Source of the DNA: Chloroherpeton thalassium ATCC 35110
GTDB lineage: Bacteria > Bacteroidota > Chlorobiia > Chlorobiales > Chloroherpetonaceae
Reading direction: 5' to 3'
Assembly (NCBI RefSeq): GCF_000020525.1
Contig: NC_011026.1
Coordinates: 1,718,001 to 1,782,000, forward strand
DNA length: 64,000 nucleotides
The position numbers were made by a program, and so were the translations under genes. Under the pieces are notes generated by a model. It was not told the origin of the DNA, did not search any database, and saw only the letters and a list, made by a program, of their open reading frames with translations. Positions 1 to 64,000 of this stretch are shown in pieces; position 1 is the first letter of the stretch; the number at the start of each line of letters is the position of its first letter.

Positions 1-724
1 TTAAAAAATCAACAATTTCGGTAAGCTCTTCTTTTGCTTCTTCAACGCCAGCCACATCTTCAAACGTAACTTTTGTGTCGAATTCCGTGATCATTTTTGC
101 GCGGCTTCGCCCAAAATTAAAAATATTGCGAGCCGAGCCATTTTGGTTCGTCATTCGGCGCATGATAAAAAAGTAGACCACGCCGAGCAGTAGCCAAGGG
201 CCAAAGACGATCAGAAGATTGAACAAGCCATCGCTCGATTCTTCCACTTCGCAGCGAACACCTTTTTCGACGAGTTCATCAGCCATGGCGCTGCTGAATT
301 CGGGGAGGCGAACCATAAATTGATCGCGCTTTTTCGCGGTTTTATCAACCAGCTCGAGCCGCTCATATTTTTTTAATTCACCATAAAGCACGCTGGAGCC
401 GTCTGTGCTTTTTTCAACACGGCACGATTCAATCAAATTGCTTGAAAGCAAGCGTTTGTACTCGTTGTAGGTGATTTCGGGTTCGGCATCGGGGCTAAAA
501 AGCTTTTGTAACATGACGAAGGTAATCAAAACCATCATGCTGTAAAGCAAAATCCGAATGGTTCGTTTGAAATTGTCTTCGTTTTGGGGGCCGCCACCGG
601 AGCCAAAATCTCCAAAAGGCGATCCGTCATCATCCATTGGCTTGAATCGATTTCGTATATCTTGTTTCCGCGTCGGGCGGCTTTTCGGTTTTTTGTTTTG
701 TTCGTTTTGATGGTTCTCCGACAT
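1..724 (-). CDS. ftsH: ATP-dependent zinc metalloprotease FtsH (N-terminal part, cut by window edge)
   Basis: Membrane-anchored AAA+ protease that degrades misfolded and short-lived membrane and cytosolic proteins. Reading from ATG 724, 241 codons are open to the edge. There is a hydrophilic, basic N-terminus of about 55 residues, a first membrane helix at about 57-74, a periplasmic segment at 75-165, a second helix at about 167-187, and then the FEDVAGVEEAKEEL signature (221-234) that opens the AAA domain. Walker A and the HEXXH zinc site lie beyond the edge. An AAAGGAAG Shine-Dalgarno lies just before the ATG. It sits 19 nt after hpt in the same direction, a common bacterial hpt-ftsH arrangement. 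The N-terminal extension before the first helix is longer than in E. coli FtsH. Confidence 0.95.
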   Translation of the reverse strand, partial: MSENHQNEQNKKPKSRPTRKQDIRNRFKPMDDDGSPFGDFGSGGGPQNEDNFKRTIRILLYSMMVLITFVMLQKLFSPDAEPEITYNEYKRLLSSNLIESCRVEKSTDGSSVLYGELKKYERLELVDKTAKKRDQFMVRLPEFSSAMADELVEKGVRCEVEESSDGLFNLLIVFGPWLLLGVVYFFIMRRMTNQNGSARNIFNFGRSRAKMITEFDTKVTFEDVAGVEEAKEELTEIVDFL

Positions 725-743
725 ACTTCCTTTCGTTAAGCGA

Positions 744-1316
744 TCATTTCCCTGTTTGAATGGGATGTGAATCTACAAGCTGGTAAATGGCAGGTAAATT
801 GCGTTTTAACTGCTTGTAGTCTAAACCATAGCCGATGACAAATTGTTTCGGTATCCGAAATCCAACATAATCAATGATGAAGTCCAAATCAGCAACCGAC
901 TCTTTGAAGAGCAGCGCGCAAAAGCGAAGGCTTTTTGGGCTATGCGCCAAAATGGCTTCACGAATATAGCTAACGGAAAGTCCAGAATCCACAATATCCT
1001 CAACAACAATGACATCGCGGCCTGCCAATTTCGTATCGACGGACTTCAATAACTGCACTTGGCCGGCGCTGGCTTTTTCCTTTCCATAGCTGGAGAGCTT
1101 ATAAAAATCAATTTCCAGATCAACGCCTTGAATTTGGCGAATCAGGTCGCCCATGAAAATGAATGCGCCGTTTAAAACGCCCACAAAAATGGGGCTTTTT
1201 CCAGCATAATCTTTTTCAATTTCAAGCGCCATTTGGCGAACACGCGACTGAATTTCAGATTCGGAGAAAAGAAGCTGAAATGGCTCATCTCCGATCCAAA
1301 TAATTTCTTCCGGCAT
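744..1316 (-). CDS. hpt: Hypoxanthine phosphoribosyltransferase
   Basis: Purine salvage enzyme converting hypoxanthine (and often guanine) plus PRPP to IMP/GMP in the cytosol. The type I phosphoribosyltransferase PRPP loop VIVVEDIVDSGLS is at residues 102-114 and the C-terminal FVIGYGLDY motif at 159-167. The ATG at 1316 gives 190 residues, close to the usual length of about 180, and has a purine-rich GAGAAAGA just upstream. An in-frame GTG at 1355 would add 13 residues without a visible ribosome binding site. It lies directly upstream of ftsH (19-nt gap) and is probably co-transcribed with it. Confidence 0.95.
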   Translation of the reverse strand: MPEEIIWIGDEPFQLLFSESEIQSRVRQMALEIEKDYAGKSPIFVGVLNGAFIFMGDLIRQIQGVDLEIDFYKLSSYGKEKASAGQVQLLKSVDTKLAGRDVIVVEDIVDSGLSVSYIREAILAHSPKSLRFCALLFKESVADLDFIIDYVGFRIPKQFVIGYGLDYKQLKRNLPAIYQLVDSHPIQTGK

Positions 1317-1768
1317 TCTTTCTCGTGCTAAAGGCTGATTTTCTTTTCGAATCACAGTGGCTTATTGGCTTAACTAATTATGCGAAAAACAATTGCAGCT
1401 TTTTTCAAAAGACTTATAATATAAGTATTTCTGGTCTCAAATGAGCGACCGAATCAAATCGGATTTCATAAAAAATAGTTTTTTACTTACTTTTTTTCTC
1501 GATGTGTTAATCAAAAACGGATTTCTCAAAAAAGCCAGTTGCGCTAAAATCAATGTATCTTTTGCGATCGGGTAAGTGCTCTGTTCATTTTTAGGTTAAG
1601 CGAACTGAAGCGTTTCTGCAAAGTTTCATTTCTAAAAACACGCGCGCGATGCCAATTAGCGCAAGTGCTATTATTTATCGTGTGATAATGGAAAAGGTAA
1701 AGTTGGCTATTGCGGGCGTTGATAAGGGTAGTAAAGTATTGTTCCGAAAATCCACAGGTTGTGGTGGT
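1317..1768. other. Intergenic region upstream of hpt
   Basis: No convincing gene. Short open frames here have no homology that I recognise and no ribosome binding site. The region holds an A/T-rich stretch with a 15-nt palindrome at 1412-1426 (listed separately), which may be part of the hpt-ftsH promoter. Confidence 0.5.
1412..1426. promoter_or_regulatory. 15-nt A/T-rich palindrome, possible operator or promoter element
   Basis: ACTTATA and TATAAGT form perfect 7-nt arms around a single central base. It lies about 95 nt upstream of the ATG of hpt and contains TATAAT-like hexamers on both strands. An operator or a -10 region is plausible, but A/T-rich palindromes of this size also arise by chance. 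Confidence 0.3.
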
Positions 1769-2137
1769 TTAGCGAAGAAGCCTTTCTTCTGCTGCAGCTC
1801 TATCTTGCGCCACAAACACATCCATTCCACGATTCACCGCGCATAGCTCCAAGAACTTCACTTTGTCTAAATTTTTCTGCTGATTGGTCATCACCGCCAT
1901 CTTTTTAAATGGTGTATAATGGCGCTCGAAAAATAGTCGCACCAAATAATAAATGTCCGTGTTCGTCAAGTTCAAATCGGCAGCTTCGATGGTTAGCAGC
2001 ACCAAATTTCCTGAGGGTTTTGGCATTTGTTCCAGCAGGTTGTTCAGTTCTTGCAAGCAGTCATCATAGAAAACTTCCCCTGAAACGGCGATGTCCCAAA
2101 ATCCTTTTTCTTCATTCCACTGCGTTTTCAGTTCCAT
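1769..2137 (-). CDS. Conserved-looking small protein, possibly STAS/SpoIIAA-like
   Basis: A 122-residue soluble protein with an ATG start preceded by AAGGGG at good spacing. There is no signal peptide or membrane segment. The pattern (an N-terminal strand with GFWDIAVSGEV, alternating strands such as LVLLTIEAADLNLT, helices and a late MAVMTNQQ strand) resembles the alpha/beta STAS or SpoIIAA-like fold of unknown-function proteins in this group. That is a fold-level impression from the sequence only. It is isolated: more than 400 nt separate it from hpt, and the upstream ABC exporter gene ends 112 nt before its start. Function unknown. Confidence 0.65.
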   Translation of the reverse strand: MELKTQWNEEKGFWDIAVSGEVFYDDCLQELNNLLEQMPKPSGNLVLLTIEAADLNLTNTDIYYLVRLFFERHYTPFKKMAVMTNQQKNLDKVKFLELCAVNRGMDVFVAQDRAAAEERLLR

Positions 2138-2249
2138 TTTTACCCCTTATTCAGAATTATTAAGCATAGTAAGTTCTGTTATTCTTATCGATAAAACTTT
2201 AGGGTAAACCAAAGTTGAAAAATATCCATTCCTAAACTACAATGTTAAA

Positions 2250-4076
2250 TCATTCTAAATCAAACTGAATGGCTGAAAGCATTTTATAAAGGCCATCTTC
2301 TTTGGCCAAAAGTTCATGATGGGTGCCGATTTCGTGTACTTCGCCATCTTTAAGCACGACAATTTTTTCGACATCGCGAACCGTAGAAAGCCGATGCGCA
2401 ATGATAAACGACGTGCGCCCTTTCATGAGATTTTCCAGCGCTGCTTGTACCAATCGCTCCGATTCGGAATCGAGTGAGCTGGTGGCTTCGTCCAGGAGCA
2501 AAATCGACGGATTGCTTAAAATGGCGCGGGCAATTGCAATTCGCTGGCGCTGTCCACCGGAAAGCTTCACGCCGCGTTCGCCCACGAATGTGTTGTAGCC
2601 ATCGGGAAAGCGGGAAATAAACTCATCGGCGTGGGCTTTTTTGGCAGCGTCTAAAATTTCTTCATCGCTGGCGCCCGGTTTTCCATAAGCGATATTTTCC
2701 CGAATGCTCCCGCCAAAAAGAATAATGTCTTGCGGAACAATGGCCATTTGATTGCGCAGCGCCGTTAGTGGATAATCCAAAATGTTTTTTCCATCAACAA
2801 TAATTTCGCCTGCGTTGGGTTCGTAGAAGCGTTGCAATAGCGAAACCAGCGTCGATTTTCCCGCGCCACTTGGTCCAACCAGCGCCACCCGTTCGCCTGC
2901 GTTTACTTCGAAAGAAATGTTTTTCAAAACGGGCACATCGTTTCGAGATGGATAACGAAACGACACGTTTTTAAATGCAACAGCGCCTGAAATTTTAAAT
3001 GAACGAAGTGCTTCGCGGCTGCTATGTTCGAGCGAAACGGGCTCTGTTTTCTCGCGCAAAATCTCGCGGATGCGCTCCGTTGCGCCGATGGCTTTTTGCA
3101 ATTGGCTGTATAGGTCGGCGAAGCTGCCCATCGCCGCGCCGATAAAAGTGGTGTAAAGCAAAAACGAAGTCAAATCGCCGATGCTCATTTCGCCTTGCTG
3201 CACAAACCGCGCGCCGCTCCAAAGCACAATCACAATGGAACTGAAAAGTCCGAAAATCAGAAAAGAGATAAACGCGCCGCGATATTTGGCCACGCGCAAA
3301 ATTGTGGAGATGTATTTTTGGAGGCCGGTGTTGTATCGGCGAATTTCGTAGCCTTCATTTGCAAACGCTTTGACATTCATCACGCCTTGCAGCGTTTCTT
3401 CGACTACGATGTTGGCGTCGGCCAGGCGATCTTGGGCTTCTCGCGACATGGTTCTAATTTTTCGTCCAATTATCACCGAAACAAGCGCCATCAACGGAAA
3501 AACAGACAACATGATGAGCGTTAGCTTCCACGACATGGTGCCGATTAAAATCAAGCCACCAATCATAATGGTAAGTTGGCGCAAAAGCTGCGAGAGCGAA
3601 ATGGCCAGCGTGTCTTGTATTTGGGTTAAATCGGCGGAAATGCGGCTGGTGAGTTCGCCAACGCGCCGATGCGCAAAAAATGCCATGGGCAACCTGACAA
3701 GTTGAGCGTAGGTTTCGCGGCGAATATCCGCCAACGAGCGTTCGCTAACTTCAACGAACAAAACCGATTGAAAAAATGAAAAAAACGCTTGCAGCAAAAG
3801 TGAAAGAAGAAGTAAAATTGTCAGGTTATCAATGCTGCCAAGCCAACCTTCGTGTTTGCCAGAAAGCGCGCTATCTAAAAGCTCGCCGGTGACGTAAGGA
3901 AAGATAAGTCCAAGCAAGCTGGACACGCCCATCGTGATCAGCGCAAAGAAAAACTTGGTTTTATAGGGCAAAATATATTTGAAAAGCTCGCCGGCTTCAT
4001 CCAAAAATTTTTTGTTCAGCTTGATTCGTTTTACATCGGCTTCCGCGACTTCATCTGTGATGGCTCGTTTGGGCAT
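2250..4076 (-). CDS. ABC exporter half-transporter, MsbA/BmrA-like (fused TMD-NBD)
   Basis: Homodimeric exporter of the type that moves lipids, lipid A precursors or drugs across the inner membrane. From ATG 4076 it has 608 residues. The six-helix transmembrane domain (about 35-330) precedes a complete nucleotide-binding domain with Walker A GPSGAGKST (about 401-409), the LSGGQ signature (about 505-509), Walker B ILLLDEA (about 525-531) and an H-loop histidine at about 561. An in-frame TTG at 4118 would add 14 residues. Neither start has a clear Shine-Dalgarno, and I prefer the ATG. The substrate cannot be told from sequence; no lipid A biosynthesis gene is adjacent. Confidence 0.9.
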   Translation of the reverse strand: MPKRAITDEVAEADVKRIKLNKKFLDEAGELFKYILPYKTKFFFALITMGVSSLLGLIFPYVTGELLDSALSGKHEGWLGSIDNLTILLLLSLLLQAFFSFFQSVLFVEVSERSLADIRRETYAQLVRLPMAFFAHRRVGELTSRISADLTQIQDTLAISLSQLLRQLTIMIGGLILIGTMSWKLTLIMLSVFPLMALVSVIIGRKIRTMSREAQDRLADANIVVEETLQGVMNVKAFANEGYEIRRYNTGLQKYISTILRVAKYRGAFISFLIFGLFSSIVIVLWSGARFVQQGEMSIGDLTSFLLYTTFIGAAMGSFADLYSQLQKAIGATERIREILREKTEPVSLEHSSREALRSFKISGAVAFKNVSFRYPSRNDVPVLKNISFEVNAGERVALVGPSGAGKSTLVSLLQRFYEPNAGEIIVDGKNILDYPLTALRNQMAIVPQDIILFGGSIRENIAYGKPGASDEEILDAAKKAHADEFISRFPDGYNTFVGERGVKLSGGQRQRIAIARAILSNPSILLLDEATSSLDSESERLVQAALENLMKGRTSFIIAHRLSTVRDVEKIVVLKDGEVHEIGTHHELLAKEDGLYKMLSAIQFDLE

Positions 4077-4366
4077 AAAAGCGTGAAAATTTTTTTGATA
4101 ATGGATGTGGCGTATCAAAACAGGGAGCTGCCATTCTAAAATTCCGCTTAACCAAAATAATTGTTTTGCTGATGGAAACGGGCGTTTGATTCATGGCTTG
4201 TGCGCGTTCAGGCAGTTGATAATGGAAAGCGTTCGCCAAGCGCCTTGTTTTATTCCTGCCATGAAGCCTATATTCCTGCCGTTTTCAAGAAAATAGCGCT
4301 CACTGGAATTTTAAAAGAATGGCTTAAAAAACAGCAATTTTTTAATCAAAAAAGCGGATTTCGTTC

Positions 4367-7300
4367 ATGAAGTTACGGGTAATCGTTCAGCGGCTTTTCG
4401 TCGGTTTATTTTTTCTTTTGGCAGTGAGCTTCAGTCGAAGCGCGTCGGCGCAGCCCGAAGCCTATAACCACCCGGAACTGGAATGGCGAACCATCACAAC
4501 GCCACATTTCACGGTTAGCTACCACGAGGGCGCAGAGCGTTCGGCGCGCGTGGCTGCAAACATCGCCGAAGATGTTTATGGACCAATTACTTCGCTGTAT
4601 AATCACGACCCGGGCGTGGTTAATATCATTATCAAAGACACGGACGATTACTCCAACGGCGGCGCCTATTTTTTTGAGAATAAGATTGAAATTTGGGCGC
4701 CGGCGCTTGAATTTCCAATGCGTGGCCAGCACAATTGGTTGCGGAACGTCATCACGCACGAATACACCCATATCGTAACGCTCACCGCTGCCATGAAGTT
4801 TGGCACCACTTTTCCCGCCGGTTATTTGCAAATTTTTGGCTATGAGCAGGTTCGCCGCCCCGATGTGCTGTATGGATTTCCAAATGTGCTGGTTTCTTAT
4901 CCGGTTGCTGGCATTAGTTTTCCGTTTTGGCTGGCTGAAGGCGTTGCGCAATATCAGCGACCTGAATTTCGTTACGACACGTGGGATTCTCACCGCGACA
5001 TGATCCTTCGCGCGCTTGTCCTCGACGACAAGCTCTTCGATTTGCCCGCCCTCTCGAATTACGCCTCTAAAAAAGGCATCGAGTATGAATTTACTTACAA
5101 TTCCGGCTACGCGCTCACGCATTACCTTGCCGCCAAATACGGCGAAGACAAGCTGGACTCGCTTTGCAAAACACTGGCCGACCTCACCGTGCTGGATGCG
5201 AGCGACGCGCTCGAGATCGTTTATGAAAAACCGGCTGAGGCGATTTATCAAGAGTGGAAAAATGATTTGAAGCAAGATTATCTGGCGCGGACGCAAAAAG
5301 TGCGGGCGAATTTGCAGGAAGGCCGCGTGGTCGCAAAGGTCGGCTACTTGAACACCAATCCGTTGTTTTCTGCTGATGGCAAATCGCTATTTTATACGTC
5401 CAATCTTGGCGCGGACTTCAGCGCTCAGTCGCTTGTGATGAGCGATGTGGAAAAAGACTCCATTTTTTCCAAAACGACCGCATCTTCAAACGCGCTTCAT
5501 AAAACCACGCTCGCCGAATTGCCCGTCGATGTGCACGCCGGCGGAACTTGCAAAGTTTGCGGGCATCATTTTAGCCCAAATCGCGATGTGCTAAACGGCG
5601 GGGTTGGCTCGCGGCTTCAGCTTTCGGCGGATGGCAACACGCTGTTTTATTCGAAGTACACGGGCACTTCGTTTAAAATTCAGAAGTTCAACGACCTTTT
5701 TACGTTCGACCTTGAAAAGAAAGAAGAAACTCGCCTCACATATCAGCAGCGTTTGGAAACGCCGGTATTTTCTCCCGATGGAAAGCGCTTCGTTGCCCGA
5801 ACCGAAAAAGATGGAACGGCGAATTTGATAGAAGGCCTGTTCAGCGCCGATACGGCGGCGCAGCATTTGCAAAAACTGACGCAATACGAAAATGGCGAAC
5901 AGGTTTTTACACCGGTTTACAGCGCCGATGGTTCGCGGATTTTCTTTGCGCTTGGCGTTCGCAACCAACGACGCTTGATGCAGCTTGTCCGAAAAACTGG
6001 CGAAGTGAAGCCGCTCTTCGACGCCACCGAATCCCAAAATGCTGAGCTGCCCGTCGATGATCGCGATCCAGCGCTCAGCCCCGATGGGCATTTTCTTTAT
6101 TTCGCGAGCGATCGTTCAGGCATTTTCAATATTTATCGCTTGAATTTTGAAACCGGAAAAACCGAGCAATTGACAAATGTACTCGGCGGCGCGTTCATGC
6201 CGTCGGTGGATTCGGCAGGACATTTGGCCTATGCGACGTTTACTTCGGATGGCTACAAAATCGCCGTGATGAACGCGCCCAAACCGCTTGAACAGGCTGA
6301 TGCAAATTATGTGGCCAGAAATCCCGTTCGGCCTTTCGGCGAACCGCAGCATCGCCTGAGCCCGAGCACGGAGACTTTGCCAAGCGAGCCCGCTTTGCCG
6401 CTGATGGCGGATCGCTCGGAACCGCAGCGACTTTCGCGCTACGACGACACAGCGCTAAAAGAGTATCCCGAAAAAGAATACGAGATGATTTTTTCCTCGC
6501 CGCTCGTTATGCCGATTGTTCGCTTCGACGCGTATGCGAAATCGCAAGGCAGTTTTTTGAAAGATGCGTGGCGTGCGGCAAAGTTTGGCGCGGCGGTTTT
6601 TTCGCAAGAAGCGTTGGGAAAGCTGAGCATCGGTGGCGCGCTGACAATCGCGCCCGGCTCAAGTGTTTCAGGCGGTGCTTCGGGTGTTGCGGGGCTTTTT
6701 GAACTCGAGCGCGACGCCTTTCTCTCGCTGGAATACAGCGACCAGAACATTTTGCCTGCAGCGATGCTTCCAAAACTGACGCTCGATATTTATCACCAAA
6801 CGCGCAACGTGGAGAACGCTGGCACATTCAAAGAAGGCATCGATAGCACCACATTCAATGTTTTTTACAAACTCACCGAGTATGATCTGTCATTGGATTT
6901 TCGCGTTCCGATGGAGCATTGGTTGTTTCAGGCCAGCCAGTTTCGCCTAACGGGCATTTATAGCACGTATTCTTCCAAAATCGGCGCGTTTTTTTGGGAG
7001 CCACTTGGCCAAACCGTTACGGCGTCTTCGGACGATTATTTTATCGGAAAAGCCGTTTCGTTTTTGTGGAAAATGGATTTGCGAGCACGAACAGCCGATC
7101 GTGCGATTAACCCAATTGGGTTTCGATCCGCGATTCGCTTCGATTACGAAAGCAGCAAATTGCAAGATGATGTGGAACTGACAGACGCCGGCACGGTAAT
7201 TCCGGCGTATAAAACCTACAATATTCCGCGTCTCACCGCCGATTTGCATTTCAACCTGCCAATGCCGATTCGCAAGCACACCTTCAACGTGCGTTCTTAC

Positions 7301-7810
7301 TCAGCGCTGAATTTCACAGGCGGCAACACGGATTTCTTTTTTCACAATTTCATTTCCGGCTTGCTCGGCATGAGAGGCTATGAATATTACGCCATTGGCG
7401 GCGAGAAGGCCACGTTCTTGCATGCTGAATACCGTTTCCCGCTTGTCGAAAACATCAATGTGCAGTTCTTGCAATTCTATTTCGATAAAGTTTATCTCTC
7501 CGGCTACTTTGATATGGGCGCAGCGTGGTCGGTGGGTGGAATGCCAAGCGTGGAAAATTGGCGCAAAGATGTTGGCCTGGAACTTCGCTTGGAAGCGCCG
7601 TCGTATTATGTGTTCCCAACGCGCGTTTTCTTAAGCGCAACCTACGGTTTGGATAAGTTCAAGGTCGCGCTGCAAGATGAATTCTACACCAATGACGGTC
7701 GCGATTATGTCACTTACGGCGGTAGTTGGATGATTCACTTCGGAATGCTTTTTGAATTTGATCTATTGCTCGATGCGGCGAAACACAGTTTCCGAAGCAT
7801 CCTATATTAG
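4367..7810 (+). CDS. Exported zinc-peptidase / TolB-like propeller / Omp85-type barrel fusion protein
   Basis: A 1147-residue protein beginning with a signal peptide (about 1-28, ending SASA). Residues 40-300 form a gluzincin-like (peptidase MA type) domain with HEYTH at 131-135 and a downstream glutamate in FWLAEG (E191), the expected zinc ligands and base. Residues about 320-640 contain repeated LSADGNTLFYS/FSPDGKRF-type units of a TolB/PD40 beta-propeller. A CKVCGHH cluster at 395-401 interrupts the propeller and could bind a metal. The last 400 residues are beta-rich and carry the LLGMRGY segment of Omp85-family (bacterial surface antigen) barrels, ending in an aromatic residue. It is probably an outer-membrane protein with periplasmic peptidase and propeller domains. 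Substrate unknown. Confidence 0.8.
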   Translation: MKLRVIVQRLFVGLFFLLAVSFSRSASAQPEAYNHPELEWRTITTPHFTVSYHEGAERSARVAANIAEDVYGPITSLYNHDPGVVNIIIKDTDDYSNGGAYFFENKIEIWAPALEFPMRGQHNWLRNVITHEYTHIVTLTAAMKFGTTFPAGYLQIFGYEQVRRPDVLYGFPNVLVSYPVAGISFPFWLAEGVAQYQRPEFRYDTWDSHRDMILRALVLDDKLFDLPALSNYASKKGIEYEFTYNSGYALTHYLAAKYGEDKLDSLCKTLADLTVLDASDALEIVYEKPAEAIYQEWKNDLKQDYLARTQKVRANLQEGRVVAKVGYLNTNPLFSADGKSLFYTSNLGADFSAQSLVMSDVEKDSIFSKTTASSNALHKTTLAELPVDVHAGGTCKVCGHHFSPNRDVLNGGVGSRLQLSADGNTLFYSKYTGTSFKIQKFNDLFTFDLEKKEETRLTYQQRLETPVFSPDGKRFVARTEKDGTANLIEGLFSADTAAQHLQKLTQYENGEQVFTPVYSADGSRIFFALGVRNQRRLMQLVRKTGEVKPLFDATESQNAELPVDDRDPALSPDGHFLYFASDRSGIFNIYRLNFETGKTEQLTNVLGGAFMPSVDSAGHLAYATFTSDGYKIAVMNAPKPLEQADANYVARNPVRPFGEPQHRLSPSTETLPSEPALPLMADRSEPQRLSRYDDTALKEYPEKEYEMIFSSPLVMPIVRFDAYAKSQGSFLKDAWRAAKFGAAVFSQEALGKLSIGGALTIAPGSSVSGGASGVAGLFELERDAFLSLEYSDQNILPAAMLPKLTLDIYHQTRNVENAGTFKEGIDSTTFNVFYKLTEYDLSLDFRVPMEHWLFQASQFRLTGIYSTYSSKIGAFFWEPLGQTVTASSDDYFIGKAVSFLWKMDLRARTADRAINPIGFRSAIRFDYESSKLQDDVELTDAGTVIPAYKTYNIPRLTADLHFNLPMPIRKHTFNVRSYSALNFTGGNTDFFFHNFISGLLGMRGYEYYAIGGEKATFLHAEYRFPLVENINVQFLQFYFDKVYLSGYFDMGAAWSVGGMPSVENWRKDVGLELRLEAPSYYVFPTRVFLSATYGLDKFKVALQDEFYTNDGRDYVTYGGSWMIHFGMLFEFDLLLDAAKHSFRSILY

Positions 7811-8167
7811 TTTTCATCGCCATTGCCGGATTTCGTGGCCGGATTTATTCCAAAAATCGAAATCCGGTTTCCCGCTAAGCCGCTCTGAAACGGCCTCGAA
7901 ACGCAAAAACCCTAATAATTTCTTTTAATTAATAAGGGTATTTTTTACCTTATTAGATGTTTCTTTGATGTGGTTCTTTTGTCAAAATTTAAAAGGCAAA
8001 ATCAGCAGGTGGCAAAAAGTGTCTCTTGTTGATTTTTTTATTTTGGTCAAAACATCACTTTATGAATCGAAAGAAAAAAAATAGTTGGGAAGAGCGTATC
8101 GCGTTCCGAAGAATGCGGTGTCCATAGCGCTTATGTCTTTTTTAACCATCAGTAAGATTCGCTAAGG
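7811..8167. other. Intergenic region with weak hairpins upstream of speDE
   Basis: No gene seen. An imperfect hairpin at 7930-7955 (TAATAAGG and CCTTATTA arms with one bulged G) lies about 120 nt after the preceding stop. A second weak stem joins AAAATCA (7998-8004) to TGATTTT (8030-8036) and is followed by a T-run to 8039. Either could end transcription of the barrel protein gene or sit in the leader of the polyamine gene. Confidence 0.4.
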
Positions 8168-9484
8168 ATGTCAGGAAAATCGCTGGGAAAGCACATTTTA
8201 GTTGAATTTTACGACTGCACACCGGAAGTGCTCGATGATGTGATTCATATTGAGCGTTCCATGGTGAAAGCAGCCGAAATCGCCAATGCCACGATTATCA
8301 ACACCGGGTTTCATCATTTCTCACCCTATGGCGTTTCCGGTGTCGTCGTTATTCAAGAAAGTCATTTAACCATTCACACTTGGCCTGAGTACGGTTATGC
8401 CTCGGTGGATATTTTTTCGTGCGGAGATACGGTTGATCCGTGGGCAGCTTACACTTCGCTAAAAGAAGCGCTTGGCGCAAAAAGCGGTTCAACAATGGAA
8501 CTGCGGCGCGGCCAGGAAAAACTGCTGAACAAGCAATACAACATTCCAGTTTTTGGTGAGGAAACGCCTCAGCGCGAAATGCAATACTCGCCGCAATATG
8601 CCAGAAATATTTGGTTCACTGAAAAAGGTCACAACATTGCGCTTTCGTTGCGCCACACCGGCGATTTGCTTTATCGCAAGCGCTCGCCTTATCAGCGTGT
8701 TGAGATCTATGACACCTTCGCTTACGGCAAAATGCTCACCATCGACGGGCTGGTGATGTGTACCGAAAAAGATGAATATGTTTATCATGAGATGATTTCG
8801 CATGTGCCAATGCTCACGCATCCCAACCCAAAGCGTGTGTTGGTGATTGGCGGCGGCGACGGCGGAACGATTCGCGAGATTTTGCGTCACGAATCGCTTG
8901 AAGAAGTTGTCATGGTCGAAATTGACGGCGCTGTGGTCGAAGCTTGCCGCGAATTTTTACCGGCGATCGCCTCAGAATTTGAGAATCCCAAGCTCGACTT
9001 GCGCATCGAAGATGGCGTGAAGTATGTCATGGAATCGCCGGATAAATCATTCGATATTGTCATCGTGGATTCGTCCGACCCGGTTGGGCCAAACGAAGGG
9101 CTTTTTACGGAGGAATTTTACCGCAATGCGTATCGTATTTTGGCCGACGATGGCATCATGGTGACGCAGAGCGAGTCGCCAAGAATGAATGTGAGAACGT
9201 TCAAAGAGCTGTTCCATCTCTATAAAAAGATTTTCGGCATGGAAAATGTCTTTTGTTACTTGGCGTTCATTCCAACCTACACCTCCGGTATGTGGAGCTT
9301 TTCCTATTCAACCAAATGCAGCGCTCATCCTTTGAAAAACCTCGATCGTGAGCGTGCCGCTGAATTCAGCCGCGAGCAGCACTTGAAATATTATAACGAG
9401 GGTGTGCATCAAGGCGCTTTTGCTCTGCCGAATTTTGTCGTTGAGCTTTTGGAAGAAGACATCACGGTGGAACATACGTTATAG
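8168..9484 (+). CDS. speD-speE: Fused S-adenosylmethionine decarboxylase - spermidine synthase
   Basis: A 438-residue polypeptide joining two consecutive spermidine-pathway enzymes. Residues 1-115 are a SpeD/SpeH-type AdoMet decarboxylase. The self-cleavage site is E64-S65 ([17 protein letters not shown]), S65 would become the pyruvoyl group, and H70 and C85 match the processing and catalytic residues. Residues about 145-435 are a spermidine synthase: Y/F-rich N-terminal strands, the GGGDGG AdoMet loop (228-233), the acidic VEID strand (250-253) and the DSSDPVGP catalytic loop. Fusion would pass decarboxylated AdoMet directly to putrescine aminopropylation. No linker stop or frameshift is visible. 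It is monocistronic, followed by a strong terminator. Confidence 0.95.
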
Positions 9485-9536
9485 CGCGTGGGCGTCGTTC
9501 ATACGAACGTCTTCATGTCAGCAGAAAATGAAATGG

Positions 9537-9566
9537 CTCCGGCTCAGGTCGGAGTTTTTTTTTTTC
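9537..9566 (+). terminator. Intrinsic terminator after speDE
   Basis: CTCCG (9537-9541) pairs with CGGAG (9550-9554) around an 8-nt loop, followed by a run of 12 T. It lies about 50 nt after the speDE stop. Confidence 0.85.
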
Positions 9567-9740
9567 TTGCAAAACGGACTTTTAGTTTGGGCGTTGTAGC
9601 CGTTTGCAGCGCCTTCAAGTTTGGTTTGAACTGGCTATATTGAGCGACAAGCGCTTTGCGACTCATCAAAATCGTTTCGGACAGCTTTAGTCAACGCGAT
9701 GCAAAACGCGCATTCATTTTTTAACCAAATCCTTGTTCGT

Positions 9741-10463
9741 ATGGCAGATATTATCGATTACAAATTGTTTGGCGACGATATGCAGATCGTCGAAGTTGAG
9801 CTCGATCCGCAAGAAGGCGTTCGTGCTGAAGTTGGCGCGATGCTCTACATGGAAGATGGCATTCAGATGCAAACAGACACCGGCGGCGGCTTGTTCAGCG
9901 GATTTAAACGCATGCTCACAGGCGAAAGCTTTTTCATCACCTCCTTTGTCAATCAAGGGCATGGAAAACAGCGTGTGGCTTTTGCCGCGCCGTATCCGGG
10001 AAAAATTGTTCCGCTTGATCTTGGCCAGCTTGGCGGCGAATTTCTTTGTCAAAAAGATGGCTTTCTTTGCTGTGCCAATGGCGTCGATATCAATGTGGCT
10101 TTTACTCGGCGGATTGGATCGGGACTTTTTGGCGGCGAAGGATTTATTTTGCAGCGCTTAACTGGCGACGGTTTAGCATTTATTCATGCGGGCGGCACGA
10201 TTATCAAGCGCGAGCTGCAAGCCGGCGAGTCGCTGCGTGTCGATACAGGCTGCTTGGTGGCGCTTGCTCCCTCTGTTGATTACGATATAAATTTTGTGGG
10301 CGGATTTAAAAATGCGCTATTTGGCGGCGAAGGGCTTTTCTTGGCAAAACTCACCGGGCCTGGAACGGTCTATTTGCAGAGCTTGCCATTCTCGAGAATT
10401 GCCGATCGAATTTTGGCGTCGTTGCCATCGGGTGGTCACAGCCATTTTGGCGACGAAGATTAA
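9741..10463 (+). CDS. AIM24 / TIGR00266 family protein
   Basis: A 240-residue protein of the AIM24 (formerly DUF124) family, a beta-rich, trimer-like fold with no established enzymatic activity in bacteria. Typical features are the start [21 protein letters not shown] and several glycine-rich GGGLFSG / GSGLFGGEG / [10 protein letters not shown] turns between repeated strands. There is no signal peptide or membrane helix. An upstream in-frame ATG at 9699 would add 14 residues, but homologues usually begin at the ATG used here. It stands alone, between the speDE terminator and a strong palindrome that separates it from the convergent bcp gene. Confidence 0.85.
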
Positions 10464-10472
10464 CCGGTTTGT

Positions 10473-10504
10473 CAGTAGAGACGAGGTCGCCCTTGTCTCT
10501 ACTG
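10473..10504. repeat. 32-nt near-perfect palindrome (14-bp stem, tetraloop)
   Basis: CAGTAGAGAC (10473-10482) pairs perfectly with GTCTCTACTG (10495-10504). The inner GAGG/CCTT adds four more pairs (one G-T), leaving the loop TCGC at 10487-10490. It lies between the convergent AIM24 and bcp genes. There is no U-tract on either strand, so it is not a classic intrinsic terminator. It looks like a REP/MITE-type extragenic palindrome or a factor-dependent bidirectional stop. Confidence 0.65.
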
Positions 10505-10624
10505 CAGAAGGCTTTGTGTCATGGCAGCCAAGCACAATGTGCGCGCAAAAGCAGCGTTATTTTTCCTGGCAAAAAACATGAAGATTGCTGCGGGGTAAAA
10601 GAAACCTCGTGACGGAAGCAAGGG

Positions 10625-11086
10625 CTACTGCAAATCCGCTAAGATTTCTTGCGCATGGGTTTCCGGTTTTACTTTCGGATAAACCTTCTCAATTTTTCCG
10701 TTTTCGTCGATAAGGTAGGTCACGCGATTGGTGCCCATGTATTCCTTGCCCATGAATTTTTTTAGTCCCCAAACTTTATAATCCTGCACAATTTTTTTCT
10801 CCGTATCAACCAAAAGGCGAAATGGCAACTCGTATTTTTCCGCGAACTTCTTGTGCTTTTTCTCATCATCGACGCTCACGCCAAGTACCACCACCTGTAA
10901 TGTTTCAAACTCAGGAAATCGATCGCGAAAGGCGCAGGCTTCTTTCGTGCAGCCTGGTGTGCTGTCTTTTGGATAAAAGTAGAGCACCACTTTTTGTCCT
11001 CTGAGCGCTTCCAGCCGAACTGGGTTGCCGTCTTGATCGATGGTGTCAAATAAAGGCGCTTCCGATCCGACTTCTAATAAATCCAT
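10625..11086 (-). CDS. bcp: Thioredoxin-dependent thiol peroxidase (Bcp/PrxQ)
   Basis: A 153-residue atypical 2-Cys peroxiredoxin reducing hydrogen peroxide and organic hydroperoxides in the cytosol, recycled by thioredoxin. The active site is STPGCTKEACAFRD with the peroxidatic Cys46 and a resolving Cys51 five residues later, diagnostic of the PrxQ/Bcp class. The thioredoxin fold is complete and of normal length. An AAGGAG Shine-Dalgarno precedes the ATG. It starts only 38 nt after the ABC permease gene in the same direction, so it may be the last gene of that operon. Confidence 0.95.
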   Translation of the reverse strand: MDLLEVGSEAPLFDTIDQDGNPVRLEALRGQKVVLYFYPKDSTPGCTKEACAFRDRFPEFETLQVVVLGVSVDDEKKHKKFAEKYELPFRLLVDTEKKIVQDYKVWGLKKFMGKEYMGTNRVTYLIDENGKIEKVYPKVKPETHAQEILADLQ

Positions 11087-11124
11087 GATGTTCTCCTTTT
11101 AAGTTTTCGTTTGGGTGTTTCTGG

Positions 11125-11922
11125 TTATAAATCTCTGGATTTAAAGCTGTAAAACGCAGCGCCGTTAATGGCGGCAATATAGATCAACGCGAAAGTCCAG
11201 GCGAATAAGGTTGAAAGCTTTCCCGCATCTGTGGACTGAAAGACTTCATTTGCTGCAAAGCGCGACGCATCGATGAGCGTGTCGAATACATTGGTTGGCA
11301 AATACATGGGAATTTGCGCGGTAGCCTCTTTTAAGGACAAAAGCGGAGCGGCGATGGTTTCAAGGAAAAGGTAGAGCAAATAAAACACCAATGCGTTTGC
11401 CGTGTTTTGCGCTAAAAATGAAAAAAATAAGGCAAGCGTGCCATAGCCAATCAGGAGCACGAAATACGAAGTAAAAAGATTGATCTCGAGTAGGCGAATG
11501 GCATTATGGGAAACCGCTTGTTTGAAGGATGCCACAGCCAGCCCCAACCCGATGAACAGGAGCAAATAAACGGCGGAAATAAAAAAAACTAAAATCAGTT
11601 TGGAGAGAAAATAATCTTCGCGGGTAAGCCCATCGATGATGTTTTGCCGAGCGGTTCTATTGGCAAACTCATCGGATGAAAGCAAAATAATAGTTACGGG
11701 CAAGTAAATAATGCTGAATAGCTTAAACTGGCCAAGCACGCTCATCCAATCGTTGGGGAGCGAAAACCCTTGATAAATCTCGCTATTAACCGAAAACGAA
11801 CCTTGCGAGATGATCCACAAAAAGATGGCGCCAAAAAAAGCATAAAACCCAACAGTGACCCAAAAAGCTTTGCGTTTCTGGACTTTGATCAGCTCGATGA
11901 GAAACAGTTCTTTAATATTCAT
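11125..11922 (-). CDS. ABC-2 type transporter permease
   Basis: A 265-residue inner-membrane protein with about six hydrophobic helices (about 20-38, 66-84, 105-130, 142-168, 180-197 and 235-257), matching the ABC-2 permease pattern of two-component exporters and of the NatB/BcrB-like group. It follows the ATPase gene by 15 nt and ends 38 nt before bcp. The substrate is not deducible; related pairs export antibiotics, sodium or lipids. Confidence 0.85.
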   Translation of the reverse strand: MNIKELFLIELIKVQKRKAFWVTVGFYAFFGAIFLWIISQGSFSVNSEIYQGFSLPNDWMSVLGQFKLFSIIYLPVTIILLSSDEFANRTARQNIIDGLTREDYFLSKLILVFFISAVYLLLFIGLGLAVASFKQAVSHNAIRLLEINLFTSYFVLLIGYGTLALFFSFLAQNTANALVFYLLYLFLETIAAPLLSLKEATAQIPMYLPTNVFDTLIDASRFAANEVFQSTDAGKLSTLFAWTFALIYIAAINGAAFYSFKSRDL

Positions 11923-11937
11923 CTTTAGACAAGTGGT

Positions 11938-12825
11938 TTATTCCGAACCCGTTAATTCAAAAAACGATTCTTCCAGATTGACCCTTCTATCTGAAAGGTG
12001 AGAAACGAAAAGGCCTTTTTGCGCTAAAAACTCGTTTAATGCGGACAAGTTGCCATCCAAAAGTTCCGCATGTACAAAATTATCCTTCACGGTTGCGCGC
12101 ACGGTTTTGTCGTATTCGGAGATCGTTTGCAAAAGCAGCGCCGTGTTTTCATGTTTCACAGCCGCCACAAAATGCTTGCTCAAAAGCTCCACAATGCTGC
12201 CTTGGCGCATCACTTTGCCTTGTTTTAAAATGGCCACGTGCGTGCAAACTTGCTCAACTTCGCTAAGCAAATGGCTCGAAAGGAAAATGGTTTTCCCGCC
12301 GCTTGCTAAAGTTTTGGTGACTTCGCGAATTTCCTTAATGCCTTCCGGGTCTAACCCGTTGGTTGGTTCATCCAAAATGACCAAGTCAGGATTGGTGAGC
12401 AGGGCAGACGCAATGGCCAGGCGCTGTTTCATTCCTAAGGAAAAGGTTCTCACCAAGCCGTGCTCGCGGCCTTTGAGTCCCATAACTTGAATGACTTTAT
12501 CTATTTGGGAAGTTGGGCAACGCTTGATTTTTGCACTGATTTTTAAATTTTCATAACCTGTCAGGTAGGGATAAAAATTAGGTGATTCTAAAATGGCGCC
12601 TACTCGCCGCCTGGCTTGATGAATATCGGGCGAATTGAAAAGCTTGATAGCGCCAGAAGTGGGATGAATAATGCCAAGCAACATGCCAATGGTGGTGGTT
12701 TTCCCGCTTCCATTGGGGCCTAAAAATCCAAAAATTTGTCCGCTTTCTACGGTTAAATGGACGTTATCAACTGCTTTTCTTGTTTTGAACGCTTTTGTTA
12801 AACCAATGGTCTCGATAACCGGCAT
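11938..12825 (-). CDS. ABC transporter ATP-binding protein (BcrA/CcmA type)
   Basis: A 295-residue ATPase partner of the adjacent permease. It has Walker A FLGPNGSGKTTT (about 34-45), a signature of the variant form FSLGMKQR (128-135) usual for BcrA-like export ATPases, Walker B LVILDEP (148-154), a D-loop GLDP and an H-loop SSHLL. The 80-residue C-terminal extension after about 215 is also typical of this subgroup. It heads the transporter-bcp gene string. Confidence 0.92.
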   Translation of the reverse strand: MPVIETIGLTKAFKTRKAVDNVHLTVESGQIFGFLGPNGSGKTTTIGMLLGIIHPTSGAIKLFNSPDIHQARRRVGAILESPNFYPYLTGYENLKISAKIKRCPTSQIDKVIQVMGLKGREHGLVRTFSLGMKQRLAIASALLTNPDLVILDEPTNGLDPEGIKEIREVTKTLASGGKTIFLSSHLLSEVEQVCTHVAILKQGKVMRQGSIVELLSKHFVAAVKHENTALLLQTISEYDKTVRATVKDNFVHAELLDGNLSALNEFLAQKGLFVSHLSDRRVNLEESFFELTGSE

Positions 12826-12966
12826 TTTGTAGTTCGTTCAGAATTGGCTTGATCGCAAAAAAACAATATACGCTTGACAAGCGCTCAGGTCAATAAATTA
12901 ATTTATGCGGTTGGATTTTGGTGTGGCTGAAAGGGATTGGCAAATTTTTGAAATCAAATGTATGCG

Positions 12967-13026
12967 AAAAATAAAAACAGCCTCATGGAAAAATCGCCAC
13001 AAACTGGAGATTCGTCCATGAAGCTG
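12967..13026 (-). terminator. Long-stem terminator after the 13.4-kb exported protein gene
   Basis: CAGC/GCTG (12978-12981 with 13023-13026) and TCATGGA/TCCATGA (12983-12989 with 13015-13021) form one stem with a single mismatch, and an inner AATC/GATT pairing extends it. On the minus strand the stem is followed by two T-runs (12967-12977). Confidence 0.75.
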
Positions 13027-13058
13027 CTTGCAAGACCTTAACCGCTTTTTGAAACAAC

Positions 13059-13412
13059 TTATTCGTTTGTTTTCTTTTTGGCAACTTCAGGTTTTTCTGG
13101 TTCCAAAGAATGGACTTCGATGTCGTAGCGAGTGGTGGCATCGTTTGTAATAATGCTTCCATACCACGTACGAATTTTGCCTTTTGCATAAGCGGCGATG
13201 CTATATTCGCCTGCAGGAACATCCTCTAAGCGAAAAAAACCAGCATCATTGGTAATCGCGCCTTGCCAGAAGGTTTTTCCTTGCGCAATTCTGACAGTAA
13301 CTTCCGCTTGGGCGTCCCCATTTTGGTCGACGACGCGTCCTAAAATACGCCCTTCCGCTAATGCTGTTAATGGCAACGCCAATAGTGACAATACAATCAT
13401 TAATTTTTTCAT
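13059..13412 (-). CDS. Exported protein with a carboxypeptidase-regulatory-like (CarboxypepD_reg) domain
   Basis: A 117-residue protein with a signal peptide (about 1-20, hydrophobic core MIVLSLLALPLTAL, cleavage after ALA). Residues about 24-95 follow the transthyretin-like CarboxypepD_reg pattern: GRILGRVVDQNGDAQAEVTV, then a GFFRLEDVPAGEYSIAA turn, a seven-stranded beta-sandwich commonly found on exported proteins. The tail is Lys/Glu-rich. The ATG at 13412 has GGAG eight bases upstream; an in-frame GTG nine bases earlier is less likely. Single-gene unit with its own terminator. Function unknown. Confidence 0.8.
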   Translation of the reverse strand: MKKLMIVLSLLALPLTALAEGRILGRVVDQNGDAQAEVTVRIAQGKTFWQGAITNDAGFFRLEDVPAGEYSIAAYAKGKIRTWYGSIITNDATTRYDIEVHSLEPEKPEVAKKKTNE

Positions 13413-13689
13413 GGCCTTCACTCCGAATTGATTTGAGATGTTTATTTAAAAAACTTTTTAATACTTAATGTAACTGGATGATAGGTACTGTGCACAAAAA
13501 ATGTTACTTTTAGTAAATACGGCTTTACCAGTTATGATTCAAATGGCATGGATGGCTGAGAGTGTAATAAAAAAAACTCAATGATACAATCATAAAGCCA
13601 TTTTTATACAAGTCTGGTTACGCCAAATTTTCAAAGAAAGTTGCCCGGCGCTCAGCGCTATTTATTTCAAAAAAGCAAAAAAGGCCGCA

Positions 13690-14115
13690 TCAACGAGAAC
13701 CGTAACTTGAGATTTGCATGCGCTTATTTTGTTCATCAGCCAACTGCCATTCTAACTGCTGGTAAGATTGTTTCAAGTGCTGAAGTTTCTTGAGCGTAAA
13801 ATTCAGCTCATATTTTACAAGATTAAACACGCGAATCGCGCTAAGATTTACCTTCAAATCCGAACTTGTAAAATGATCTTTGTACAGGCGAATCGCTTGG
13901 ATGGTATGGGAAAGCTTGCCGCGAAGCATTTCCACCTTCTTCTCATAAAAATCAATTTGCCGGTTCAGCTGCGCATACCTTGAGATAAGAAACTCAATGG
14001 CAAGCGACTTTTCTTTGACCGCTTCAGCCCACTTAGAGGGCTTTTTGTCAGATACTTCAACTTTAAAGGGAAACAAGAAAGTAAAAAGGCAGCAAATTAT
14101 AAGCGCCTGCTTCAT
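13690..14115 (-). CDS. Exported helical (coiled-coil) protein of unknown function
   Basis: A 141-residue protein with a hydrophobic N-terminus (MKQALIICCLFTFLFPF) that could be a signal peptide or an uncleaved anchor. The rest is charged and helical, with heptad-like stretches (about 40-75 and 100-130) that suggest a coiled coil. A very strong AAAGGAGGG ribosome binding site precedes the ATG, which supports a real gene. No family recognised and no obvious partner nearby. Confidence 0.65.
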   Translation of the reverse strand: MKQALIICCLFTFLFPFKVEVSDKKPSKWAEAVKEKSLAIEFLISRYAQLNRQIDFYEKKVEMLRGKLSHTIQAIRLYKDHFTSSDLKVNLSAIRVFNLVKYELNFTLKKLQHLKQSYQQLEWQLADEQNKRMQISSYGSR

Positions 14116-14381
14116 CTTTTTAGCCCTCCTTTCGGTTGTTAAATCACCTTCACTCTGTTAATAAGACAAATAAAGTGCCAAACCCTAAATTCGGTAAGTT
14201 CTTGGACGTTTTTGGCGCAGCCATTTTTGGCAAACGGAGAACTTGAAAAATAAGTCAGCCGTGCCTTGACGCCAAAACAACTGAAATTGTATAAAAAAGC
14301 CAGTTAGGGGGAACATGAAAACGGTTCGCTCTATTGAGCGCTAAAGACTGTTGAATGTAAAGAATAAAAGTCAAGAAATCA

Positions 14382-15269
14382 TTAAAATAACTTTAGCCGC
14401 ACGTTAATCCCATCGTCGTAGCCTCTTCTCACCAACGAATCCAAATCGGTAACCACGCTGTCGATTTTGGCCATAAATTTTGGATCGTTAAGAATTTTGC
14501 CTGCAAGCGTTTGTTTATCGGTGCTTAATCTTGACGTAAGATCTTGCAGCGATTCAATTAAGGTGTCGGCATGGGTGAGTGTGCCTTGCACGTGCTTCAC
14601 GGTTTGCGTGAGTTCCGGTTCCAGCCGACTTGAAAATTCGTTGATATTGACAAGCGTGGTGTCTACTTTTTGCGCAATGCCTTTGATGTCGACGGTTCGC
14701 ATGTCGCGGCTGATTTGCACCAAGTCGCTCGAAGCGAGGCGAATATTTTTGATCGTGATTTTCAAATCTTCCTGCAATGCTTGGTCGCCGATAATCATGT
14801 TGGCATTGTGGAGCGTCTGGCGCATATCGCCAACCAAAATGCGCAGCGTGTCGATGGCTTCCCCAGCATAGCCCACAAGTTCGGGAATGTCGGCGATGAA
14901 CAGTCCTTGAATTAAATCGCCAGGTGGCAGCTCGCCCGACGCCGGCGTTCCGGGCTCAAGTTCAATTTTTTTGCCAGTCATCAGTTCTCGCATCAGCAGC
15001 CGCGCCGTAGCATCGCGATATACCGTCACGTCGGGTGCAAGCGAAATTTGCGCATTGACGTTGCTCCCCAAAATTTGCAGCGCTTCAACTTTCCCTTTTT
15101 TCACCCCGTTAATCGTGACGGGCGAACCGATTTCAAGCCCGCTCACATTTGAAAAAAGAATGTTTGCCGTTTTTGTGCCGACTTGCACATCCTTCACCCA
15201 AATCAAAGATGCTCCGAGCAAAAGCAAGGCAAGCGTAACCGTTAAGCCAACTTTAAATTCTTTGTTCAT
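14382..15269 (-). CDS. MCE/MlaD-domain lipid-transport protein
   Basis: A 295-residue protein with one N-terminal membrane anchor (about 8-25) followed by an MCE domain (about 35-115: VSGLEIGSPVTINGVKKGKVEAL and the GKKIELEPGTP loop) and a long helical C-terminal region (about 150-285). MCE proteins such as MlaD form hexameric rings that carry phospholipids between the membranes with an MlaFE ABC transporter. No mlaE or mlaF is adjacent, so the partner must lie elsewhere. It begins 54 nt after the recombinase gene on the same strand and may be co-transcribed with it. Confidence 0.85.
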   Translation of the reverse strand: MNKEFKVGLTVTLALLLLGASLIWVKDVQVGTKTANILFSNVSGLEIGSPVTINGVKKGKVEALQILGSNVNAQISLAPDVTVYRDATARLLMRELMTGKKIELEPGTPASGELPPGDLIQGLFIADIPELVGYAGEAIDTLRILVGDMRQTLHNANMIIGDQALQEDLKITIKNIRLASSDLVQISRDMRTVDIKGIAQKVDTTLVNINEFSSRLEPELTQTVKHVQGTLTHADTLIESLQDLTSRLSTDKQTLAGKILNDPKFMAKIDSVVTDLDSLVRRGYDDGINVRLKLF

Positions 15270-15323
15270 ACTACTTTAAAATTTCTCCTTTGCTCGGCTA
15301 AGATAGCCTTTGCAAAGAAACTC

Positions 15324-16241
15324 TCATCCTCTTGGATGAAATGATTTATGCACTTCTTTGATAAACGCGCGGTCGACGTGTGTGTAGATTTGGGTGGCCT
15401 TGATCGAGCTGTGCCCGAGCATTTCTTGCACCGAGCGCAAATCTGCGCCTCCCTCAAGCAAGTGTGTGGCAAACGAATGCCGCAGGGTGTGTGGACTGAT
15501 TGACTTTTCAATGCCCGCCTGCTGCGCATATTCTTGCACGATGTTGTAGATCGACATGCGCGTGAGTTTTTTGCCGCGGGCGTTTAAAAACAAGAAATCG
15601 GCAGACGCGCGATTAACCAGCTTAATCCGAATCGTCTTTTGATAGGTTTCAACCGCATGAATTGCTGAACTTCCGACCGGCACAAGTCGCTCTTTTGCCC
15701 CTTTTCCAAAAATTCTTGCAAAACCCGAATCGAAAAACAAGTTCTGCTGTTTTAATTCCACCAACTCGCTGACGCGAACGCCCGTCGCGTATAAAAATTC
15801 AAGAATGGCTTTGTCGCGAATTGCCAATTTGGGTTTGGGATTTTCTGGATGCAACGGCATTTCCAGCAATTTATCTACTTCTTGCTGGTTCAAAACCGTC
15901 GGCAAATATTTTCCGAGTTTGGGCAAAATGACCTCTTCGGCCACATTTTTTCGGATTTTCTTTTCTGCTGATAAAAATTTATGCAGGCTGCGAATCGCTG
16001 AAATGTTTCGCGAAATAGACGACGCTTCCAAACCTAAATCGTGCAGCTCGGTGATAAACTTTCGGACATCCTCAGCGCGCACTTCATCTAAATTCTCATG
16101 CGAATCTTGAACATAGAGCAAGTAGCGCGTTAAGTCATGCGCGTACGACGCTTTCGTATTTTCCGAAAGATTTCGCTCGAGCCGAAGGTAATTTAAAAAC
16201 TCCCTCAAGTAGCGAGCATATATGGGCGTTAAGTTTTGCAA
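15324..16241 (-). CDS. xerD: Tyrosine recombinase XerD/XerC-like
   Basis: A 305-residue site-specific recombinase of the Xer class, resolving chromosome dimers at dif. An N-terminal SAM-like core-binding domain (about 10-95) precedes the catalytic domain with Arg156 (ATGVRVSEL), the beta-hairpin lysine near 183, His251 and Arg254 (HTLRH), His277 (LGHSS) and the nucleophile Tyr286 (IYTHV). The length fits XerC/D. The only usable start near the family's N-terminus is a TTG at 16241. I cannot decide between XerC and XerD; the C-terminal end is more like XerD. No phage or integron genes surround it, which argues for the housekeeping enzyme. Confidence 0.88.
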   Translation of the reverse strand: MQNLTPIYARYLREFLNYLRLERNLSENTKASYAHDLTRYLLYVQDSHENLDEVRAEDVRKFITELHDLGLEASSISRNISAIRSLHKFLSAEKKIRKNVAEEVILPKLGKYLPTVLNQQEVDKLLEMPLHPENPKPKLAIRDKAILEFLYATGVRVSELVELKQQNLFFDSGFARIFGKGAKERLVPVGSSAIHAVETYQKTIRIKLVNRASADFLFLNARGKKLTRMSIYNIVQEYAQQAGIEKSISPHTLRHSFATHLLEGGADLRSVQEMLGHSSIKATQIYTHVDRAFIKEVHKSFHPRG

Positions 16242-16418
16242 ATCGCTTTTTCTTGTTTGCCGGGTTTCAGAAAACCTTCATTCTCGGTGTGTGAAATTAA
16301 CAGGATTTTCAGAATAATGAAGGCTTAATTTTCATCCGCAGCCGAACTGAAAACCCGCAGGGATTTCTGAGCGCAAAAATCTGAATGACTTAAACATTTG
16401 ACAAATAAGCGGCCCAGC

Positions 16419-19400
16419 TCAAAATACCGCTCTAATTTCGGCGGTTGCGGTGTGAATGAGCGACGAGCTCGAGGGCACCGCGCGGCCTTCGTAGTTGAGC
16501 GATGAGGTGATGTAGCGGCTCAGGCGATAGTCGAAGTTTAAACGCCAGATGTAGGTGTTGCCGCTTGAATTGCCAGAAGTCAGTTCATAAACGGCGTTGC
16601 TATCATCGGTATTTTTCAGGCGAGTTTCCGTTCTTGAAATGCGCGCACTGATTAATCCTTTTCCACGCAAGGAATAACTCGAACTCAACTTGAGCGTGGT
16701 TAACGTGGCTTCAGCCAATTTTCCGCCCGATTGATTTTTGGCAAATTCATCGGCGCGCCGTTCGTATTCGAACTCCAGCCCAAGCTCCAAATCCTGCACA
16801 GGCCGATAAGAAATGTCAGGGCCCAATAAATAGCTGGTGATTTCATATTCTCGGCCAGTCGAGCCATAAGAATCTTCGGAATCGGTTTCTACCGCGATAT
16901 TTCTATTGTAGGAAGATTCCACATTGAACTCAAACCCAAGTTCATAGCCAAGCCTGGTAACAAAACGCAGGCTTCGTTCCAAATAAAGCTTGCGCTCAAT
17001 GCCAAGCGTGTACTGGCTGAGCGAGCGCTGCTGTTGGTAGCGCAATCGAACATTGGTGAGTTTATTTTCATAAAAATGCACGTCTTGCTGAAAGGTAATT
17101 TGCCCGGAAACCGTTGTCGAATCGTTTTGAAATTTCGAGAGATTTAACAGATAAATTTGCTTTAAATCTTCTTCTGTGCTGGATTCCTCAATTCTAAAAA
17201 GCGTTTCTGTGGAAATGGCTTCGGCTGCTTTTTCAAGAAAAGTGTGCGGCGAAGTAATCACGCGAAATGGGCGAATGCGAAAGCGAAGGTTGGTCGTTAA
17301 GTCGATAACGGGCACCAGTTCATCCGACGGATAAGTGGTGAGCACATACTGCAGGCTGTCGTCGCCAAGCTCGCTCGTGTAAGAAATTGGCACATATTCG
17401 CTGAATTCTTTTAGCCCGTTGTCGTTGGCATCTTCCCAAATGTAGCTGCCGTCGCCTTGATCAACTGCAACATAGAGCCTGTCCGTTTTGGAAACTTTTT
17501 CTGTGGAAACATTATAAAGCAACTCCGTTTCAAATGCGCCATTCCAGGGCGAGTAGCGCGTTTGCAGTCGAAAGAGAATCGTTTCGCTGTTGCTATTGCC
17601 AAGCAAACGAAAGCGTTCTGTAAATTCCCGCAACCGATAAGTCATTTTCAATTTTGTGGTGAACACTTTTGATGAAGGCGGCTGCCAGTCAAACGCAAAT
17701 GTTTTTGCCACCGACGCTTGCTCCAAGCGCGGAACGCTATTTTCTGTGGTGTCGGAATAAAAGAGTTTGTCCGTGCGGTAAGTGAAACTAAAAGAAAATT
17801 CCTGCCCGAAGAAATTCGAAATGGTGATGCCGGGCTCCACATTGATAATATGATGACTGTCCGAATCCAGCGTATCGGCGGCAATCGAGCGCGTGGTTTT
17901 GTCGTTGATCTCGTAATTCACAAATGGCGAAATGTTCATTTGGTAAGGTCTTCGTTCAAACAGCATCGTTTTGTGTTGGACGGTTCCCGTGTGTTTGTTC
18001 CACTCGCAATATTCATCAAGTTCGGTGTTTTCACTTTCCACAAATGAGGAAGTCAAGCTGGAAGTGGTTCCAGAGTTGAGCGAAAGTTGCGAGTTGATCT
18101 CTTGGCGCGTGGTGAAAAGCAGTTCGCCGTAAGTCAATTCGCCATAAGTGTATTTGATTTGTAGCGGCGTAATGGGCGAATAGCCAAAAGAGGCTTTTTG
18201 AACGGTTTGTGATGCATCTTCCGAAACGAGTTCATCGCCATCGGAATCGATCAAGTTGTAATCGCGCTCGAACTCAACGGACTGTGTGCGATCGAAAAAC
18301 GCAAAATTCTGCGACGTATAGCGCTGAGAAACTTGAATGTCGAAGTCGCCGATATTTTTGCCGCCAACTCGAACTTGTTTCGGCGCGTATTGAACCGCCA
18401 CCAAGTAAGCGTTGCCGCCTTTTAGCGAGTCGTCTAAGGCCGAAAAGGTGTTCAAGTCATTTTCCGAAAGCGCGCCTTCGAGCTTGACCGTCAAAAATGG
18501 GTGCGGCTGAAGCAAAACGGCCAAGTCGAACAGCGATTGCGATTGCGGCAACGGCAACGCGTAATACGCCTCATAATCGCCATTGCCTTCGCCAACATAT
18601 TCATAAATGCCGTAGGAAATTTTCTCATAACTTCCTGTGCCGTCATCGACATAGCTAAAACTCGGCGACCAATACGCGCTATCGGAGCTTGGCGCGTAGC
18701 GATAAATTTGGATGGTTTCTCCGTCGATCAGCGTGTCTTTGCGAATGTAGTTGCCAGCTGCCGATCCGTCGGAATCTTTTCCGGCAAAAGCGGTTGTGTC
18801 AATAGCTTTTGATTTATCCGCGCCGGCGGCCTTGAGCGTTTCGATATTGGCTTCGCTCAGGGTAATGTCTATCGGGTTGTCCTTATCGTCCGATTCATTT
18901 AGAAAAGTCGCTTGAATTTTAACCTTATCGTTGAGAAATAAACTTTGAAACTGGGTGCCGAAAAAACTTCGCGGATAGAGATTTTCGGTGTACTGAAAAT
19001 CAACCACAATGCGACTATCGGATGTGATTAAGCATTCGGACGTGAAGGTGATTTCGCCTGATGAATATTCGATCACATAATCGTTGTTTTGGCCGCGCGT
19101 TTGAAGCTCGCCATCCACATAAACTTTTTCCGTGCCCGCCAGCACCACAATGAGCGGCTCGCCATCTTGGTTTGTCAAGCGATAAGGCCCTTGCACGCCG
19201 TCGAGTCCGTTGAACTGATTGACATTATATTTGCCGCGCGAAAAAGCCACGCTTACCAGCCCTTCATAATGCGAGCGGCCTACATCAAGATTTGCGCTGA
19301 TCTGGCCGCCTTGCAGCTTTCGATCTAAGGACGCGAACTCGGAATTATCCAGCGAAAGATTAAAATCGCCGATGGTGGCTTTGGCATGTTCGCTTTCAAT

Positions 19401-20177
19401 TTCCACGAACACACGGTCAAATTCTTGCAGGGTTTGCGTGTTGCCTTCCGCTTGAATCGGCGTGTTTTCGTCGGTTAAAGCCGCCGTCACATTCACGCCC
19501 GGCGCAAGCGAGCCTTCGAGCTGCAAGCGCAAGCCGGAGTTTACCGTTAAATCCTGGTTCGTGCCCACGCTAATTCCCCGAACAATCGTGCCGGATTTTC
19601 GCAGAGAAGTTCCCGAAAAAATGTCCTCTGCAAGCCCGCTGCTCTGTGTTTTTGCGCTGACCATTTTGAGCGTGTCGCCAAAAATGGAGGAATCTTTCAC
19701 CGCCAACGTTCTTTTGAAATAAACCAACTGGAGCGAAACGGGAATCGAACGATAGCGCACCTCGATGCTGTGTGGTCGATTATCGGAAAAAAGATATTTC
19801 GTGAAAACGCGGCCTTCGTGATAATCGATTTTGTAGAGCCGTTCATTAGCGGGCTGGCCGTCGAGAAAAACGCGTGCGCTGTTTTGAAAGATAAATCTAT
19901 CGGGCAGGGTCAGGGTATCGATGTAAGTGGTCACAACGCTGTAAATTTTTTCGCCTTGACTGGTTTGAAGCTGCCTGGAAAGAATCGGCGATTTGCGCGC
20001 GCCGCTGGTGATGGTGGTGTCGGAAATAAAAACGGGTGTCCAAACGGAATCTTTTGGCGCGGGCGTTTGGGCATGAAGCAAGCTGCTGCTGTTTAGCCAA
20101 AAAAGGATCATGAAAAACAGCATGGCGCGAATCGGGAAAGTCGCCTTTATAGCAAACCCTGTGCCGTTAGGAGGCAT
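16419..20177 (-). CDS. Very large exported beta-rich outer-membrane protein, unknown function
   Basis: About 1252 residues from the ATG at 20177, the start I judge most likely; a GTG at 20237 would add 20. The hydrophobic segment MLFFMILFWLNSSSLLHAQ is a signal peptide core ending in an HAQ cleavage site. The rest is rich in alternating aromatic/polar strands with D/N/G turns, and the chain ends in Phe, as outer-membrane barrels do. An Asp/Asn/Gly loop near residue 930 (WEDANDNGLKEFSEYVP) resembles calcium-binding turns. It resembles uncharacterised large surface proteins of the Bacteroidetes/Chlorobi group, but no named family is certain. It is transcribed alone. Confidence 0.75.
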   Translation of the reverse strand: MPPNGTGFAIKATFPIRAMLFFMILFWLNSSSLLHAQTPAPKDSVWTPVFISDTTITSGARKSPILSRQLQTSQGEKIYSVVTTYIDTLTLPDRFIFQNSARVFLDGQPANERLYKIDYHEGRVFTKYLFSDNRPHSIEVRYRSIPVSLQLVYFKRTLAVKDSSIFGDTLKMVSAKTQSSGLAEDIFSGTSLRKSGTIVRGISVGTNQDLTVNSGLRLQLEGSLAPGVNVTAALTDENTPIQAEGNTQTLQEFDRVFVEIESEHAKATIGDFNLSLDNSEFASLDRKLQGGQISANLDVGRSHYEGLVSVAFSRGKYNVNQFNGLDGVQGPYRLTNQDGEPLIVVLAGTEKVYVDGELQTRGQNNDYVIEYSSGEITFTSECLITSDSRIVVDFQYTENLYPRSFFGTQFQSLFLNDKVKIQATFLNESDDKDNPIDITLSEANIETLKAAGADKSKAIDTTAFAGKDSDGSAAGNYIRKDTLIDGETIQIYRYAPSSDSAYWSPSFSYVDDGTGSYEKISYGIYEYVGEGNGDYEAYYALPLPQSQSLFDLAVLLQPHPFLTVKLEGALSENDLNTFSALDDSLKGGNAYLVAVQYAPKQVRVGGKNIGDFDIQVSQRYTSQNFAFFDRTQSVEFERDYNLIDSDGDELVSEDASQTVQKASFGYSPITPLQIKYTYGELTYGELLFTTRQEINSQLSLNSGTTSSLTSSFVESENTELDEYCEWNKHTGTVQHKTMLFERRPYQMNISPFVNYEINDKTTRSIAADTLDSDSHHIINVEPGITISNFFGQEFSFSFTYRTDKLFYSDTTENSVPRLEQASVAKTFAFDWQPPSSKVFTTKLKMTYRLREFTERFRLLGNSNSETILFRLQTRYSPWNGAFETELLYNVSTEKVSKTDRLYVAVDQGDGSYIWEDANDNGLKEFSEYVPISYTSELGDDSLQYVLTTYPSDELVPVIDLTTNLRFRIRPFRVITSPHTFLEKAAEAISTETLFRIEESSTEEDLKQIYLLNLSKFQNDSTTVSGQITFQQDVHFYENKLTNVRLRYQQQRSLSQYTLGIERKLYLERSLRFVTRLGYELGFEFNVESSYNRNIAVETDSEDSYGSTGREYEITSYLLGPDISYRPVQDLELGLEFEYERRADEFAKNQSGGKLAEATLTTLKLSSSYSLRGKGLISARISRTETRLKNTDDSNAVYELTSGNSSGNTYIWRLNFDYRLSRYITSSLNYEGRAVPSSSSLIHTATAEIRAVF

Positions 20178-20360
20178 GGGAACCAAATTCTCATAATTTG
20201 CTGAATTTGTAGAAAAAGAAGGCGACTTTGATGGCACGCTAAGCTAAAGCAAAAATTAAATAGAAAGCCCGATTTGAAAGTGGCGTAATTAGCGGAAGTT
20301 GCAGGAGATTTTCAACCTTAAAAGCGTCGCCTTAAGGGGACGGTGGGGGAATTTGTAATT

Positions 20361-21830
20361 TTATATTGAGGTGACGCTATACAAATTCACCTCCGTACTG
20401 TAGCCTTTCAAAAGCGTTTTGACAACATGTTTTGTAGGAACAATCCCTTTGACTTTATCGGCGATTTCTTGGCTAAATAAAATCGGCGGATTGGGCAATT
20501 TGGCCTTGGATTCAATTCTTGCGGCAATATTGACAGGTGTCCCAATCACCGTAAATTCCAAGCGCTCCGTGCTGCCAATATAGCCCGCAACCACTTCGCC
20601 CATGTGAATGCCAATGCCGGTACGAAGCGAAGGTTTTCCTTGAGCCAAGTTTCTAAAATTATAGGATTTCAATCGATCTTGCATTTCAATTGCGGCGCGA
20701 ACCGCAGCAAGCGCGGGATTTTTTTCCGAACCGACCATCCCGAAAACTGCCATGATCGCGTCGCCGATAAACTTATCGACCATGCCGCCATGCAATTGAA
20801 TAACGGCTACCATTTCGCAAAAATAGCTGTTCAGTAGCGAAGTGAGTTCCTCTGGCTGCATGGCTTCGGCAAGCGGTGTGAAATCGCGGATGTCGGTCAT
20901 TAAAATGACAACTTCGCGCCGCTGGACGCCGAGCATCAATTCATTTTCCTGCTTGACATATTTTTCAATGAACTCCTCTGCAACGCTCGGCGCAACAAAT
21001 CGCCCGAACGCTTCCTTAATGCGCTCGCGCTGTTGAAGTCCATTGGCCATCAGGTTAATGCCGTTCGACATTTCCCCAAGCTCATCGGGACGATTAACGG
21101 CCAGCATCGTCGAGAATTTTCCTTGCTCGATTTCCTTGAGGCTTTCAACCATTTTTTTCGTGTCCTCGTGCAAGCCTTTTCCAAAAAGTGCCGCCACAAG
21201 CAACGCAACGGCCAAACAAAACAGGCCGAAATAGGCAATTTCCAAAGCAACTTCGTGGCCAATCAATTTTTCGTCTACATATCGCAGCACAACCAGCAGC
21301 ATCACCAGTGCCGGCACCAGCGTGAATAAAAAATAGCCTTCCATAATCCGCCGCGTTAGGCTTTCCAAAAATTTTTTCGGAGCCGGATTTTTTTCTATCA
21401 ACCGCCGTTCAGCGCGTTCCAGCAGCACATATTCCCATTGCGCGAGCATTCCTGCGCCCAAAAACCAATAGCTGCTTAGCAGTTTTAAATGGCTGCCAAA
21501 AGGAAAATCAGGGTAGCGCAAAAGATGAAGGTTCAAGGCCACTACGCCGGCTACAAGCCACACAATCACCGATAAGTAATAGCCTTTTCGCGGCAGCGAG
21601 GCGCTTGCAAATTGCCACGGCGCAAAACGAAACAGCCACTCGCGCAAAAGCGCTTGGAAAAAAAACACAATCAACAGATTGATGATAAGCTCCGAGACAT
21701 GCAGGCCATTGATGCAAGGACAAACGCGGCGATTATAAATCAATAGAAAAAACAGGGCGATTAAAGAAATGAAATGCAATTGCAAACGGGTTTTCCCTTG
21801 AAATAGGCGGGTAAGTGTGTATTCGTTCAT
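20361..21830 (-). CDS. Membrane-bound class III adenylyl cyclase with HAMP domain
   Basis: A 489-residue signalling enzyme making cyclic AMP from ATP. About six hydrophobic helices occupy residues 18-215, a HAMP-like linker lies at about 210-275, and the class III catalytic domain spans about 300-480. The metal-binding aspartates are D313 (LMTDIRDFT) and D357 (FIGDAIMAVFG). Lys353 and Thr431 sit at the base-recognition positions and favour adenine over guanine, and Asn434 and Arg438 (GTPVNIAARIE) match the transition-state residues. All catalytic residues are present. The ATG start is followed at once by the membrane domain. Stimulus unknown; no cAMP-binding regulator is adjacent. Confidence 0.9.
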   Translation of the reverse strand: MNEYTLTRLFQGKTRLQLHFISLIALFFLLIYNRRVCPCINGLHVSELIINLLIVFFFQALLREWLFRFAPWQFASASLPRKGYYLSVIVWLVAGVVALNLHLLRYPDFPFGSHLKLLSSYWFLGAGMLAQWEYVLLERAERRLIEKNPAPKKFLESLTRRIMEGYFLFTLVPALVMLLVVLRYVDEKLIGHEVALEIAYFGLFCLAVALLVAALFGKGLHEDTKKMVESLKEIEQGKFSTMLAVNRPDELGEMSNGINLMANGLQQRERIKEAFGRFVAPSVAEEFIEKYVKQENELMLGVQRREVVILMTDIRDFTPLAEAMQPEELTSLLNSYFCEMVAVIQLHGGMVDKFIGDAIMAVFGMVGSEKNPALAAVRAAIEMQDRLKSYNFRNLAQGKPSLRTGIGIHMGEVVAGYIGSTERLEFTVIGTPVNIAARIESKAKLPNPPILFSQEIADKVKGIVPTKHVVKTLLKGYSTEVNLYSVTSI

Positions 21831-22027
21831 AAGGCGGCGCAGGCTACGGTTGCGGAGAGGATGCTGAAATTTTAAAACAGCCTTTTCGGGCTGCCTACAC
21901 AGGATGAAAATTCATTTTGAGGAAAATTTGTTCGGTTCATCCAAAAACAACTGCGCGTCAAGGCTGCGACACGGCACTTTGTTTTTTTTCATTTATTATG
22001 TATAAATTGACAACAAAGTAAAGTTAG

Positions 22028-22879
22028 ATGCAACATGATCTCCTTGCCATGCCAAAAAAAAACAGGCAGTCCAGAACTACTCGCGATAGTATTAGTTTGC
22101 AGAGCGCCCTCTGTTTTCAGAAAGATGACAATGTATTTCTTGGGCACGACCGAATTGCGCTTCTTGAGAAAATCCAGGAACTGGGTTCGATTAGTCAAGC
22201 GGCAAAAGCCGTTGGTATTAGCTATAAAACCGCGTGGCATTTAGTCGACATGATGAACAACTTGGCCGAAAAGCCCCTTGTCGAACGAACCACCGGTGGA
22301 AAAGGCGGTGGCGGCACCATTCTAACGGAAGACGGCCAGCGCGCTATTTCCCAATTTCATATCATTGCTGAAGAGCATCAAAAATTTCTGCATAATCTCG
22401 AAGATAGACTTGGGGACACCCATAACCTTTATCAATTTTTAAGGAGAATCTCAATGAAAATTAGTGCTCGCAACGTCCTGAATGGCACCGTTTCAGCTAT
22501 CATTAAGGGAGCTGTGAACTCGGAAATCATCCTATCCGTTGGGGAAAAAACGAAGATTGTTTCCATTATCACCAATGGAGCGGTTGAAAATCTTGGCTTG
22601 AAGGAAGGCATGAATGCGTATGCCATCATCAAGTCCAGTTCTGTGATTATTGGAACGGATTTAGAAGGGGCGAAAATTAGCAGCCGCAATATTTTATGTG
22701 GCACCATTGCGAAAGTCATTGAGGGCGCTGTCAATACGGAAGTGGACTTGAAAACAACTGACGGTAATGTTATTTCTGCTATTGTCACCCATGAAAGCGC
22801 CAAAACGCTTGGCTTGAAAGAAGGCGGGCAAGCTTGTGCCTTTTTCAAAGCGTCGAGTGTGATTCTTGGCGTCATTTAA
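22028..22879 (+). CDS. modE: ModE-family molybdate-responsive transcriptional regulator
   Basis: A 283-residue regulator with the full ModE architecture. A LysR-like winged helix-turn-helix spans about 25-125 (FLGHDRIALLEKIQELGSIS, then AAKAVGISYKTAWHLVDMMN). Two tandem Mop (TOBE/molybdate-binding) domains follow at about 144-209 and 216-283, both beginning ISARNVLNGTV or ISSRNILCGTI. In this family, molybdate-loaded dimers bind palindromic boxes and control molybdenum uptake and use. A near-perfect box is found 2.1 kb downstream, before the TonB-dependent receptor. The gene ends at its own terminator. The ATG at 22028 has a weak ribosome binding site; the ATG at 22049 is an alternative. Confidence 0.93.
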   Translation: MQHDLLAMPKKNRQSRTTRDSISLQSALCFQKDDNVFLGHDRIALLEKIQELGSISQAAKAVGISYKTAWHLVDMMNNLAEKPLVERTTGGKGGGGTILTEDGQRAISQFHIIAEEHQKFLHNLEDRLGDTHNLYQFLRRISMKISARNVLNGTVSAIIKGAVNSEIILSVGEKTKIVSIITNGAVENLGLKEGMNAYAIIKSSSVIIGTDLEGAKISSRNILCGTIAKVIEGAVNTEVDLKTTDGNVISAIVTHESAKTLGLKEGGQACAFFKASSVILGVI

Positions 22880-22890
22880 TCGAGTTCACC

Positions 22891-22917
22891 GAGAGGGCTT
22901 TGCAAAGTCCTCTCTTT
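22891..22917 (+). terminator. Intrinsic terminator after modE
   Basis: GAGAGGGCTT (22891-22900) pairs with the complementary arm ending at 22914, with one G-T pair and a 4-nt loop, followed by TTT. The short U-run makes it moderate in strength. It starts 12 nt after the modE stop. Confidence 0.65.
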
Positions 22918-23168
22918 GGCTTTTTGCTGCTTGAAACAGCGAAAAAAACATTCCAATCCGCACAATCCTGTCAACTTCAGCTTGCAACTCACTTCCACAA
23001 AAAAGAGCGTGTTTGTTCTCTCTGATATGCAAACTGAGAGCAAAAAGCGAAACATTGATTTAACACAAATTAAATTGAAAAGCTCATTATCTTTGCCTAA
23101 CCAAAATTGCTTGCTCCCCAAAAAAGGTTGTGTCTTTAATTTTTAGTCCTTTTTGAGATGGTAAGAAT

Positions 23169-24689
23169 ATGTGGTTTAAAATAAATGAGCAGGCGAGCCA
23201 AAGAGTGAAAAACGTCACGCTGCTGCTTACAGCTATTATGACGATGTTAGAACTTGCATTTTTAAGTAGCTTTCCGCATTCAAGCGAGTCGCGCTTCTAC
23301 GTGATCATCGCCAAACTGCTGACCATCCTGTTTCTTTTTTATGGCATCTATATGGTGCAGCAAATTCAAGTGACCCTAAAAACATACTTAACCCTCTGGG
23401 GCGGCCTGCAGCTTTTACTAATAGGCGCTTGGGTTGATTTGCTCGAAGAGCTGGTTATCACCAATTATTGGTACGTGGAACTGTGTGAACATTATGGAAT
23501 GACACTTGGCGTGTTTAGTATCAGCTTGGGGCTTTTTTTCTGGTATAAGGAAAATAATAATGAAAACAAGTTGCGCTACGAGCTCGCAACGGGCGCTGGA
23601 AAAGTAGGCGTTTGGGATTGGAATTTAGAGACCAACGAGTTTTATGTCGATCCGCATTTAAAGGGCATGCTGGGATATGAAGATCACGAGATTCCCAATA
23701 TTGTGGATAAATGGAGCGAATTGGTGCATCCTGAAGATCGTGAGCAAATGGTGTCTAAAACGCTAATTCATCTTCGTGGTGGTACGCAGCACTACGAAGT
23801 TGTGCGTCGCATGATCCACAAAAATGGCACAATTCGTTGGTTTTTGACCAGAGGCACGGCGCTTTACAATGATCAAGGAAAGCCGTTTCGCATCGTCGGT
23901 ACAGATACAGACATTAGCGATCGCCAAAAGTTGGAGCATCAACTTTTGCAATCGCAAAAAATGGAAGCGCTTGGCCGGCTCACAGGTGGGGTTGCCCACG
24001 ATTTTAATAATTTACTCGCGGTGATTAAAGGCTCAGCAGAACTGCTCGAAATAAAGCTAAGCGATACGCCGAGCTTGGTGAAACAAGCCAAACGGATAAA
24101 AATTTCCGCTGTGCGAGGTTCCGAATTGACGAACAAATTGCTGGGTTTTTCGCGCCACAAGCAAAAGCAGCGCGGGATTGTTGACATTAATCGGTGTGTT
24201 GAAACGGCCATCGGCCTCATAGAAAGTACCATTGACAAGCGGATTGTGGTGAAAACGGATTTATGCACGGAGAGTCCAAAAGTGGATGGTGTTGAAAATG
24301 AATTGGAGTTGGTGTTTATCAACATGGCAATCAACGCCTGCGACGCGATGATTCCTACATTTGAGAAAGTTTCCGAAGGCCGGCTTTGTTTCCGAACGCG
24401 GTTAGAAAACATCACCAACGACTTGGCTGAGCAGCACGAACTGGATGCCGAATTGCCCTATGTGCGTATTTCCATTGCCGACACGGGCATTGGCATCGCG
24501 GAAGATATTCAGCAAGAGATTTTCGAACCGTTTTTCACCACAAAAGAAAGTGAGAAAGGCACTGGACTGGGACTTTCGATGGCCTATGGCGCGGTTAAAA
24601 GTCACAGCGGCGCCATTACGCTGGAAAGTTCCTTGGGCTATGGCACAACCTTTCACATTTTTCTGCCTGTAAAACAAGTCGAAGAATAA
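23169..24689 (+). CDS. Membrane-bound PAS-domain sensor histidine kinase (orphan)
   Basis: A 506-residue sensor kinase. About four membrane helices (about 13-35, 42-65, 72-92 and 105-126) lead into a PAS_3-type fold (about 135-255), a HisKA dimerisation domain with the phospho-acceptor His277 in GGVAHDFNN, and an HATPase domain with the N box (near N386), the G1 box DTGIGI (438-443) and the G2 box GTGLGLS (464-470). There is no receiver or HPt domain and no response regulator gene within the window. The gene lies between modE and the ModE-box receptor gene on the same strand. Signal and target are unknown; a role in molybdenum sensing is only suggested by position. Confidence 0.9.
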   Translation: MWFKINEQASQRVKNVTLLLTAIMTMLELAFLSSFPHSSESRFYVIIAKLLTILFLFYGIYMVQQIQVTLKTYLTLWGGLQLLLIGAWVDLLEELVITNYWYVELCEHYGMTLGVFSISLGLFFWYKENNNENKLRYELATGAGKVGVWDWNLETNEFYVDPHLKGMLGYEDHEIPNIVDKWSELVHPEDREQMVSKTLIHLRGGTQHYEVVRRMIHKNGTIRWFLTRGTALYNDQGKPFRIVGTDTDISDRQKLEHQLLQSQKMEALGRLTGGVAHDFNNLLAVIKGSAELLEIKLSDTPSLVKQAKRIKISAVRGSELTNKLLGFSRHKQKQRGIVDINRCVETAIGLIESTIDKRIVVKTDLCTESPKVDGVENELELVFINMAINACDAMIPTFEKVSEGRLCFRTRLENITNDLAEQHELDAELPYVRISIADTGIGIAEDIQQEIFEPFFTTKESEKGTGLGLSMAYGAVKSHSGAITLESSLGYGTTFHIFLPVKQVEE

Positions 24690-24937
24690 ATTCATTTCTC
24701 CGAGGCAACGATAATTTTCATTTATACATCGAGGTGCTTTTATTTTTAATCTACTAAAATGTGGAAAAAATCAAGAGTTAAAAAAGGGTTGGCGATAGAT
24801 CGGCGATGTTCAAAATTGGCTTTTTTGCTTGAAAAACAGCATTTATTCTAAATAAACTCCCTATCACAACTTTTTGGCATTTCATTTGCAAATAGTAACA
24901 CAGTTGATGATTTTGGCTCTATTATTTGGATACTCCT

Positions 24938-24973
24938 AAAAAAAAGAAACAGTCTCGCGCTGTTTCTTTTTTT
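24938..24973. terminator. Bidirectional-looking intrinsic terminator or attenuator
   Basis: A8 (24938-24945), GAAACAG (24946-24952), a 7-nt loop, CTGTTTC (24960-24966) and T7 (24967-24973) form one perfect hairpin with T-runs on both strands. It is 249 nt after the kinase stop and only 42-54 nt before the receptor start. It either insulates the receptor gene or, if its promoter lies upstream, attenuates it. Confidence 0.75.
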
Positions 24974-24981
24974 AGTCCTAA

Positions 24982-25005
24982 CGATATATATTAAAGTATA
25001 TAACG
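24982..25005. promoter_or_regulatory. Predicted ModE operator (ModE box)
   Basis: CGATATATA (24982-24990), six spacer bases, then TATATAACG (24997-25005). This has the published ModE element architecture (CG-n-TATATA, N6, TATATA-n-CG), known from proteobacteria and green sulfur bacteria; the arms are complementary at 8 of 9 positions. The box ends 10-22 bases before the two possible receptor start codons, so bound ModE would cover the promoter or leader. A ModE gene lies 2.1 kb upstream. Confidence 0.8.
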
Positions 25006-25026
25006 AATGTGTAAATGCTTAAAAAC

Positions 25027-27264
25027 ATGAAAAAACTATTACTCTGCATTTTGGTAGGTTCTCTTTTCTTGGGAGAAATGAACGCGCAGGAAGTTGCGAC
25101 AATGGATGGCCAAGTCCCTGATAGCCTTTTGAAAACTTTCACAATGGAAGAAATCACGGTGACGGGCGCGCGCGGCTCGATGCTTCAGCAAGTTTCTGAA
25201 GATGATGTGCGGATGCTCAATCCGTCTCAGCTGTCGATTTATAAAGTGATCAACATGCTGCCCTCGTTGCACCAGCAAAGTGTGGATCCATATGGATTGG
25301 CTGATATTAGCAATTATCACGAATCGTTTCGTTTTCGTGGCGTTGAAGCCACATCGGGCGGTGTGCCGGCAACAACCGCCAATGTGGAAGAATTGCCAAT
25401 AACCGGGCGACCTGGCGGTGGCGCTTCGATTTACGACTTAGAGAACTTCGAAAATCTTACCATTTACACGGGCGGGATTCCTGCTAACAAAGGCCACGGC
25501 CTGGCGAATGTCGGTGGAAAAATCGACATGCAAGTGCAGCGTCCAGGAGACGGGCTTGATCTTCAACTCAAGCAAGATATGGGCAGTTCTGATTGGTATC
25601 GGAAATCTTATGTGCGCGTTAGCTCTGGAGATTTGCCGCTGGGCGTAGGCAGTTTTCTTTCCTATTCAAATACATTTATGGACAAGTGGAAAGGCGACGG
25701 CAGCTCGACTCGCAACAACGCCATGTTTGGTTTAACGAAAGACTTCAAAGATAAGCTAAAAGTGGAAGCCTTCGCGCTTTACAATAAATCTAAAATTCAT
25801 ACCTATCGGTCGCTGTCTTATGACCAGATTAGCAATCTTTCGGAAAATTACGAGTTGGATTTTTCTAACGATCCGAACGATCTGTATTACTACGATTACA
25901 ACCGCAACGAATTTGAAGATTGGCAATTTTTTGCAAATATCGAATTCAAACCGACAGCGTCATCCACGCTAAGCCTCAAGCCATATTACTGGAGCGACGA
26001 GGGCTACTACATGGAAACCGTTACGCTCAGCACCGGCGCAAATATGGTGCGTCGTTGGGATATTGAGCACGATGTAAAAGGTGTGCTGGCTCAATATAAA
26101 TACTCGCTATTTGGGGCCGACTTCGACGCCGGTTATCTATATCACACGCAAGAGCGCCCGGGCCCGCCAACTTCTTGGAAACTTTACGCGGTTCAAAATG
26201 GCGAGCTGGTTTTTAAAAAATGGGCGGTTCTTTCAAACAAATCGAATCACGAGATGCACTCGCCATATTTGGCAACCAAATATCGTTGGGGAAATGTGCT
26301 GGTTGAAGGCGGGTTGAAATATATCTATTATAAACTGCCTCAGCTCATTACCTACAAAACAATGGGTATTGGCGATGTGAGCTACGAAGATGCGCTGGCC
26401 ACAAATCCTGAAATCGAAGATTCGGCCAGCACGTCTGGATCGAAAATTGAAAAAGGACTTTTCCCGAACTTGAGCCTCAGTTATTTATTAAAATCCAACC
26501 TAACGGCGCATGTTTCATACGGAAAAAATTATGTCTATCATGTAGATATTTATCCGTACTTCAATTCGCAAAAGTCCAAGTTTTATAGCAAAGGCATCAC
26601 CTTTCAGCAAATTTGGGACAAAAAAGAAATGGAAGTCTCGCACAACTTTGAGCTTGGCTTGCGCTACATTGCCCAAAATTGGCGAATTGATCCGGTCATC
26701 TACTTTTCCATTCATAAAAACAAACAGGCCATATTTTATGACGAAGAGTTGGATGCCACTTATCCGCAAAACGCAGCAGATGCCAACGGTTATGGCTTTG
26801 AAGTTGAGGCTGAAGCCACGCCAACCAGCGCAATCAAATGTTACGCGTCATTTTCCTTTAACCGATTCTACTTTTCGGAAAATATTTATAACTCCTCCGG
26901 CGATCTCATCGACGTGGAGGGCAATCAAGTGCCCGACGCACCTAAATTTTTGCTAAAAGGTTTTGTCAGCTACACCATCTCAAAGTTCTCGTTCTCGCCC
27001 ATTTTGCGCTACACGTCCGAGCGATACGGCGACATTGCGCATGAGGAAAAAATCGATGGCGCGGCAACGGTCGATCTCGACATCACCTATCGCGATCAAA
27101 TTTTCGGACTTAAGAATCTCGGCGTTTCGCTCACCTTCATGAACATCTTTGACAAAGAATATGTGAGCCTGATCAACACGTCAGATTATAAAACCTTAGG
27201 ATCATCGTCTTATCAAGTTGGCGCGCCATTTACGGTTGTTGCGTCCATCTCGCTTGATTATTAA
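25027..27264 (+). CDS. TonB-dependent outer-membrane receptor, probably molybdate/Mo-chelate related
   Basis: About 745 residues from ATG 25027 (an ATG at 25015 adds four). The signal peptide ends MNAQ. A TonB-box-like TMEEITVTGAR follows at about 40-50, then a plug domain (SIYKVINMLPSLHQQ, FRFRGVEATSGG, ITGRPGGGASIYDLE) and a barrel of about 550 residues ending in SISLDY with a terminal aromatic residue. Such receptors import metal chelates or cofactors with energy from TonB-ExbBD. No substrate can be read from the protein itself. The ModE box directly upstream suggests control by molybdate. There is no CarboxypepD_reg N-terminal extension and no SusD partner. Confidence 0.9.
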   Translation: MKKLLLCILVGSLFLGEMNAQEVATMDGQVPDSLLKTFTMEEITVTGARGSMLQQVSEDDVRMLNPSQLSIYKVINMLPSLHQQSVDPYGLADISNYHESFRFRGVEATSGGVPATTANVEELPITGRPGGGASIYDLENFENLTIYTGGIPANKGHGLANVGGKIDMQVQRPGDGLDLQLKQDMGSSDWYRKSYVRVSSGDLPLGVGSFLSYSNTFMDKWKGDGSSTRNNAMFGLTKDFKDKLKVEAFALYNKSKIHTYRSLSYDQISNLSENYELDFSNDPNDLYYYDYNRNEFEDWQFFANIEFKPTASSTLSLKPYYWSDEGYYMETVTLSTGANMVRRWDIEHDVKGVLAQYKYSLFGADFDAGYLYHTQERPGPPTSWKLYAVQNGELVFKKWAVLSNKSNHEMHSPYLATKYRWGNVLVEGGLKYIYYKLPQLITYKTMGIGDVSYEDALATNPEIEDSASTSGSKIEKGLFPNLSLSYLLKSNLTAHVSYGKNYVYHVDIYPYFNSQKSKFYSKGITFQQIWDKKEMEVSHNFELGLRYIAQNWRIDPVIYFSIHKNKQAIFYDEELDATYPQNAADANGYGFEVEAEATPTSAIKCYASFSFNRFYFSENIYNSSGDLIDVEGNQVPDAPKFLLKGFVSYTISKFSFSPILRYTSERYGDIAHEEKIDGAATVDLDITYRDQIFGLKNLGVSLTFMNIFDKEYVSLINTSDYKTLGSSSYQVGAPFTVVASISLDY

Positions 27265-27322
27265 TTCTTGCTCAGTGTTCTTTTTTCCTTGCCTCTGATT
27301 TGTTTTGTTTTTTTCCAGGTCA

Positions 27323-27372
27323 ATAGCCGAAGTGTCCATCAAATGGATGCTTTGGCTATGGCTGTTTTTTTT
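27323..27372 (+). terminator. Terminator after the TonB-dependent receptor
   Basis: ATAGCC/GGCTAT (27323-27328 with 27354-27359), AAG/CTT and TCCAT/ATGGA pair in register with small symmetrical mismatches, followed by T8 (27365-27372). Confidence 0.7.
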
Positions 27373-27644
27373 AAAAGGAACGGCGTAAAAAACTCATTGA
27401 AAAAAGTGCTGATTTGGTTAAAAACGTGCTCGCAATGAAAAGAACTGATTGCGCATCCAAATTGTGAACGCCTCTTTGAACAACGCATTCCGAAAGGTGA
27501 TGCAGGCTTTGCGTAGCCCAACAAAATTTGGGTTTTCTTACGTAAGAAGAAAAAGTTTGTTATTTTTCGCCCTGTTTTTCACTCAAAGTGAAAGTTCTAC
27601 AAGATTTTCAATTCAGTTTATTTTTTGACATGATAGGACTTAAT
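27373..27644. other. Intergenic region between receptor terminator and GroES-like gene
   Basis: No gene or clear structure. One short open frame on the minus strand has neither a ribosome binding site nor a recognisable product. The promoter of the GroES-like gene should be here, but I cannot point to it. Confidence 0.4.
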
Positions 27645-28013
27645 ATGCCAACCAACTCGGTTGACAAGTTTGTGATTGTTGGTGATAGGGTGTTGATCCG
27701 TCCAAAATCAAGCACAGAGCGCACAAAATCAGGATTGTATTTGCCGCCGAATGTTCAGGAGAAAGAAAAAGTTCAAAGTGGCTACGTGATTAAAACAGGA
27801 CCAGGCTATGCAGTGGCGCCGCCTCAAGATCCTGATGAGCCTTGGAAAGAAACTACAAAGCAGCCGCAATATATTCCACTTCAAGCGGCGGTGGGCGACT
27901 TGGCGATTTATTTACTGAATCATGCTCACGAAATAGAATATGAAGACATTAAATACATGATTGTGCCGCAATCGGCTATTTTGCTGCTGATTCGCGAAAA
28001 CGATGATATTTAA
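27645..28013 (+). CDS. Divergent GroES/Cpn10-family co-chaperonin
   Basis: A 122-residue protein with a Cpn10-like start (VDKFVIVGDRVLIRPKSS, then TKSGLYLPPNVQEKEKVQSGYVIKTGPG), the GroES mobile-loop region with the Leu-Tyr-Leu-Pro element in place of the usual IVLP. It is about 25 residues longer than canonical GroES because of a proline-rich insertion (about 63-80), and its C-terminal part (YEDIKYMIVPQSAILLLI) matches the family's end. AGGA at good spacing supports the ATG at 27645; a GTG at 27588 is possible. No groEL is next to it, so it is probably a second, specialised copy. Confidence 0.8.
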   Translation: MPTNSVDKFVIVGDRVLIRPKSSTERTKSGLYLPPNVQEKEKVQSGYVIKTGPGYAVAPPQDPDEPWKETTKQPQYIPLQAAVGDLAIYLLNHAHEIEYEDIKYMIVPQSAILLLIRENDDI

Positions 28014-28059
28014 AGGACTCAATGAAATTTTCACGCAAAAAACCCAAACTTAAAAACAC

Positions 28060-28737
28060 ATGAAAGTTTTTCGATCGCTTTTATCCGTAGCCATGCTGCT
28101 TTTTTTTGGTTGCAGCAGCGAAGTGTCGTATGAAGATTTTAAAAGTGCCGTAGATGATATCAATTCAAAGCAACGCGACATTTTTGAAAAATCGAATGAA
28201 GTTTCAAAAATTATCCGGCAGGTCAATCAGCGTTTTCCAGACCAAAAAATCACGTTTGACACGGCTTTAGGCCTTTCTTCGGCGCAAGAGGAAAAGCTCG
28301 TTGAGTTGATTAAGCAAGAAAAAGATGTCACTTATAAAGGCATGCTGCAGGAGTTGCTGAATTCTGAAAAGGAGATTTTTGATCTCAAGGAAGAAGTCGC
28401 GGATATTCAAAGCCGTTTGCCCAAGCCGTATGTGGTTCAGAAAGGCGATCAGCATCGCAAGGTGTGCGTTAATTATTTGAAAGACGTGGAAGGTTTGGAT
28501 GAAAAGGCAGCCAAGGAGTTGGTCGATCGGGTTGCGCTGATCGATGAAATGATTCCGGGGTTTTACATTTGGCTCTATTACAACAAGGACACCAATGTTT
28601 TTGGCACTTTTGTCACGCAAGGCGAAGCAAAAGTCAATCCAAATCGCGTGCGTTATTCCATTCGCAAAGAAAAACTTCAAGAGGCGTATGAAAAAGGCAT
28701 GAAAGCGGCGCAAGATAGTTCTGCCGAGCAAAATTGA
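28060..28737 (+). CDS. Putative lipoprotein with LysM-like domain
   Basis: A 225-residue protein with a short signal sequence and a slightly atypical lipobox (LFFG-C18), so probably a membrane-attached lipoprotein. Residues 25-130 are helical and charged, likely a coiled coil. Then PYVVQKGDQHRKVCVNYL at about 133-150 resembles the start of a LysM peptidoglycan-binding repeat, although the typical DTLW is replaced. The tail is Lys/Glu-rich. It lies 46 nt after the GroES-like gene on the same strand and 151 nt before nadA. Function unknown; a periplasmic or cell-wall-associated role is inferred. Confidence 0.7.
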   Translation: MKVFRSLLSVAMLLFFGCSSEVSYEDFKSAVDDINSKQRDIFEKSNEVSKIIRQVNQRFPDQKITFDTALGLSSAQEEKLVELIKQEKDVTYKGMLQELLNSEKEIFDLKEEVADIQSRLPKPYVVQKGDQHRKVCVNYLKDVEGLDEKAAKELVDRVALIDEMIPGFYIWLYYNKDTNVFGTFVTQGEAKVNPNRVRYSIRKEKLQEAYEKGMKAAQDSSAEQN

Positions 28738-28888
28738 TGTTGCGGTTTTTTGAAAATTTATCGGGTCGATATGAAGCCGTAGCGTTTTGTGTCGACCCGC
28801 GCGAAGCCAAAAATCGATTACGTGAAGCACAGACGCTTTAAGCCAATTCCCCCCAAACACAAGATTTGCTAACAAACCATGTTTAATT

Positions 28889-29857
28889 ATGTCGAAAGCT
28901 GAAATAGAAAAAGAGCCGTTGAATCTTTCTCAGTTGGATTTGTTTGAGGAAATTGAAAAGTTAAAAAAAGAGCTGAACGCGGTTGTTTTAGCCCATTACT
29001 ATCAAGAGCCGGACATTCAAGATGTGGCGGATGTTTTGGGCGATAGCCTTCAGCTTGCCCGCGAAGCTCAGAAAACCGACGCCGAAGTGATCGTGTTTGC
29101 AGGCGTGCATTTCATGGCGGAAACCGCTAAAATTTTAAATCCAAATAAACAGGTTCTTTTGCCCGATCTTGAAGCCGGTTGCTCGCTGGCCGATAGTTGC
29201 CCGCCGAATTTGTTTCGTCATTTCAAAGCGCAGCATCCCGATGCGATTGTCATCAGCTACATTAATTGCTCGGCGGAAATCAAGGCGCTTTCGGATATTA
29301 TTTGCACTTCATCGAATGCGATGCACCTTGTTGAGCAAATTCCGAAGGAACAAAAAATCATTTTTGCGCCCGACAAAAATCTTGGCGGTTATTTGATGAA
29401 AAAAATAGGTCGCGAGATGATTCTTTGGCAAGGCTCCTGTCATGTTCATGAAATCTTTTCCGAGAAAAAGCTGATCGGCTTGAAAGTTCGTTATCCGGGC
29501 GCGGAGGTTTTGGCGCATCCCGAATGCGAATCGGTTGTTTTGCGGCACGCTGATTTTATCGGTTCAACGAAGGCCATGTTAGATTATAGCGTTGCAAGTG
29601 ATAAAAAGGAATTTATTGTTGTGACGGAATCGGGATTGATCCACGAGATGCAGAAGCGTTCTCCGAAAAAGCTGTTTGTGCCAGCGCCATCAACGCAGGA
29701 AACTTGCGCTTGCAACGAATGTCCGCACATGCGCCTCAACACGCTTGAAAAACTTTACCTTTGCATGAAAAATCGCACACCGGAAATTACCATGTCGGAG
29801 GATTTGCGATTGGCGGCCTTGAAACCCATTGAAAGAATGCTTGAACTTTCGAAATAA
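28889..29857 (+). CDS. nadA: Quinolinate synthase A
   Basis: A 322-residue [4Fe-4S] enzyme condensing iminoaspartate with dihydroxyacetone phosphate to quinolinate in NAD biosynthesis. Diagnostic segments are [19 protein letters not shown] (35-53), [11 protein letters not shown] with Cys98, GSCHVHE with Cys184, and [15 protein letters not shown] with Cys278; these three cysteines match the cluster ligands of the family. HFMAETAK is also present. nadB and nadC are not in the window. The following cyclotransferase-like gene starts 8 nt downstream, so they are likely co-transcribed. Confidence 0.97.
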
Positions 29858-29865
29858 AAACACTC

Positions 29866-30249
29866 ATGATGGAGAAAAAATCGCATTTGGTGTTTGTATA
29901 TGGCACGCTCATGCACGGCTATCACAATCATGTTCTTTTGGAAGACGCGGTATTTCTCGGAGAAGCAGAAACGGTCGAGAAATATCGGCTCACTTATACA
30001 TTCTTTCCGATGCTCACCGAACCACCGGAAGTTCATGTAAAGGGCGAGCTTTATCAGGTTGATGATGAAGCGCTTGCCAATCTCGATATTTTAGAAGATA
30101 TCCCTCACTTGTATCAGCGAAAAAAAATCCCAATCCAAATCAACCAAGAAAAACATCTCGCGTGGGTCTATGTTTACACAACCGGCGAAGGGCTGTATGA
30201 AATCCCAACGGGAAACTATCGAGACGTTCGCCCCAGAAACTTTTCTTAA
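29866..30249 (+). CDS. Gamma-glutamylcyclotransferase-like (AIG2/GGCT fold) protein
   Basis: A 127-residue protein with the GGCT signature FVYGTLMHGYHNH near the N-terminus, followed by the family's GELYQVDDEALANLDILED segment that holds the conserved acidic residue. Members cleave gamma-glutamyl amines or peptides to 5-oxoproline; the exact substrate is unknown. Two adjacent ATG codons (29866 and 29869) are possible starts. It is packed between nadA (8 nt) and the DedA gene (about 26 nt). Confidence 0.85.
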   Translation: MMEKKSHLVFVYGTLMHGYHNHVLLEDAVFLGEAETVEKYRLTYTFFPMLTEPPEVHVKGELYQVDDEALANLDILEDIPHLYQRKKIPIQINQEKHLAWVYVYTTGEGLYEIPTGNYRDVRPRNFS

Positions 30250-30275
30250 CCTTGAAATGGCTTAGCAGCTGCACC

Positions 30276-30935
30276 ATGGCGCTTTTATTTTTAGCTTTTG
30301 AGCAAATACAATCTTTGGGCGATTTAATTGCCTGGGGCGGATACTTGCTGCTGTTTTTTATCATTTTTGCCGAAACTGGCCTGTTTTTCGGCTTTTTGCT
30401 TCCAGGCGACTCGCTCTTAATTACCGCAGGACTGATTGCAGCTCAAGGCCATTTGGAGATTGTGCCCGTCCTTTTGACGATGATTTTGGCTGCTGTTTTG
30501 GGCGATTCCACCGGATATTTCATTGGGCTGAAAGTCGGAAAAGCACTTTTTGCCCGAAAAGACACGATCTTTTTCCACCACGAACATCTTGAAAAAACAC
30601 AAGTGTTTTATGATCAACACGGCGGAAAAACAATCTTTTTGGCGCGCTTCGTCCCTATTGTGCGAAGCTTTGCGACTACGGTGGCCGGCGTTGCCAAAAT
30701 GTCGTATCCCATGTTTATGCTTTTTAGCATAACGGGCGCGGTTTCGTGGATTGTTAGCCTAACGCTGCTTGGCTATTTTGTGGGCACACAGTTTCCAGAG
30801 CTGCACGCAATCATTAATTTAGTGATTCTTTCAGGCGTCACGATTTTTATTCTGATCACCATTATCCAGTTGATTCAATCTCGCCGCGAACTCCTTTCCA
30901 AAGAGCAAAAAAACGCCGCGACGAAAAATAGCTAA
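30276..30935 (+). CDS. DedA-family membrane protein
   Basis: About 219 residues from ATG 30276 (a TTG at 30252 would add eight). Typical DedA/SNARE-associated pattern: FAETGLFFGFLLPGDSLLITAGLIA, then GDSTGYFIGLKVGKALF, and LARFVPIVRSFATTVAGVAKM with the conserved FxRFVPxxR motif. About five to six membrane helices and re-entrant loops. DedA proteins are now known as lipid scramblases/translocases, and some (UptA) flip undecaprenyl phosphate. It is followed 20 nt later by a DUF368 protein, another family given that role. Confidence 0.92.
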   Translation: MALLFLAFEQIQSLGDLIAWGGYLLLFFIIFAETGLFFGFLLPGDSLLITAGLIAAQGHLEIVPVLLTMILAAVLGDSTGYFIGLKVGKALFARKDTIFFHHEHLEKTQVFYDQHGGKTIFLARFVPIVRSFATTVAGVAKMSYPMFMLFSITGAVSWIVSLTLLGYFVGTQFPELHAIINLVILSGVTIFILITIIQLIQSRRELLSKEQKNAATKNS

Positions 30936-30955
30936 AAAAACAATTCACCTAAAAC

Positions 30956-31909
30956 ATGAAACGAACCCTAAAAGAGCATCTCGTTATTTCGTTGAAAGGA
31001 ATTGCGATGGGCGCGGCTGATGTTGTGCCTGGCGTTTCTGGCGGAACAATTGCATTTATCACGGGCATTTACGAAGAGCTGATCGACACGCTGAAAAATC
31101 TCGGTGGCTCGGCATTGAAACCACTTTTTAAGTTAGACATCAAAGGGTTTTGGGAAGCGGCAAACTTGAACTTTTTGATCGCTTTGCTTGCGGGCATTGG
31201 CCTCAGCGTATTGAGTCTTTCGCGCGGTATTTTGTATTTGCTGGAATTTCATTCGCAATTGCTTTGGGCGTTTTTCTTCGGGCTGATTGTTGGTTCAGCC
31301 GTGATTGTCTTAAAGAAAATTAAACGCTTTCATGTTGGGCTGCTAATTTCTGGCATTTTTGGCATCGCCATTGCTTACCTCATTACTTCGCTGACGCCAA
31401 CAGAAACCCCAACCGCGTTGTGGTTTATCTTTCTTTCTGGCGCGATTGCCATTTGCGCAATGATTTTGCCCGGCATTTCCGGCAGTTTCATTTTGCTGCT
31501 GATGGGGAAGTATCAATACATTTTGGGGTCAATTAAAGAAATGAAGGTTGAAGTGATTTTGACTTTCTTATTTGGCTGTGTTGGTGGACTGTTAGGGTTT
31601 TCTCATGTGCTTTCTTGGTTGCTGAAAAAATATCATGACATCACGGTTGCGTTGCTGGCTGGATTTATGATTGGGTCGCTCAATAAGGTTTGGCCCTGGA
31701 AAATCACAATTGAAACTTACACAGATAGCCATGGTAACCTAAAACCGCTTGTCCAGGAAAATGTGCTTCCGCATATTTTTTTGAATGAAACAGGCAAAGA
31801 TCCGCAGCTAATTTTTGCCATTTTGCTGGCGGCGTTTGGTTTGGTGCTGGTCTACGCGATTGAGCATTTTTCAAATTCGCAAATTCAACAGCCTGCCGCA
31901 AAAGCTTGA
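30956..31909 (+). CDS. DUF368 (PopT-type) polyprenyl-phosphate translocase family protein
   Basis: A 317-residue inner-membrane protein with about eight to nine hydrophobic segments. The diagnostic DUF368 motif MGAADVVPGVSGGTIAFITGIYE is at about 18-40, and its inverted-repeat partner ILPGISGSFILLLMGKYQYIL is at about 172-192. In other bacteria DUF368 proteins (PopT) were shown to recycle undecaprenyl phosphate to the cytosolic face for cell-wall synthesis. It lies just after the DedA gene, probably in the same transcript with nadA, and ends at a strong terminator. Confidence 0.92.
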   Translation: MKRTLKEHLVISLKGIAMGAADVVPGVSGGTIAFITGIYEELIDTLKNLGGSALKPLFKLDIKGFWEAANLNFLIALLAGIGLSVLSLSRGILYLLEFHSQLLWAFFFGLIVGSAVIVLKKIKRFHVGLLISGIFGIAIAYLITSLTPTETPTALWFIFLSGAIAICAMILPGISGSFILLLMGKYQYILGSIKEMKVEVILTFLFGCVGGLLGFSHVLSWLLKKYHDITVALLAGFMIGSLNKVWPWKITIETYTDSHGNLKPLVQENVLPHIFLNETGKDPQLIFAILLAAFGLVLVYAIEHFSNSQIQQPAAKA

Positions 31910-31940
31910 GCGGGTTTTCATGAAAATAAATGGAAATAAA

Positions 31941-31974
31941 AAAGCCGGAGCTAATACTCCGGCTTTCATTTTTT
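31941..31974. terminator. Intrinsic terminator between DUF368 gene and korB
   Basis: AAAGCCGGAG (31941-31950) pairs perfectly with CTCCGGCTTT (31957-31966) around a 6-nt loop, with a T-run at 31969-31974 and A-rich sequence on the other side. It can serve both convergent genes. Confidence 0.9.
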
Positions 31975-32003
31975 CCGTGAAACAGGCTTTTAGCAAAACC
32001 TCA

Positions 32004-33050
32004 TTACTTGATTTCCCAAGTCGTTGCGCCTTTGAAGAGTTCGTAAAGGTCAGCTTTTTGCTTTGCCTGAGCCTCTTTGATTTGTGCGTCCAGGGCGTCT
32101 TCGTAGGTGAATCGATCTTCAGCGTAGAAAATTCCAAACGGACGCGGCAAGTTCATTTCACCAGATGGCATTTCAAAAAGTCTGGCCAAAATGCTGGCTT
32201 TCACATAATCGGTTTCGTCGTGAATCCAGAGGTCATTGGCCGAAACATTGTCATTTTCCAAATCGACAACTATCGGCTTGGTGCCGTCAAGCTTCACGCC
32301 TTTGTTGTTGTTTTCGCCAAAAATCAACGGTTTATCTTGTTCCAAGATCACGGTTGAATCCGTTTTGGTAGATTTTTCAGTGAAAATGGAGAACGCGCCA
32401 TCGTTGAAAATCGGGCAGTTTTGATAAACCTCGATTAAGGATGCGCCTCTATGGCGGTCGGCACGCAGCATAATGTCGCGAATTTGTGCTGGTGAGCGAT
32501 CGATGGTTCTGGCCACAAACGTAGCGCCTGCGCCTAAGCTAATGGCCATGGCATTCACCGGATACTCGATCGTGCCCATTGGTGTGGTCACGGTTTTCTG
32601 GCCAACGCGAGAAGTCGGAGAAAACTGGCCTTTGGTGAGGCCGTAAATCTCGTTATTTAAGAGAATGACATTGACATTCAGATTGCGACGAAGCAATTGC
32701 AAAAAGTGATTCAAGCCAATTGCGAGCGCGTCGCCGTCGCCAGTTGCGATCCAGACGTTAATGTCGGGACGCGCAATTTTCAGCCCTTCGGCAATGGCGG
32801 TTGCACGACCGTGAATGCCATGGATGCCGTAAGTATCCATGTAGTATGGAAGTCTTGACGAACAACCGATACCAGAAATAAAGGCTGTATCTTCGCGTTT
32901 ATGCCCTAATTCGGCAAGAACGGTATGAATTTGTTTGAGAACGGAATAATCGCCGCAACCTGGGCACCAGCGGGGCTCCTGGTCAGAGGCATAATCCGAG
33001 GCTTTTAATTTGCCCTGTTCTATTTCGTTTGACTTTAATGCTTCTGTCAT
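32004..33050 (-). CDS. korB: 2-oxoglutarate:ferredoxin oxidoreductase, beta subunit
   Basis: A 348-residue thiamine-diphosphate subunit. It has [11 protein letters not shown] near the N-terminus, [24 protein letters not shown], the TPP-binding [13 protein letters not shown] followed by [11 protein letters not shown], and a later YQNCPIF. The cysteines fit one [4Fe-4S] cluster of the two-subunit KorAB type. In green sulfur bacteria this enzyme carboxylates succinyl-CoA in the reductive TCA cycle with reduced ferredoxin. It follows korA by 2 nt. The YGLTKGQxSPTS segment is typical of KorB, although oxoacid specificity is not proven by sequence alone. Confidence 0.93.
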
Positions 33051-33052
33051 TT

Positions 33053-34936
33053 TTAGGCCTCCGCTTTTAAGAGTTCAACAATTTTTTCCTTGATTTCAGC
33101 AGCTTTAAATGGCAAGCCTTGAACTTTGTTCAATTGCTTGGCCGGTAACAAGTATTTATCGCGAATAAGATGAACCAACTGGCCATAGTTATTCTCAGGA
33201 ATCAGAACTTGCTCGTAGTTGTGAAGAATTTCGCCCAAGTTTCTTGGGAAAGGATTCAAATAGCGCAAGTGTGCGTGTGCCACGTCGTAGCCTTCTGCAA
33301 GGGCTTCGGCAACGGCCAGCTTAATCGCGCCATAAGTTGAGCCCCAGCCGAGCACCAACAATTTTCCTTTTTCCGGTCCATTATCAATGGTTTGGAGCGG
33401 AAGTCTTTCAGCTAATTTCTCAACTTTTTCAGCACGGAGCTTGGTCATAAGCTCGTGATTGGCCGGATCGTGAGAAACATTGCCGGTCAAGTTATCTTTT
33501 TCCAAACCGCCAATGCGATGCTGAATGCCTGCTGTGCCTGGAATGGACCAAGGGCGAGCAAGGTTTTCATCACGCTGATATGGCATAAATGGCTCATCGC
33601 CAGGTTTGCGTGGTTTGGCAAACTCGACTTTAATTTCCGCCAAGTTATCTGGGTTTGGAATGAGCCACGGCTCGGAGCTAAGCGCCAAGTAGCCGTCGGT
33701 TAAGCAAATAACCGGACTCATGGTTTCGATGGCAATTCGAGCCGACTCGTAGGCTGTATCGAAGCAATCAGTTGCAGAGCGTGCGGCAATAACCGGTACG
33801 GGCGCATCGCCATGGCGACCGAACATTGAAATAAACAGGTCAGATTGTTCTGGCTTGGTCGGCAAACCCGTGGAAGGACCGCCGCGCTGAACGTTGATGA
33901 TAACCATAGGAATTTCTAAAATGACGGCAAGGCCAAGTCCCTCAGATTTCAGTGAAAGGCCAGGACCAGACGTGTTGGTTGCAGCCAGTGCACCGCCATA
34001 AGCTGCGCCGACACAGGAGCAAACCGCACCGATTTCATCTTCCGCCTGGAAAGTTTTAACGCCAAAATGTTTTTGCTTTGCAAGTTCTTGCAAAATTTCC
34101 GATGCCGGAGTAATGGGGTAAGAACCCAAGAAAAGCTGTAAGCCGGCTTTTGTAGCCGCTGCGGTAAGCCCCATTGCGCTGGCAGCGTTTCCGGTAATGT
34201 GGCGATAAACGCCGGTTTTCATCTTCGCCGGTTTAATCGTGTAGCGTCCGTTGAACATTTGGCAGGTTTCGCCATAGTAATACCCAGCCTTGATAACTTT
34301 CTCGTTGGCTTCGGCAACACCTGCTTTGTTTTTGAACTTCACTTTCAGTTCGCGAATGGTTGTTTCAATTGGCAAATTGTAAAGCCAGTAGAGCAAGCCA
34401 AGCACAAACATGTTTTTGCTACGGTCGATGGTCTTTTGTGGCATTCCGCTGTCGGCAAGTGCGGCGCGAGTTAAGCGAATGACATCGACTTTGATAAGTT
34501 CGTAATTGGAAAGCGAACCATCTTCAAGTGGATTAACGCCTTCGGGATAGCCGGCCAACCTCAGATTTTTCTCGTCGAAGCTATCAGCGTTAGCGATAAT
34601 CATGCCGCCGCGTTTCAGAATATGCAACTTTGATTTGAGCGCTGCAGCGTTCATGGCAACGAGCACATCGAACAAATCGCCCGGTGTGTAAATCGAAGTG
34701 CTTCCAAACTGCATCTGAAAACCCGATACACCGGCAATAGTGCCGACAGGTGCACGAATTTCTGATGGGAAGTTCGGAAATGTGTTTAGATCATGACCAA
34801 ACTCAGCCGAAGTTGCAGCAAACTGGTTTCCCGTAAGCTGCATCCCGTCGCCGGAATCGCCTGCAAAGAGAATCGAAACCGATTCCTTCGACAGGTTTTC
34901 AACGGTCGGGGTTGAGACTTCTGACTTTTCACTCAT
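33053..34936 (-). CDS. korA: 2-oxoglutarate:ferredoxin oxidoreductase, fused gamma-alpha subunit
   Basis: A 627-residue subunit with an N-terminal gamma domain (about 18-200: [39 protein letters not shown]) joined to the alpha (pyrimidine-binding) domain (about 240-620: [87 protein letters not shown]). This is the KorA layout of bacteria and archaea. A GGGAGGA Shine-Dalgarno lies ahead of the ATG. First gene of korAB. Its role in CO2 fixation by the reductive TCA cycle is established for the group; the assignment here is by family. Confidence 0.94.
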
Positions 34937-35076
34937 GTGTATGATTCCTCCCTACGTTTAAAGTTATTTTACGCCCCTCATTGGGTCAGTTAGCTAAAAA
35001 ATCGGGCTTGCCCTTTTTGATAGTGGCAAGCAGTTAAAATTAAATGAAAAAAATGAACGCAAAATCACCTATCCGC

Positions 35077-35116
35077 CCTTGTTGCATCAGCCTCAAATGA
35101 CGGCTGAGAAACAAGG
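35077..35116. other. Two-part stem-loop upstream of korA
   Basis: CCTTGTT/AACAAGG (35077-35083 with 35110-35116) and CAGCC/GGCTG (35088-35092 with 35102-35106) form a nested hairpin in the 226-nt space between the small Cys protein gene and korA. There is no nearby U-run on the minus strand. It may stop or process the upstream transcript, or shape the korAB leader. Confidence 0.45.
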
Positions 35117-35162
35117 CCGTTGCTTATTCAGGATAATGTAAAAATTCTGGTAAAAACAGCCC

Positions 35163-35531
35163 TTAGTATGAACCGTCAGGTGATGGTATATGCCCGTTAT
35201 GGGCTTCGCCATTTGGGTTAGCAGGTTTCAATTTGCCTTCAGCTTTGAGAAACTCATACCAGTCCATTTGCAATTTAATGGGGCAATCATCAACGAAATC
35301 GCAAATTTTGCATTGCTGCTTTCCGTAAACTTGTTCCATCCAGCAGCCTGATTCGGATTTTTCAACTTCATCAATGAAGTTTGGGTTTTCAGCCATGCGC
35401 CGTTCGCCCTCTTCAATAATTTCCTTCAGGTATTGATGCTTTTTCTCTTCTTCAATCATCCGTGCAAGATAATCTCTCTCGTACCAATAATGCCCGATTT
35501 TGCCTTTGAACAATCGCCTTAAAAATGACAT
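35163..35531 (-). CDS. Small protein with a four-cysteine cluster, unknown function
   Basis: A 122-residue soluble protein. The first half is basic and helical (MSFLRRLFKGKIGHYWYERDYLARMIEEE). Then come Cys63, Cys74, Cys77 and Cys83 in the pattern C-x10-C-x2-C-x5-C, which could hold an Fe-S cluster or zinc. GGGAG lies at good spacing before the ATG. It sits between arsA and korA, all on the minus strand but separated by 152 and 226 nt with stem-loops in both gaps. I recognise no family; a redox or Fe-S helper role near korAB is speculation. Confidence 0.7.
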   Translation of the reverse strand: MSFLRRLFKGKIGHYWYERDYLARMIEEEKKHQYLKEIIEEGERRMAENPNFIDEVEKSESGCWMEQVYGKQQCKICDFVDDCPIKLQMDWYEFLKAEGKLKPANPNGEAHNGHIPSPDGSY

Positions 35532-35623
35532 TTCTATGCTCCCTTCTGAACGGTTTCTCGAGGGCGCGAGCCCAAACGTTTTAGAAATTTAATACTTGGT
35601 CGTGAAAATCCAAGAAAGAGGTC

Positions 35624-35673
35624 GCTGAAGAATGATTTTTCACTTAAAAAGGCCTACGGCATCATTCTTCAGC
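35624..35673. repeat. 13-bp perfect inverted repeat between arsA and the small Cys protein gene
   Basis: GCTGAAGAATGAT (35624-35636) and its exact complement ATCATTCTTCAGC (35661-35673) flank 24 nt, within which T5 and A5 can pair further. It starts 11 nt after the arsA stop. A U-run does not follow on the minus strand, so it resembles a palindromic element or an RNA-stabilising stem more than a standard terminator. Confidence 0.6.
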
Positions 35674-35683
35674 AACATAATTT

Positions 35684-36901
35684 TTACTTGCTCGTGGTAG
35701 GCGATTTTTCAGAGCGATTCGAATGCGCCGGCCAAAACTTGATTTCAAGATAACCATCCACAAAGCTGCCATCTTTCGGATCGAGTGCGGCAAGCGAGTC
35801 AGGAAGTACGATTTCGCGAACGCGCCGGCCAATGGTCAAGACAAGCGTAGAGCCTACGCGAGAAAGCTCCAAATTCTCGGTCGGTGCAAATGGCAGTTTC
35901 ACACGAAGCACAGCGCCATCCGGTTCATAACGAATGGAAATCGGTCGTTCATCATAAAATAATTCCGTCGGATCAGCGTCGTTTCCATAGAGCAGGTTGC
36001 CTAACATGCGCAGGCGCTCAATGCCCGTGACTTCGCTACGGAAAAGCGGGGCGCTGAATGTTGGCATCGGCGCAAAATCCGCTTCAATCATTTTCAGGTA
36101 TTCTTGCTGTGATTCGTACCAATCTTCCAAGTAACCTTCCTTGGCATCGTGCGGAATGACTTTATTGACAATCGCCGCATCGACTCTCATGCCGTAGAGG
36201 TTCAAGTAGGTCAGCGAACGGCGCGATTCGGCGATTACCATTTTTTCGGGATTCATGACAAGCCGAGCAGAAGTAACCGCTTTTTCATCCAAAATTTGGC
36301 GAATGTCGTTGAGCCGGTCGAGCGAACGATCCCACAAGGCCACCACGTCTTCTGGCGCAACAATTTTATCCAAGCCCGGCGCAATTTTCGATATCGGGCG
36401 TAAAACAGGCGCCGTGATAAATCGTTCGAGCGTGCGCGTGACTTTTAAAATCCAAGCCAGCACTTCCGGCAAGCTCAGCAGCCGCAGGCTTTCGCCCGTC
36501 GGCGCCATATCCACAATGACGACATCGTATTCTTGCTTGCCGTAAAATTCTCGCAACCGAATTAAACTGAATAGTTCATCCATGCCAGGAATAGACGCCA
36601 GCTCGCCTGCAATTTGAGCGTCAGCGCCCATTGTGACCAAAAAACTGGCTAAAAACTCACGAATTTTTCCCCAATACTCGTTGAGTTCCACATAAGGATC
36701 AATTTCTATGGCATCCAGATTAGGCAGCACGTTGATCACGTTCGGGCCAAGTGCTACTCCGATTGAATCAGCAAGGCTATGCGCCGGATCTGTTGACATA
36801 ATAATTGTCCGGTGTCCTCGCTCTGCTGATAAAACCGCCGTAGCTGCCGCCGTACTTGTTTTTCCAACGCCACCTTTTCCGGTAAAAAAAATAATTCGCA
36901 T
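35684..36901 (-). CDS. arsA: ArsA/GET3-family ATPase with C-terminal HSP20-like domain
   Basis: A 405-residue deviant-Walker P-loop ATPase. GKGGVGKTS at 8-16 is the signature P-loop, and STDPAHSLADSIG (about 36-48) and VIVDMAPTGESLRLL are the switch motifs. It is a single ATPase domain, not the duplicated form of plasmid ArsA. The last 90 residues (LRVKLPFAPTENLELSRVGSTLVLTIGRRVREIVLP) form the ArsA HSP20-like domain common in phototrophs and actinobacteria. No arsB, arsR or arsC is nearby and there is no metal-binding Cys triad, so arsenic pumping is doubtful. A chaperone or membrane-targeting role like GET3 is more plausible. ATG start, weak ribosome binding site. Confidence 0.88.
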   Translation of the reverse strand: MRIIFFTGKGGVGKTSTAAATAVLSAERGHRTIIMSTDPAHSLADSIGVALGPNVINVLPNLDAIEIDPYVELNEYWGKIREFLASFLVTMGADAQIAGELASIPGMDELFSLIRLREFYGKQEYDVVIVDMAPTGESLRLLSLPEVLAWILKVTRTLERFITAPVLRPISKIAPGLDKIVAPEDVVALWDRSLDRLNDIRQILDEKAVTSARLVMNPEKMVIAESRRSLTYLNLYGMRVDAAIVNKVIPHDAKEGYLEDWYESQQEYLKMIEADFAPMPTFSAPLFRSEVTGIERLRMLGNLLYGNDADPTELFYDERPISIRYEPDGAVLRVKLPFAPTENLELSRVGSTLVLTIGRRVREIVLPDSLAALDPKDGSFVDGYLEIKFWPAHSNRSEKSPTTSK

Positions 36902-37280
36902 TAGAATTCCCGTTTAAATTTTTGACAATTCCCGCTGTTCAACCTTTGTAATAACAAGTGAAGGAAGAAGTGGTTTTGTTAGTGAATATTCACAGAAGCC
37001 GAAATAAAATAAAAGGATGAAATACGCCACTAACGATGAAAAAATATCCCCAAGCAAAATGTTAAAGATTTTGGAAAGATAAAAATGCCAGGAAAAGAAT
37101 TTCAGATTTGAAAAGGCTTGACAACAGATCGGAAAATTGGGAAACCGCAAAAAGCATAGCCCGTTTTCTTTTTCGCAAAATGGTCGGGAGAAAGCCGCGC
37201 GTAAAATTCAAGAGAATTGTAAATTACCCAATTGCGTTTAAGCAATTATTTAACGCCTAATTCTAAACGAGCTTAATGTT
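36902..37280. other. Divergent promoter region between arsA and queC
   Basis: No gene supported. A minus-strand frame of 78 codons with a hydrophobic middle opens at TTG with no ribosome binding site, and I do not accept it. A small hairpin (AATTGC 37230-37235 with GCAATT 37242-37247) lies about 35 nt before queC. I looked for a preQ1 riboswitch before queC and did not find its conserved C-rich and A-rich parts. Confidence 0.45.
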
Positions 37281-37961
37281 ATGAGGGCAGTTGTTTTGCT
37301 AAGTGGTGGAATGGATAGTTTGGTTACCACGGCCATTGCGGCGCATTTGGGCTATGAGTTGGCCGCGTTGCATATTAATTACGGGCAGCGCACGGAGAAG
37401 CGCGAACTGGTTGCGTTCCAGAAAATTTGCGATTTTTACCGGATCGAACGTCGACTTGAAATAAACTTTGAGCATTTATCTCTCATTGGCGGCTCATCGC
37501 TCACTGATTTAGCCATGCCGGTTACCACGGCAAAATTGCATTCAAAGGAAATTCCTACCAGTTATGTTGCTTTTCGAAATGCGAATATGCTGTCGGTTGC
37601 GGTCAGTTGGGCGGAAGTCATCGGCGCAAACAAGATTTTCATTGGCGCTGTTGATGAAGACTCTTCAGGCTATCCTGACTGCCGCGTGAATTTTTTCCAG
37701 GCATTCAATGAGCTGATCAAACATGGGACAAAACCAGATACCCGCATCGAAATTCAAACGCCGGTGATCAGCCTAAAAAAATGGGAAATTGTTATTAAAG
37801 GCATGGAGCTTGAAGTGCCGTTCGAGCATTCCTGGTCGTGCTATAAAAGCGAACACGTGGCCTGTGGCGTTTGCGATAGTTGCGCGCTTCGTTTGCGTGC
37901 GTTTGAGCAAGCCGGCATTCGTGACCCGATTGAGTATAAAATTCGCCCCAGCTACATCTAA
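37281..37961 (+). CDS. queC: 7-cyano-7-deazaguanine (preQ0) synthase
   Basis: A 226-residue ATP-dependent enzyme converting 7-carboxy-7-deazaguanine to preQ0 for queuosine tRNA modification. The PP-loop SGGMDS is at 8-13. [14 protein letters not shown] and [19 protein letters not shown] follow, and the C-terminal zinc motif has cysteines in [19 protein letters not shown]. All family motifs are present and the length is normal. Other que genes are not in the window. Confidence 0.96.
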
Positions 37962-38117
37962 GGTTCAAGCCAACTCTGGATTTCCCCAAAGCCGCTTTCA
38001 TATGGAGGCAAGCGTTGCCTTGCCTCTGCTGATAAAACGAAAAACAGCTTTCACTGAAAGTTTAACGATTCGAGCCGTGTGCGGCAACGCTTTTTTCATC
38101 CTTTGTCAAAGCGGCGT

Positions 38118-40190
38118 TCAGTAGTTCAACCGAATGCCAAAACTATACCAGCTCGGAGCGTTTGTTGCTTGGGTTTCGTTGCCGCTTCCTATTTCCTGAA
38201 CATCTTCACGAAACGTATTGGCGTAGCGAAAAGCAAGCTCGGCATGCTGAGAAATTTCGTAGCGAAGATTGAGAAAAAAGCGGCTTCCGCTGCCATAATG
38301 CGCAGTAACACTTGCCAGCAGCGGTAAGTCGTTTTCGTAGGCGTAGATAGCGGCGTCGTAGCTGTCCGTTTCAAAAAAAGCAAAACGCGCTTGCAAAGAA
38401 AAACGATCGCGCCACAAATCAAGCTCAGCTTGCTCGTAAATCAGCCAGCCATTTTCGGTTAAGGTTTCCAAAAGCCATGCTTTCTGAACTTGTTTCACTT
38501 CCGCTCGCGATTTTAGCGTCAGCCGCCGCGACACGTGATAAATACAATCAATTCGACATCGAGCCATACTTTGCGGCGTCATTGCGCGGTATGTGTCGCC
38601 TTGCGCGTCGGTTTGGTTGAGCGCTTCCTCCTTTTCTTTTTGTTGAAAAAGCGCCCCGAGCGTGATTTTTTCACTGAGTCGATAACTAGCGGAAAAAAGC
38701 AAATCGTAGCCAGATGAGGGCAGCGTTGTGTTGCTACTCAGATAAGGAAATCGGAAAAAATCGTAATACGCCCTGAGCCAAAGTTTTTCGTGCGGTTTGG
38801 CCTGAAGGCCGAAATAAATGCCGGTTTCATTTCGGGCATCGTCGCCGCGTTCGGCAAATGCGCTGGCGTGAGGCGAATAATATTTTTTGGAATAATCGCG
38901 AAAAAGAACGGCTGCTTTCACATTTTCGCGCAATTTCCCTTTTATGCCAACGAGCCACGACGCCGCTTTTTGCTCGCGCGCATAAGCGATTTCGCCAAAA
39001 AAGTTGAATTGCAAAACGGTGAAGTCGAAATCCATGGCGCCAACTGTAATCGTTTTTCCAGCAAAACGATAATAATTTTCCAGCGAGTTTTCAGGCTGAA
39101 ATCGCTTGTCAAATCTGGCTTGAAAGAGCGTTGCGCCCAAGCTGAGCGGATGTTTTTTTTGATAAGCGATGAGTTCAAGGTGTGTTCCGTAGAGCGTTTC
39201 GGTAACGAAATCTTGTTTCGCCAAGTCGTTCGCGGTTCGATGAAGTCCATCCGTATCGATGCTGGAAAAAACATCGTTTTCGCCGGAGGCATCTATTTTA
39301 TTTTTTGAGAAAAAAAGAACGGTGGAAAAATTGCCGAAGCTGAGCTGAGAAGCCGCTCCACGAAAAAAATTGTACTCGGCGGAAGAGGTGTAGAGCCGAA
39401 CCGGCGCAGCGGATTGCTTGGCCGAGGCAACGCTTTCCGCGCTTTTGAAGAAAAAGCGTCCGGTGGTGAGCGCCAATCCTTGGCCAAAGCGCAAGTGATA
39501 GTCGCCGATGATGAATCGGTTCAGCTGGTAAATATCGCGAGCTTGAAAACCGAATGAGGAAAAATCGGTGAGCGAGCGTTCTCCAATGTCTTTCTCAGCG
39601 AGCCCGGAAAAAAGAAAGTTTTCCGACACTTGCACTTGCAGCCGATTGTAAAGCTTCGGTTCGCTGCCGAGATAATTTCCATTTTCAAATCCAGCCTTAC
39701 TGGGCGACTCCATCATTGCGCGCCCGATGTATTCAAGCCACACTCGGCGCGAAAGCACGCCCTGGCGCCAATCGTTAAGAAACGCGGGTTGGCCTTGCTC
39801 CACGCTCGATTTTTGGCGACGGGTTGTTACAAAATCTTCCAGCAACGCAGCCGTTTCTTCATCTAAAATAAGGGAGAGCTCGGAGACGGTTTTAATAAAG
39901 CGAACCTTTTCGCGATACATTAAAATGGCCTGCGCTTCAAGCGAGCTGAGATAAGGCAAGCTTAAAAGCTCTTGAAAACTCGCGGTGTTTAAGTCGAGCT
40001 TTTGGCGTTTGAGCAAATAAAGTTGTTCGAGCGCATCATTTGTTTCCGAGATTTCGGAAGAACGATCGAGCAATCGCTCGAGTGATTCGTTTTGCTGGTG
40101 ATGGCGTGCGCTGTCGGATGGCGTCACGGCAAAAGATTGGCCAAGTTTATTCCACGCTGCCAGCACGCAAATAAGAAACAATCCTTTCAT
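38118..40190 (-). CDS. Exported helix-hairpin-helix / beta-barrel outer-membrane protein
   Basis: 690 residues from ATG 40190. A signal peptide (1-21) precedes a helical segment and a ComEA/T2SK-type helix-hairpin-helix domain (about 62-125: KLDLNTASFQELLSLPYLSSLEAQAI). The remaining 560 residues are beta-rich, with alternating aromatic strands and short turns ending in SFGIRLNY, consistent with an outer-membrane barrel. HhH domains usually bind DNA, so a periplasmic DNA-handling role is possible, but ComEA-like HhH folds also mediate protein contacts. No competence genes are adjacent. A longer frame starts upstream, but only the ATG used gives a proper signal peptide. Confidence 0.78.
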   Translation of the reverse strand: MKGLFLICVLAAWNKLGQSFAVTPSDSARHHQQNESLERLLDRSSEISETNDALEQLYLLKRQKLDLNTASFQELLSLPYLSSLEAQAILMYREKVRFIKTVSELSLILDEETAALLEDFVTTRRQKSSVEQGQPAFLNDWRQGVLSRRVWLEYIGRAMMESPSKAGFENGNYLGSEPKLYNRLQVQVSENFLFSGLAEKDIGERSLTDFSSFGFQARDIYQLNRFIIGDYHLRFGQGLALTTGRFFFKSAESVASAKQSAAPVRLYTSSAEYNFFRGAASQLSFGNFSTVLFFSKNKIDASGENDVFSSIDTDGLHRTANDLAKQDFVTETLYGTHLELIAYQKKHPLSLGATLFQARFDKRFQPENSLENYYRFAGKTITVGAMDFDFTVLQFNFFGEIAYAREQKAASWLVGIKGKLRENVKAAVLFRDYSKKYYSPHASAFAERGDDARNETGIYFGLQAKPHEKLWLRAYYDFFRFPYLSSNTTLPSSGYDLLFSASYRLSEKITLGALFQQKEKEEALNQTDAQGDTYRAMTPQSMARCRIDCIYHVSRRLTLKSRAEVKQVQKAWLLETLTENGWLIYEQAELDLWRDRFSLQARFAFFETDSYDAAIYAYENDLPLLASVTAHYGSGSRFFLNLRYEISQHAELAFRYANTFREDVQEIGSGNETQATNAPSWYSFGIRLNY

Positions 40191-40341
40191 TTGGGGGAAA
40201 TGAAAATCGCTACGAGTTAAAAAAATAGTGACCGTAATGTTAGGCTCGTAGAATGAAAAAGTCAAGTGGCATTGCTTGCACACGTGATGTTTCGAAAATC
40301 AGCCTTTTCAAAAAGGACGGGTGTTTCGTTTGATCGAAATA

Positions 40342-40376
40342 AAAAAGGCAACTCTGTTTAGCGGAGTTGCCTTTTT
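40342..40376 (-). terminator. Intrinsic terminator overlapping the HNH gene stop codon
   Basis: AAAAAGGCAACTC (40342-40354) pairs perfectly with GAGTTGCCTTTTT (40364-40376) around a 9-nt loop. On the minus strand the stem is followed by a T-run. The gene's TAA lies inside the last A/T pairs. Confidence 0.85.
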
Positions 40377-40890
40377 ATGTCATATAGAGATAAGGTTTCC
40401 ATTCTTCAAACACCGTGCCGACGTATTGTTGCATAAACATCACATGGCTTGGCCGAACAGGCGTACTCCGAAGCGGCATGCCAGCTTGTTCGGGCGTCCG
40501 ATTTGCTTTTTTGTTGTTACATTTGGTGCAGGCCGTCACTAAATTATTCCATGTGTCGCCGCCGCCTTGTGATTTCGGGACAATGTGATCGATGGTGAGC
40601 GGCAAGTCAGTTCTGCCGCAATATTGGCATTCGAAATTGTCGCGGCGCAAGATATTTTTTCGGTTAAGCATAATCCGTTTGAACGGAACAGCCACATAGA
40701 AATTTAAGCGAACCACGCTTGGCAGCGGAAATTCGACGGAAACTGCGCGGATAGACTGATCGGGATAGGTCGCAACCATTTGCGCTTTGCCTGCAAAAAC
40801 CAGCACAATCGCCTTTTTCGCGTCGCAGACGCTCATGGGCTCGTAGCTCTGGTTCAGAACCAAAACCCTTGATTTCATAACCCTCGTCAT
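40375..40890 (-). CDS. HNH endonuclease family protein
   Basis: A 171-residue protein. Residues 8-70 form the N-terminal beta domain common in this family ([20 protein letters not shown], a strand with [14 protein letters not shown]). The HNH module follows with zinc cysteines Cys88-x2-Cys91 and Cys121-x2-Cys124, the DH pair at 101-102, N115/N116 and N125. The QSYEP-HNH architecture is widespread in bacteria as a single chromosomal gene, not clearly tied to restriction, recombination or mobile elements. All catalytic residues are present. It is followed at once by its terminator. Biological role unknown. Confidence 0.9.
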
Positions 40891-41525
40891 AACTAAGCAA
40901 TTAATTTTATTGAGTTTAGACTTTTGTTAGTATATGCTTTGAGCACGGTAAGAGAAACTGTTTTTAAGGATACCGGGGAAGTATCGTGCAAATTGCTTTT
41001 TTTGGCAACCTTTAGAAAAGAACCTCACCAATATCTGCTATTAATTTCATATTCCCAAACCGTTTTCATTACCACAACTTTTTATAATTCTTAGGTTTAT
41101 CTGAATTTTCTCATTTGAATCGGATGCGAAAACGTTGGCTTTCGCTGCGGCAAAAAAACTGAAACGGGACGGCCAATCCTGAAAAATGACGAAGTCAATT
41201 GGCGCGCAATATCAGGGCAAAAAGGTGAGGCGAGTCGCGCTCAGCAACACAACTACCTGTGCCAAAGAGCGCTTAAACGCTCGAGATAATACAAGACGGA
41301 AAGCTCGGGAAAAAGGCAAGGCTTTTACATTTTCATTAATTTTTAATAAAAACGGGCGTGTGGCGCATCCGTTTCCCAAAAGTTTCCCTTAGTTAAACGC
41401 GACGGTTTCAGGCAAAATCGGTTCTAAAAATCAAGAAAAATTCTCTTGCTTCGCCTATTTGCTAAAAGCGCATTTTCGTATCTTACAGGCCAATTAGATT
41501 TTTGCAACTTTTATTTGGGAGAGAC
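40891..41525. other. Long intergenic region upstream of carB with a possible structured leader
   Basis: 635 nt without a supported gene. A 68-codon plus-strand frame at 41186 has unlikely composition and no ribosome binding site. Between 41216 and 41284 the sequence can fold: GGCA with TGCC (41216-41219, 41260-41263), AGGT with ACCT (41223-41226, 41255-41258), GAGGCG with CGC-G-CTC (41227-41242), then GAGCG with CGCTC. This could be a leader RNA for carB, but I recognise no riboswitch class. Confidence 0.4.
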
Positions 41526-43001
41526 GTGCCAAAACGCGAGGATATCAAATCTATCTTAGTCATCGGGGCGGGACCGATTGTGATCGGGCAAGCCTGCGAG
41601 TTTGACTATTCCGGCACTCAAGCCTGCCGCGCCCTCAAAAACGAAGGCTACCGGGTAATTTTGGTGAATAGCAATCCGGCAACCATTATGACAGACCTTG
41701 AAGTTGCCCACCGGACTTATGTCGAGCCGATTACGCCGGAGTACGTTGAAAAAATTATTATTCGAGAAAAACCTAATGCGCTTTTGCCCACTATGGGCGG
41801 TCAAACGGCGCTTAATGTCGCCGTCAATCTTGCCGAAAGTGGCGTTTTGGAACGCAACGGCGTAGAGCTTATCGGCGCAAAGCTTCGCGCGATTAGAAAG
41901 GCCGAAAATCGCGAATTGTTCAGCGAAGCGATGAAAAAAATTGGCCTCGAAATGGCAAGAGGCGTTTTTGTGCGTAGCGAAGCGGAAGCGCGCGATGCGC
42001 TTTCGGAAATCGGGTTGCCAATGGTTATAAGGCCATCTTTTACGCTTGGCGGAACGGGTGGCGGATTTGCTGAAAACGAGGACGATTATTTTGATGCCGT
42101 TCGGCGAGGCCTGCACGAAAGCCCCATTCGTGAGGTGCTGGTTGAAGAATCTTTAATTGGATGGAAGGAATACGAGCTTGAAGTGATTCGCGATTTGAAG
42201 GACAATGTCATCATCGTCTGCTCGATTGAAAACCTTGACCCAATGGGCATCCACACGGGCGATAGCATCACGGTTGCGCCAGCTCAAACGCTAACCGATC
42301 GGCAATACCAATACATGCGCGATGCCGCCATTAAAGTCATTCGCGAAATTGGCGTTGAAACGGGCGGTAGCAATATTCAGTTTGCTGTGCATCCAAAAAC
42401 GGGTCGCATGGTGGTCATCGAAATGAACCCGCGCGTATCGCGTAGTTCAGCGCTGGCCTCAAAAGCCACGGGATTTCCAATCGCGAAAGTGGCTGCAAAA
42501 CTTGCCATTGGCTATACACTCGACGAAATCCAGAACGACATCACAAAAAGCACGCCGGCCAGCTTTGAACCCGCAATTGATTATTGTGTCGTAAAAATTC
42601 CGCGCTGGGATTTTGAAAAGTTCAAAAACGTAGACTCTCGCTTGGGCGTGCAAATGAAATCTGTTGGTGAGGTGATGGCGTTCGGGCGTAATTTTAAAGA
42701 AGCGTTGCAAAAAGCGCTTCGTTCTCTTGAAATTGGTCGCTCAGGGCTCGGCTCCGATGGAAAAGATTTGGTCAATGTGCTAAGCATGACTTTGGAACAA
42801 AAACTCGTTGCAAAGGCCGATATTATTGAGAAGATAAAGGTGCCTAAAGCCGACCGCTTGTTCTACATTCGCCATGCAATGATGGCTGGGGCAAGCATCG
42901 AGGAAATTTATGAAGCCACCAAAATCGACCGATGGTTTTTGTTCAACATCAAGCAGATCATCGATTTTGAAATGGAATTGCGCCAATTGGCTTCTGCATA
43001 A
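41526..43001 (+). CDS. carB: Carbamoyl-phosphate synthase large chain, N-terminal half (split CarB)
   Basis: 491 residues from GTG 41526, which has GGGAG at good spacing and gives the family start [29 protein letters not shown]; a TTG at 41502 would add eight. It covers the carboxyphosphate-forming ATP-grasp half ([43 protein letters not shown]) and most of the oligomerisation domain, ending at the IDRWFL...[10 protein letters not shown] segment that in one-piece CarB is near residue 480. The carbamate-phosphorylating and MGS allosteric domains are absent. A strong terminator follows at once, so the other half must be a separate gene elsewhere. Split CarB genes are known from Aquifex and Methanocaldococcus. 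Confidence 0.92.
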
Positions 43002-43037
43002 GTTTGCAATTTGGATAAGCAAGAAATGTGTTGTCAT

Positions 43038-43075
43038 AAAAAGCCTAAGTGAAAATTCACTTAGGCTTTTTGCTT
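43038..43075 (+). terminator. Intrinsic terminator after carB
   Basis: AAAAGCCTAAGTG and CACTTAGGCTTTT pair in a near-perfect hairpin (43039-43070) with a short loop and a T-run, 37 nt after the carB stop. Confidence 0.85.
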
Positions 43076-43186
43076 TTTGGGAAAGCGGTTTCGCAAAATA
43101 TGTCTCGAAAAGTGTGCTTGTATTTTTCCCTTTCACCATTAACTTCTGGGCGTTCAAAAAACGCGCAAACTGCTTGAGAAAATTGC

Positions 43187-44365
43187 ATGAGTCGGATTTT
43201 TAACATCATGCCTGTTCGGCAGCTCTATGCGGAGCAGGCCATTGCCGGTTATGAAAAAACGGGCGTGCCGCTGGTTTCTTGGGACGGATCATCATTTGTG
43301 CCAACGGCCAATAGCGACGACAAGGGCATGTATTTTATTTTTCAAAAGCTCTCGGCATGGTTTGGTTTTTCGGCTGATGAGGCCATCACGGTTTTCCATC
43401 TTTTTTTTGTCATTGTGGCGTTTTTGCTGGCGCTCGGTGGCACGATGCTGTATTTCCAAGCGCGGGCAAGCAAGTTTTTGGCAGCGCTTGTTATTGTTCT
43501 GCTCTCGGCCATTACGCTCTATCGCGGCGACTCATACATGATGAACTCGGTTTTTGCGCTTTCCACAGTGCCGCTATTTCTATATTTCGTTGAGAAAAAA
43601 AAGCCGCTCTGGCTGTTTGGATTCTTCATTTTTGTTGGCGCATTTGCGGCGTTAGCTGGATTTGTTCGCGCGCATGCGGCTACGGGCACGCTTATTTTTC
43701 TTGGCGTGGTGCTATTTTTTCATTACAGCGCCACTTTGAAAACAAAATTGCTGCTGCTGGTTGGATTGTTCGTTGGGTTGATTTCGGTCAATCATTACAT
43801 TGCCTCGCTCTTTGACGCGCGCGATGCGTTTTTGCTCAAAATCAATCCAGCTTATCAAGAATATATGACCACCGGTCATGTCTTTTGGCACTCGATTTAC
43901 ATTGGATTGGGTTATGTGAGCAATCCTGAAATCAAGGCGTATCAGGATGAAGAAGGCATTAACAAAGTGAGATCGTTGGCGCCGGAAGTCAGGTACACCT
44001 CCCCGAAATACGAGGAACTGCTAAAATACGAGACGCTATCATTTATCCGAAACTATCCAGGATATTTTGCCGCCAATATTTTTGCCAAACTTGGGGTGAT
44101 TTTCGTGTATTTGATGGTCTTTGCAAATGCAGGCTTACTTGCCGCTTATTTTTATAGAAAGCCGCTTGTTTTGGATATTGCATTTGCCATGGCGATGGGG
44201 TTTAATATGCTTTTTGGCGTGTTAGTGGTTCCTCGCTTAAATTACCTGCTTGGATTTGCCTGTTTTGCAGCCATGTTTGGAATGTATAGCATCAATTTTG
44301 CGCTGGAAAAAAAATCTGTGCAAGAAGTGCTCGGCCAATTTGGGCTTCATCAAAAAGCAAAATGA
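43187..44365 (+). CDS. Multi-spanning inner-membrane protein, unknown function
   Basis: A 392-residue hydrophobic protein with about eight to nine membrane helices and a soluble loop at about 200-295 (INPAYQEYMTTGHVFWHSIYIG...). The N-terminal 65 residues are soluble and contain SDDKGMYFIFQKLSAWFGFS, resembling the first extracytoplasmic loop of GT-C/ArnT-like proteins, which normally follows a first membrane helix. That helix is missing here, so the start may be incomplete or the upstream part damaged. An in-frame stop lies 12 nt upstream of the ATG, and there is no obvious ribosome binding site. It stands alone after the carB terminator. Confidence 0.6.
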   Translation: MSRIFNIMPVRQLYAEQAIAGYEKTGVPLVSWDGSSFVPTANSDDKGMYFIFQKLSAWFGFSADEAITVFHLFFVIVAFLLALGGTMLYFQARASKFLAALVIVLLSAITLYRGDSYMMNSVFALSTVPLFLYFVEKKKPLWLFGFFIFVGAFAALAGFVRAHAATGTLIFLGVVLFFHYSATLKTKLLLLVGLFVGLISVNHYIASLFDARDAFLLKINPAYQEYMTTGHVFWHSIYIGLGYVSNPEIKAYQDEEGINKVRSLAPEVRYTSPKYEELLKYETLSFIRNYPGYFAANIFAKLGVIFVYLMVFANAGLLAAYFYRKPLVLDIAFAMAMGFNMLFGVLVVPRLNYLLGFACFAAMFGMYSINFALEKKSVQEVLGQFGLHQKAK

Positions 44366-44619
44366 GAATAAATACGCGCGCGTTGATTGCGCCTAACTCA
44401 AAAATCAACGGGTAGAATTGGCTCAAAGTGCGCAAATGGTCAGAGGAAAAGGCTTTTTTGATTTGAATCTTTGCATTTGCTGCAATCAGATGCTTGGGCT
44501 TTTTGCCGCAAGTTGTATCTTTATGCCTTTGCAAATCTTGCAAGGAATTGAAGGAAAATATTTCAGGACGTTGTTTTCAAAAAACAATTAAAAAAAACCA
44601 TTCATAAAGGAATCGCATC

Positions 44620-45642
44620 ATGAATGATACCGAATTGCTCCGTGCAACTGACCGCGCCTACGATATGGTCTTCAAAGGGTTGGTGGAGTTTAGCTGTGTA
44701 AAAGCAGGATTTGAACTGGATTTGTTTAACATTTTGGCCGATGCTGGCTCGATGGAACTTGAACCCCTTGCCGAAAAAGTGGGCGGTGAAGCACGCCGTT
44801 TGGGACAGTTGCTCGTGGCAATGGAGCAAATTGGATTAGTTGAAAAAGATGGTAGCAAGTGGAAATTAACCGAGTTTTCCGACACCTTGTTTGCCAAGCC
44901 GGAAAATCATCCGAGCCACACCATGGAATCAGCTGCGCACTCCATGGGCTTTCTTGCTGAGAACTACTACATGAAGCTGGCCGACGCTGTTCGTGGCAAG
45001 CAAAAGTTCATCAGCCCGGTAGCTTATCCGCCGCAAACCCGCGAAGAAAACGAATATTTTGAAACCATCCACCGCCGCACGGCTTATTTCCCAATCAAAA
45101 TTTTAGGTGAATTTGCCAAATTGGATGGCATCAAACAGATGACAGATGTTGGTGGCGGCATCGGCGATATTTCTGCTTCACTTTGCCAAAAATTCCCAGA
45201 ATTGAACGTGACCTTGCTCAATCTTCCTGGCGCGATTGAGCTCGTCAATGAAAATGCTGCAAGCAAAGGCGTTGGCGATCGTTTAAAAGGCGCTGCCGTG
45301 GATATTTACAAAGAGCCGTTCCCTGAAGGCGACGCCGTGATGTTCTGCCGGATGCTTTATCCGATGAGCGTTCAGTTCAGCACCATGATGATTAAAAAAG
45401 CCTATGATGCCATTCGTCCAGGCGGACGCATCTTGATTCTCGACATGCTCATTTGCGATCCAAACAAGCCAAACTTCGATTACCTCAGCCACTATCTCTG
45501 CGGTATCGGAATGGATTTCTCCGTTCTTGACTTCAAAAAGCACGCAGAATATCCAGGTATTTTGGAAGGCATCGGCTTCACTGATGTCACGAAGGAAGAA
45601 AAATACGACCACGTGCTTTATCAAGCTGTTAAGCCTGCATAA
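44620..45642 (+). CDS. bchU: Bacteriochlorophyllide C-20 methyltransferase
   Basis: A 340-residue SAM-dependent methyltransferase closely resembling Chlorobium BchU over its whole length. It methylates the C-20 position in bacteriochlorophyll c synthesis for chlorosomes. The N-terminal dimerisation/winged-helix region (about 10-110) has ELLRATDRAYDMVFKGLVEFSC, and the catalytic Rossmann domain has TDVGGGIGDISASLCQKFPE (glycine-rich SAM loop near 176), LLNLPGAIELVNENAASKGV and the late LDMLICDPNKPNFDYLSHYL segment. AAGGA lies before the ATG. It is monocistronic with a strong terminator. It shows the host makes bacteriochlorophyll c rather than d. Confidence 0.93.
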   Translation: MNDTELLRATDRAYDMVFKGLVEFSCVKAGFELDLFNILADAGSMELEPLAEKVGGEARRLGQLLVAMEQIGLVEKDGSKWKLTEFSDTLFAKPENHPSHTMESAAHSMGFLAENYYMKLADAVRGKQKFISPVAYPPQTREENEYFETIHRRTAYFPIKILGEFAKLDGIKQMTDVGGGIGDISASLCQKFPELNVTLLNLPGAIELVNENAASKGVGDRLKGAAVDIYKEPFPEGDAVMFCRMLYPMSVQFSTMMIKKAYDAIRPGGRILILDMLICDPNKPNFDYLSHYLCGIGMDFSVLDFKKHAEYPGILEGIGFTDVTKEEKYDHVLYQAVKPA

Positions 45643-45680
45643 GCATTTGGGAAGAAATTTTCTGCCCATCAATATTTTTG

Positions 45681-45717
45681 CCGCAATGTTATTTCAAGCA
45701 ACATTGCGGCTTTTTTT
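45681..45717 (+). terminator. Intrinsic terminator after bchU
   Basis: CCGCAATGTT (45681-45690) pairs perfectly with AACATTGCGG (45700-45709) around a 9-nt loop, followed by seven T (45711-45717). Confidence 0.9.
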
Positions 45718-45867
45718 ATGGCCAGCCATTTTTCTATGTGTCGCAAACGCGGGAGCGATATATTCAAACGGCCATAAAAATGTAAATAAACGTGAGCTTT
45801 CGCAAAATCGGGAGGAATTCGATGCGTCTCCCCCCATTTTCCTAACAGGTATGAATCAAATTAAATA

Positions 45868-45897
45868 TATCTATATCACTATATGGTAATATAGATA
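45868..45897. promoter_or_regulatory. Operator-like inverted repeat upstream of the SQR-like gene
   Basis: TATCTATAT (45868-45876) and ATATAGATA (45889-45897) are exact complements separated by 12 nt. A further CTATAT at 45879-45884 pairs with the same right arm, giving two overlapping dyads. The element ends eight bases before a TAnnTTTG-type -7 motif, so a bound protein would cover the -33 region. A sulfide-responsive repressor or activator site is an inference from position. Confidence 0.5.
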
Positions 45898-45970
45898 AAA
45901 TTGCTTACATTTGATGCAACTGCAAGTTATTTGCATAAAACGATAACTGTGATAAAAAGGAGCAAGACTC

Positions 45971-47170
45971 ATGAAACGAATTTTAGTTTTAGGCGGTGGA
46001 ATTGGTGGCGTAGAAGCTGCTATTTCGCTGGCAAAGGAGTTCAAAAAAAAGAGTGGCTACAGCATCGAACTGATTTCTGACAAGTCCACCTTGTTCATTT
46101 ATCCGCTTTCCATTTGGATTCCAGTTGGTAAGCGAACGCCTCAAGACATTTCGATGCCGCTGGATGAAATCGCGAAATTGCGCGGTTTTCAATTTCGCCA
46201 AGAAAAAGTTGAGCGGATTTTGTCGAAGGAAAATAAGGTGATCACAGACAAGGGCGAGCACCAATACGATTATTTGGTGGTTGCAATGGGTGGCGATAAA
46301 ATGCGCCCCAAAGGAATTGAGCACACGCTTTCGGTGTGCGGTGGCGGGGAAGAATCTCTGAAAATCCGCGACCGATTTTATGAGCTCATCAAAAATGGCG
46401 GCGGCACAATTGCCTGTGGATTTTCAGGCAACCCGAAGGATAAAACAGGCGTGCGCGGCGGCCCTGTTTTTGAAGTGCTCTTCAACATTGATTTCTATCT
46501 GCGTGAAAAAAACGTTCGCGACAAATTCAAGCTTGTTTTTTTCAGTCCGTCGCAAGAAGCCGGCAAGCGTTTGGGCGGCCCTGGATTAAAAGCGCTGCAA
46601 GGGCTTTTCATGCAGCGGCAAATTGAACCCATTTTTGGCAAAAAAATTACCGCGTTTCAGCCAAACGGTATTCTTTTTGAAGACGGCCACTTGCTTGAAA
46701 CAAACTTAACCCTTTTCACGCCAGGCATGAATGGACATCCCGTATTTAAAAACACCGATTTGCCACTGACTGAAGCTGGCTTTATTCCGATTAATGATTT
46801 TTGCCAGGCCGACCCGATGGATGACAGCTGTCACTTTGAGGACATCGATAATTGCTATGTGATTGGGGATAGCACCTATTTTGCTGGACCAGAATGGCGT
46901 GCGAAACAAGGGCATTTGGCTGAAGCCATGGCCAGAGTGGTCGCGAGAAATATTTTCTTGAAAGAATCGGGGCAAATTCAAACGGAAACCTTCAGCGAGC
47001 ATTTGAACATTCTCTGCGTGATGGATTTGGGAAAAGAAGCGGCCTTTATTTTTCGTGATGATAAGCGCGCAATGGCGCCTATTGGTGCTTGGGCGCACTG
47101 GGCTAAAGTTGCATGGGAAAAATATTATAAGCTGAATAAGCGCGGCAAATTGCCAAACGCGCCACTTTAA
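45971..47170 (+). CDS. sqr: Sulfide:quinone oxidoreductase-like flavoprotein
   Basis: A 399-residue FAD-dependent two-dinucleotide-binding-domain protein. The FAD GGGIGG loop is at 8-13 and a second FAD motif VIGDSTYF is at about 297-304. Cysteines at 123, 149 and 349 have spacing close to the catalytic triad of known SQRs (about 127/159/353 in type I). It also has Cys278, Cys287 and Cys295. There is no transmembrane segment; SQRs bind the membrane through C-terminal amphipathic helices. It would feed sulfide electrons into the quinone pool for photosynthesis. The SQR type (I-VI) cannot be assigned with confidence, and an NDH-2-like oxidoreductase is the alternative. AAGGAG precedes the ATG. 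Confidence 0.78.
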   Translation: MKRILVLGGGIGGVEAAISLAKEFKKKSGYSIELISDKSTLFIYPLSIWIPVGKRTPQDISMPLDEIAKLRGFQFRQEKVERILSKENKVITDKGEHQYDYLVVAMGGDKMRPKGIEHTLSVCGGGEESLKIRDRFYELIKNGGGTIACGFSGNPKDKTGVRGGPVFEVLFNIDFYLREKNVRDKFKLVFFSPSQEAGKRLGGPGLKALQGLFMQRQIEPIFGKKITAFQPNGILFEDGHLLETNLTLFTPGMNGHPVFKNTDLPLTEAGFIPINDFCQADPMDDSCHFEDIDNCYVIGDSTYFAGPEWRAKQGHLAEAMARVVARNIFLKESGQIQTETFSEHLNILCVMDLGKEAAFIFRDDKRAMAPIGAWAHWAKVAWEKYYKLNKRGKLPNAPL

Positions 47171-47181
47171 ACAAGACGCAA

Positions 47182-47229
47182 AAAAAGAGCAATTCCGACG
47201 CGTTCTCTGCTGCCGAAATTGCTCTTTTT
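47182..47229. terminator. Bidirectional terminator between the SQR-like gene and the DUF3098-like gene
   Basis: AAAAAGAGCAATT (47182-47194) pairs with AATTGCTCTTTTT (47217-47229), giving T-runs on both strands. It lies between convergent genes. Confidence 0.8.
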
Positions 47230-47262
47230 AATTCTTATTCTTGTCTGATTTGCCAAAAAGCG

Positions 47263-47544
47263 TTAGGCTTTTTCGGCATCAGGCTTGCGATATAAGATCG
47301 CAAATACAACCCAAATGTAAGAGGCAACCAAAAGAATTGGCGACACAGTGAGCGACAAAAAGCCATCAACATCGTTTTCAAGATACATCATCGTGTAGCC
47401 AGCTAAAATTCCCAACAGTCCAATGCTCAAAAACAGATAATTATCTCGTTTCAGCGGCATTCCAAGCTGTTCTTCCTTTTTGACTTTTTCAGCTTGCAAT
47501 TTTCTTTTTTGCTTTGCTTTTGATAATCCTGCTTGAACGCTCAT
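47263..47544 (-). CDS. Small two-helix membrane protein, DUF3098-like
   Basis: A 93-residue protein with a basic N-terminus (about 1-30) and two membrane helices (about 37-54 and 65-84). The segment PLKRDNYLFLSIGLLGILAGYTMMY matches the DUF3098 pattern found in Bacteroidetes and Chlorobi (a basic residue, NY, then IGL...G). Function unknown. It follows the argD terminator (minus strand) and has an ATG start. The small size and family pattern support a real gene. Confidence 0.7.
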   Translation of the reverse strand: MSVQAGLSKAKQKRKLQAEKVKKEEQLGMPLKRDNYLFLSIGLLGILAGYTMMYLENDVDGFLSLTVSPILLVASYIWVVFAILYRKPDAEKA

Positions 47545-47563
47545 AAGTCTCTAATTTTGGTTT

Positions 47564-47597
47564 AAAAAATGGACCCGGCAGGCTTTTTAACCTGCCG
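47564..47597 (-). terminator. Terminator at the end of argD
   Basis: CGGCAGG (47576-47582) pairs with CCTGCCG (47591-47597) around the argD stop codon. On the minus strand GGTCCA and a T6 run follow (47564-47569). Confidence 0.65.
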
Positions 47598-48801
47598 CGT
47601 TCTCCTCTGCAAAAATTTCATCCAGCACGGCCACGACTAATTGTGCTTCTTGCTCAGTAGTCGTAAGCGGCGGCAACAAACGGATAACATTTCCGCTGGT
47701 TGCATTTAAAATAACGCCTTTTTGCAGCGCTTTTTGCACATAAGGGCTGGATTCGCCCTTTACAGAAATGCCGATCATGAGGCCGATTTGCCGGACTTCT
47801 TCTATTTGGCTGTATTTAGCTTTGAGCTCATCGAACTGGCTTTTCAAATAAGCCCCAATTTTTAGCGAATTTTCCAAAAGCCCTTTTTCTTCGATTTCCT
47901 CAATTAAGGCAAGTCCTGCGGCGCAAGCAACCGGGTTTCCGCCAAAAGTTGTGCCGTGAGAGCCTTTTGTGAGCACGGTGGCAACTTTTTCGTTTCCGAT
48001 GATGGCTGCTAATGGCAATCCGCCGCCTAACGGTTTTGCAACTGTGACAATATCTGGCGCAAAATCATAGTTCATGTAAGAGAAAAATTTGCCAGTTCGT
48101 CCGCAGCCTGCTTGAATTTCATCGGCCACCACGAGAAAATCGTACTGGCTTCTCAGTTCGTCAAGCTTTTCTAAAAAGGCTTTCGACACTGGAAAAATGC
48201 CGCCTTCTCCCTGAACAAATTCAACAAAAACGGCAGCTGTTTTTCCAGAAACCTTGTTTTCAAGATCTTCAATATTATTAAACTCGATATAGCCTGTTTC
48301 TGGAACTAACGGTTCAAACCCTTCATGGTATTTTGGTTTTGCCGTTAGGGAAACCGCACCATAAGTTCTTCCATGGAAACTATTGGTGAGCGAATAGATT
48401 TTTCGCTTTTCGCTTGAGCGGCTGCTTGCCCATTTCCTTGAGAGTTTCATGGCCGCTTCAATGGCTTCCGTGCCGCTATTGGCAAAGAACACCTTTGAAA
48501 GCCCGCTGACCTGAATCAGCTTTTCGGCCAATTGAAACTGCGAATCAATCATAAATAGATTCGAGGTGTGGATAAACTTGGCCGACTGTGTTTGAATGGC
48601 GTGTAAAACGCGCTCATTTCCGTAGCCAAGCGCATTAACGCCGATGCCGGAAATCATATCAAGATATTTTTTCCCATCTGACGTGTAAAGATAAAGCCCT
48701 TCACCATGTGTGACATGAAGCGGCAAGCGCGCATAAGTTCCAAAGAAAATTTCGTTCTCCTTTTCTATGGTTAGCGGTTCCGATTTTTCCAAATCAGGCA
48801 T
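47587..48801 (-). CDS. argD: Acetylornithine aminotransferase (class III PLP enzyme)
   Basis: A 404-residue class III aminotransferase of the ArgD type, making N-acetylornithine from N-acetylglutamate semialdehyde in arginine synthesis. The PLP lysine is Lys256 ([15 protein letters not shown]), with Asp227 in [28 protein letters not shown] and SFHGRTYG bind PLP phosphate and substrate. The N-terminus [17 protein letters not shown] and a [14 protein letters not shown] near 283-296 are typical. Succinyldiaminopimelate or ornithine aminotransferase activity cannot be excluded. Arginine genes are not adjacent. A terminator overlaps the stop codon. Confidence 0.92.
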
Positions 48802-48972
48802 TCTAAAATGAATAAAAATTGAACAAAGCTATTGCATAAACAACAAATATATAACCGAGTCGGATAAAATGAAAATGCCCAAATAGTGATTTCATCAAGC
48901 ACAATTTGTACGGCGTGCGTCAGATGAAAATAGAAAGGCGTGCTTTTTTTCACGCCCTAACAATTCAACGTT

Positions 48973-50841
48973 TTATCCTTGTGCGTCTTTATCCAGTTTG
49001 ATTTTGATGGGTGGCGGCGAGTAGCTTTCCGGCAAATATTTTGCCGGCAACGTTGAGTTGTTGTCCAATCGATGAACTTGATAGGCCGGCGAAAGAATTT
49101 CGATGCCGGCTTCGTTAAACGCATCTTGAATGTTCGCATAAAGGGCGGAAAGCGTTGATGTGCTTCGCTTTGGATCTTTTGTGTGAACATTAATTTGATA
49201 GGTCGGATAGTAATCTCCGAGTCCAAGTTGCAAAACGTAAGGCGCGGGTTCGTTAAGCACACGCTCGGTTTTTTTCGCCGCTTCAATGAGCAATTCGTGG
49301 ACTTTTCGCCAAGGCACATCGTAGCCAAGGGTCACTTCAGCGTAAAGGATCAAGGCGCTGCCGCGTCGAACCGCTTCAGAATAATTGATGATATTAGCTC
49401 CCATCACCGTAGAGTTTGGCAGCGAAACTTCTTCATTTTTAATGGTTCTAATTTTCGTAACCAGCAGTGTTTTTTCGACAATGTCGCCGATAATATTATC
49501 GACTTTAATTCGATCGCCAATTTTAAAAGTACGGGTATAATTCAACAGTAAACTGGCAATCATATTGCTAATAGCGGAGCTTGAGCCAAGTGAAAAAAGA
49601 ATGCCGAGAAAAATAGAAATGCCTTGTGCCGCCTGAGAATTTGCAATTGGCGAGTAAGGGTAAATCAAAATGATCGCGAATAAAACAATGAAAAAATTGA
49701 CGATTTTTCGTGTAGGATCAGCCCATTCTTGATAAAAACCGGAGATTTTAAGCTCGCCTTTTGCAATGTTTCCAAAAATAAGGTTGGAAAATTTAATGAT
49801 GTAATGAAAGCAGAAAATGATGATCCCAATTGTAAGAAGATTGGGAACATAAGAAACAAGGCTTCCAAAAACTTCGCGAAAGGGCGTAATGGCAAAATCG
49901 ATGAGTTTTTGTGAAAGGTCTCTTGTCCAAATAAAAAGGCTAAAAAGAAAGGTTAAATAAGCATAGACTAATGAAATCTTGATAAGAATACTCAGGAATC
50001 GATTCAAATAAATAAGTGATTCAGCGAGCTTATCGGATGAAATAATTTCAATGTTTTTAATGCGAATAGATGGAATAAAACGATCTTTTATTTCGGAAAT
50101 TTGATGCGTAATAAAATGGAAAAAATTGTTGATGTATTTCCAAATAAACGACAACGCCACAAGTGTTAAAACCGCCAGCCCAAGCTTAAGCAGCACTTGG
50201 TAGAAATCGGATTCCTCACGATACGACGCAATGAAATCTTTCAGCTCGATGGCTTTTTCCTCTGCATATTCCAACCTGGAAAGATTTTGGTATTCAGCAT
50301 CGCCGTCGGTAAAAGAAACAATAACCTGATCCCCGATGCGGATGGTCGTGAGCTTTGTGCCGTTAATAACTTTAATGGAATCGATAGGTTGCTCGGAATC
50401 TATGAGTTTTTCAACCAGCCTAACTACTCGTGCGGCGCGTTCTTCGGGCGGAAAATCGCCCAGGGACGTATAAAGTGTAAAAAGCCGCTTTCCTTTAACA
50501 TCAACGGGCGTGCCTTTTGGGATCGTTTTGCTTGTGGTGTCGGAAAGCGCTTGCAAGGCTAACGAGTCTTCAGCTGCGGACGAGGTGATAAAAACGACGG
50601 TTGTATCTTGTTCTTTCTCGGCATTTTCCGAAAGTTTGGCAAGCGAATCAGCTTGTCGCAAAGAATCAGCCAGAAGAATCGCGAGCGAATCGGGCTGAGG
50701 CAATGAATCCAGCGCAAGCAGGCGCGTAGAGTCGCTTCCGGTAATCGCTTCGGTGTTTTTGCCAATTGGATGAATATTTTGTGCATGAGCTTTTGGCAGC
50801 AAAAAAATGGCACACAAAATCAAAAAGAAATATCGTTTCAT
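48973..50841 (-). CDS. MscS-family mechanosensitive ion channel with large periplasmic domain
   Basis: 622 residues from ATG 50841, with a signal peptide (MKRYFFLILCAIFLLPKAHAQ). The first 195 residues are periplasmic and Ser/Leu-rich (coiled coil at about 45-100). Then come three to four membrane helices (about 203-222, 280-310, 335-360 and 382-404) and the pore-lining TM3 (QGISIFLGILFSLGSSSAISNMIASLLLNYTRTFKIGDRI), followed by the MscS beta domain and an alpha/beta C-terminal domain. MscS channels release solutes on hypo-osmotic shock. It is longer than E. coli MscS (286), comparable to larger MscK/YbdG-like members. A longer TTG start is less likely. Confidence 0.9.
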   Translation of the reverse strand: MKRYFFLILCAIFLLPKAHAQNIHPIGKNTEAITGSDSTRLLALDSLPQPDSLAILLADSLRQADSLAKLSENAEKEQDTTVVFITSSAAEDSLALQALSDTTSKTIPKGTPVDVKGKRLFTLYTSLGDFPPEERAARVVRLVEKLIDSEQPIDSIKVINGTKLTTIRIGDQVIVSFTDGDAEYQNLSRLEYAEEKAIELKDFIASYREESDFYQVLLKLGLAVLTLVALSFIWKYINNFFHFITHQISEIKDRFIPSIRIKNIEIISSDKLAESLIYLNRFLSILIKISLVYAYLTFLFSLFIWTRDLSQKLIDFAITPFREVFGSLVSYVPNLLTIGIIIFCFHYIIKFSNLIFGNIAKGELKISGFYQEWADPTRKIVNFFIVLFAIILIYPYSPIANSQAAQGISIFLGILFSLGSSSAISNMIASLLLNYTRTFKIGDRIKVDNIIGDIVEKTLLVTKIRTIKNEEVSLPNSTVMGANIINYSEAVRRGSALILYAEVTLGYDVPWRKVHELLIEAAKKTERVLNEPAPYVLQLGLGDYYPTYQINVHTKDPKRSTSTLSALYANIQDAFNEAGIEILSPAYQVHRLDNNSTLPAKYLPESYSPPPIKIKLDKDAQG

Positions 50842-50909
50842 AGATGGTAGGACATAAAAGTTGTTAGCTAATTCACGCTGCAAAACGTGTTTGCGGGCGT
50901 AAGTTTTTA

Positions 50910-51638
50910 TTATACATGGCCTTTGAGGTAAGCTTGTCGCAAAGGCTCTGGAAATTTTTCAATCGCGTAGCGAAGCATGGTTCTTGGCATGGTGTGGTAA
51001 TGCTCTTTCAAAAATCCTTCCTCAGCTTCTTGGTTGCGTTTGCCAATTTCGCGAAGCATCCAGCCAACCGCTTTATGAATGAGATCGTGCTCGTCGTGAA
51101 GCAGCCTTTTCGCCAGCAAAAGCGCTTCACCGAAATGATTTTTTTTGATGTAATGAAAGCTCGCGAGCATCGCTATTCGCCGCTCCCAAAGATTTTCCGA
51201 TTCGGCGAGCCGAAAAAGCGTGTCTTTTTCTTGATGGAAAAGAAACGCGCCCACAATCTGCTCCGCCGATAAATCCACTAAATCCCAATTGTTGATAAAC
51301 CGTGTATTTTCCAAATAAAGCCGATAAATCGTTTCCTTCTCGTTTTCACTGGCTTTGGCAAATTTTTTCACGAGCAAAAGCAGCGCTAAAAGTCGAGCTT
51401 CATGGTATTTCGAACGCAATAGCTCGCTTACGATTTCCAAGCTGCAAGTTTCAAAAAGTTTGAGGCACGCGCGGACTTCCGGCACTTTTATGCCGAGAAA
51501 AATATCGCCTTCTGCATATTCTCCGGGCGCGGTTTTAAAAAAGCGCTGCAAGATTTTTGCTTTTTCTGGATTTTTTAAGCGATTCAGTTCATCATAAATC
51601 GCTTCTAACGAGCAGCGCTCGACCTTCGTTTTGCTCAC
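50910..51638 (-). CDS. AlkD-like DNA alkylation repair protein (HEAT-like)
   Basis: A 242-residue all-helical protein of the AlkC/AlkD superfamily, DNA glycosylases that remove bulky N3/N7-alkyl purines without base flipping. Typical: GDIFLGIKVPEVR near 43-55, SKYHEARLLALLLLVKKF, INNWDLVDLSAEQIVG, WERRIAMLASFHYIKK, HDLIHKAVGWMLREIGKR and PRTMLRYAIEKFP, all matching AlkD HEAT-like repeats. The Asp near 119 (WDLVD) is the usual catalytic position. The start is a GTG. It lies between cysK and mscS on the same strand without tight spacing to mscS. Confidence 0.9.
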   Translation of the reverse strand: MSKTKVERCSLEAIYDELNRLKNPEKAKILQRFFKTAPGEYAEGDIFLGIKVPEVRACLKLFETCSLEIVSELLRSKYHEARLLALLLLVKKFAKASENEKETIYRLYLENTRFINNWDLVDLSAEQIVGAFLFHQEKDTLFRLAESENLWERRIAMLASFHYIKKNHFGEALLLAKRLLHDEHDLIHKAVGWMLREIGKRNQEAEEGFLKEHYHTMPRTMLRYAIEKFPEPLRQAYLKGHV

Positions 51639-51663
51639 AAGATTTGCGTTGAAAAGTTATGAA

Positions 51664-52584
51664 TTACAAAAATAAGGCCGTGCTGATGTAGCGCTCGCCG
51701 GTGCTTGGCACAATCACGACGATGTTTTCTTTTTGCGAAAGCTGCTTTTTCGCGTAAGCAATTGCAGCAGAAACTGCTGCGCCGGATGAAATCCCACACA
51801 AAATACCTTCCTCTTTGGCCAGTGCTCTGGCGGTTTCGAACGCCGCATCATCTGTGACGGTCACGACGTCATCGATAACACTTCGATCGAGAATGCTCGG
51901 GACAAATCCTGCGCCGATGCCTTGAATTTTATGCGCGCCAGCAGCGCCGCCCGAAAGAACGGGAGATCCGGCAGGTTCAACGGCGAGGGTTTTTACGCCA
52001 GGCTTTTTGGCTTTCAGCGCAGTGGAAACGCCCGTGATCGTGCCGCCCGTGCCAACGCCCGCGATGAACACATCTACGCTGCCTTCTGTGTCGTGCCAAA
52101 TTTCCTCAGCTGTGGTGACTTTGTGCGCCGCTGGATTGGCTGGGTTGCCAAACTGATTGGGCATGAACGCATTTTTTTCAAGCTCGCAAATTTCGTTGGC
52201 TTTTTCGATAGCGCCTTTCATGCCAAGCGAGCCATCGGTTAAAACCAACTCCGCACCAAGATGCCGAAGCAATTTTTTCCGCTCGTTGCTCATGGTTTCG
52301 GGCATGGTGAGGCAGAGTTTATAGCCGCGTTCGGCGCAAACAAAAGCAAGCGCGATGCCCGTGTTGCCGCTTGTTGGCTCTACAATTAAAGTGCTTGGGG
52401 TAATTTTTCCATCTTTTTCAGCGGCATCGATCATCGCTTTTCCGATGCGATCTTTCACGCTTCCAAGCGGATTGAAAAACTCCAGTTTAAGGTAAATGTT
52501 GGCGTCAGTCTCTTTGCTAAGTTTATTTAGCTTAACAAGCGGCGTGCGGCCAATTGTGTGGCCGATCGATGGGTAAATATTCAT
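51664..52584 (-). CDS. cysK: Cysteine synthase A (O-acetylserine sulfhydrylase)
   Basis: A 306-residue PLP enzyme joining sulfide to O-acetylserine. The PLP lysine is Lys44 (NPLGSVKDRIG). TSGNTGIALAFV binds substrate, and GVGTGGTITGV and the SSGAAV glycine loop hold the phosphate. The sequence and length are CysK-type, not CysM. Sulfide is the sulfur source of this phototroph, which fits. It is followed by the AlkD gene about 26 nt downstream. No serine acetyltransferase is adjacent. ATG start with a weak ribosome binding site. Confidence 0.95.
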   Translation of the reverse strand: MNIYPSIGHTIGRTPLVKLNKLSKETDANIYLKLEFFNPLGSVKDRIGKAMIDAAEKDGKITPSTLIVEPTSGNTGIALAFVCAERGYKLCLTMPETMSNERKKLLRHLGAELVLTDGSLGMKGAIEKANEICELEKNAFMPNQFGNPANPAAHKVTTAEEIWHDTEGSVDVFIAGVGTGGTITGVSTALKAKKPGVKTLAVEPAGSPVLSGGAAGAHKIQGIGAGFVPSILDRSVIDDVVTVTDDAAFETARALAKEEGILCGISSGAAVSAAIAYAKKQLSQKENIVVIVPSTGERYISTALFL

Positions 52585-52873
52585 GAGGACAGTTCAATTT
52601 TTGATTAGCACGAATAATTTGCAACTAAGCAAAGCGTTTTTTCGCAAAAATTTTACTTTTTATTAAATGTATTGGCCGTGTTGGCCATTCTGTGAAAGAT
52701 CAGGTAAGAAAATTTCAACCCTCTTTGATATTTCCGGCGCGCAAGTCGCCCCAGAATTCTGTATTTTTGTCCGTCATTCAGCGTTTTCCTTCAGTTCAGC
52801 CCATTTTGGGTATTGGTGTTTATGTAAGTGTATTCGATCAGTCGTGGTTTTGAACGAAAATTGCAGCTTATTC
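52585..52873. other. Divergent region upstream of the FG-GAP protein and cysK
   Basis: The plus-strand frame is open here but reads Cys/Trp-rich, atypical protein until the ATG at 52874, where a proper signal peptide starts. I therefore treat these 289 nt as noncoding and as holding the divergent promoters. No clear structure is seen. Confidence 0.5.
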
Positions 52874-55114
52874 ATGCGTATTATAAGGGTTTTTATAACG
52901 AAAGTTCTTTTTGTTGCAGTTCTTGCCCCTGTGGTTGCCATCACGGAAATTTATGCGACAGACACGGCAGGAAAAAATGCGATAAAATCCCCTGTTTTTT
53001 ATAGGAAAAGTATCCCCATTCCGAATCCAATTGAAAAAGTTGTCACAGGTGATTTCAATGGTGATGGCATTTTGGATTTTGCGGGCGTCGAGAAAAAAGG
53101 GGCGCGTCTGGTGATTTTTTACGGCAGAAAAAACAACCCTTTTGTGCCGCGCCGCTTTCGCTTGAAATCGCCGACGTATGATCTAAAAGCCGCCGACGTG
53201 AATCATGATGGCAAAGATGATTTGTTGGTGCTTTATGGCGAGCCTTCGATGCTTCGGTGTTTTATTTCGCGCCGAAATAAAAAGCTTGTTCCCGCAGCGC
53301 TGCTAAAAACCGCAAACAACGCCCGAAAGCTTGAGGTGGAATTTCATCAAAATTCTCGCAAAATTTTTGCCATTGGTAATGGTCCTGGCGTCGAAACTTT
53401 TTTGGTGGGTGAAAAAGGCGCGCTGAAAAGTGCGTCGGTGACGTTTGAAAAAAACACCTATAAAGAGATTACCCATGGCCATTTGCACTCGGAAGAGGCC
53501 AATGAAAATTATCTGCTTTGCACAGATGCCGTCGAGAATAAGCTCTTTTTAATGCGCGATTCTAAAAGTGATCTGTTTAATGAGCCCGTCGATTACGCTT
53601 TTAACGCGCCTATTCGTGGTTTGGCTGCCAATGACTTGAATCAGAATGCGATTCCTGATGTCATTTTAAGCTTAGACGCGTCTCTGAAAAACGGAAAAAA
53701 CTCTCAAATTCAGGTGGTGTATGATTTGGGGATTGAAACGGGCGTGGCGCCCACAACGCTCAAAACGAGCAAAAATCCCGGGCAACTGGCGGTTGCTGAT
53801 ATCAATGGCGACGGCCTGCGCGACATTCTTTATGCGGACAATGAAGAGCAAACCATTTCCGTTTTCTGGGGACTCAATAAACGCCAGTTTAGCGAGCGAA
53901 CCGTTTTGGGCTGCGCGACAACCATCAGCGATTTTTTGGTTGCCGATTTTAATCAGGACGGAGTGAAAGAAGTGCTTTTTTGTTCAACGAACTTGAAAAA
54001 GATCGTTTTTTTTACGACTGACGCCGATCTAAAAAGTCCGATCACATATCGCCAAAAAAGAAATCTGGCTCAGCTGAAGAAGATCGTTTGTCCGCCAATT
54101 CCTTCGGAAATAATGGTGTCGCAGAATTCCAGGCGCGAAGATTTTTTTGTGGTGAGTCAAGCATCTGGCTATGCCAGCAAGCTGGAGCTAAATGCCCAGA
54201 GCGCGCGTGTTTTCACTCAACGCCTGGGCGCGCGGCTGCGAAACGCCTGGCGGCCTGCTGATAATGCGCTGCTAAGCCTTTTAGAAAATAAACTCTCGGT
54301 GCAGAGTTGCAGCAGTCAGTTTCGTTTTGGAAAGTTCAACGAATTTCCTGTTTTTTCAACTGATTTGCAAAGCGCGGTTTTATGGTGGCCAAAAAATTCA
54401 AAATCGCAATTTGTCCTGACGCTTTTTGATAAAGGCAGCCAAAGCATTTTACCCAGATTGCAGCATTTTGGCATTGATGCGCAAACTTACGCCATCAAAG
54501 AGTTGATGTTGGAAAGTGAAGTGAATTTGGCGCAAGTTCAGCGGTTTTATGCGTATGCGCACGAGCCAAAAACGATGCTGGTTATGGAAAAGTCGGTTGG
54601 TGATGGCGCTCGCCTTGAGGCGTTTAGGCTTGAAATGAGTTCGGGTGAAAAAATCCTGCTCAAAAAAGAGACCTTGATGAAAAATGAAGAAATGGGCTCA
54701 AAAGTCTTTCCGGGGAGAATGGTTGGCGTGGCTGATTTGGACAAAGATGAGAAAATGGATTTTATGTTTGTTCATAAAGGAAGAATTTATTTCTATTTGT
54801 CGTCAGTCTCGTATGCGGCTCAGTTGAACCCGTATGTATTTGGCGCTTCCGTCGATGATTTCTACCGAATTATGGATCTAAATCAGGATGGCTATTTGGA
54901 TGTTTTCGTTGGCAAATCAAAAGATACCAGCTTGTATATTTTGAAAGGGCAAAAAAATGGACGTTTTTCTAAACCGCATCAGCTCATGAAAAATGTAATG
55001 GTTCAAGCTGTGGTGGCCACTCAAGAGCGTGGCGAAAGAAAGCTGGCCGTGGCGAATGCGCGGACAAGCACAATTGATATTTTATCGCTCAAAGCGTTTC
55101 GATTTTTAAACTAA
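52874..55114 (+). CDS. Exported FG-GAP/VCBS-repeat protein
   Basis: 746 residues from ATG 52874, with a signal peptide (MRIIRVFITKVLFVAVLAPVVAI). It carries at least seven calcium-binding-like repeats of the FG-GAP/VCBS type: DFNGDGILDFAGV, DVNHDGKDDLLVL, DLNQNAIPDVIL, DINGDGLRDILY, DFNQDGVKEVLF, DLDKDEKMDFMFV and DLNQDGYLDVFV, spaced through the chain. These form a seven-bladed integrin-like beta-propeller with bound calcium. No catalytic domain is visible. It is probably a periplasmic or surface binding protein. It ends 82 nt before def but is transcribed in the same direction. Confidence 0.85.
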   Translation: MRIIRVFITKVLFVAVLAPVVAITEIYATDTAGKNAIKSPVFYRKSIPIPNPIEKVVTGDFNGDGILDFAGVEKKGARLVIFYGRKNNPFVPRRFRLKSPTYDLKAADVNHDGKDDLLVLYGEPSMLRCFISRRNKKLVPAALLKTANNARKLEVEFHQNSRKIFAIGNGPGVETFLVGEKGALKSASVTFEKNTYKEITHGHLHSEEANENYLLCTDAVENKLFLMRDSKSDLFNEPVDYAFNAPIRGLAANDLNQNAIPDVILSLDASLKNGKNSQIQVVYDLGIETGVAPTTLKTSKNPGQLAVADINGDGLRDILYADNEEQTISVFWGLNKRQFSERTVLGCATTISDFLVADFNQDGVKEVLFCSTNLKKIVFFTTDADLKSPITYRQKRNLAQLKKIVCPPIPSEIMVSQNSRREDFFVVSQASGYASKLELNAQSARVFTQRLGARLRNAWRPADNALLSLLENKLSVQSCSSQFRFGKFNEFPVFSTDLQSAVLWWPKNSKSQFVLTLFDKGSQSILPRLQHFGIDAQTYAIKELMLESEVNLAQVQRFYAYAHEPKTMLVMEKSVGDGARLEAFRLEMSSGEKILLKKETLMKNEEMGSKVFPGRMVGVADLDKDEKMDFMFVHKGRIYFYLSSVSYAAQLNPYVFGASVDDFYRIMDLNQDGYLDVFVGKSKDTSLYILKGQKNGRFSKPHQLMKNVMVQAVVATQERGERKLAVANARTSTIDILSLKAFRFLN

Positions 55115-55196
55115 ATTATTTAGATAAACGCCGTTGCGCAAGATGGTGTTTGGAAAAATAAAGGATACAAAAATAAACATTTCATTTTTGATAAAT

Positions 55197-55751
55197 ATGT
55201 CAATATTACCGGTTTACACGTTAGGAGAACCTGTTTTAAATAAAGTGGCCAAGCCGTTGAAAGGCGTCGACGCGGAAATGAAGCAGTTCATCGAGGACAT
55301 GTTTGAAACCATGTATAATGCCGATGGCATTGGATTGGCTGCGCCTCAAGTTGGCAAATCGCTCCGGTTGCTCGTGGTAGATGTGTCTGTCATGGAAGAT
55401 TACCAGGATGAGAAGCCTTTGGTTGTGATTAATCCGCAAATTTTAGAGACAAAAGGTCTTAGCACGATGGAAGAAGGGTGCTTAAGTGTGCCAGGCGTTC
55501 ATGAAGAAGTCACGCGGCCAAAACAGATCACGCTGAAATATAGAGATGCGGATTTTGTCGAGCGTGTTGAAATCTACGATGGCATGATGGCTCGCGTTTT
55601 GCAACATGAAATTGAGCATTTGCAAGGAAATCTGTTTATCGACAACCTTGATGCGAAAACTCGCCGCTTGCACCGTGAAGAGCTTGACGCTATTAAAAAC
55701 GGCGAGGTAGAAACCGCCTATCTTGTGGCCAAGAAACTCAAAACTGTTTAG
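55197..55751 (+). CDS. def: Peptide deformylase
   Basis: A 184-residue metalloenzyme removing the formyl group from nascent proteins. Motif 1 GIGLAAPQVG is at 44-53, motif 2 EGCLSVPG at 93-100 (Cys95 metal ligand), and motif 3 HEIEHLQG at 137-144 with the two zinc/iron histidines. ATG 55197 gives the family's start SILPVYTLGEPVL; longer starts have unrelated leader residues. The fmt gene follows after 4 nt, so def-fmt form an operon as in most bacteria. Confidence 0.97.
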   Translation: MSILPVYTLGEPVLNKVAKPLKGVDAEMKQFIEDMFETMYNADGIGLAAPQVGKSLRLLVVDVSVMEDYQDEKPLVVINPQILETKGLSTMEEGCLSVPGVHEEVTRPKQITLKYRDADFVERVEIYDGMMARVLQHEIEHLQGNLFIDNLDAKTRRLHREELDAIKNGEVETAYLVAKKLKTV

Positions 55752-55755
55752 AACT

Positions 55756-56694
55756 GTGGATATTGTTTTTATGGGAACGCCGCATTTTTCTGTGCCATCG
55801 CTTCGGAAAATTGCGGCTTCTGATTCTGGATTACAGATTAAGCTGGTTGTGACCAGCCCGGAAAAGCCTCGTCAATCCGCGCGAAGCAAGCCCGAGCCAA
55901 CGCCTGTGAAAGCAGTGGCAATGGCGTTTGGCTTGCCGGTTTATGAAGTTGAGGACGTTAAAAGCCCCGAATTTTTGCAGAAAATAAATGAAATCCGCCC
56001 GGATGTAATTGTGGTTGTTGCGTTTCGCGTTTTGCCGCCGGAAGTTTTTACAGCGGCAAAAATTGGCACGTTCAATCTTCACGCGTCGCTTTTGCCAAAA
56101 TATCGAGGTGCGGCGCCGATTAACTGGTCAATCATCAACGGCGATAGCGAAACCGGCGTCACGACATTTTTTATTCAGCAAAAAGTGGATACGGGCAATA
56201 TCATTTTGCAAAAGAAAACCGAAATCGGCGAGCATGAAACGGCAACTGAATTGGCGGTAAGGCTTTCTGAAATTGGTGGAGATGCGGTTTTAGAAACGTT
56301 GCAAATGATTCAAAACGGCGCGGTTCAGCTTCAAGTTCAAGATAATGCGCTTGCAACCAAAGCCCCGAAGCTATTCAAAGAAAACACGCGAATTGATTGG
56401 GCAGCGCCAGCCAAAAAGGTAAATGATATGATTCGCGGGCTTGCTGAGCGTCCAACCGCATGGACGACGATGAATGGCAAGTCGGTAAAAATATTTCAAG
56501 CAGCGCCTTGTGAGCTTTCACCAGTTCAAGCTTTAGCCGCAGGCGAGTGGCTCATTCAGGATGGCAAGTTGTATGTTGGCTGTGGCGAAGGCGTGTTAGA
56601 TGTCAAGCGACTACAATTTGAAGGCAAGAAGCAAATGGAAGTCGAAGTTTTTCTGCGAGGATTTCGCCCAAATGGCGATGAGCGATTTGAGTAG
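55756..56694 (+). CDS. fmt: Methionyl-tRNA formyltransferase
   Basis: A 312-residue enzyme formylating initiator Met-tRNA from 10-formyl-THF. The GTG at 55756 is chosen because it gives the family's VDIVFMGTPHFSVPSL beginning. The hydrolase-type catalytic N domain has HASLLPKYRGAAPINW (Asn/His/Asp catalytic set), and the C-terminal OB-like domain begins near residue 205. It starts 4 nt after def and is probably translationally coupled to it. Confidence 0.96.
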   Translation: MDIVFMGTPHFSVPSLRKIAASDSGLQIKLVVTSPEKPRQSARSKPEPTPVKAVAMAFGLPVYEVEDVKSPEFLQKINEIRPDVIVVVAFRVLPPEVFTAAKIGTFNLHASLLPKYRGAAPINWSIINGDSETGVTTFFIQQKVDTGNIILQKKTEIGEHETATELAVRLSEIGGDAVLETLQMIQNGAVQLQVQDNALATKAPKLFKENTRIDWAAPAKKVNDMIRGLAERPTAWTTMNGKSVKIFQAAPCELSPVQALAAGEWLIQDGKLYVGCGEGVLDVKRLQFEGKKQMEVEVFLRGFRPNGDERFE

Positions 56695-56791
56695 AAAATG
56701 GGTTTGTCCCGATGGTGCATGTCAGTAGTTTGTAAATTCTTGCCGGTAATTTCGTTTGTTTAAAGATGTTTTAACTTAAACATGCTGGGAG

Positions 56792-57448
56792 ATGCTTGCA
56801 CGAAAAAGTCTTATGAACATATCAAGATGGTTTTATGCGTTGTGTGTTTTCTTTAGCTGCACGGGCGCGGCATGTGCTGGAGAAACGGATGAGGTGTTTT
56901 ACAACGATGATTTTTCAAAGCTTTCGGTAAAAAAATCCTCTTCACTCAACGCATTCGGTGGTGCTTCTCTGAAAAGCGTTTCCATCAACAGTTCTCGCGG
57001 AATCATGCTGGGCTTGAGAGGTTTTTGGCATTTAAACGAAAATTTCTGGCTTGGGATCGCGGGTTATCGTTTGCTGAGTTATGCCTACGATGCGGATTTT
57101 ATGTTTGAAGGAAAAGCCTCGCGCCTGAATGCAAAATATGGCGGCCTAGAATTGAGTTACCAATATGAAATGGCGCCAAAAGTTCATTTTGTGTTGAATT
57201 CACTGGTGGGCGGCGGCCTTTTGAAGTATGAAGTCAAGAACAAAATGGTAAACGAGCCAAACTTAGGGCGGGATTATTTTTTCTTGGTGGAGCCAGGTGT
57301 GAGCCTTGAAATGGATTTGGCGGAAGGCATTCGGTTTGCGCTGGGTTCAAGCTATCGGCGTGCCTTTGGCGTGAATTATTACGATTTGAACGATCGAACC
57401 CTCAGCGGCCTAAACTCTTCCATGTACTTCAAGTTTAAGATTTTCTAA
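56792..57448 (+). CDS. Exported small beta-barrel-like outer-membrane protein
   Basis: A 218-residue protein with an N-terminal signal peptide (cleavage after about residue 29, CTGAACA) and alternating aromatic/small-residue strands (GIMLGLRGFWHL, WLGIAGYRLLSYAYD, GGLELSYQYEMAP, FVLNSLVGGG, FFLVEPGVSLEMDL) with short turns, ending in YFKFKIF, a typical outer-membrane barrel end. An ATG seven codons later is an alternative start. It resembles OmpA-like or OprF-like 8-strand barrels in shape but has no recognised domain. Transcribed after fmt, gap 97 nt. Confidence 0.72.
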   Translation: MLARKSLMNISRWFYALCVFFSCTGAACAGETDEVFYNDDFSKLSVKKSSSLNAFGGASLKSVSINSSRGIMLGLRGFWHLNENFWLGIAGYRLLSYAYDADFMFEGKASRLNAKYGGLELSYQYEMAPKVHFVLNSLVGGGLLKYEVKNKMVNEPNLGRDYFFLVEPGVSLEMDLAEGIRFALGSSYRRAFGVNYYDLNDRTLSGLNSSMYFKFKIF

Positions 57449-57610
57449 AAATTTAAGAAACGCGAACGCTTCAACAGCCATTGTTGAAAATTCAGAGAGC
57501 GCCTCGCTTCCATCGTTTATTTTTCTATTTCAAAAAAACAGCTTGACTTTTTCATCTCACAGTGTAGATTTGCCGCGTCGTTTTTGCAAAAATCACAACT
57601 TATTTTTGAG

Positions 57611-57820
57611 ATGCCACAGCAAATCCCGCTAAATAGCACGGCCCAAAATCCGACCGGAAAACCGGTTTGTGGTCAAAAAATCATTTACTGCAAAAAAAAT
57701 CCGCAGACAAATCCCGATGAGCCAAAGCTTGAATTGATTGTGCCGTGCGGCGCGCCTCTTGAGCCGGCGATTATGGGACTGCGCAAGCAAGGCTTCTACG
57801 TGGCTGGAAAAGACTTTTAA
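57611..57820 (+). CDS. Short conserved-looking protein with Cys motifs
   Basis: 69 residues from ATG 57611 (an ATG at 57584 adds nine). It has Cys residues in KPVCGQKIIYCKKN and VPCGAPLEPAIMGL, spaced C-x6-C and a later C, and a high Pro/Asn/Gln content. There is no signal peptide or membrane helix. I do not recognise the family. The regular cysteines and the position between an OMP gene and a MscS gene on the same strand make it credible, but small open frames can be spurious. Confidence 0.45.
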   Translation: MPQQIPLNSTAQNPTGKPVCGQKIIYCKKNPQTNPDEPKLELIVPCGAPLEPAIMGLRKQGFYVAGKDF

Positions 57821-57922
57821 ATGCAAGCTTTGCCCATTTTCAGCTTTACATCTTTTTAGAAACCATCGGTTATTGCGAATCGTAAGTAAGTTCTTGCTTT
57901 TTCAACCATAAATCAGTTTGCT

Positions 57923-58486
57923 GTGAAAATGGGCACGCTTCAGTATCAGCTTTTATATAGCTTTTTGGTTCTTTGTCTACTGATTATTCTGAATTATTTG
58001 ATCGACTCTAAAATCAAGAACACCAATTTTAAGTATCACCTAAAGCAAACGCGTGGAATTGGGATCAGGAAATTCTTGAAAGCCACTTCCGTTTTGCTGT
58101 TTGTTCTGGCTTTAATCATTGTTTGGGGCTTAAATCCCGATAATCTCTGGGTGGTCGGTAGCACGGTAATTAGTTTTATCGGAATTGGCTTTTTTGCGAG
58201 TTGGAGCTTTTTGAGCAATATTTTTGCCGCTTTTATTTTGTTTTTCACCTCCCCATTCAAAATTGGGGACTACATCTCGTTTAAGGAAAGCTCGGAGGAT
58301 ATGTTCGGCAAAGTGCACGACATGACGCTCGTGTATGTCTTTATTAAAAAAGACGAAGGTGGGACAATTTGTATTCCGAATAATGTTATTTTGCAACGAA
58401 CGGTGATTAAATATTCAGCAAAAGAACACTTCCAACGCATAAACGCAAAATCATCTGGAGAAAAGGAATCTGATGGCAAAGAATAA
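57923..58486 (+). CDS. Truncated MscS-like membrane protein
   Basis: A 187-residue protein with membrane helices at about 9-25, 50-68 and 72-108. The last holds the MscS TM3-like FIGIGFFASWSFLSNIFAAFILFF and runs into the beta-domain start FKIGDYISF and TICIPNNVILQRTVIKYS. The alpha/beta C-terminal domain of MscS is absent; the chain ends soon after the beta domain. This resembles a minimal MscS or a regulatory fragment. GTG start at 57923; an ATG two codons later is possible. It overlaps the following TlpA gene by 14 nt, so the two are co-transcribed. Confidence 0.75.
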   Translation: MKMGTLQYQLLYSFLVLCLLIILNYLIDSKIKNTNFKYHLKQTRGIGIRKFLKATSVLLFVLALIIVWGLNPDNLWVVGSTVISFIGIGFFASWSFLSNIFAAFILFFTSPFKIGDYISFKESSEDMFGKVHDMTLVYVFIKKDEGGTICIPNNVILQRTVIKYSAKEHFQRINAKSSGEKESDGKE

Positions 58487-59063
58487 CGCATTACAAAAAG
58501 AACTTAAAAATTGGGGGATTATTTTAGCTGTTTTCATATTCATGTTTGTAACCGGTTTGCATCGTCCGGTGATTAGCGCGTTGCAGCAGCTGATTTTGAT
58601 GACCGGCCTCATGAAACCCGATATGAATTTGGTGCTTGAAGATCAACCCGACGCAAGTTACGATTTAGAATTAACCACGCTAAACGGTGAAAAAATATCG
58701 CTTTCTGAATTTGAGGGGAAAGTTGTGTTTATGAATTTGTGGGCGACTTGGTGCCCGCCTTGTGTTGCAGAAATGCCGAATATTCACAGTTTATATGAAA
58801 AGGTTCATAGCGATAAGATTCAATTTGTCATGATTTCCTTGGACGACAGTCCTGAAAAAGTCGAGGCGTTTTTGGAGCGCGCCGGCTACAAATTTCCGGT
58901 TTTTATGTTAAGTGGAAATCGCCCGCAAGTTTATGCCTCAAAAACGATTCCGACCACTTTTGTCATAAGCCCAAACGGAAAAGTTGCAACGATGCGTCAA
59001 GGGTTGGCCAGCTACGATACGGATGAATTTCGCGCATTTTTGGAAAAACTTTCCAAGCTTTAA
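58473..59063 (+). CDS. TlpA/ResA-like membrane-anchored thiol:disulfide oxidoreductase
   Basis: A 196-residue periplasmic thioredoxin-fold protein with an N-terminal anchor (about 15-28) and the WCPPC active site at 93-97 (Cys94, Cys97) in FMNLWATWCPPCVAEMPN. The cis-proline segment KTIPTTFVISPNGKV is near 160-174. Such proteins reduce periplasmic disulfides, often for cytochrome c maturation. An AAGGA Shine-Dalgarno lies inside the preceding MscS-like gene, which it overlaps by 14 nt. No cytochrome genes are adjacent. Confidence 0.92.
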   Translation: MAKNNALQKELKNWGIILAVFIFMFVTGLHRPVISALQQLILMTGLMKPDMNLVLEDQPDASYDLELTTLNGEKISLSEFEGKVVFMNLWATWCPPCVAEMPNIHSLYEKVHSDKIQFVMISLDDSPEKVEAFLERAGYKFPVFMLSGNRPQVYASKTIPTTFVISPNGKVATMRQGLASYDTDEFRAFLEKLSKL

Positions 59064-59191
59064 TGGCTGCTCAAAAATCCCCCGTTCACTTTCACCTTTT
59101 TTTCTATTCCGACATCAGCGCGTGCGAGCCGAAGCGCAACTATTTTTGAGTTGTGAAAATGAGCCTTTCATTTTTTTCAAAGAACTCGCTG

Positions 59192-60682
59192 TCAAAAAAG
59201 TCCGCTCTTGGAAAGGCTGAAAAGCACACCAAACCGATCGCCAATAAAATTCCCCAAATCCATTGCAACGCGCGCTTTTGCTTGAAAAGAAACATCAAAA
59301 AGCGTGGCGGGAAATTCAAGCTCCAACATGGAGGAAAATAGCGTTAAATCAGGCAGTTCGTAGTAAGTATAAGTTTTCCCGTTTTTCGTGTATTCTTTCG
59401 CTTCGGCGTCGCTATAATTGCCGTCGTATATTCCATAATTTAGAGAATAAGACAGCAGCAGGCGATAAGCTAAATCGTTTTGAAGTTGCCCCATAATACC
59501 AAGATGCCAAGCCAAAACGCGGTTATTTGGAAAAACATGAACGATGGTTTCCCCATCTTTTGTCGTCAGTGAATTGTAGAGATTTAAGATGGGCGAAGTG
59601 ATAAACGGGTTGCCGATAGTAAATCCGTTGTATGACCAACCCGATTGGTACATGAAATTGTTGTAATAATTATCATTTCCAAATAGGCGATCTTCTGTTT
59701 CGAGATCGTGAACAGGGCCGCCTTGATAAGTGGTTTTAACAAATTCGAGCACAATCCCTTCGACCAATGCGTTTTGTTTTTTTAGGCAAAACTCTATTCC
59801 CCAAAGCCCATCGCCAATAAATTGAATGCCTTTCCCGGAAGCATCTTCAAAAATTGTTTGGCGATATACTGTGGCGGTATAACGATCGGTTTGGTAGATA
59901 ACGCCAAAATCGTAAGAGCCAATATGATTTCCAACTCTATTGTGTTGCTCTTCAGCTTCAGGAGATGTGTCCTCTTCGCCTGATTTTGCAAGAAAAATAT
60001 CTTTGAAAACAGACCAAGATTCGGGAAGTTGTCCATAAACCGGATGTTCCCCGCCCCACATAGCCGCATGGTGCAGGCCAATATAGCCATCAATCGGAAG
60101 CGTGTTCTCTAATTTCAGGTATAAATATTTTTCGTGTAAATATGGGTTGGAAATGTGGCGCTGTTCTTCAAACCAACCATGTGCAAGCAGGGCTTTAAAC
60201 TTCAGATGCTCTGAAATGATAGGAAACGGGACATAATCGTTTGTGCAAACCTGAACGACGGGAATCGGCGCAGCATTGGATGACATAACCATGTCGCCTG
60301 ATTTTAATTGAGCGATTTTGCTTTTTTCCTGTTCTTTTTTCCCTCCCAGAAGTCGCATGTATGGAGATTCGAGTTCAAGGTAGGCTTGTTGGAAGCGGTG
60401 CACTTCATGATAGGTGTCCGTTTTGCCAGCCAAAATTTCCGCGCCGGTTTTTAAGCTTAATTTATTTGAAAGGGGAAACTCACTTGCAATTTTGAAATTC
60501 CCATACGGTTGAAAATCTTCTGTGTTGTATCTCCCAGATTGGTTCATTAAGAGCCAAAAGGGCACATCGGTGGCAAGAAGGCTTTGAACTTCTACGTCGT
60601 ACTGAAACTTTTGGGCATAGCAACTATTTGCCACATTGAGAAAAAGTACGTACAATATGAAAATTCGGGTGTATTGGATCAT
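59192..60682 (-). CDS. Capsule assembly Wzi-like outer-membrane protein
   Basis: A 496-residue exported protein with a signal peptide (MIQYTRIFILYVLFLNVANSCYA). The rest is beta-strand-rich with aromatic alternation and ends in SLSKSGLF. Several features match the Wzi family (capsule attachment 18-strand barrel) seen in Bacteroidetes: QSGRYNTEDFQPYGNFKI early, GLHHAAMWGGEHPVYG, and GDGLWGIEF in the middle. The match is by pattern only. No capsule synthesis gene is in the window, so function is uncertain. It converges with tlpA and diverges from the tRNA cluster. Confidence 0.78.
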   Translation of the reverse strand: MIQYTRIFILYVLFLNVANSCYAQKFQYDVEVQSLLATDVPFWLLMNQSGRYNTEDFQPYGNFKIASEFPLSNKLSLKTGAEILAGKTDTYHEVHRFQQAYLELESPYMRLLGGKKEQEKSKIAQLKSGDMVMSSNAAPIPVVQVCTNDYVPFPIISEHLKFKALLAHGWFEEQRHISNPYLHEKYLYLKLENTLPIDGYIGLHHAAMWGGEHPVYGQLPESWSVFKDIFLAKSGEEDTSPEAEEQHNRVGNHIGSYDFGVIYQTDRYTATVYRQTIFEDASGKGIQFIGDGLWGIEFCLKKQNALVEGIVLEFVKTTYQGGPVHDLETEDRLFGNDNYYNNFMYQSGWSYNGFTIGNPFITSPILNLYNSLTTKDGETIVHVFPNNRVLAWHLGIMGQLQNDLAYRLLLSYSLNYGIYDGNYSDAEAKEYTKNGKTYTYYELPDLTLFSSMLELEFPATLFDVSFQAKARVAMDLGNFIGDRFGVLFSLSKSGLF

Positions 60683-60831
60683 GTCTGTATTCGTTTATTG
60701 GCTGCTCGGGACGATCGGTTAAGCCTGATTTGGTAGGAAAATACTGAAATCATCTGAGTTTGAAAGGCACTGTTGGTATTAAGCGCGAATGAAAATCCAG
60801 AGTAAAAGAAGAATATTTTTTGGAAAAAGGA

Positions 60832-60863
60832 TTTGGAAATAAAAAATAAAAGGTCTAAATTTG
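60832..60863 (+). promoter_or_regulatory. Bacteroidetes-type promoter of the tRNA cluster
   Basis: TTTG at 60832-60835, a 20-nt spacer, then TAAATTTG at 60856-60863, an exact fit to the -33 TTTG and -7 TAnnTTTG elements of Bacteroidetes housekeeping promoters. The predicted start, a few bases downstream, lies just before tRNA-Pro (60880). Confidence 0.6.
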
Positions 60864-60879
60864 TTGCTCTCGTTGGTCA

Positions 60880-60952
60880 CGGGGCATAGCGCAGCTGGTA
60901 GCGTGTCTGTTTTGGGAACAGAAGGTCCCGAGTTCGAGTCTCGGTGCCCCGA
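60880..60952 (+). tRNA. tRNA-Pro (UGG)
   Basis: A full cloverleaf of 73 nt. The acceptor CGGGGCA pairs with TGCCCCG, and the T-arm has TTCGAGT. The anticodon loop TTTGGGA gives anticodon UGG, decoding all CCN codons by wobble. CCA is not encoded. First of four consecutive tRNA genes. Confidence 0.95.
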
Positions 60953-60962
60953 CATTGCACTT

Positions 60963-61036
60963 GTGCCCGTAGCTCAATCGGATAGAGCATCAGCCTTCTA
61001 AGCTGGGGGTTACTGGTTCGAGTCCAGTCGGGCATA
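60963..61036 (+). tRNA. tRNA-Arg (UCU)
   Basis: 74 nt. The acceptor GTGCCCG pairs with CGGGCAT (first pair G-U). D-stem GCTC/GAGC. The anticodon loop CTTCTAA gives UCU for AGA/AGG codons. T-arm ACTGG-TTCGAGT-CCAGT. CCA is not encoded. Confidence 0.93.
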
Positions 61037-61059
61037 CATCAGTGCTCTTTAGCAAAGAT

Positions 61060-61134
61060 GGTGATTGTAGCTCAGTTGGTTAGAGCGCCAGGTTGTGGCC
61101 CTGGAGGTCGGGGGTTCGAGTCCCCTCATTCACC
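61060..61134 (+). tRNA. tRNA-His (GUG)
   Basis: 75 nt including the extra G(-1) at 61060, which can pair with C73 (61134), the normal identity element for HisRS. The anticodon loop TTGTGGC gives GUG. The acceptor GTGATTG with CATTCAC has one T-T mismatch (61065 and 61129). T-loop TTCGAGT. CCA is not encoded. Confidence 0.93.
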
Positions 61135-61155
61135 CACAGCCAAGTTAGAATATTT

Positions 61156-61227
61156 GGCCCCATAGACTAGTGGTTAGGTCACCACCCTTTCAAGGTGGTA
61201 GCACGGGTTCGAATCCCGTTGGGGTCA
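61156..61227 (+). tRNA. tRNA-Glu (UUC)
   Basis: 72 nt. The acceptor GGCCCCA pairs with TGGGGTC (one G-U). The anticodon loop CTTTCAA gives UUC, and the T-loop is TTCGAAT. In this phototroph, glutamyl-tRNA is also the precursor of 5-aminolevulinate and so of bacteriochlorophyll (C5 pathway, established for the group). Confidence 0.95.
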
Positions 61228-61242
61228 CCCTAAAGCGTGAAG

Positions 61243-61274
61243 AAGCCCTGTTCAGGAATGGACAGGGCTTTTTT
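61243..61274 (+). terminator. Intrinsic terminator after the tRNA cluster
   Basis: AAGCCCTG (61243-61250) pairs with CAGGGCTT (61263-61270), plus one A-T and one G-T pair inside, followed by a T-run to 61274. It ends 20 nt before pheT, so pheT probably has its own promoter or partial read-through. Confidence 0.8.
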
Positions 61275-61293
61275 AACTTAAAGCCCATCGATC

Positions 61294-63717
61294 ATGAAAA
61301 TTTCATTAAATTGGCTGAAGTCATTTGCTCCCGACCTTAATTTAACCTCAGAAGAACTTGAACAAAAGCTCACAGCTCTCGGCTTGGAAGTCGAAGGTGT
61401 CCAAGAGCTTTGCGCCACATTTTCCAACGTGGTGGTCGGCAAGCTTCTTGAAACCGCTAAGCACCCAAATGCTGATAAGCTAACCGTTTGCCAAGTGGAT
61501 GCGGGCACAGGCGAAACACTGCAAATTGTGTGTGGCGCGCCGAATGTAGCTGCTGGCCAAACAGTTGCTGTGGCGCTCGTTGGAGCAACACTTCAAACGC
61601 CTTCCGGTGATATCATAAAAATCAAAAAATCCAAAATTCGCGGTGAAACCTCATTAGGCATGATTTGTGCCGAAGACGAACTGGGACTTTCGGATAATCA
61701 TGATGGCATTTTGGTTTTGGACGAAACTTATCCGATCGGTGAGCCTTTCGAAAAGTATGTACCGAAAGACACGATTTTTGAAATTGGCATCACGCCGAAT
61801 CGCGCCGATGCGCTCTCGCACTTTGGCATTGCCCGCGATTTAATTGGCGTCGACAATGTGACCGACCTTGACCCCGATGCGCTTGACTTTAACCCGAGTA
61901 CCAAGCGCATTGTTGTTGAAGACCCTGAAAATTGCCCGATTTACACGGCGGTTGTGATTAAAGGCGTCAACGTCGCCGAGTCGCCGGCGTGGCTGAAGGA
62001 GCGGTTGCAAAGCATAGGTCTTCGTCCGATAAACAATATTGTCGACATCACGAATTACATTCTTCATTCGTTAGGTCAGCCGCTTCACGCTTTTGATCTC
62101 AATCGACTGAGCGGGAAGTGCATTCAGGTGAAAAGCAATCTCTCGGAAACATTTGTAACGCTTGATGGAAAAGAGCGGCAAATTGAGCCGGGCATGGTGA
62201 TGATTTGCGACGCAGAAAAGCCGGTTGCCGTTGGTGGCGTGATGGGCGGACAAAATTCCGAAATCACCGATACAACAATCGACATTTTACTCGAGTCAGC
62301 TTATTTCAAGCCGAGCAGCGTTCGAAAAACCGCCAAAAAATTAGGGATTTCGACGGATTCATCTTATCGCTTCGAGCGCGGTGTAGATTTTGGCAATGTG
62401 CATTTTGCTTCCGAAGCGGCGGTTCATCTGATTTTGGAGCTGGCCGGAGGAAGCGTTGAAGAAGTTGCGCATGTTGCGTCCGGCTCGTTTGATGAAAAAT
62501 TGATTGCGTTTAGGCCAGCCAGAGCCAATGCGTTGCTCGGTGCGGATATTCCTGCCGAAAAAATGCAGGATATTTTGATGCACTTGGGTTTCAAAAAAAG
62601 TGGCTCACAAAAAAGTGACGACGCGATTGAATACATTGTGCCGTCGTTCCGCGTGGATGTTGAGCAGGAAATTGATTTGATTGAAGAGGTCGCGCGCGTG
62701 TATGGCTACGACAATTTGGCTGTCACGGAAAAAATGACCTCCGCTTATCCAGCTGTGCTAAACAAAAAAGAGACCTTTGATGATTATGTCCGCAATTTGA
62801 TGATCGGGCTGAATTTCAAAGAGCTTTTAACCAATCCGCTTTTGAAATATTCGGAAGCCGAGTCCTTTTCCACGCAAATCGTGCGCACGCTGAACCCAAT
62901 CAGCGAGGATATGGAAGCCTTACGCCCGAGTTTGATACCATCCGTTTTAAAAGTGATTTCTCGAAATATTCATTACGGCAACACCGAGCAGCGACTTTTT
63001 GAGGTTGCCCACACATTTGAGAAATGTGCGGAGTCTGCAGGTGCGTTTGTACCGGGATATAATGAAAAAGAGCGTCTTTGCCTTGCCGTTACAGGCAAGC
63101 GCGAGCCGCTGGGCTGGGCTCAAAGCAGCACGGAAACGGATTTTTATGATTTAAAAGGCGCGGTTGAGATGCTGCTTCAGAAACTGAAACTACTTGAAAA
63201 ATCAAAGTTTATTACGTATAATCGGAGCTGTCTGCAATTGGAGCTGACTCCAGTTGACGGCAAAAAAGCTCAAAAGCCAGTAATTGCAGGATTGTTGTAT
63301 CAGTTGGAAAAAAATATCTTGGACACGTTTGACATTAAGCAGCCGGTTTTTGTCGCCGAGCTTGACATGGATGTGTTAAAGGATTCTGCAGGATTTGAGA
63401 CAAAATATAGCGCACCTGCAAAATTTCCGGTGGTTCATCGTGATTTGGCTTTTCTGCTTCCTAAACAGGTGAAGTCTCAAGACGTGATGAGTGAAATACA
63501 CGCGTGCAGTGAGATGATTCAGTCTGTGAATGTGTTTGATGTGTATGAGAAAAATGATAAGCAAGACCGAGCCTATAATGAGAAGCGGAGTATTGCGTTT
63601 TCATTCAGCATCGTATGTTACACCCATACGCTGGCAGAGAATGAAATCAATGCTCTGGTTGATAAAATTGTGACAAAAGTTACCCAAAAGTTTGGTGCGG
63701 AACTTCGACAGGCTTAA
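61294..63717 (+). CDS. pheT: Phenylalanyl-tRNA synthetase beta chain
   Basis: An 807-residue PheT with the usual bacterial domain order: an OB-fold tRNA-binding (EMAP-like) domain (about 40-150), B3/B4 editing domain (about 200-370), B5 domain (about 395-470), core catalytic-like fold (about 480-690) and a C-terminal FDX-ACB anticodon-binding domain (about 713-807). Motifs include VVGKLLETAKHPNADKLTVCQVDAGTGE, ITPNRADALSHFGIARDLI and NPRVSR-like ILLESAYFKPSSVRKTAKKLGISTDSSYRFERGVD in pieces. The pheS partner is not adjacent. Complete. Confidence 0.97.
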   Translation: MKISLNWLKSFAPDLNLTSEELEQKLTALGLEVEGVQELCATFSNVVVGKLLETAKHPNADKLTVCQVDAGTGETLQIVCGAPNVAAGQTVAVALVGATLQTPSGDIIKIKKSKIRGETSLGMICAEDELGLSDNHDGILVLDETYPIGEPFEKYVPKDTIFEIGITPNRADALSHFGIARDLIGVDNVTDLDPDALDFNPSTKRIVVEDPENCPIYTAVVIKGVNVAESPAWLKERLQSIGLRPINNIVDITNYILHSLGQPLHAFDLNRLSGKCIQVKSNLSETFVTLDGKERQIEPGMVMICDAEKPVAVGGVMGGQNSEITDTTIDILLESAYFKPSSVRKTAKKLGISTDSSYRFERGVDFGNVHFASEAAVHLILELAGGSVEEVAHVASGSFDEKLIAFRPARANALLGADIPAEKMQDILMHLGFKKSGSQKSDDAIEYIVPSFRVDVEQEIDLIEEVARVYGYDNLAVTEKMTSAYPAVLNKKETFDDYVRNLMIGLNFKELLTNPLLKYSEAESFSTQIVRTLNPISEDMEALRPSLIPSVLKVISRNIHYGNTEQRLFEVAHTFEKCAESAGAFVPGYNEKERLCLAVTGKREPLGWAQSSTETDFYDLKGAVEMLLQKLKLLEKSKFITYNRSCLQLELTPVDGKKAQKPVIAGLLYQLEKNILDTFDIKQPVFVAELDMDVLKDSAGFETKYSAPAKFPVVHRDLAFLLPKQVKSQDVMSEIHACSEMIQSVNVFDVYEKNDKQDRAYNEKRSIAFSFSIVCYTHTLAENEINALVDKIVTKVTQKFGAELRQA

Positions 63718-63800
63718 GCGTGCAAACTTAGTGGTCAAGTGTTTTTTCGTGTTGGGTAACCTAAGGGTCAGTTATTTGCAGCAAAATGATATTAGGAAAA

Positions 63801-64000
63801 ATGCAAGAGACCAATACTTCGCTACAACCGAAGAATCGAAATCAGGGCATTAGTAAAGATGTTGCAAAGAAGCAATTAACGAGACTTTCCAACCAAATTG
63901 ATAAGCTTGTTGAAGAAGTCAAACAACTTCGTGAAGAAAAAAAAGCGTTACAAGGTGAAATAAGTCGTTTAAGCGAGCAGGTGGCTATTGCCAGCAAAGA
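63801..64000 (+). CDS. Start of a coiled-coil protein (cut by right edge), possibly of the zapA region
   Basis: 66 codons are open from ATG 63801 (AGGA five bases before it) to the window edge. The segment is highly charged with a regular heptad pattern (LTRLSNQIDKLVEEVKQLREEKKALQ, in part), so it is a coiled coil. In Chlorobi and Bacteroidetes a small coiled-coil gene followed by zapA and rny often comes after pheT. That link is from known gene order only; the rest of the gene is not visible. Confidence 0.6.
   Translation, partial: MQETNTSLQPKNRNQGISKDVAKKQLTRLSNQIDKLVEEVKQLREEKKALQGEISRLSEQVAIASK

Follow-up and report, generated by a model that had tools for sequence, protein, structure and literature searches.

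A divergent TonB-dependent receptor behind a ModE box is a strong candidate for a dedicated molybdenum importer of green sulfur bacteria

Within a 64,000-nucleotide stretch of the Chloroherpeton thalassium genome (hereafter, the window), a predicted ModE operator directly precedes the gene for a divergent TonB-dependent outer-membrane receptor, which we term TBDR1 (25027..27264, plus strand; alternative start 25015). Homology and genomic context mark TBDR1 as a candidate importer of a molybdenum species and, in green sulfur bacteria more widely, make it a strong candidate for an importer dedicated to molybdenum in sulfide-rich water, where this metal is difficult to obtain. We regard it as probable that TBDR1 is a ModE-repressed, TonB-driven importer of a Mo species, perhaps a chelate or thiomolybdate. 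Regulation by ModE and linkage to Mo are well supported by the sequences compared here, from which we also infer transport and ligand.

The putative TBDR1 operator (CGATATATA-TTAAAG-TATATAACG, 24982..25005, assigned to neither strand) was defined by pattern match and matrix score. Its sequence, CGATATATATTAAAGTATATAACG, agrees with the palindrome CGnTATATA-N6-TATATAnCG (CGNTATATA-N6-TATATANCG) with 0 mismatches; the published ModE consensus reads ATCGNTATATA-[N6]-TATATANCGAT (PMC545781). An earlier note on this DNA had described a near-perfect ModE box 10-22 bases before the receptor start. The match proved to be exact and the spacing figure right, with 9 nt separating the end of the box from a start at 25015 and 21 nt from a start at 25027. 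In a pattern scan of the whole window, this was the sole match with fewer than three mismatches, and a matrix derived from 17 sites at genes other than TBDR1 scored it at 27.0 bits. A hairpin with a T run (AAAAAAGAAACAG-tctcgcg-CTGTTTCTTTTTT, 24940..24972, plus strand), read directly from the letters, is the probable terminator of the upstream kinase gene, although its absence from a consensus terminator scan makes it weak evidence. The hairpin probably separates TBDR1 from transcription of modE and the kinase. Because the box falls between this probable terminator and the start codon, ModE would be expected to bind there, cover the promoter/start region, and act in the direction of repression.

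The same note had placed a complete ModE with two Mop domains 2.1 kb upstream on the same strand, and profile matches bear this out. The modE gene (22049..22879, plus strand; alternative start 22028) encodes a molybdate-responsive regulator with an N-terminal HTH and two Mop (TOBE) domains, matching TIGR00637 at 107 bits (cut-off 98.5) and both TIGR00638 and PF03459 twice; it ends 2.1 kb before the receptor. Between the two genes, a domain search identified a PAS histidine kinase (23169..24689, plus strand), which lies outside the conserved TBDR1 neighborhood of relatives. Autoregulation of modE in the window was considered and rejected, the matrix giving no site near 22028. Downstream of TBDR1, an ORF at 27588-28013 looks by eye like a divergent GroES/Cpn10 protein and is unrelated to the receptor finding.

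The receptor ORF (25015-27264) encodes 749 amino acids, and ortholog alignment prefers the ATG at 25027. A Pfam search of TBDR1 itself returned no match, as the Plug and barrel models miss this divergent sequence; its identity as a TonB-dependent receptor, as first proposed, is upheld by less direct routes. A 31%-identical homolog from a proteobacterial bin (locus L121) scores above the cut-off for both Plug and TonB_dep_Rec, a profile of 18 TBDR1 orthologs matches FoxA/CntO and FhuA, and hhalign gives 98.4% for TBDR1 against TBDR2/TBDR3, two further receptors described below, over most of the length. The AlphaFold2 model, made from three input sequences, is poor (pLDDT 44) and was for that reason used for fold class only; with this low-confidence model, the top 50 Foldseek matches listed were all TonB-dependent receptors. 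As a possible signal peptide and TonB box, the N-terminal segment MKKLLLCILVGSLFLG... and the segment FTMEEITVTG were picked out by eye in TBDR1 and are aligned in its orthologs. The Plug and C-terminal barrel architecture is thus predicted for TBDR1 through its homologs. At the L121 locus (5692-11716), the distant homolog is followed by FmdE, FecCD, ATPase, and Peripla_BP_2 genes, an arrangement that suggests a wider group of Mo or W receptors.

ModE boxes across the genome (3,293,456 bases, single contig) were sought by pattern rather than by matrix. Four sites have at most one mismatch (reversed-pattern control, 0). Seven more appear at three mismatches, against 24 control sites at up to three mismatches; these looser sites are at chance level, and with one before TBDR2 set aside, at least five of the remaining six lie inside or overlap unrelated ORFs. 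The earlier note had asked whether equally good boxes occur at random positions. Good boxes turned out to be few, and all four with at most one mismatch belong to promoters that serve either Mo-related genes or TonB receptors. Site 1 (window position 24982) precedes TBDR1. Site 2 (genome position 2172558) lies between anfO and an SBP_bac_6 gene, the latter followed by a NifA/AnfA-type activator gene, and downstream of an Fe-only nitrogenase cluster (AnfD, 1107 bits with a cut-off of 874; AnfG; AnfK). Site 3 (genome 1130957) precedes a tetrapyrrole-methylase (cobA-like) gene and then TBDR2, before which a separate, weaker box lies at genome position 1131810. Genes for a FecCD permease, an ATPase, a methyltransferase, Peripla_BP_2, SBP_bac_6, a CobW/HypB-like protein, and an ABC protein follow TBDR2. 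Site 4 (genome 2706661) precedes TBDR3 and a cytochrome c. Pfam Plug detects 26 receptors genome-wide (the divergent TBDR1 not counted); against that background, a distribution in which two boxes immediately precede receptor genes and another precedes an operon containing one is highly non-random. The TBDR1 box appears to be part of a regulon that also includes TBDR2 and TBDR3. The mop-modCAB operon of this genome has a weak box only (12.7 bits), and a Mo nitrogenase is also encoded (nifD, 688 bits).

That the TBDR1 box might be a functionless AT-rich palindrome arisen by chance is exceedingly improbable. The box core is TA-rich and its surrounding region AT-rich; however, shuffled windows yield 0.06 matches at up to three mismatches, whereas the observed box has no mismatches. 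The scarcity of comparable sites in the genome, their absence from the control, and the recurrence of boxes before orthologs speak in the same direction, and the genome scan and its controls rule out a chance box for practical purposes.

Among 60 Chlorobiales relatives, 15 boxes with at most one mismatch were found, compared with 1 for the control, and their neighbors include TBDR1, TBDR2, cobA-TBDR3, modA, anfA, anfH, and Porin_5 genes. TBDR1 orthologs (50-59% identity) occur in 20 of the 60, and ModE is present in all 20 (Fisher p=0.001, a statistic inflated by shared ancestry). In most of these 20, nifDKENB-fdx immediately precedes TBDR1 and modE, modA, or modAB comes next, usually with one or two ModE boxes present. 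The gene orders are nifD-K-E-N-B-fdx-TBDR1-modE(-modA), TBDR1-modE-moaA-MOSC, or TBDR1-modA-modB(-modE-moaA). Synteny in other Chlorobi, which the earlier note had put forward as a check, therefore favors its reading, with nif-TBDR1-modE, -modA, or -modAB clusters and ModE boxes in most of the promoters. The TBDR1 gene of the window genome has no nif or mod gene beside it, and only modE is near, at 2.1 kb. Across the 21 TBDR1 genomes, nifDK-like genes are universal (21/21) and anf genes are found in only four. These neighborhoods point to a genomic association of TBDR1 with Mo uptake or use. At E≤1e-60, no TBDR1 was detected outside Chlorobiales among 394 Bacteroidota genomes, and a search of named genomes returned two loci only, the closest named match being an uncultured Chlorobiaceae bacterium.

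The TBDR1-free matrix, applied with a threshold of 10 bits to 640 kb of relatives' loci, found 101 sites above 10 bits versus 10 in reversed sequence; as these loci were picked around receptor genes, the comparison describes site placement and not a genome-wide rate. Sites of at least 10 bits lie upstream of 14 of 19 TBDR1, 14 of 16 TBDR2, and 7 of 11 TBDR3 genes, as well as of cobA-like (7/7), modA (7/13), and anfA (2/2) genes. Only 9 of 220 other genes have such a site, and several of these have a divergent promoter in common with a regulon gene. A further four TBDR1 genes (L123, L126, L131, and L138) follow a cytochrome-c-like ORF with boxes in the promoter region. Boxes at TBDR1 often come in pairs spaced by roughly 65-90 bp. 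The ortholog of one relative (G018, locus L139) has no upstream box, although it stands before modA-modB.

Several other boxed loci were observed alongside the receptor. The box that precedes the SBP_bac_6 gene and the gene for the AnfA-type activator of the Fe-only nitrogenase is at L013:9559-12432, and the same SBP family is present in the TBDR2 island. This ModE-boxed cobA-like/TBDR2 island (L012:9958-19462) recurs with TBDR3 in several Chlorobaculum-like relatives (L150-L152, L156, and L157) and is likely a second low-Mo metallophore system. In two relatives (L024:1551-2684 and L025), a near-perfect ModE box stands before the gene for an outer-membrane protein of the Porin_5 family, possibly a molybdate porin. 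ModE boxes were also seen before a gene for a 282-residue protein, identified as NadC/ModD-like by eye only (L158:1036-1381, L159:972-1313, and L026). Near TBDR2/TBDR3, a small secreted Oxidored_molyb (PF00174) protein is encoded at many loci (L142-L149, L151-L153, L155, and L157) and could be a periplasmic binder of Mo or Moco.

The ModAs linked to TBDR1 score above the TIGR01256 family cut-off, and the conserved Ser/Ser/Ala/Val/Tyr pocket is missing from most of those encoded next to the receptor. We take the E. coli ModA equivalents of this pocket to be S12, S39, A125, V152, and Y170, a numbering confirmed on the sequence. These altered pockets read G/M/Y/V/N in cluster c20 and G/A/A/M/H, G/A/A/I/H, or G/S/A/V/H in Chlorobaculum-like genomes; the canonical S/S/A/V/Y pocket occurs in 46 other ModA entries, a few of which are the same gene entered twice. 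A variant ModA is present in 17 of the 21 TBDR1 genomes but in 1 of 40 others (p=1.8e-10, inflated by shared ancestry), and its co-occurrence with TBDR1 within the family plus the window genome gives p=9.7e-9. For these counts, the ModA of G022, a broken gene, was scored as variant from its surviving part, and that of G028 was scored from a partial match. The c20 ModAs are 22-23% identical to other ModAs, while the Chlorobaculum type is 45% identical to canonical ModA. As the two types are separate lineages, similar pocket changes arose at least twice alongside TBDR1. The window genome carries a c20-type modA-modB pair ~61 kb away. Its main ModA, from the mop-modC-modA-modB operon (L019:4750-5535), also has a non-canonical pocket (N/S/Y/V/P). 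In A. baumannii ModA, molybdate is held by the backbone NH groups of two Ser and two Val residues and by a Tyr hydroxyl (PMC11734730). Since most hydrogen bonds to molybdate thus come from backbone NH, an altered pocket alone is no proof of another ligand.

We propose that, when molybdate is plentiful, dimeric ModE-Mo would sit on the box immediately before the start codon, blocking transcription. At low molybdate, ModE would leave the box and TBDR1 would be expressed, along with a low-Mo regulon that would comprise TBDR2, TBDR3, a FecBCD-type ABC system, and the activator of the Fe-only nitrogenase. Drawing on TonB energy, TBDR1 would carry a scarce or oversized Mo species (a Mo chelate or thiomolybdate) into the periplasm, presumably raising periplasmic Mo in sulfidic water, and the TBDR1-linked ModA would hand this species to ModB(C) to supply the synthesis of FeMo-cofactor and Moco. 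The ligand of TBDR1 is not readable from sequence; a thiomolybdate or chelate would be consistent with the altered ModA as well as with a requirement for an active receptor. TBDR1 is not the sole route for Mo, given that molybdate fits through porins and that a canonical ModA is kept in most TBDR1 genomes. The further idea that TBDR1 and the remodelled ModA form a dedicated envelope pathway for non-oxyanion Mo, either thiomolybdate or a sulfide-resistant Mo chelate, is tentative, and we consider it possible but on balance doubtful.

Other ligands would be compatible with control by ModE. TBDR1 could be an iron-siderophore receptor switched on during Mo shortage, when falling back on the Fe-only nitrogenase requires more iron. 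The anfO/anfA region is among the regulon members, the siderophore receptors FoxA and FhuA are the closest solved relatives of TBDR1 by profile, and in Azotobacter without Mo, VnfA1 activates three TonB siderophore receptors (PMC9542535). The stable neighbors of TBDR1, however, are modE, modA, modB, moaA, and the nif cluster of the Mo nitrogenase rather than iron genes, which renders a siderophore ligand unlikely. Iron supply for the Fe-only nitrogenase is disfavored as a general role of TBDR1, as 17 of 21 TBDR1 genomes are without anf. We give still less credence to import of a complex of tungstate, vanadate, or another oxyanion. ModE and ModA separate Mo from W poorly, which would let a single regulon handle either, ModA binds both molybdate and tungstate (PMC11734730), and the TBDR1-linked pockets are unlike the canonical one; yet the constant neighbor is the Mo nitrogenase (nif), a common neighbor is moaA, and an unsystematic look at TBDR1 loci turned up neither vnf nor W-enzyme genes. 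A cofactor-like or pterin ligand (Moco, molybdopterin, or a tetrapyrrole) in place of a metal, again under ModE control, seems very unlikely. TBDR2 is followed in many relatives by the small secreted Oxidored_molyb-domain protein and is preceded in some by a tetrapyrrole-methylase-like gene, but these features belong to TBDR2/TBDR3, whereas the partners of TBDR1 are ModA, ModB, and ModE. Import of a Mo species is the reading we prefer for TBDR1.

In sulfidic water, molybdate is converted to particle-reactive thiomolybdate, the bioavailability of which is described as almost unknown, and yet-unknown uptake mechanisms have been proposed for sulfidic pore water (PMC3440940). Mo nitrogenase nevertheless works in a sulfidic lake with Mo <10 nM, where green sulfur bacteria carry nif genes (PMC8346585). 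For the acquisition of nitrogenase Mo in such water, our analysis points to specific candidate genes for a receptor, to an operator, and to a binding protein to match. If the proposed pathway of TBDR1 and remodelled ModA is correct, it would explain how the Mo nitrogenase of green sulfur bacteria is supplied in euxinic water, and molybdenum would join the substrates of TonB receptors as a new class under direct control of ModE. It would also bear on the possible operation of Mo nitrogenase in sulfidic Proterozoic seas.

ModE elements in green sulfur bacteria are reportedly, to judge by its title, the subject of a study by Studholme and Pau from 2003, which may already list some of these sites. 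Among the open papers searched, none was found to report TonB receptors directly under ModE or a TonB-dependent Mo importer, although such absence is weak evidence. TBDR1 resembles the TonB siderophore receptors FoxA, FhuA, and FecA in predicted fold and C-terminal barrel profile but is too divergent for the Pfam Plug and barrel models, and its context is Mo, not Fe. Within the ModA family (TIGR01256), TBDR1-linked members replace E. coli S12, S39, and Y170 by G, A/M, and H/N, with one subgroup keeping S39. The E. coli ModE-molybdate/modABC system shares its regulator architecture (an HTH and two Mop domains) and its operator with the system described here. With the green sulfur matrix, the E. 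coli modA box (CGTTATATTGTCGCCTACATAACG) reaches 24.4 bits; it lies 20 nt before modA, a known repressed promoter, close to the 21 nt at TBDR1. The E. coli target is an inner-membrane ABC transporter, whereas the target here is an outer-membrane TonB receptor. ModE-Mo represses modABC and the activators of alternative nitrogenases, and in the low-Mo response of Azotobacter vinelandii, ModE1/2 act on vnfA1 and anfA (PMC9542535). The green sulfur regulon is similar in having ModE sites at alternative nitrogenase activators, and TonB receptors and ABC systems, predicted here to rise at low Mo, are upregulated without Mo in Azotobacter. The Azotobacter receptors, however, are driven indirectly by VnfA1, whereas the green sulfur boxes lie directly at receptor promoters, and mostly in genomes without an Fe-only nitrogenase.

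Follow-up and report, generated by a model that had tools for sequence, protein, structure and literature searches.

A 30-bp palindrome located 73 nt upstream of sqrF in Chloroherpeton thalassium is, with a modest lean in its favour from sequence comparisons, a putative operator for an ArsR-family regulator encoded in trans (arsR, G000:C1:1477815-1478180). The palindrome core recurs before a second sulfide:quinone oxidoreductase (SQR) gene of this genome, sqrD, and a related form lies in the promoter of arsR itself. The arsR-promoter motif is also found before sqrD and dsrC in many related genomes. These related sites support the operator-like appearance that an earlier note on this DNA had described. 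Its guess at an ArsR-family regulator agrees with the best candidate found, and its remark that no regulator gene is adjacent holds, as the candidate lies about 286 kb away. The features listed in Table 1 belong to the window, meaning the whole 64,000-nt stretch analysed (G000:C1:1718001-1782000, from a single-contig genome of 3,293,456 bases).

Table 1. Features upstream of and including sqrF, in window coordinates.
Feature	Position	Strand	Basis or remark
30-bp palindrome, proposed operator	45868..45897		13/15 pairs; outer 9+9 arms perfect
Three overlapping matrix matches, starts 45865, 45873 and 45881	45865..45900		Window ranks 1-3, arsR-promoter matrix of other species
CTATAT-GGTA-ATATAG, probably the second dyad of the earlier note	45879..45894		Sequence, by eye
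TACATTTG, -7 element of the earlier note; unsupported	45906..45913	+	TAnnTTTG without strand bias
AAGGAG, likely sqrF ribosome-binding site	45957..45962	+	Sequence, by eye
sqrF, type VI sulfide:quinone oxidoreductase-like gene, 399 aa	45971..47170	+	Closest solved relatives are sulfide-quinone reductases, E 1.2e-32

The sqrF product is a flavoprotein in which C123 and C349 fall at the places of Cys121 and Cys332 in a studied type VI enzyme. This catalytic cysteine pair, matched by eye, and the similarity to SQRs assign it to the type VI enzymes (SqrF). The gene name follows passages of PMC5061849, which assign to the type VI enzymes a cyanobacterial sqr that resembles the C. thalassium one most closely. 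Just upstream of the sqrF intergenic region lies bchU (44620-45642). Immediately 3' of bchU, an inverted repeat, GCCGCAATGTT-N9-AACATTGCGGC, with a T-run (45680-45717) is absent from the terminator scan output but is likely a terminator that makes sqrF its own transcription unit.

The earlier note had proposed a TAnnTTTG promoter, and the TACATTTG element is indeed present. However, TAnnTTTG shows no strand bias in 215 upstream regions of this genome (21 sense vs 23 antisense), and a Bacteroidota-type promoter of this kind was rejected because the element is not sense-enriched upstream of genes. A scan covering the + strand of 45500-47400 gave no sigma-70-type promoter match. The most strand-biased hexamer in the 215 upstream regions (taken from the window and L214-L233) was TATCTT, with 32 sense and 11 antisense occurrences, and it may belong to the promoter generally used in this genome.

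The 9+9 inverted repeat described in the earlier note is present with perfect arms, TATCTATAT (45868-45876) and ATATAGATA (45889-45897), separated by a 12-nt spacer. Since this spacer is mostly palindromic around the same centre (45882.5), the element is better regarded as a single 30-bp palindrome with the core CTATATGG. The second overlapping dyad of the note can thus probably be recognised (Table 1), although as part of one palindrome and not as a separate dyad. Perfect dyads with arms of at least 9 nt and spacers of at most 20 nt arose in 138 of 2000 dinucleotide shuffles of the intergenic region (45643-45970), in 28 of 2000 shuffles of 45820-45970 and in 88 of 2000 shuffles of the AT-rich segment 45850-45920. 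The 64-kb window holds 16 such dyads, so the 9+9 dyad by itself is only mildly unusual. Its self-complementarity would also suit an RNA hairpin, terminator or leader structure, but this reading is very improbable: the element is AT-rich with a 12-nt loop, the terminator scan gave no terminator-like site there, and the sites of other genomes share sequence and not pairing alone.

Searches of the C. thalassium genome indicate that the inner part of the palindrome, and not its outer arms, recurs. With up to 3 mismatches allowed, the exact 9-N12-9 word matched nowhere else in the window (0.01 matches expected). Genome-wide it had three further 3-mismatch matches, and it was rejected as a shared motif for want of enrichment (four matches, itself included, vs four in the control). 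The inner dyad ATATNACNATATNGTNATAT, allowing up to 2 mismatches, gave eight genome sites vs one in the control. Of these eight, two besides the window site differ from it by a single mismatch. One, at 2853620, lies 37 nt upstream of an SQR-family gene encoding 484 aa, here named sqrD, and the other, at 3261247, lies upstream of a TolC-like gene. By hand calculation, the chance that either of two other close sites falls within about 250 bp before one of the three other SQR-family genes is about 5 in 10,000. Sites with 2 mismatches lie 44 nt upstream of a flavodiiron-type protein gene, 73 nt upstream of a Tll0287-like gene that is followed by OsmC-like and thioredoxin-like genes, 230 nt upstream of a CBS-domain gene, upstream of an ABC-type ATPase gene, and at the start of a gyrA-like gene (site 4557, name by eye). 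The last of these and site 2525425 were judged from their context to be chance or doubtful. Some of the neighbouring genes were named by eye, and the ATATNACNATATNGTNATAT list is a mixture of plausible and chance sites.

A related pattern, ATNACTATATAGTNAT, gave 13 genome sites at up to 2 mismatches vs 4 in the control. One of them lies just upstream of an ArsR-family gene, its end being 5 nt from the longest frame of that gene and 68 nt from the ATG used. Sites 463907, 2571625, 3023156, 2544608 and 3109532, which are inside or beside open frames (3109532 inside, by eye), were considered chance or doubtful from their context. Site 1448267 lies 23 nt upstream of a small ribosomal-protein-like frame. 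The pattern WACTAT-N8-ATAGTW was rejected (16 matches vs 63 in the control).

The ArsR-family gene encodes a product of 122 aa that exceeds the cut-offs of the ArsR/SmtB models PF01022 (49.3 bits, cut-off 22) and NF033788 (84.5, cut-off 55). Orthologues were found in 51 of 61 related genomes (E 2.3e-37 or better, identity at least 54%); that of Chlorobaculum tepidum is at G034:C1:643450-643794. A block upstream of arsR, for example TTATAGCTATATAGCTATAA or TTTAATAACTATATAT, is conserved in 28 of the 29 loci searched and also in L116, although part of this conservation may reflect the promoter, because the block overlaps a -10 by eye. Near the second ArsR gene identified in this genome there is no such site (best score 6.4). 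In three of the loci (L129, L130 and L072), arsR follows ECF-sigma-like and zinc-finger anti-sigma-like genes and precedes Hsp20-like genes (names by eye), while in this genome it is adjoined, convergently, by a gene for a YpdA-type putative bacillithiol disulfide reductase (L072:3251-4237).

Three cysteines are conserved across 29 ArsR orthologues, namely C45 (28/29), C87 (29/29) and C100 (28/29). Membership of the SqrR/BigR group of sulfane-sulfur sensors was rejected, as the cysteines are placed differently (the alpha2 cysteine aligns with R42, and I107 lies near the second, alpha5 position, with the conserved C45 and C100 close by) and the BigR equivalog model NF040642 scored 46.8 bits, below its cut-off of 155. 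With conserved cysteines at other positions, the protein perhaps works like SqrR/BigR without being filed there.

Two steps in this search are circular. It was a pattern derived from the window dyad that first led to arsR, and the expression aligning the arsR blocks was composed after those blocks had been viewed. Evidence independent of the window comes only from the sqrD, dsrC and arsR results in other species. A symmetric 20-bp matrix was built from 28 arsR promoters of other species, leaving out, from 30 arsR loci, that of C. thalassium (L093) and one with a frame offset (L116). A combined matrix added eight exact TARCTATATAGYTA sites of other genomes. With the arsR-only matrix, the best three matches of the whole window fell on the palindrome, starting at 45865 (14.9), 45881 (12.5) and 45873 (12.4), and the next match scored 9.8. 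The combined matrix gave 13.4 at 45865, 13.2 at 45873 and 9.4 at 45881 (next 8.2), and an unsymmetrised version gave 13.2 and 11.8 (next 10.8). The combined matrix gave a score of 18.9 to the arsR promoter of this genome, which is outside the training set.

The observed score at the dyad was reached by 8 and 19 of 1000 column-permuted matrices, and 51 and 34 of 1000 had their best window match there. The height of the score is ordinary, as the best window scores of permuted matrices average 13.6 and 13.1, and it is the location that is unusual. In a 400-kb sample of the genome, the combined matrix found two positions scoring at least 13, corresponding to perhaps 16 genome-wide. Support for the single sqrF site is moderate (roughly 0.2-5% across these controls). 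That the palindrome is a chance dyad of AT-rich DNA, possibly in part promoter sequence, is worth weighing but rather unlikely. In its favour, 9+9 dyads occur in 1.4-7% of shuffles, 90 and 153 of 5000 shuffles of the 66-bp AT-rich core (45850-45915) reach the observed matrix score, and the site is unconserved at sqrF of the closest relative (G001), which has none there (6.0) though it has one at sqrD. On the other hand, just 11 and 26 of 5000 shuffles of the whole intergenic region reach that score, and there is the independent link to sqrD.

This link extends to other species. The arsR-only matrix scored at least 10 within 350 nt upstream of sqrD at 23 of 37 loci (this genome included) and of dsrC at 20 of 29 loci, leaving 14 and 9 loci, respectively, with no site by this matrix. 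None of 300 permuted matrices reached the sqrD or dsrC count (means 3.6 and 4.7, maxima 16 and 17), and background windows gave 6 of 231 and 0 of 115. For sqrD, 50 genomes had a match, from which L143-L153 (mostly relatives about 41% identical) and some genomes were excluded; for dsrC there were 36 genomes, with L207 (at a contig start) and some loci excluded. Exact TARCTATATAGYTA sites numbered 11 in the 61 genomes vs 5 in the control. Two precede arsR, two sqrD and four dsrC, and one lies before the flavodiiron gene of this genome; the others are near a fumarate-reductase-like gene (G018) and before an outer-membrane-protein-like gene (G042). Upstream of sqrF itself, only 3 of 27 regions scored at least 10, the window being the highest and the other two having GCATATGC cores.

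The earlier note named absence of the motif from all other sulfur genes as a refuting result. This did not occur, as related sites precede sqrD in this genome and sqrD and dsrC in relatives, but in the sox-fcc-type III SQR cluster of this genome (L077) no site scored 12 or more. The third SQR of this genome, in the same locus (L077:8025-9269, G000:C1:760024-761268), scores far above the cut-off of the NCBIfam model 'type III SQR, selenoprotein subtype' (661, cut-off 525). At the thresholds applied, genome G029 lacks an arsR orthologue as well as sqrD, sqrF and dsrC. In all three genomes that are without arsR and had their sqrD tested, the site is absent too, though this co-loss is only suggestive because 11 arsR-bearing genomes likewise have no sqrD site. 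Weak matrix matches about 600 nt before sqr at two cyanobacterial loci (L036 and L037) were left unused. In a C. tepidum-like genome, a match scoring 17.5 lies 59 nt before an ATP-citrate-lyase-like operon (L055:12255-12274, name by eye), which may hint at a connection with carbon fixation.

A real operator could also belong to another regulator, for example a DUF134 (UPF0251) protein, although this is unlikely for the window site. A second palindrome, TGAGCATATGCTYA, has 18 exact sites in 15 of the 61 genomes vs none in the control (Chlorobiaceae; L268:2055-2074, L234-L251). These sites precede sqrF, sqrD and OsmC-like genes, among others, and for 8 of the 18 a DUF134 gene is no more than 2 kb away. 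In the C. tepidum-like genome, TTATTAGCATATGCCAATAA is found 17 nt before one DUF134 gene, close to the sqrF sites there, while the other DUF134 locus of that genome has no GCATATGC. C. thalassium carries one DUF134 gene. There is also no sharp line between the two motifs, as sqrD sites grade from TGACTATATGGTTA to TGAGCATATGCTTA: the core is CTATAT-like or TATATAG-like in 16 of the 23 and the GCATATG of the second motif in 7. However, the C. thalassium genome has no exact copy of TGAGCATATGCTYA, its DUF134 locus has neither motif, and the window site has the core CTATATGG, so it was not assigned to the DUF134-associated class. No paper on these palindromes in Chlorobiaceae was found.

The preferred reading, an operator of the trans-encoded ArsR, suggests the following mechanism. 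Without inducer, an ArsR dimer, or two dimers on 8-bp-phased half-sites, would bind the palindrome and block the sqrF promoter, and the regulator would likewise repress sqrD and itself. The 8-bp spacing of the matrix match starts could allow two dimers, although this phasing is in part a result of repetition within the motif itself. Sulfide or its sulfane-sulfur products would then react with C45, C87 and C100, and the modified protein would leave the DNA, inducing sqrF, sqrD and arsR together. At the sequence level, the same motif at arsR promoters and before sqrD and dsrC fits an autoregulated repressor. Type VI enzymes are reported, in passages of PMC9666304 and PMC5061849, to serve at high sulfide, which fits an inducible sqrF.

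Judging from the motif, sulfur-oxidation genes of many green sulfur bacteria seem to be under the control of relatives of this ArsR. Tentatively, and short of being probable, these bacteria may share one ArsR regulator of sulfur oxidation, with cysteines unlike those of SqrR/BigR, that controls itself, sqrD and dsr genes, while control of sqrF was rewired, resting on ArsR in Chloroherpeton and on the DUF134-associated GCATATGC operator in Chlorobiaceae. Searches of an open-access full-text library listed no description of an ArsR regulon for sulfur oxidation in green sulfur bacteria. If correct, the reading names a regulator, its motif and its first targets (sqrF, sqrD, dsrC and arsR), and brings ArsR-SQR regulation to a phylum whose photosynthesis is fed by sulfide oxidation.

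Several known systems offer a comparison. The DUF134-associated TGAGCATATGCTYA palindromes are of similar length and also precede sqrF and sqrD, but have a GCATATGC core. Passages of PMC12423496 describe SqrR, BigR, YgaV, HlyU, sHdrR and SoxR as sulfane-sulfur-responsive ArsR regulators. The candidate resembles them in its ArsR fold family, its conserved cysteines and its targets among SQR and other sulfur-oxidation genes, which are putative here. Unlike SqrR/BigR, it has no cysteine at residues 42 and 107, and its gene is not adjacent to its putative sqr targets. In cyanobacteria, ArsR-type genes adjacent to sqr, including the C. thalassium-like type VI sqr, have been proposed as sqr regulators (passages of PMC5061849). 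The gene stands next to its target there and acts in trans, if the present reading holds, in C. thalassium; those passages describe no operator, whereas here a palindrome precedes sqrF.
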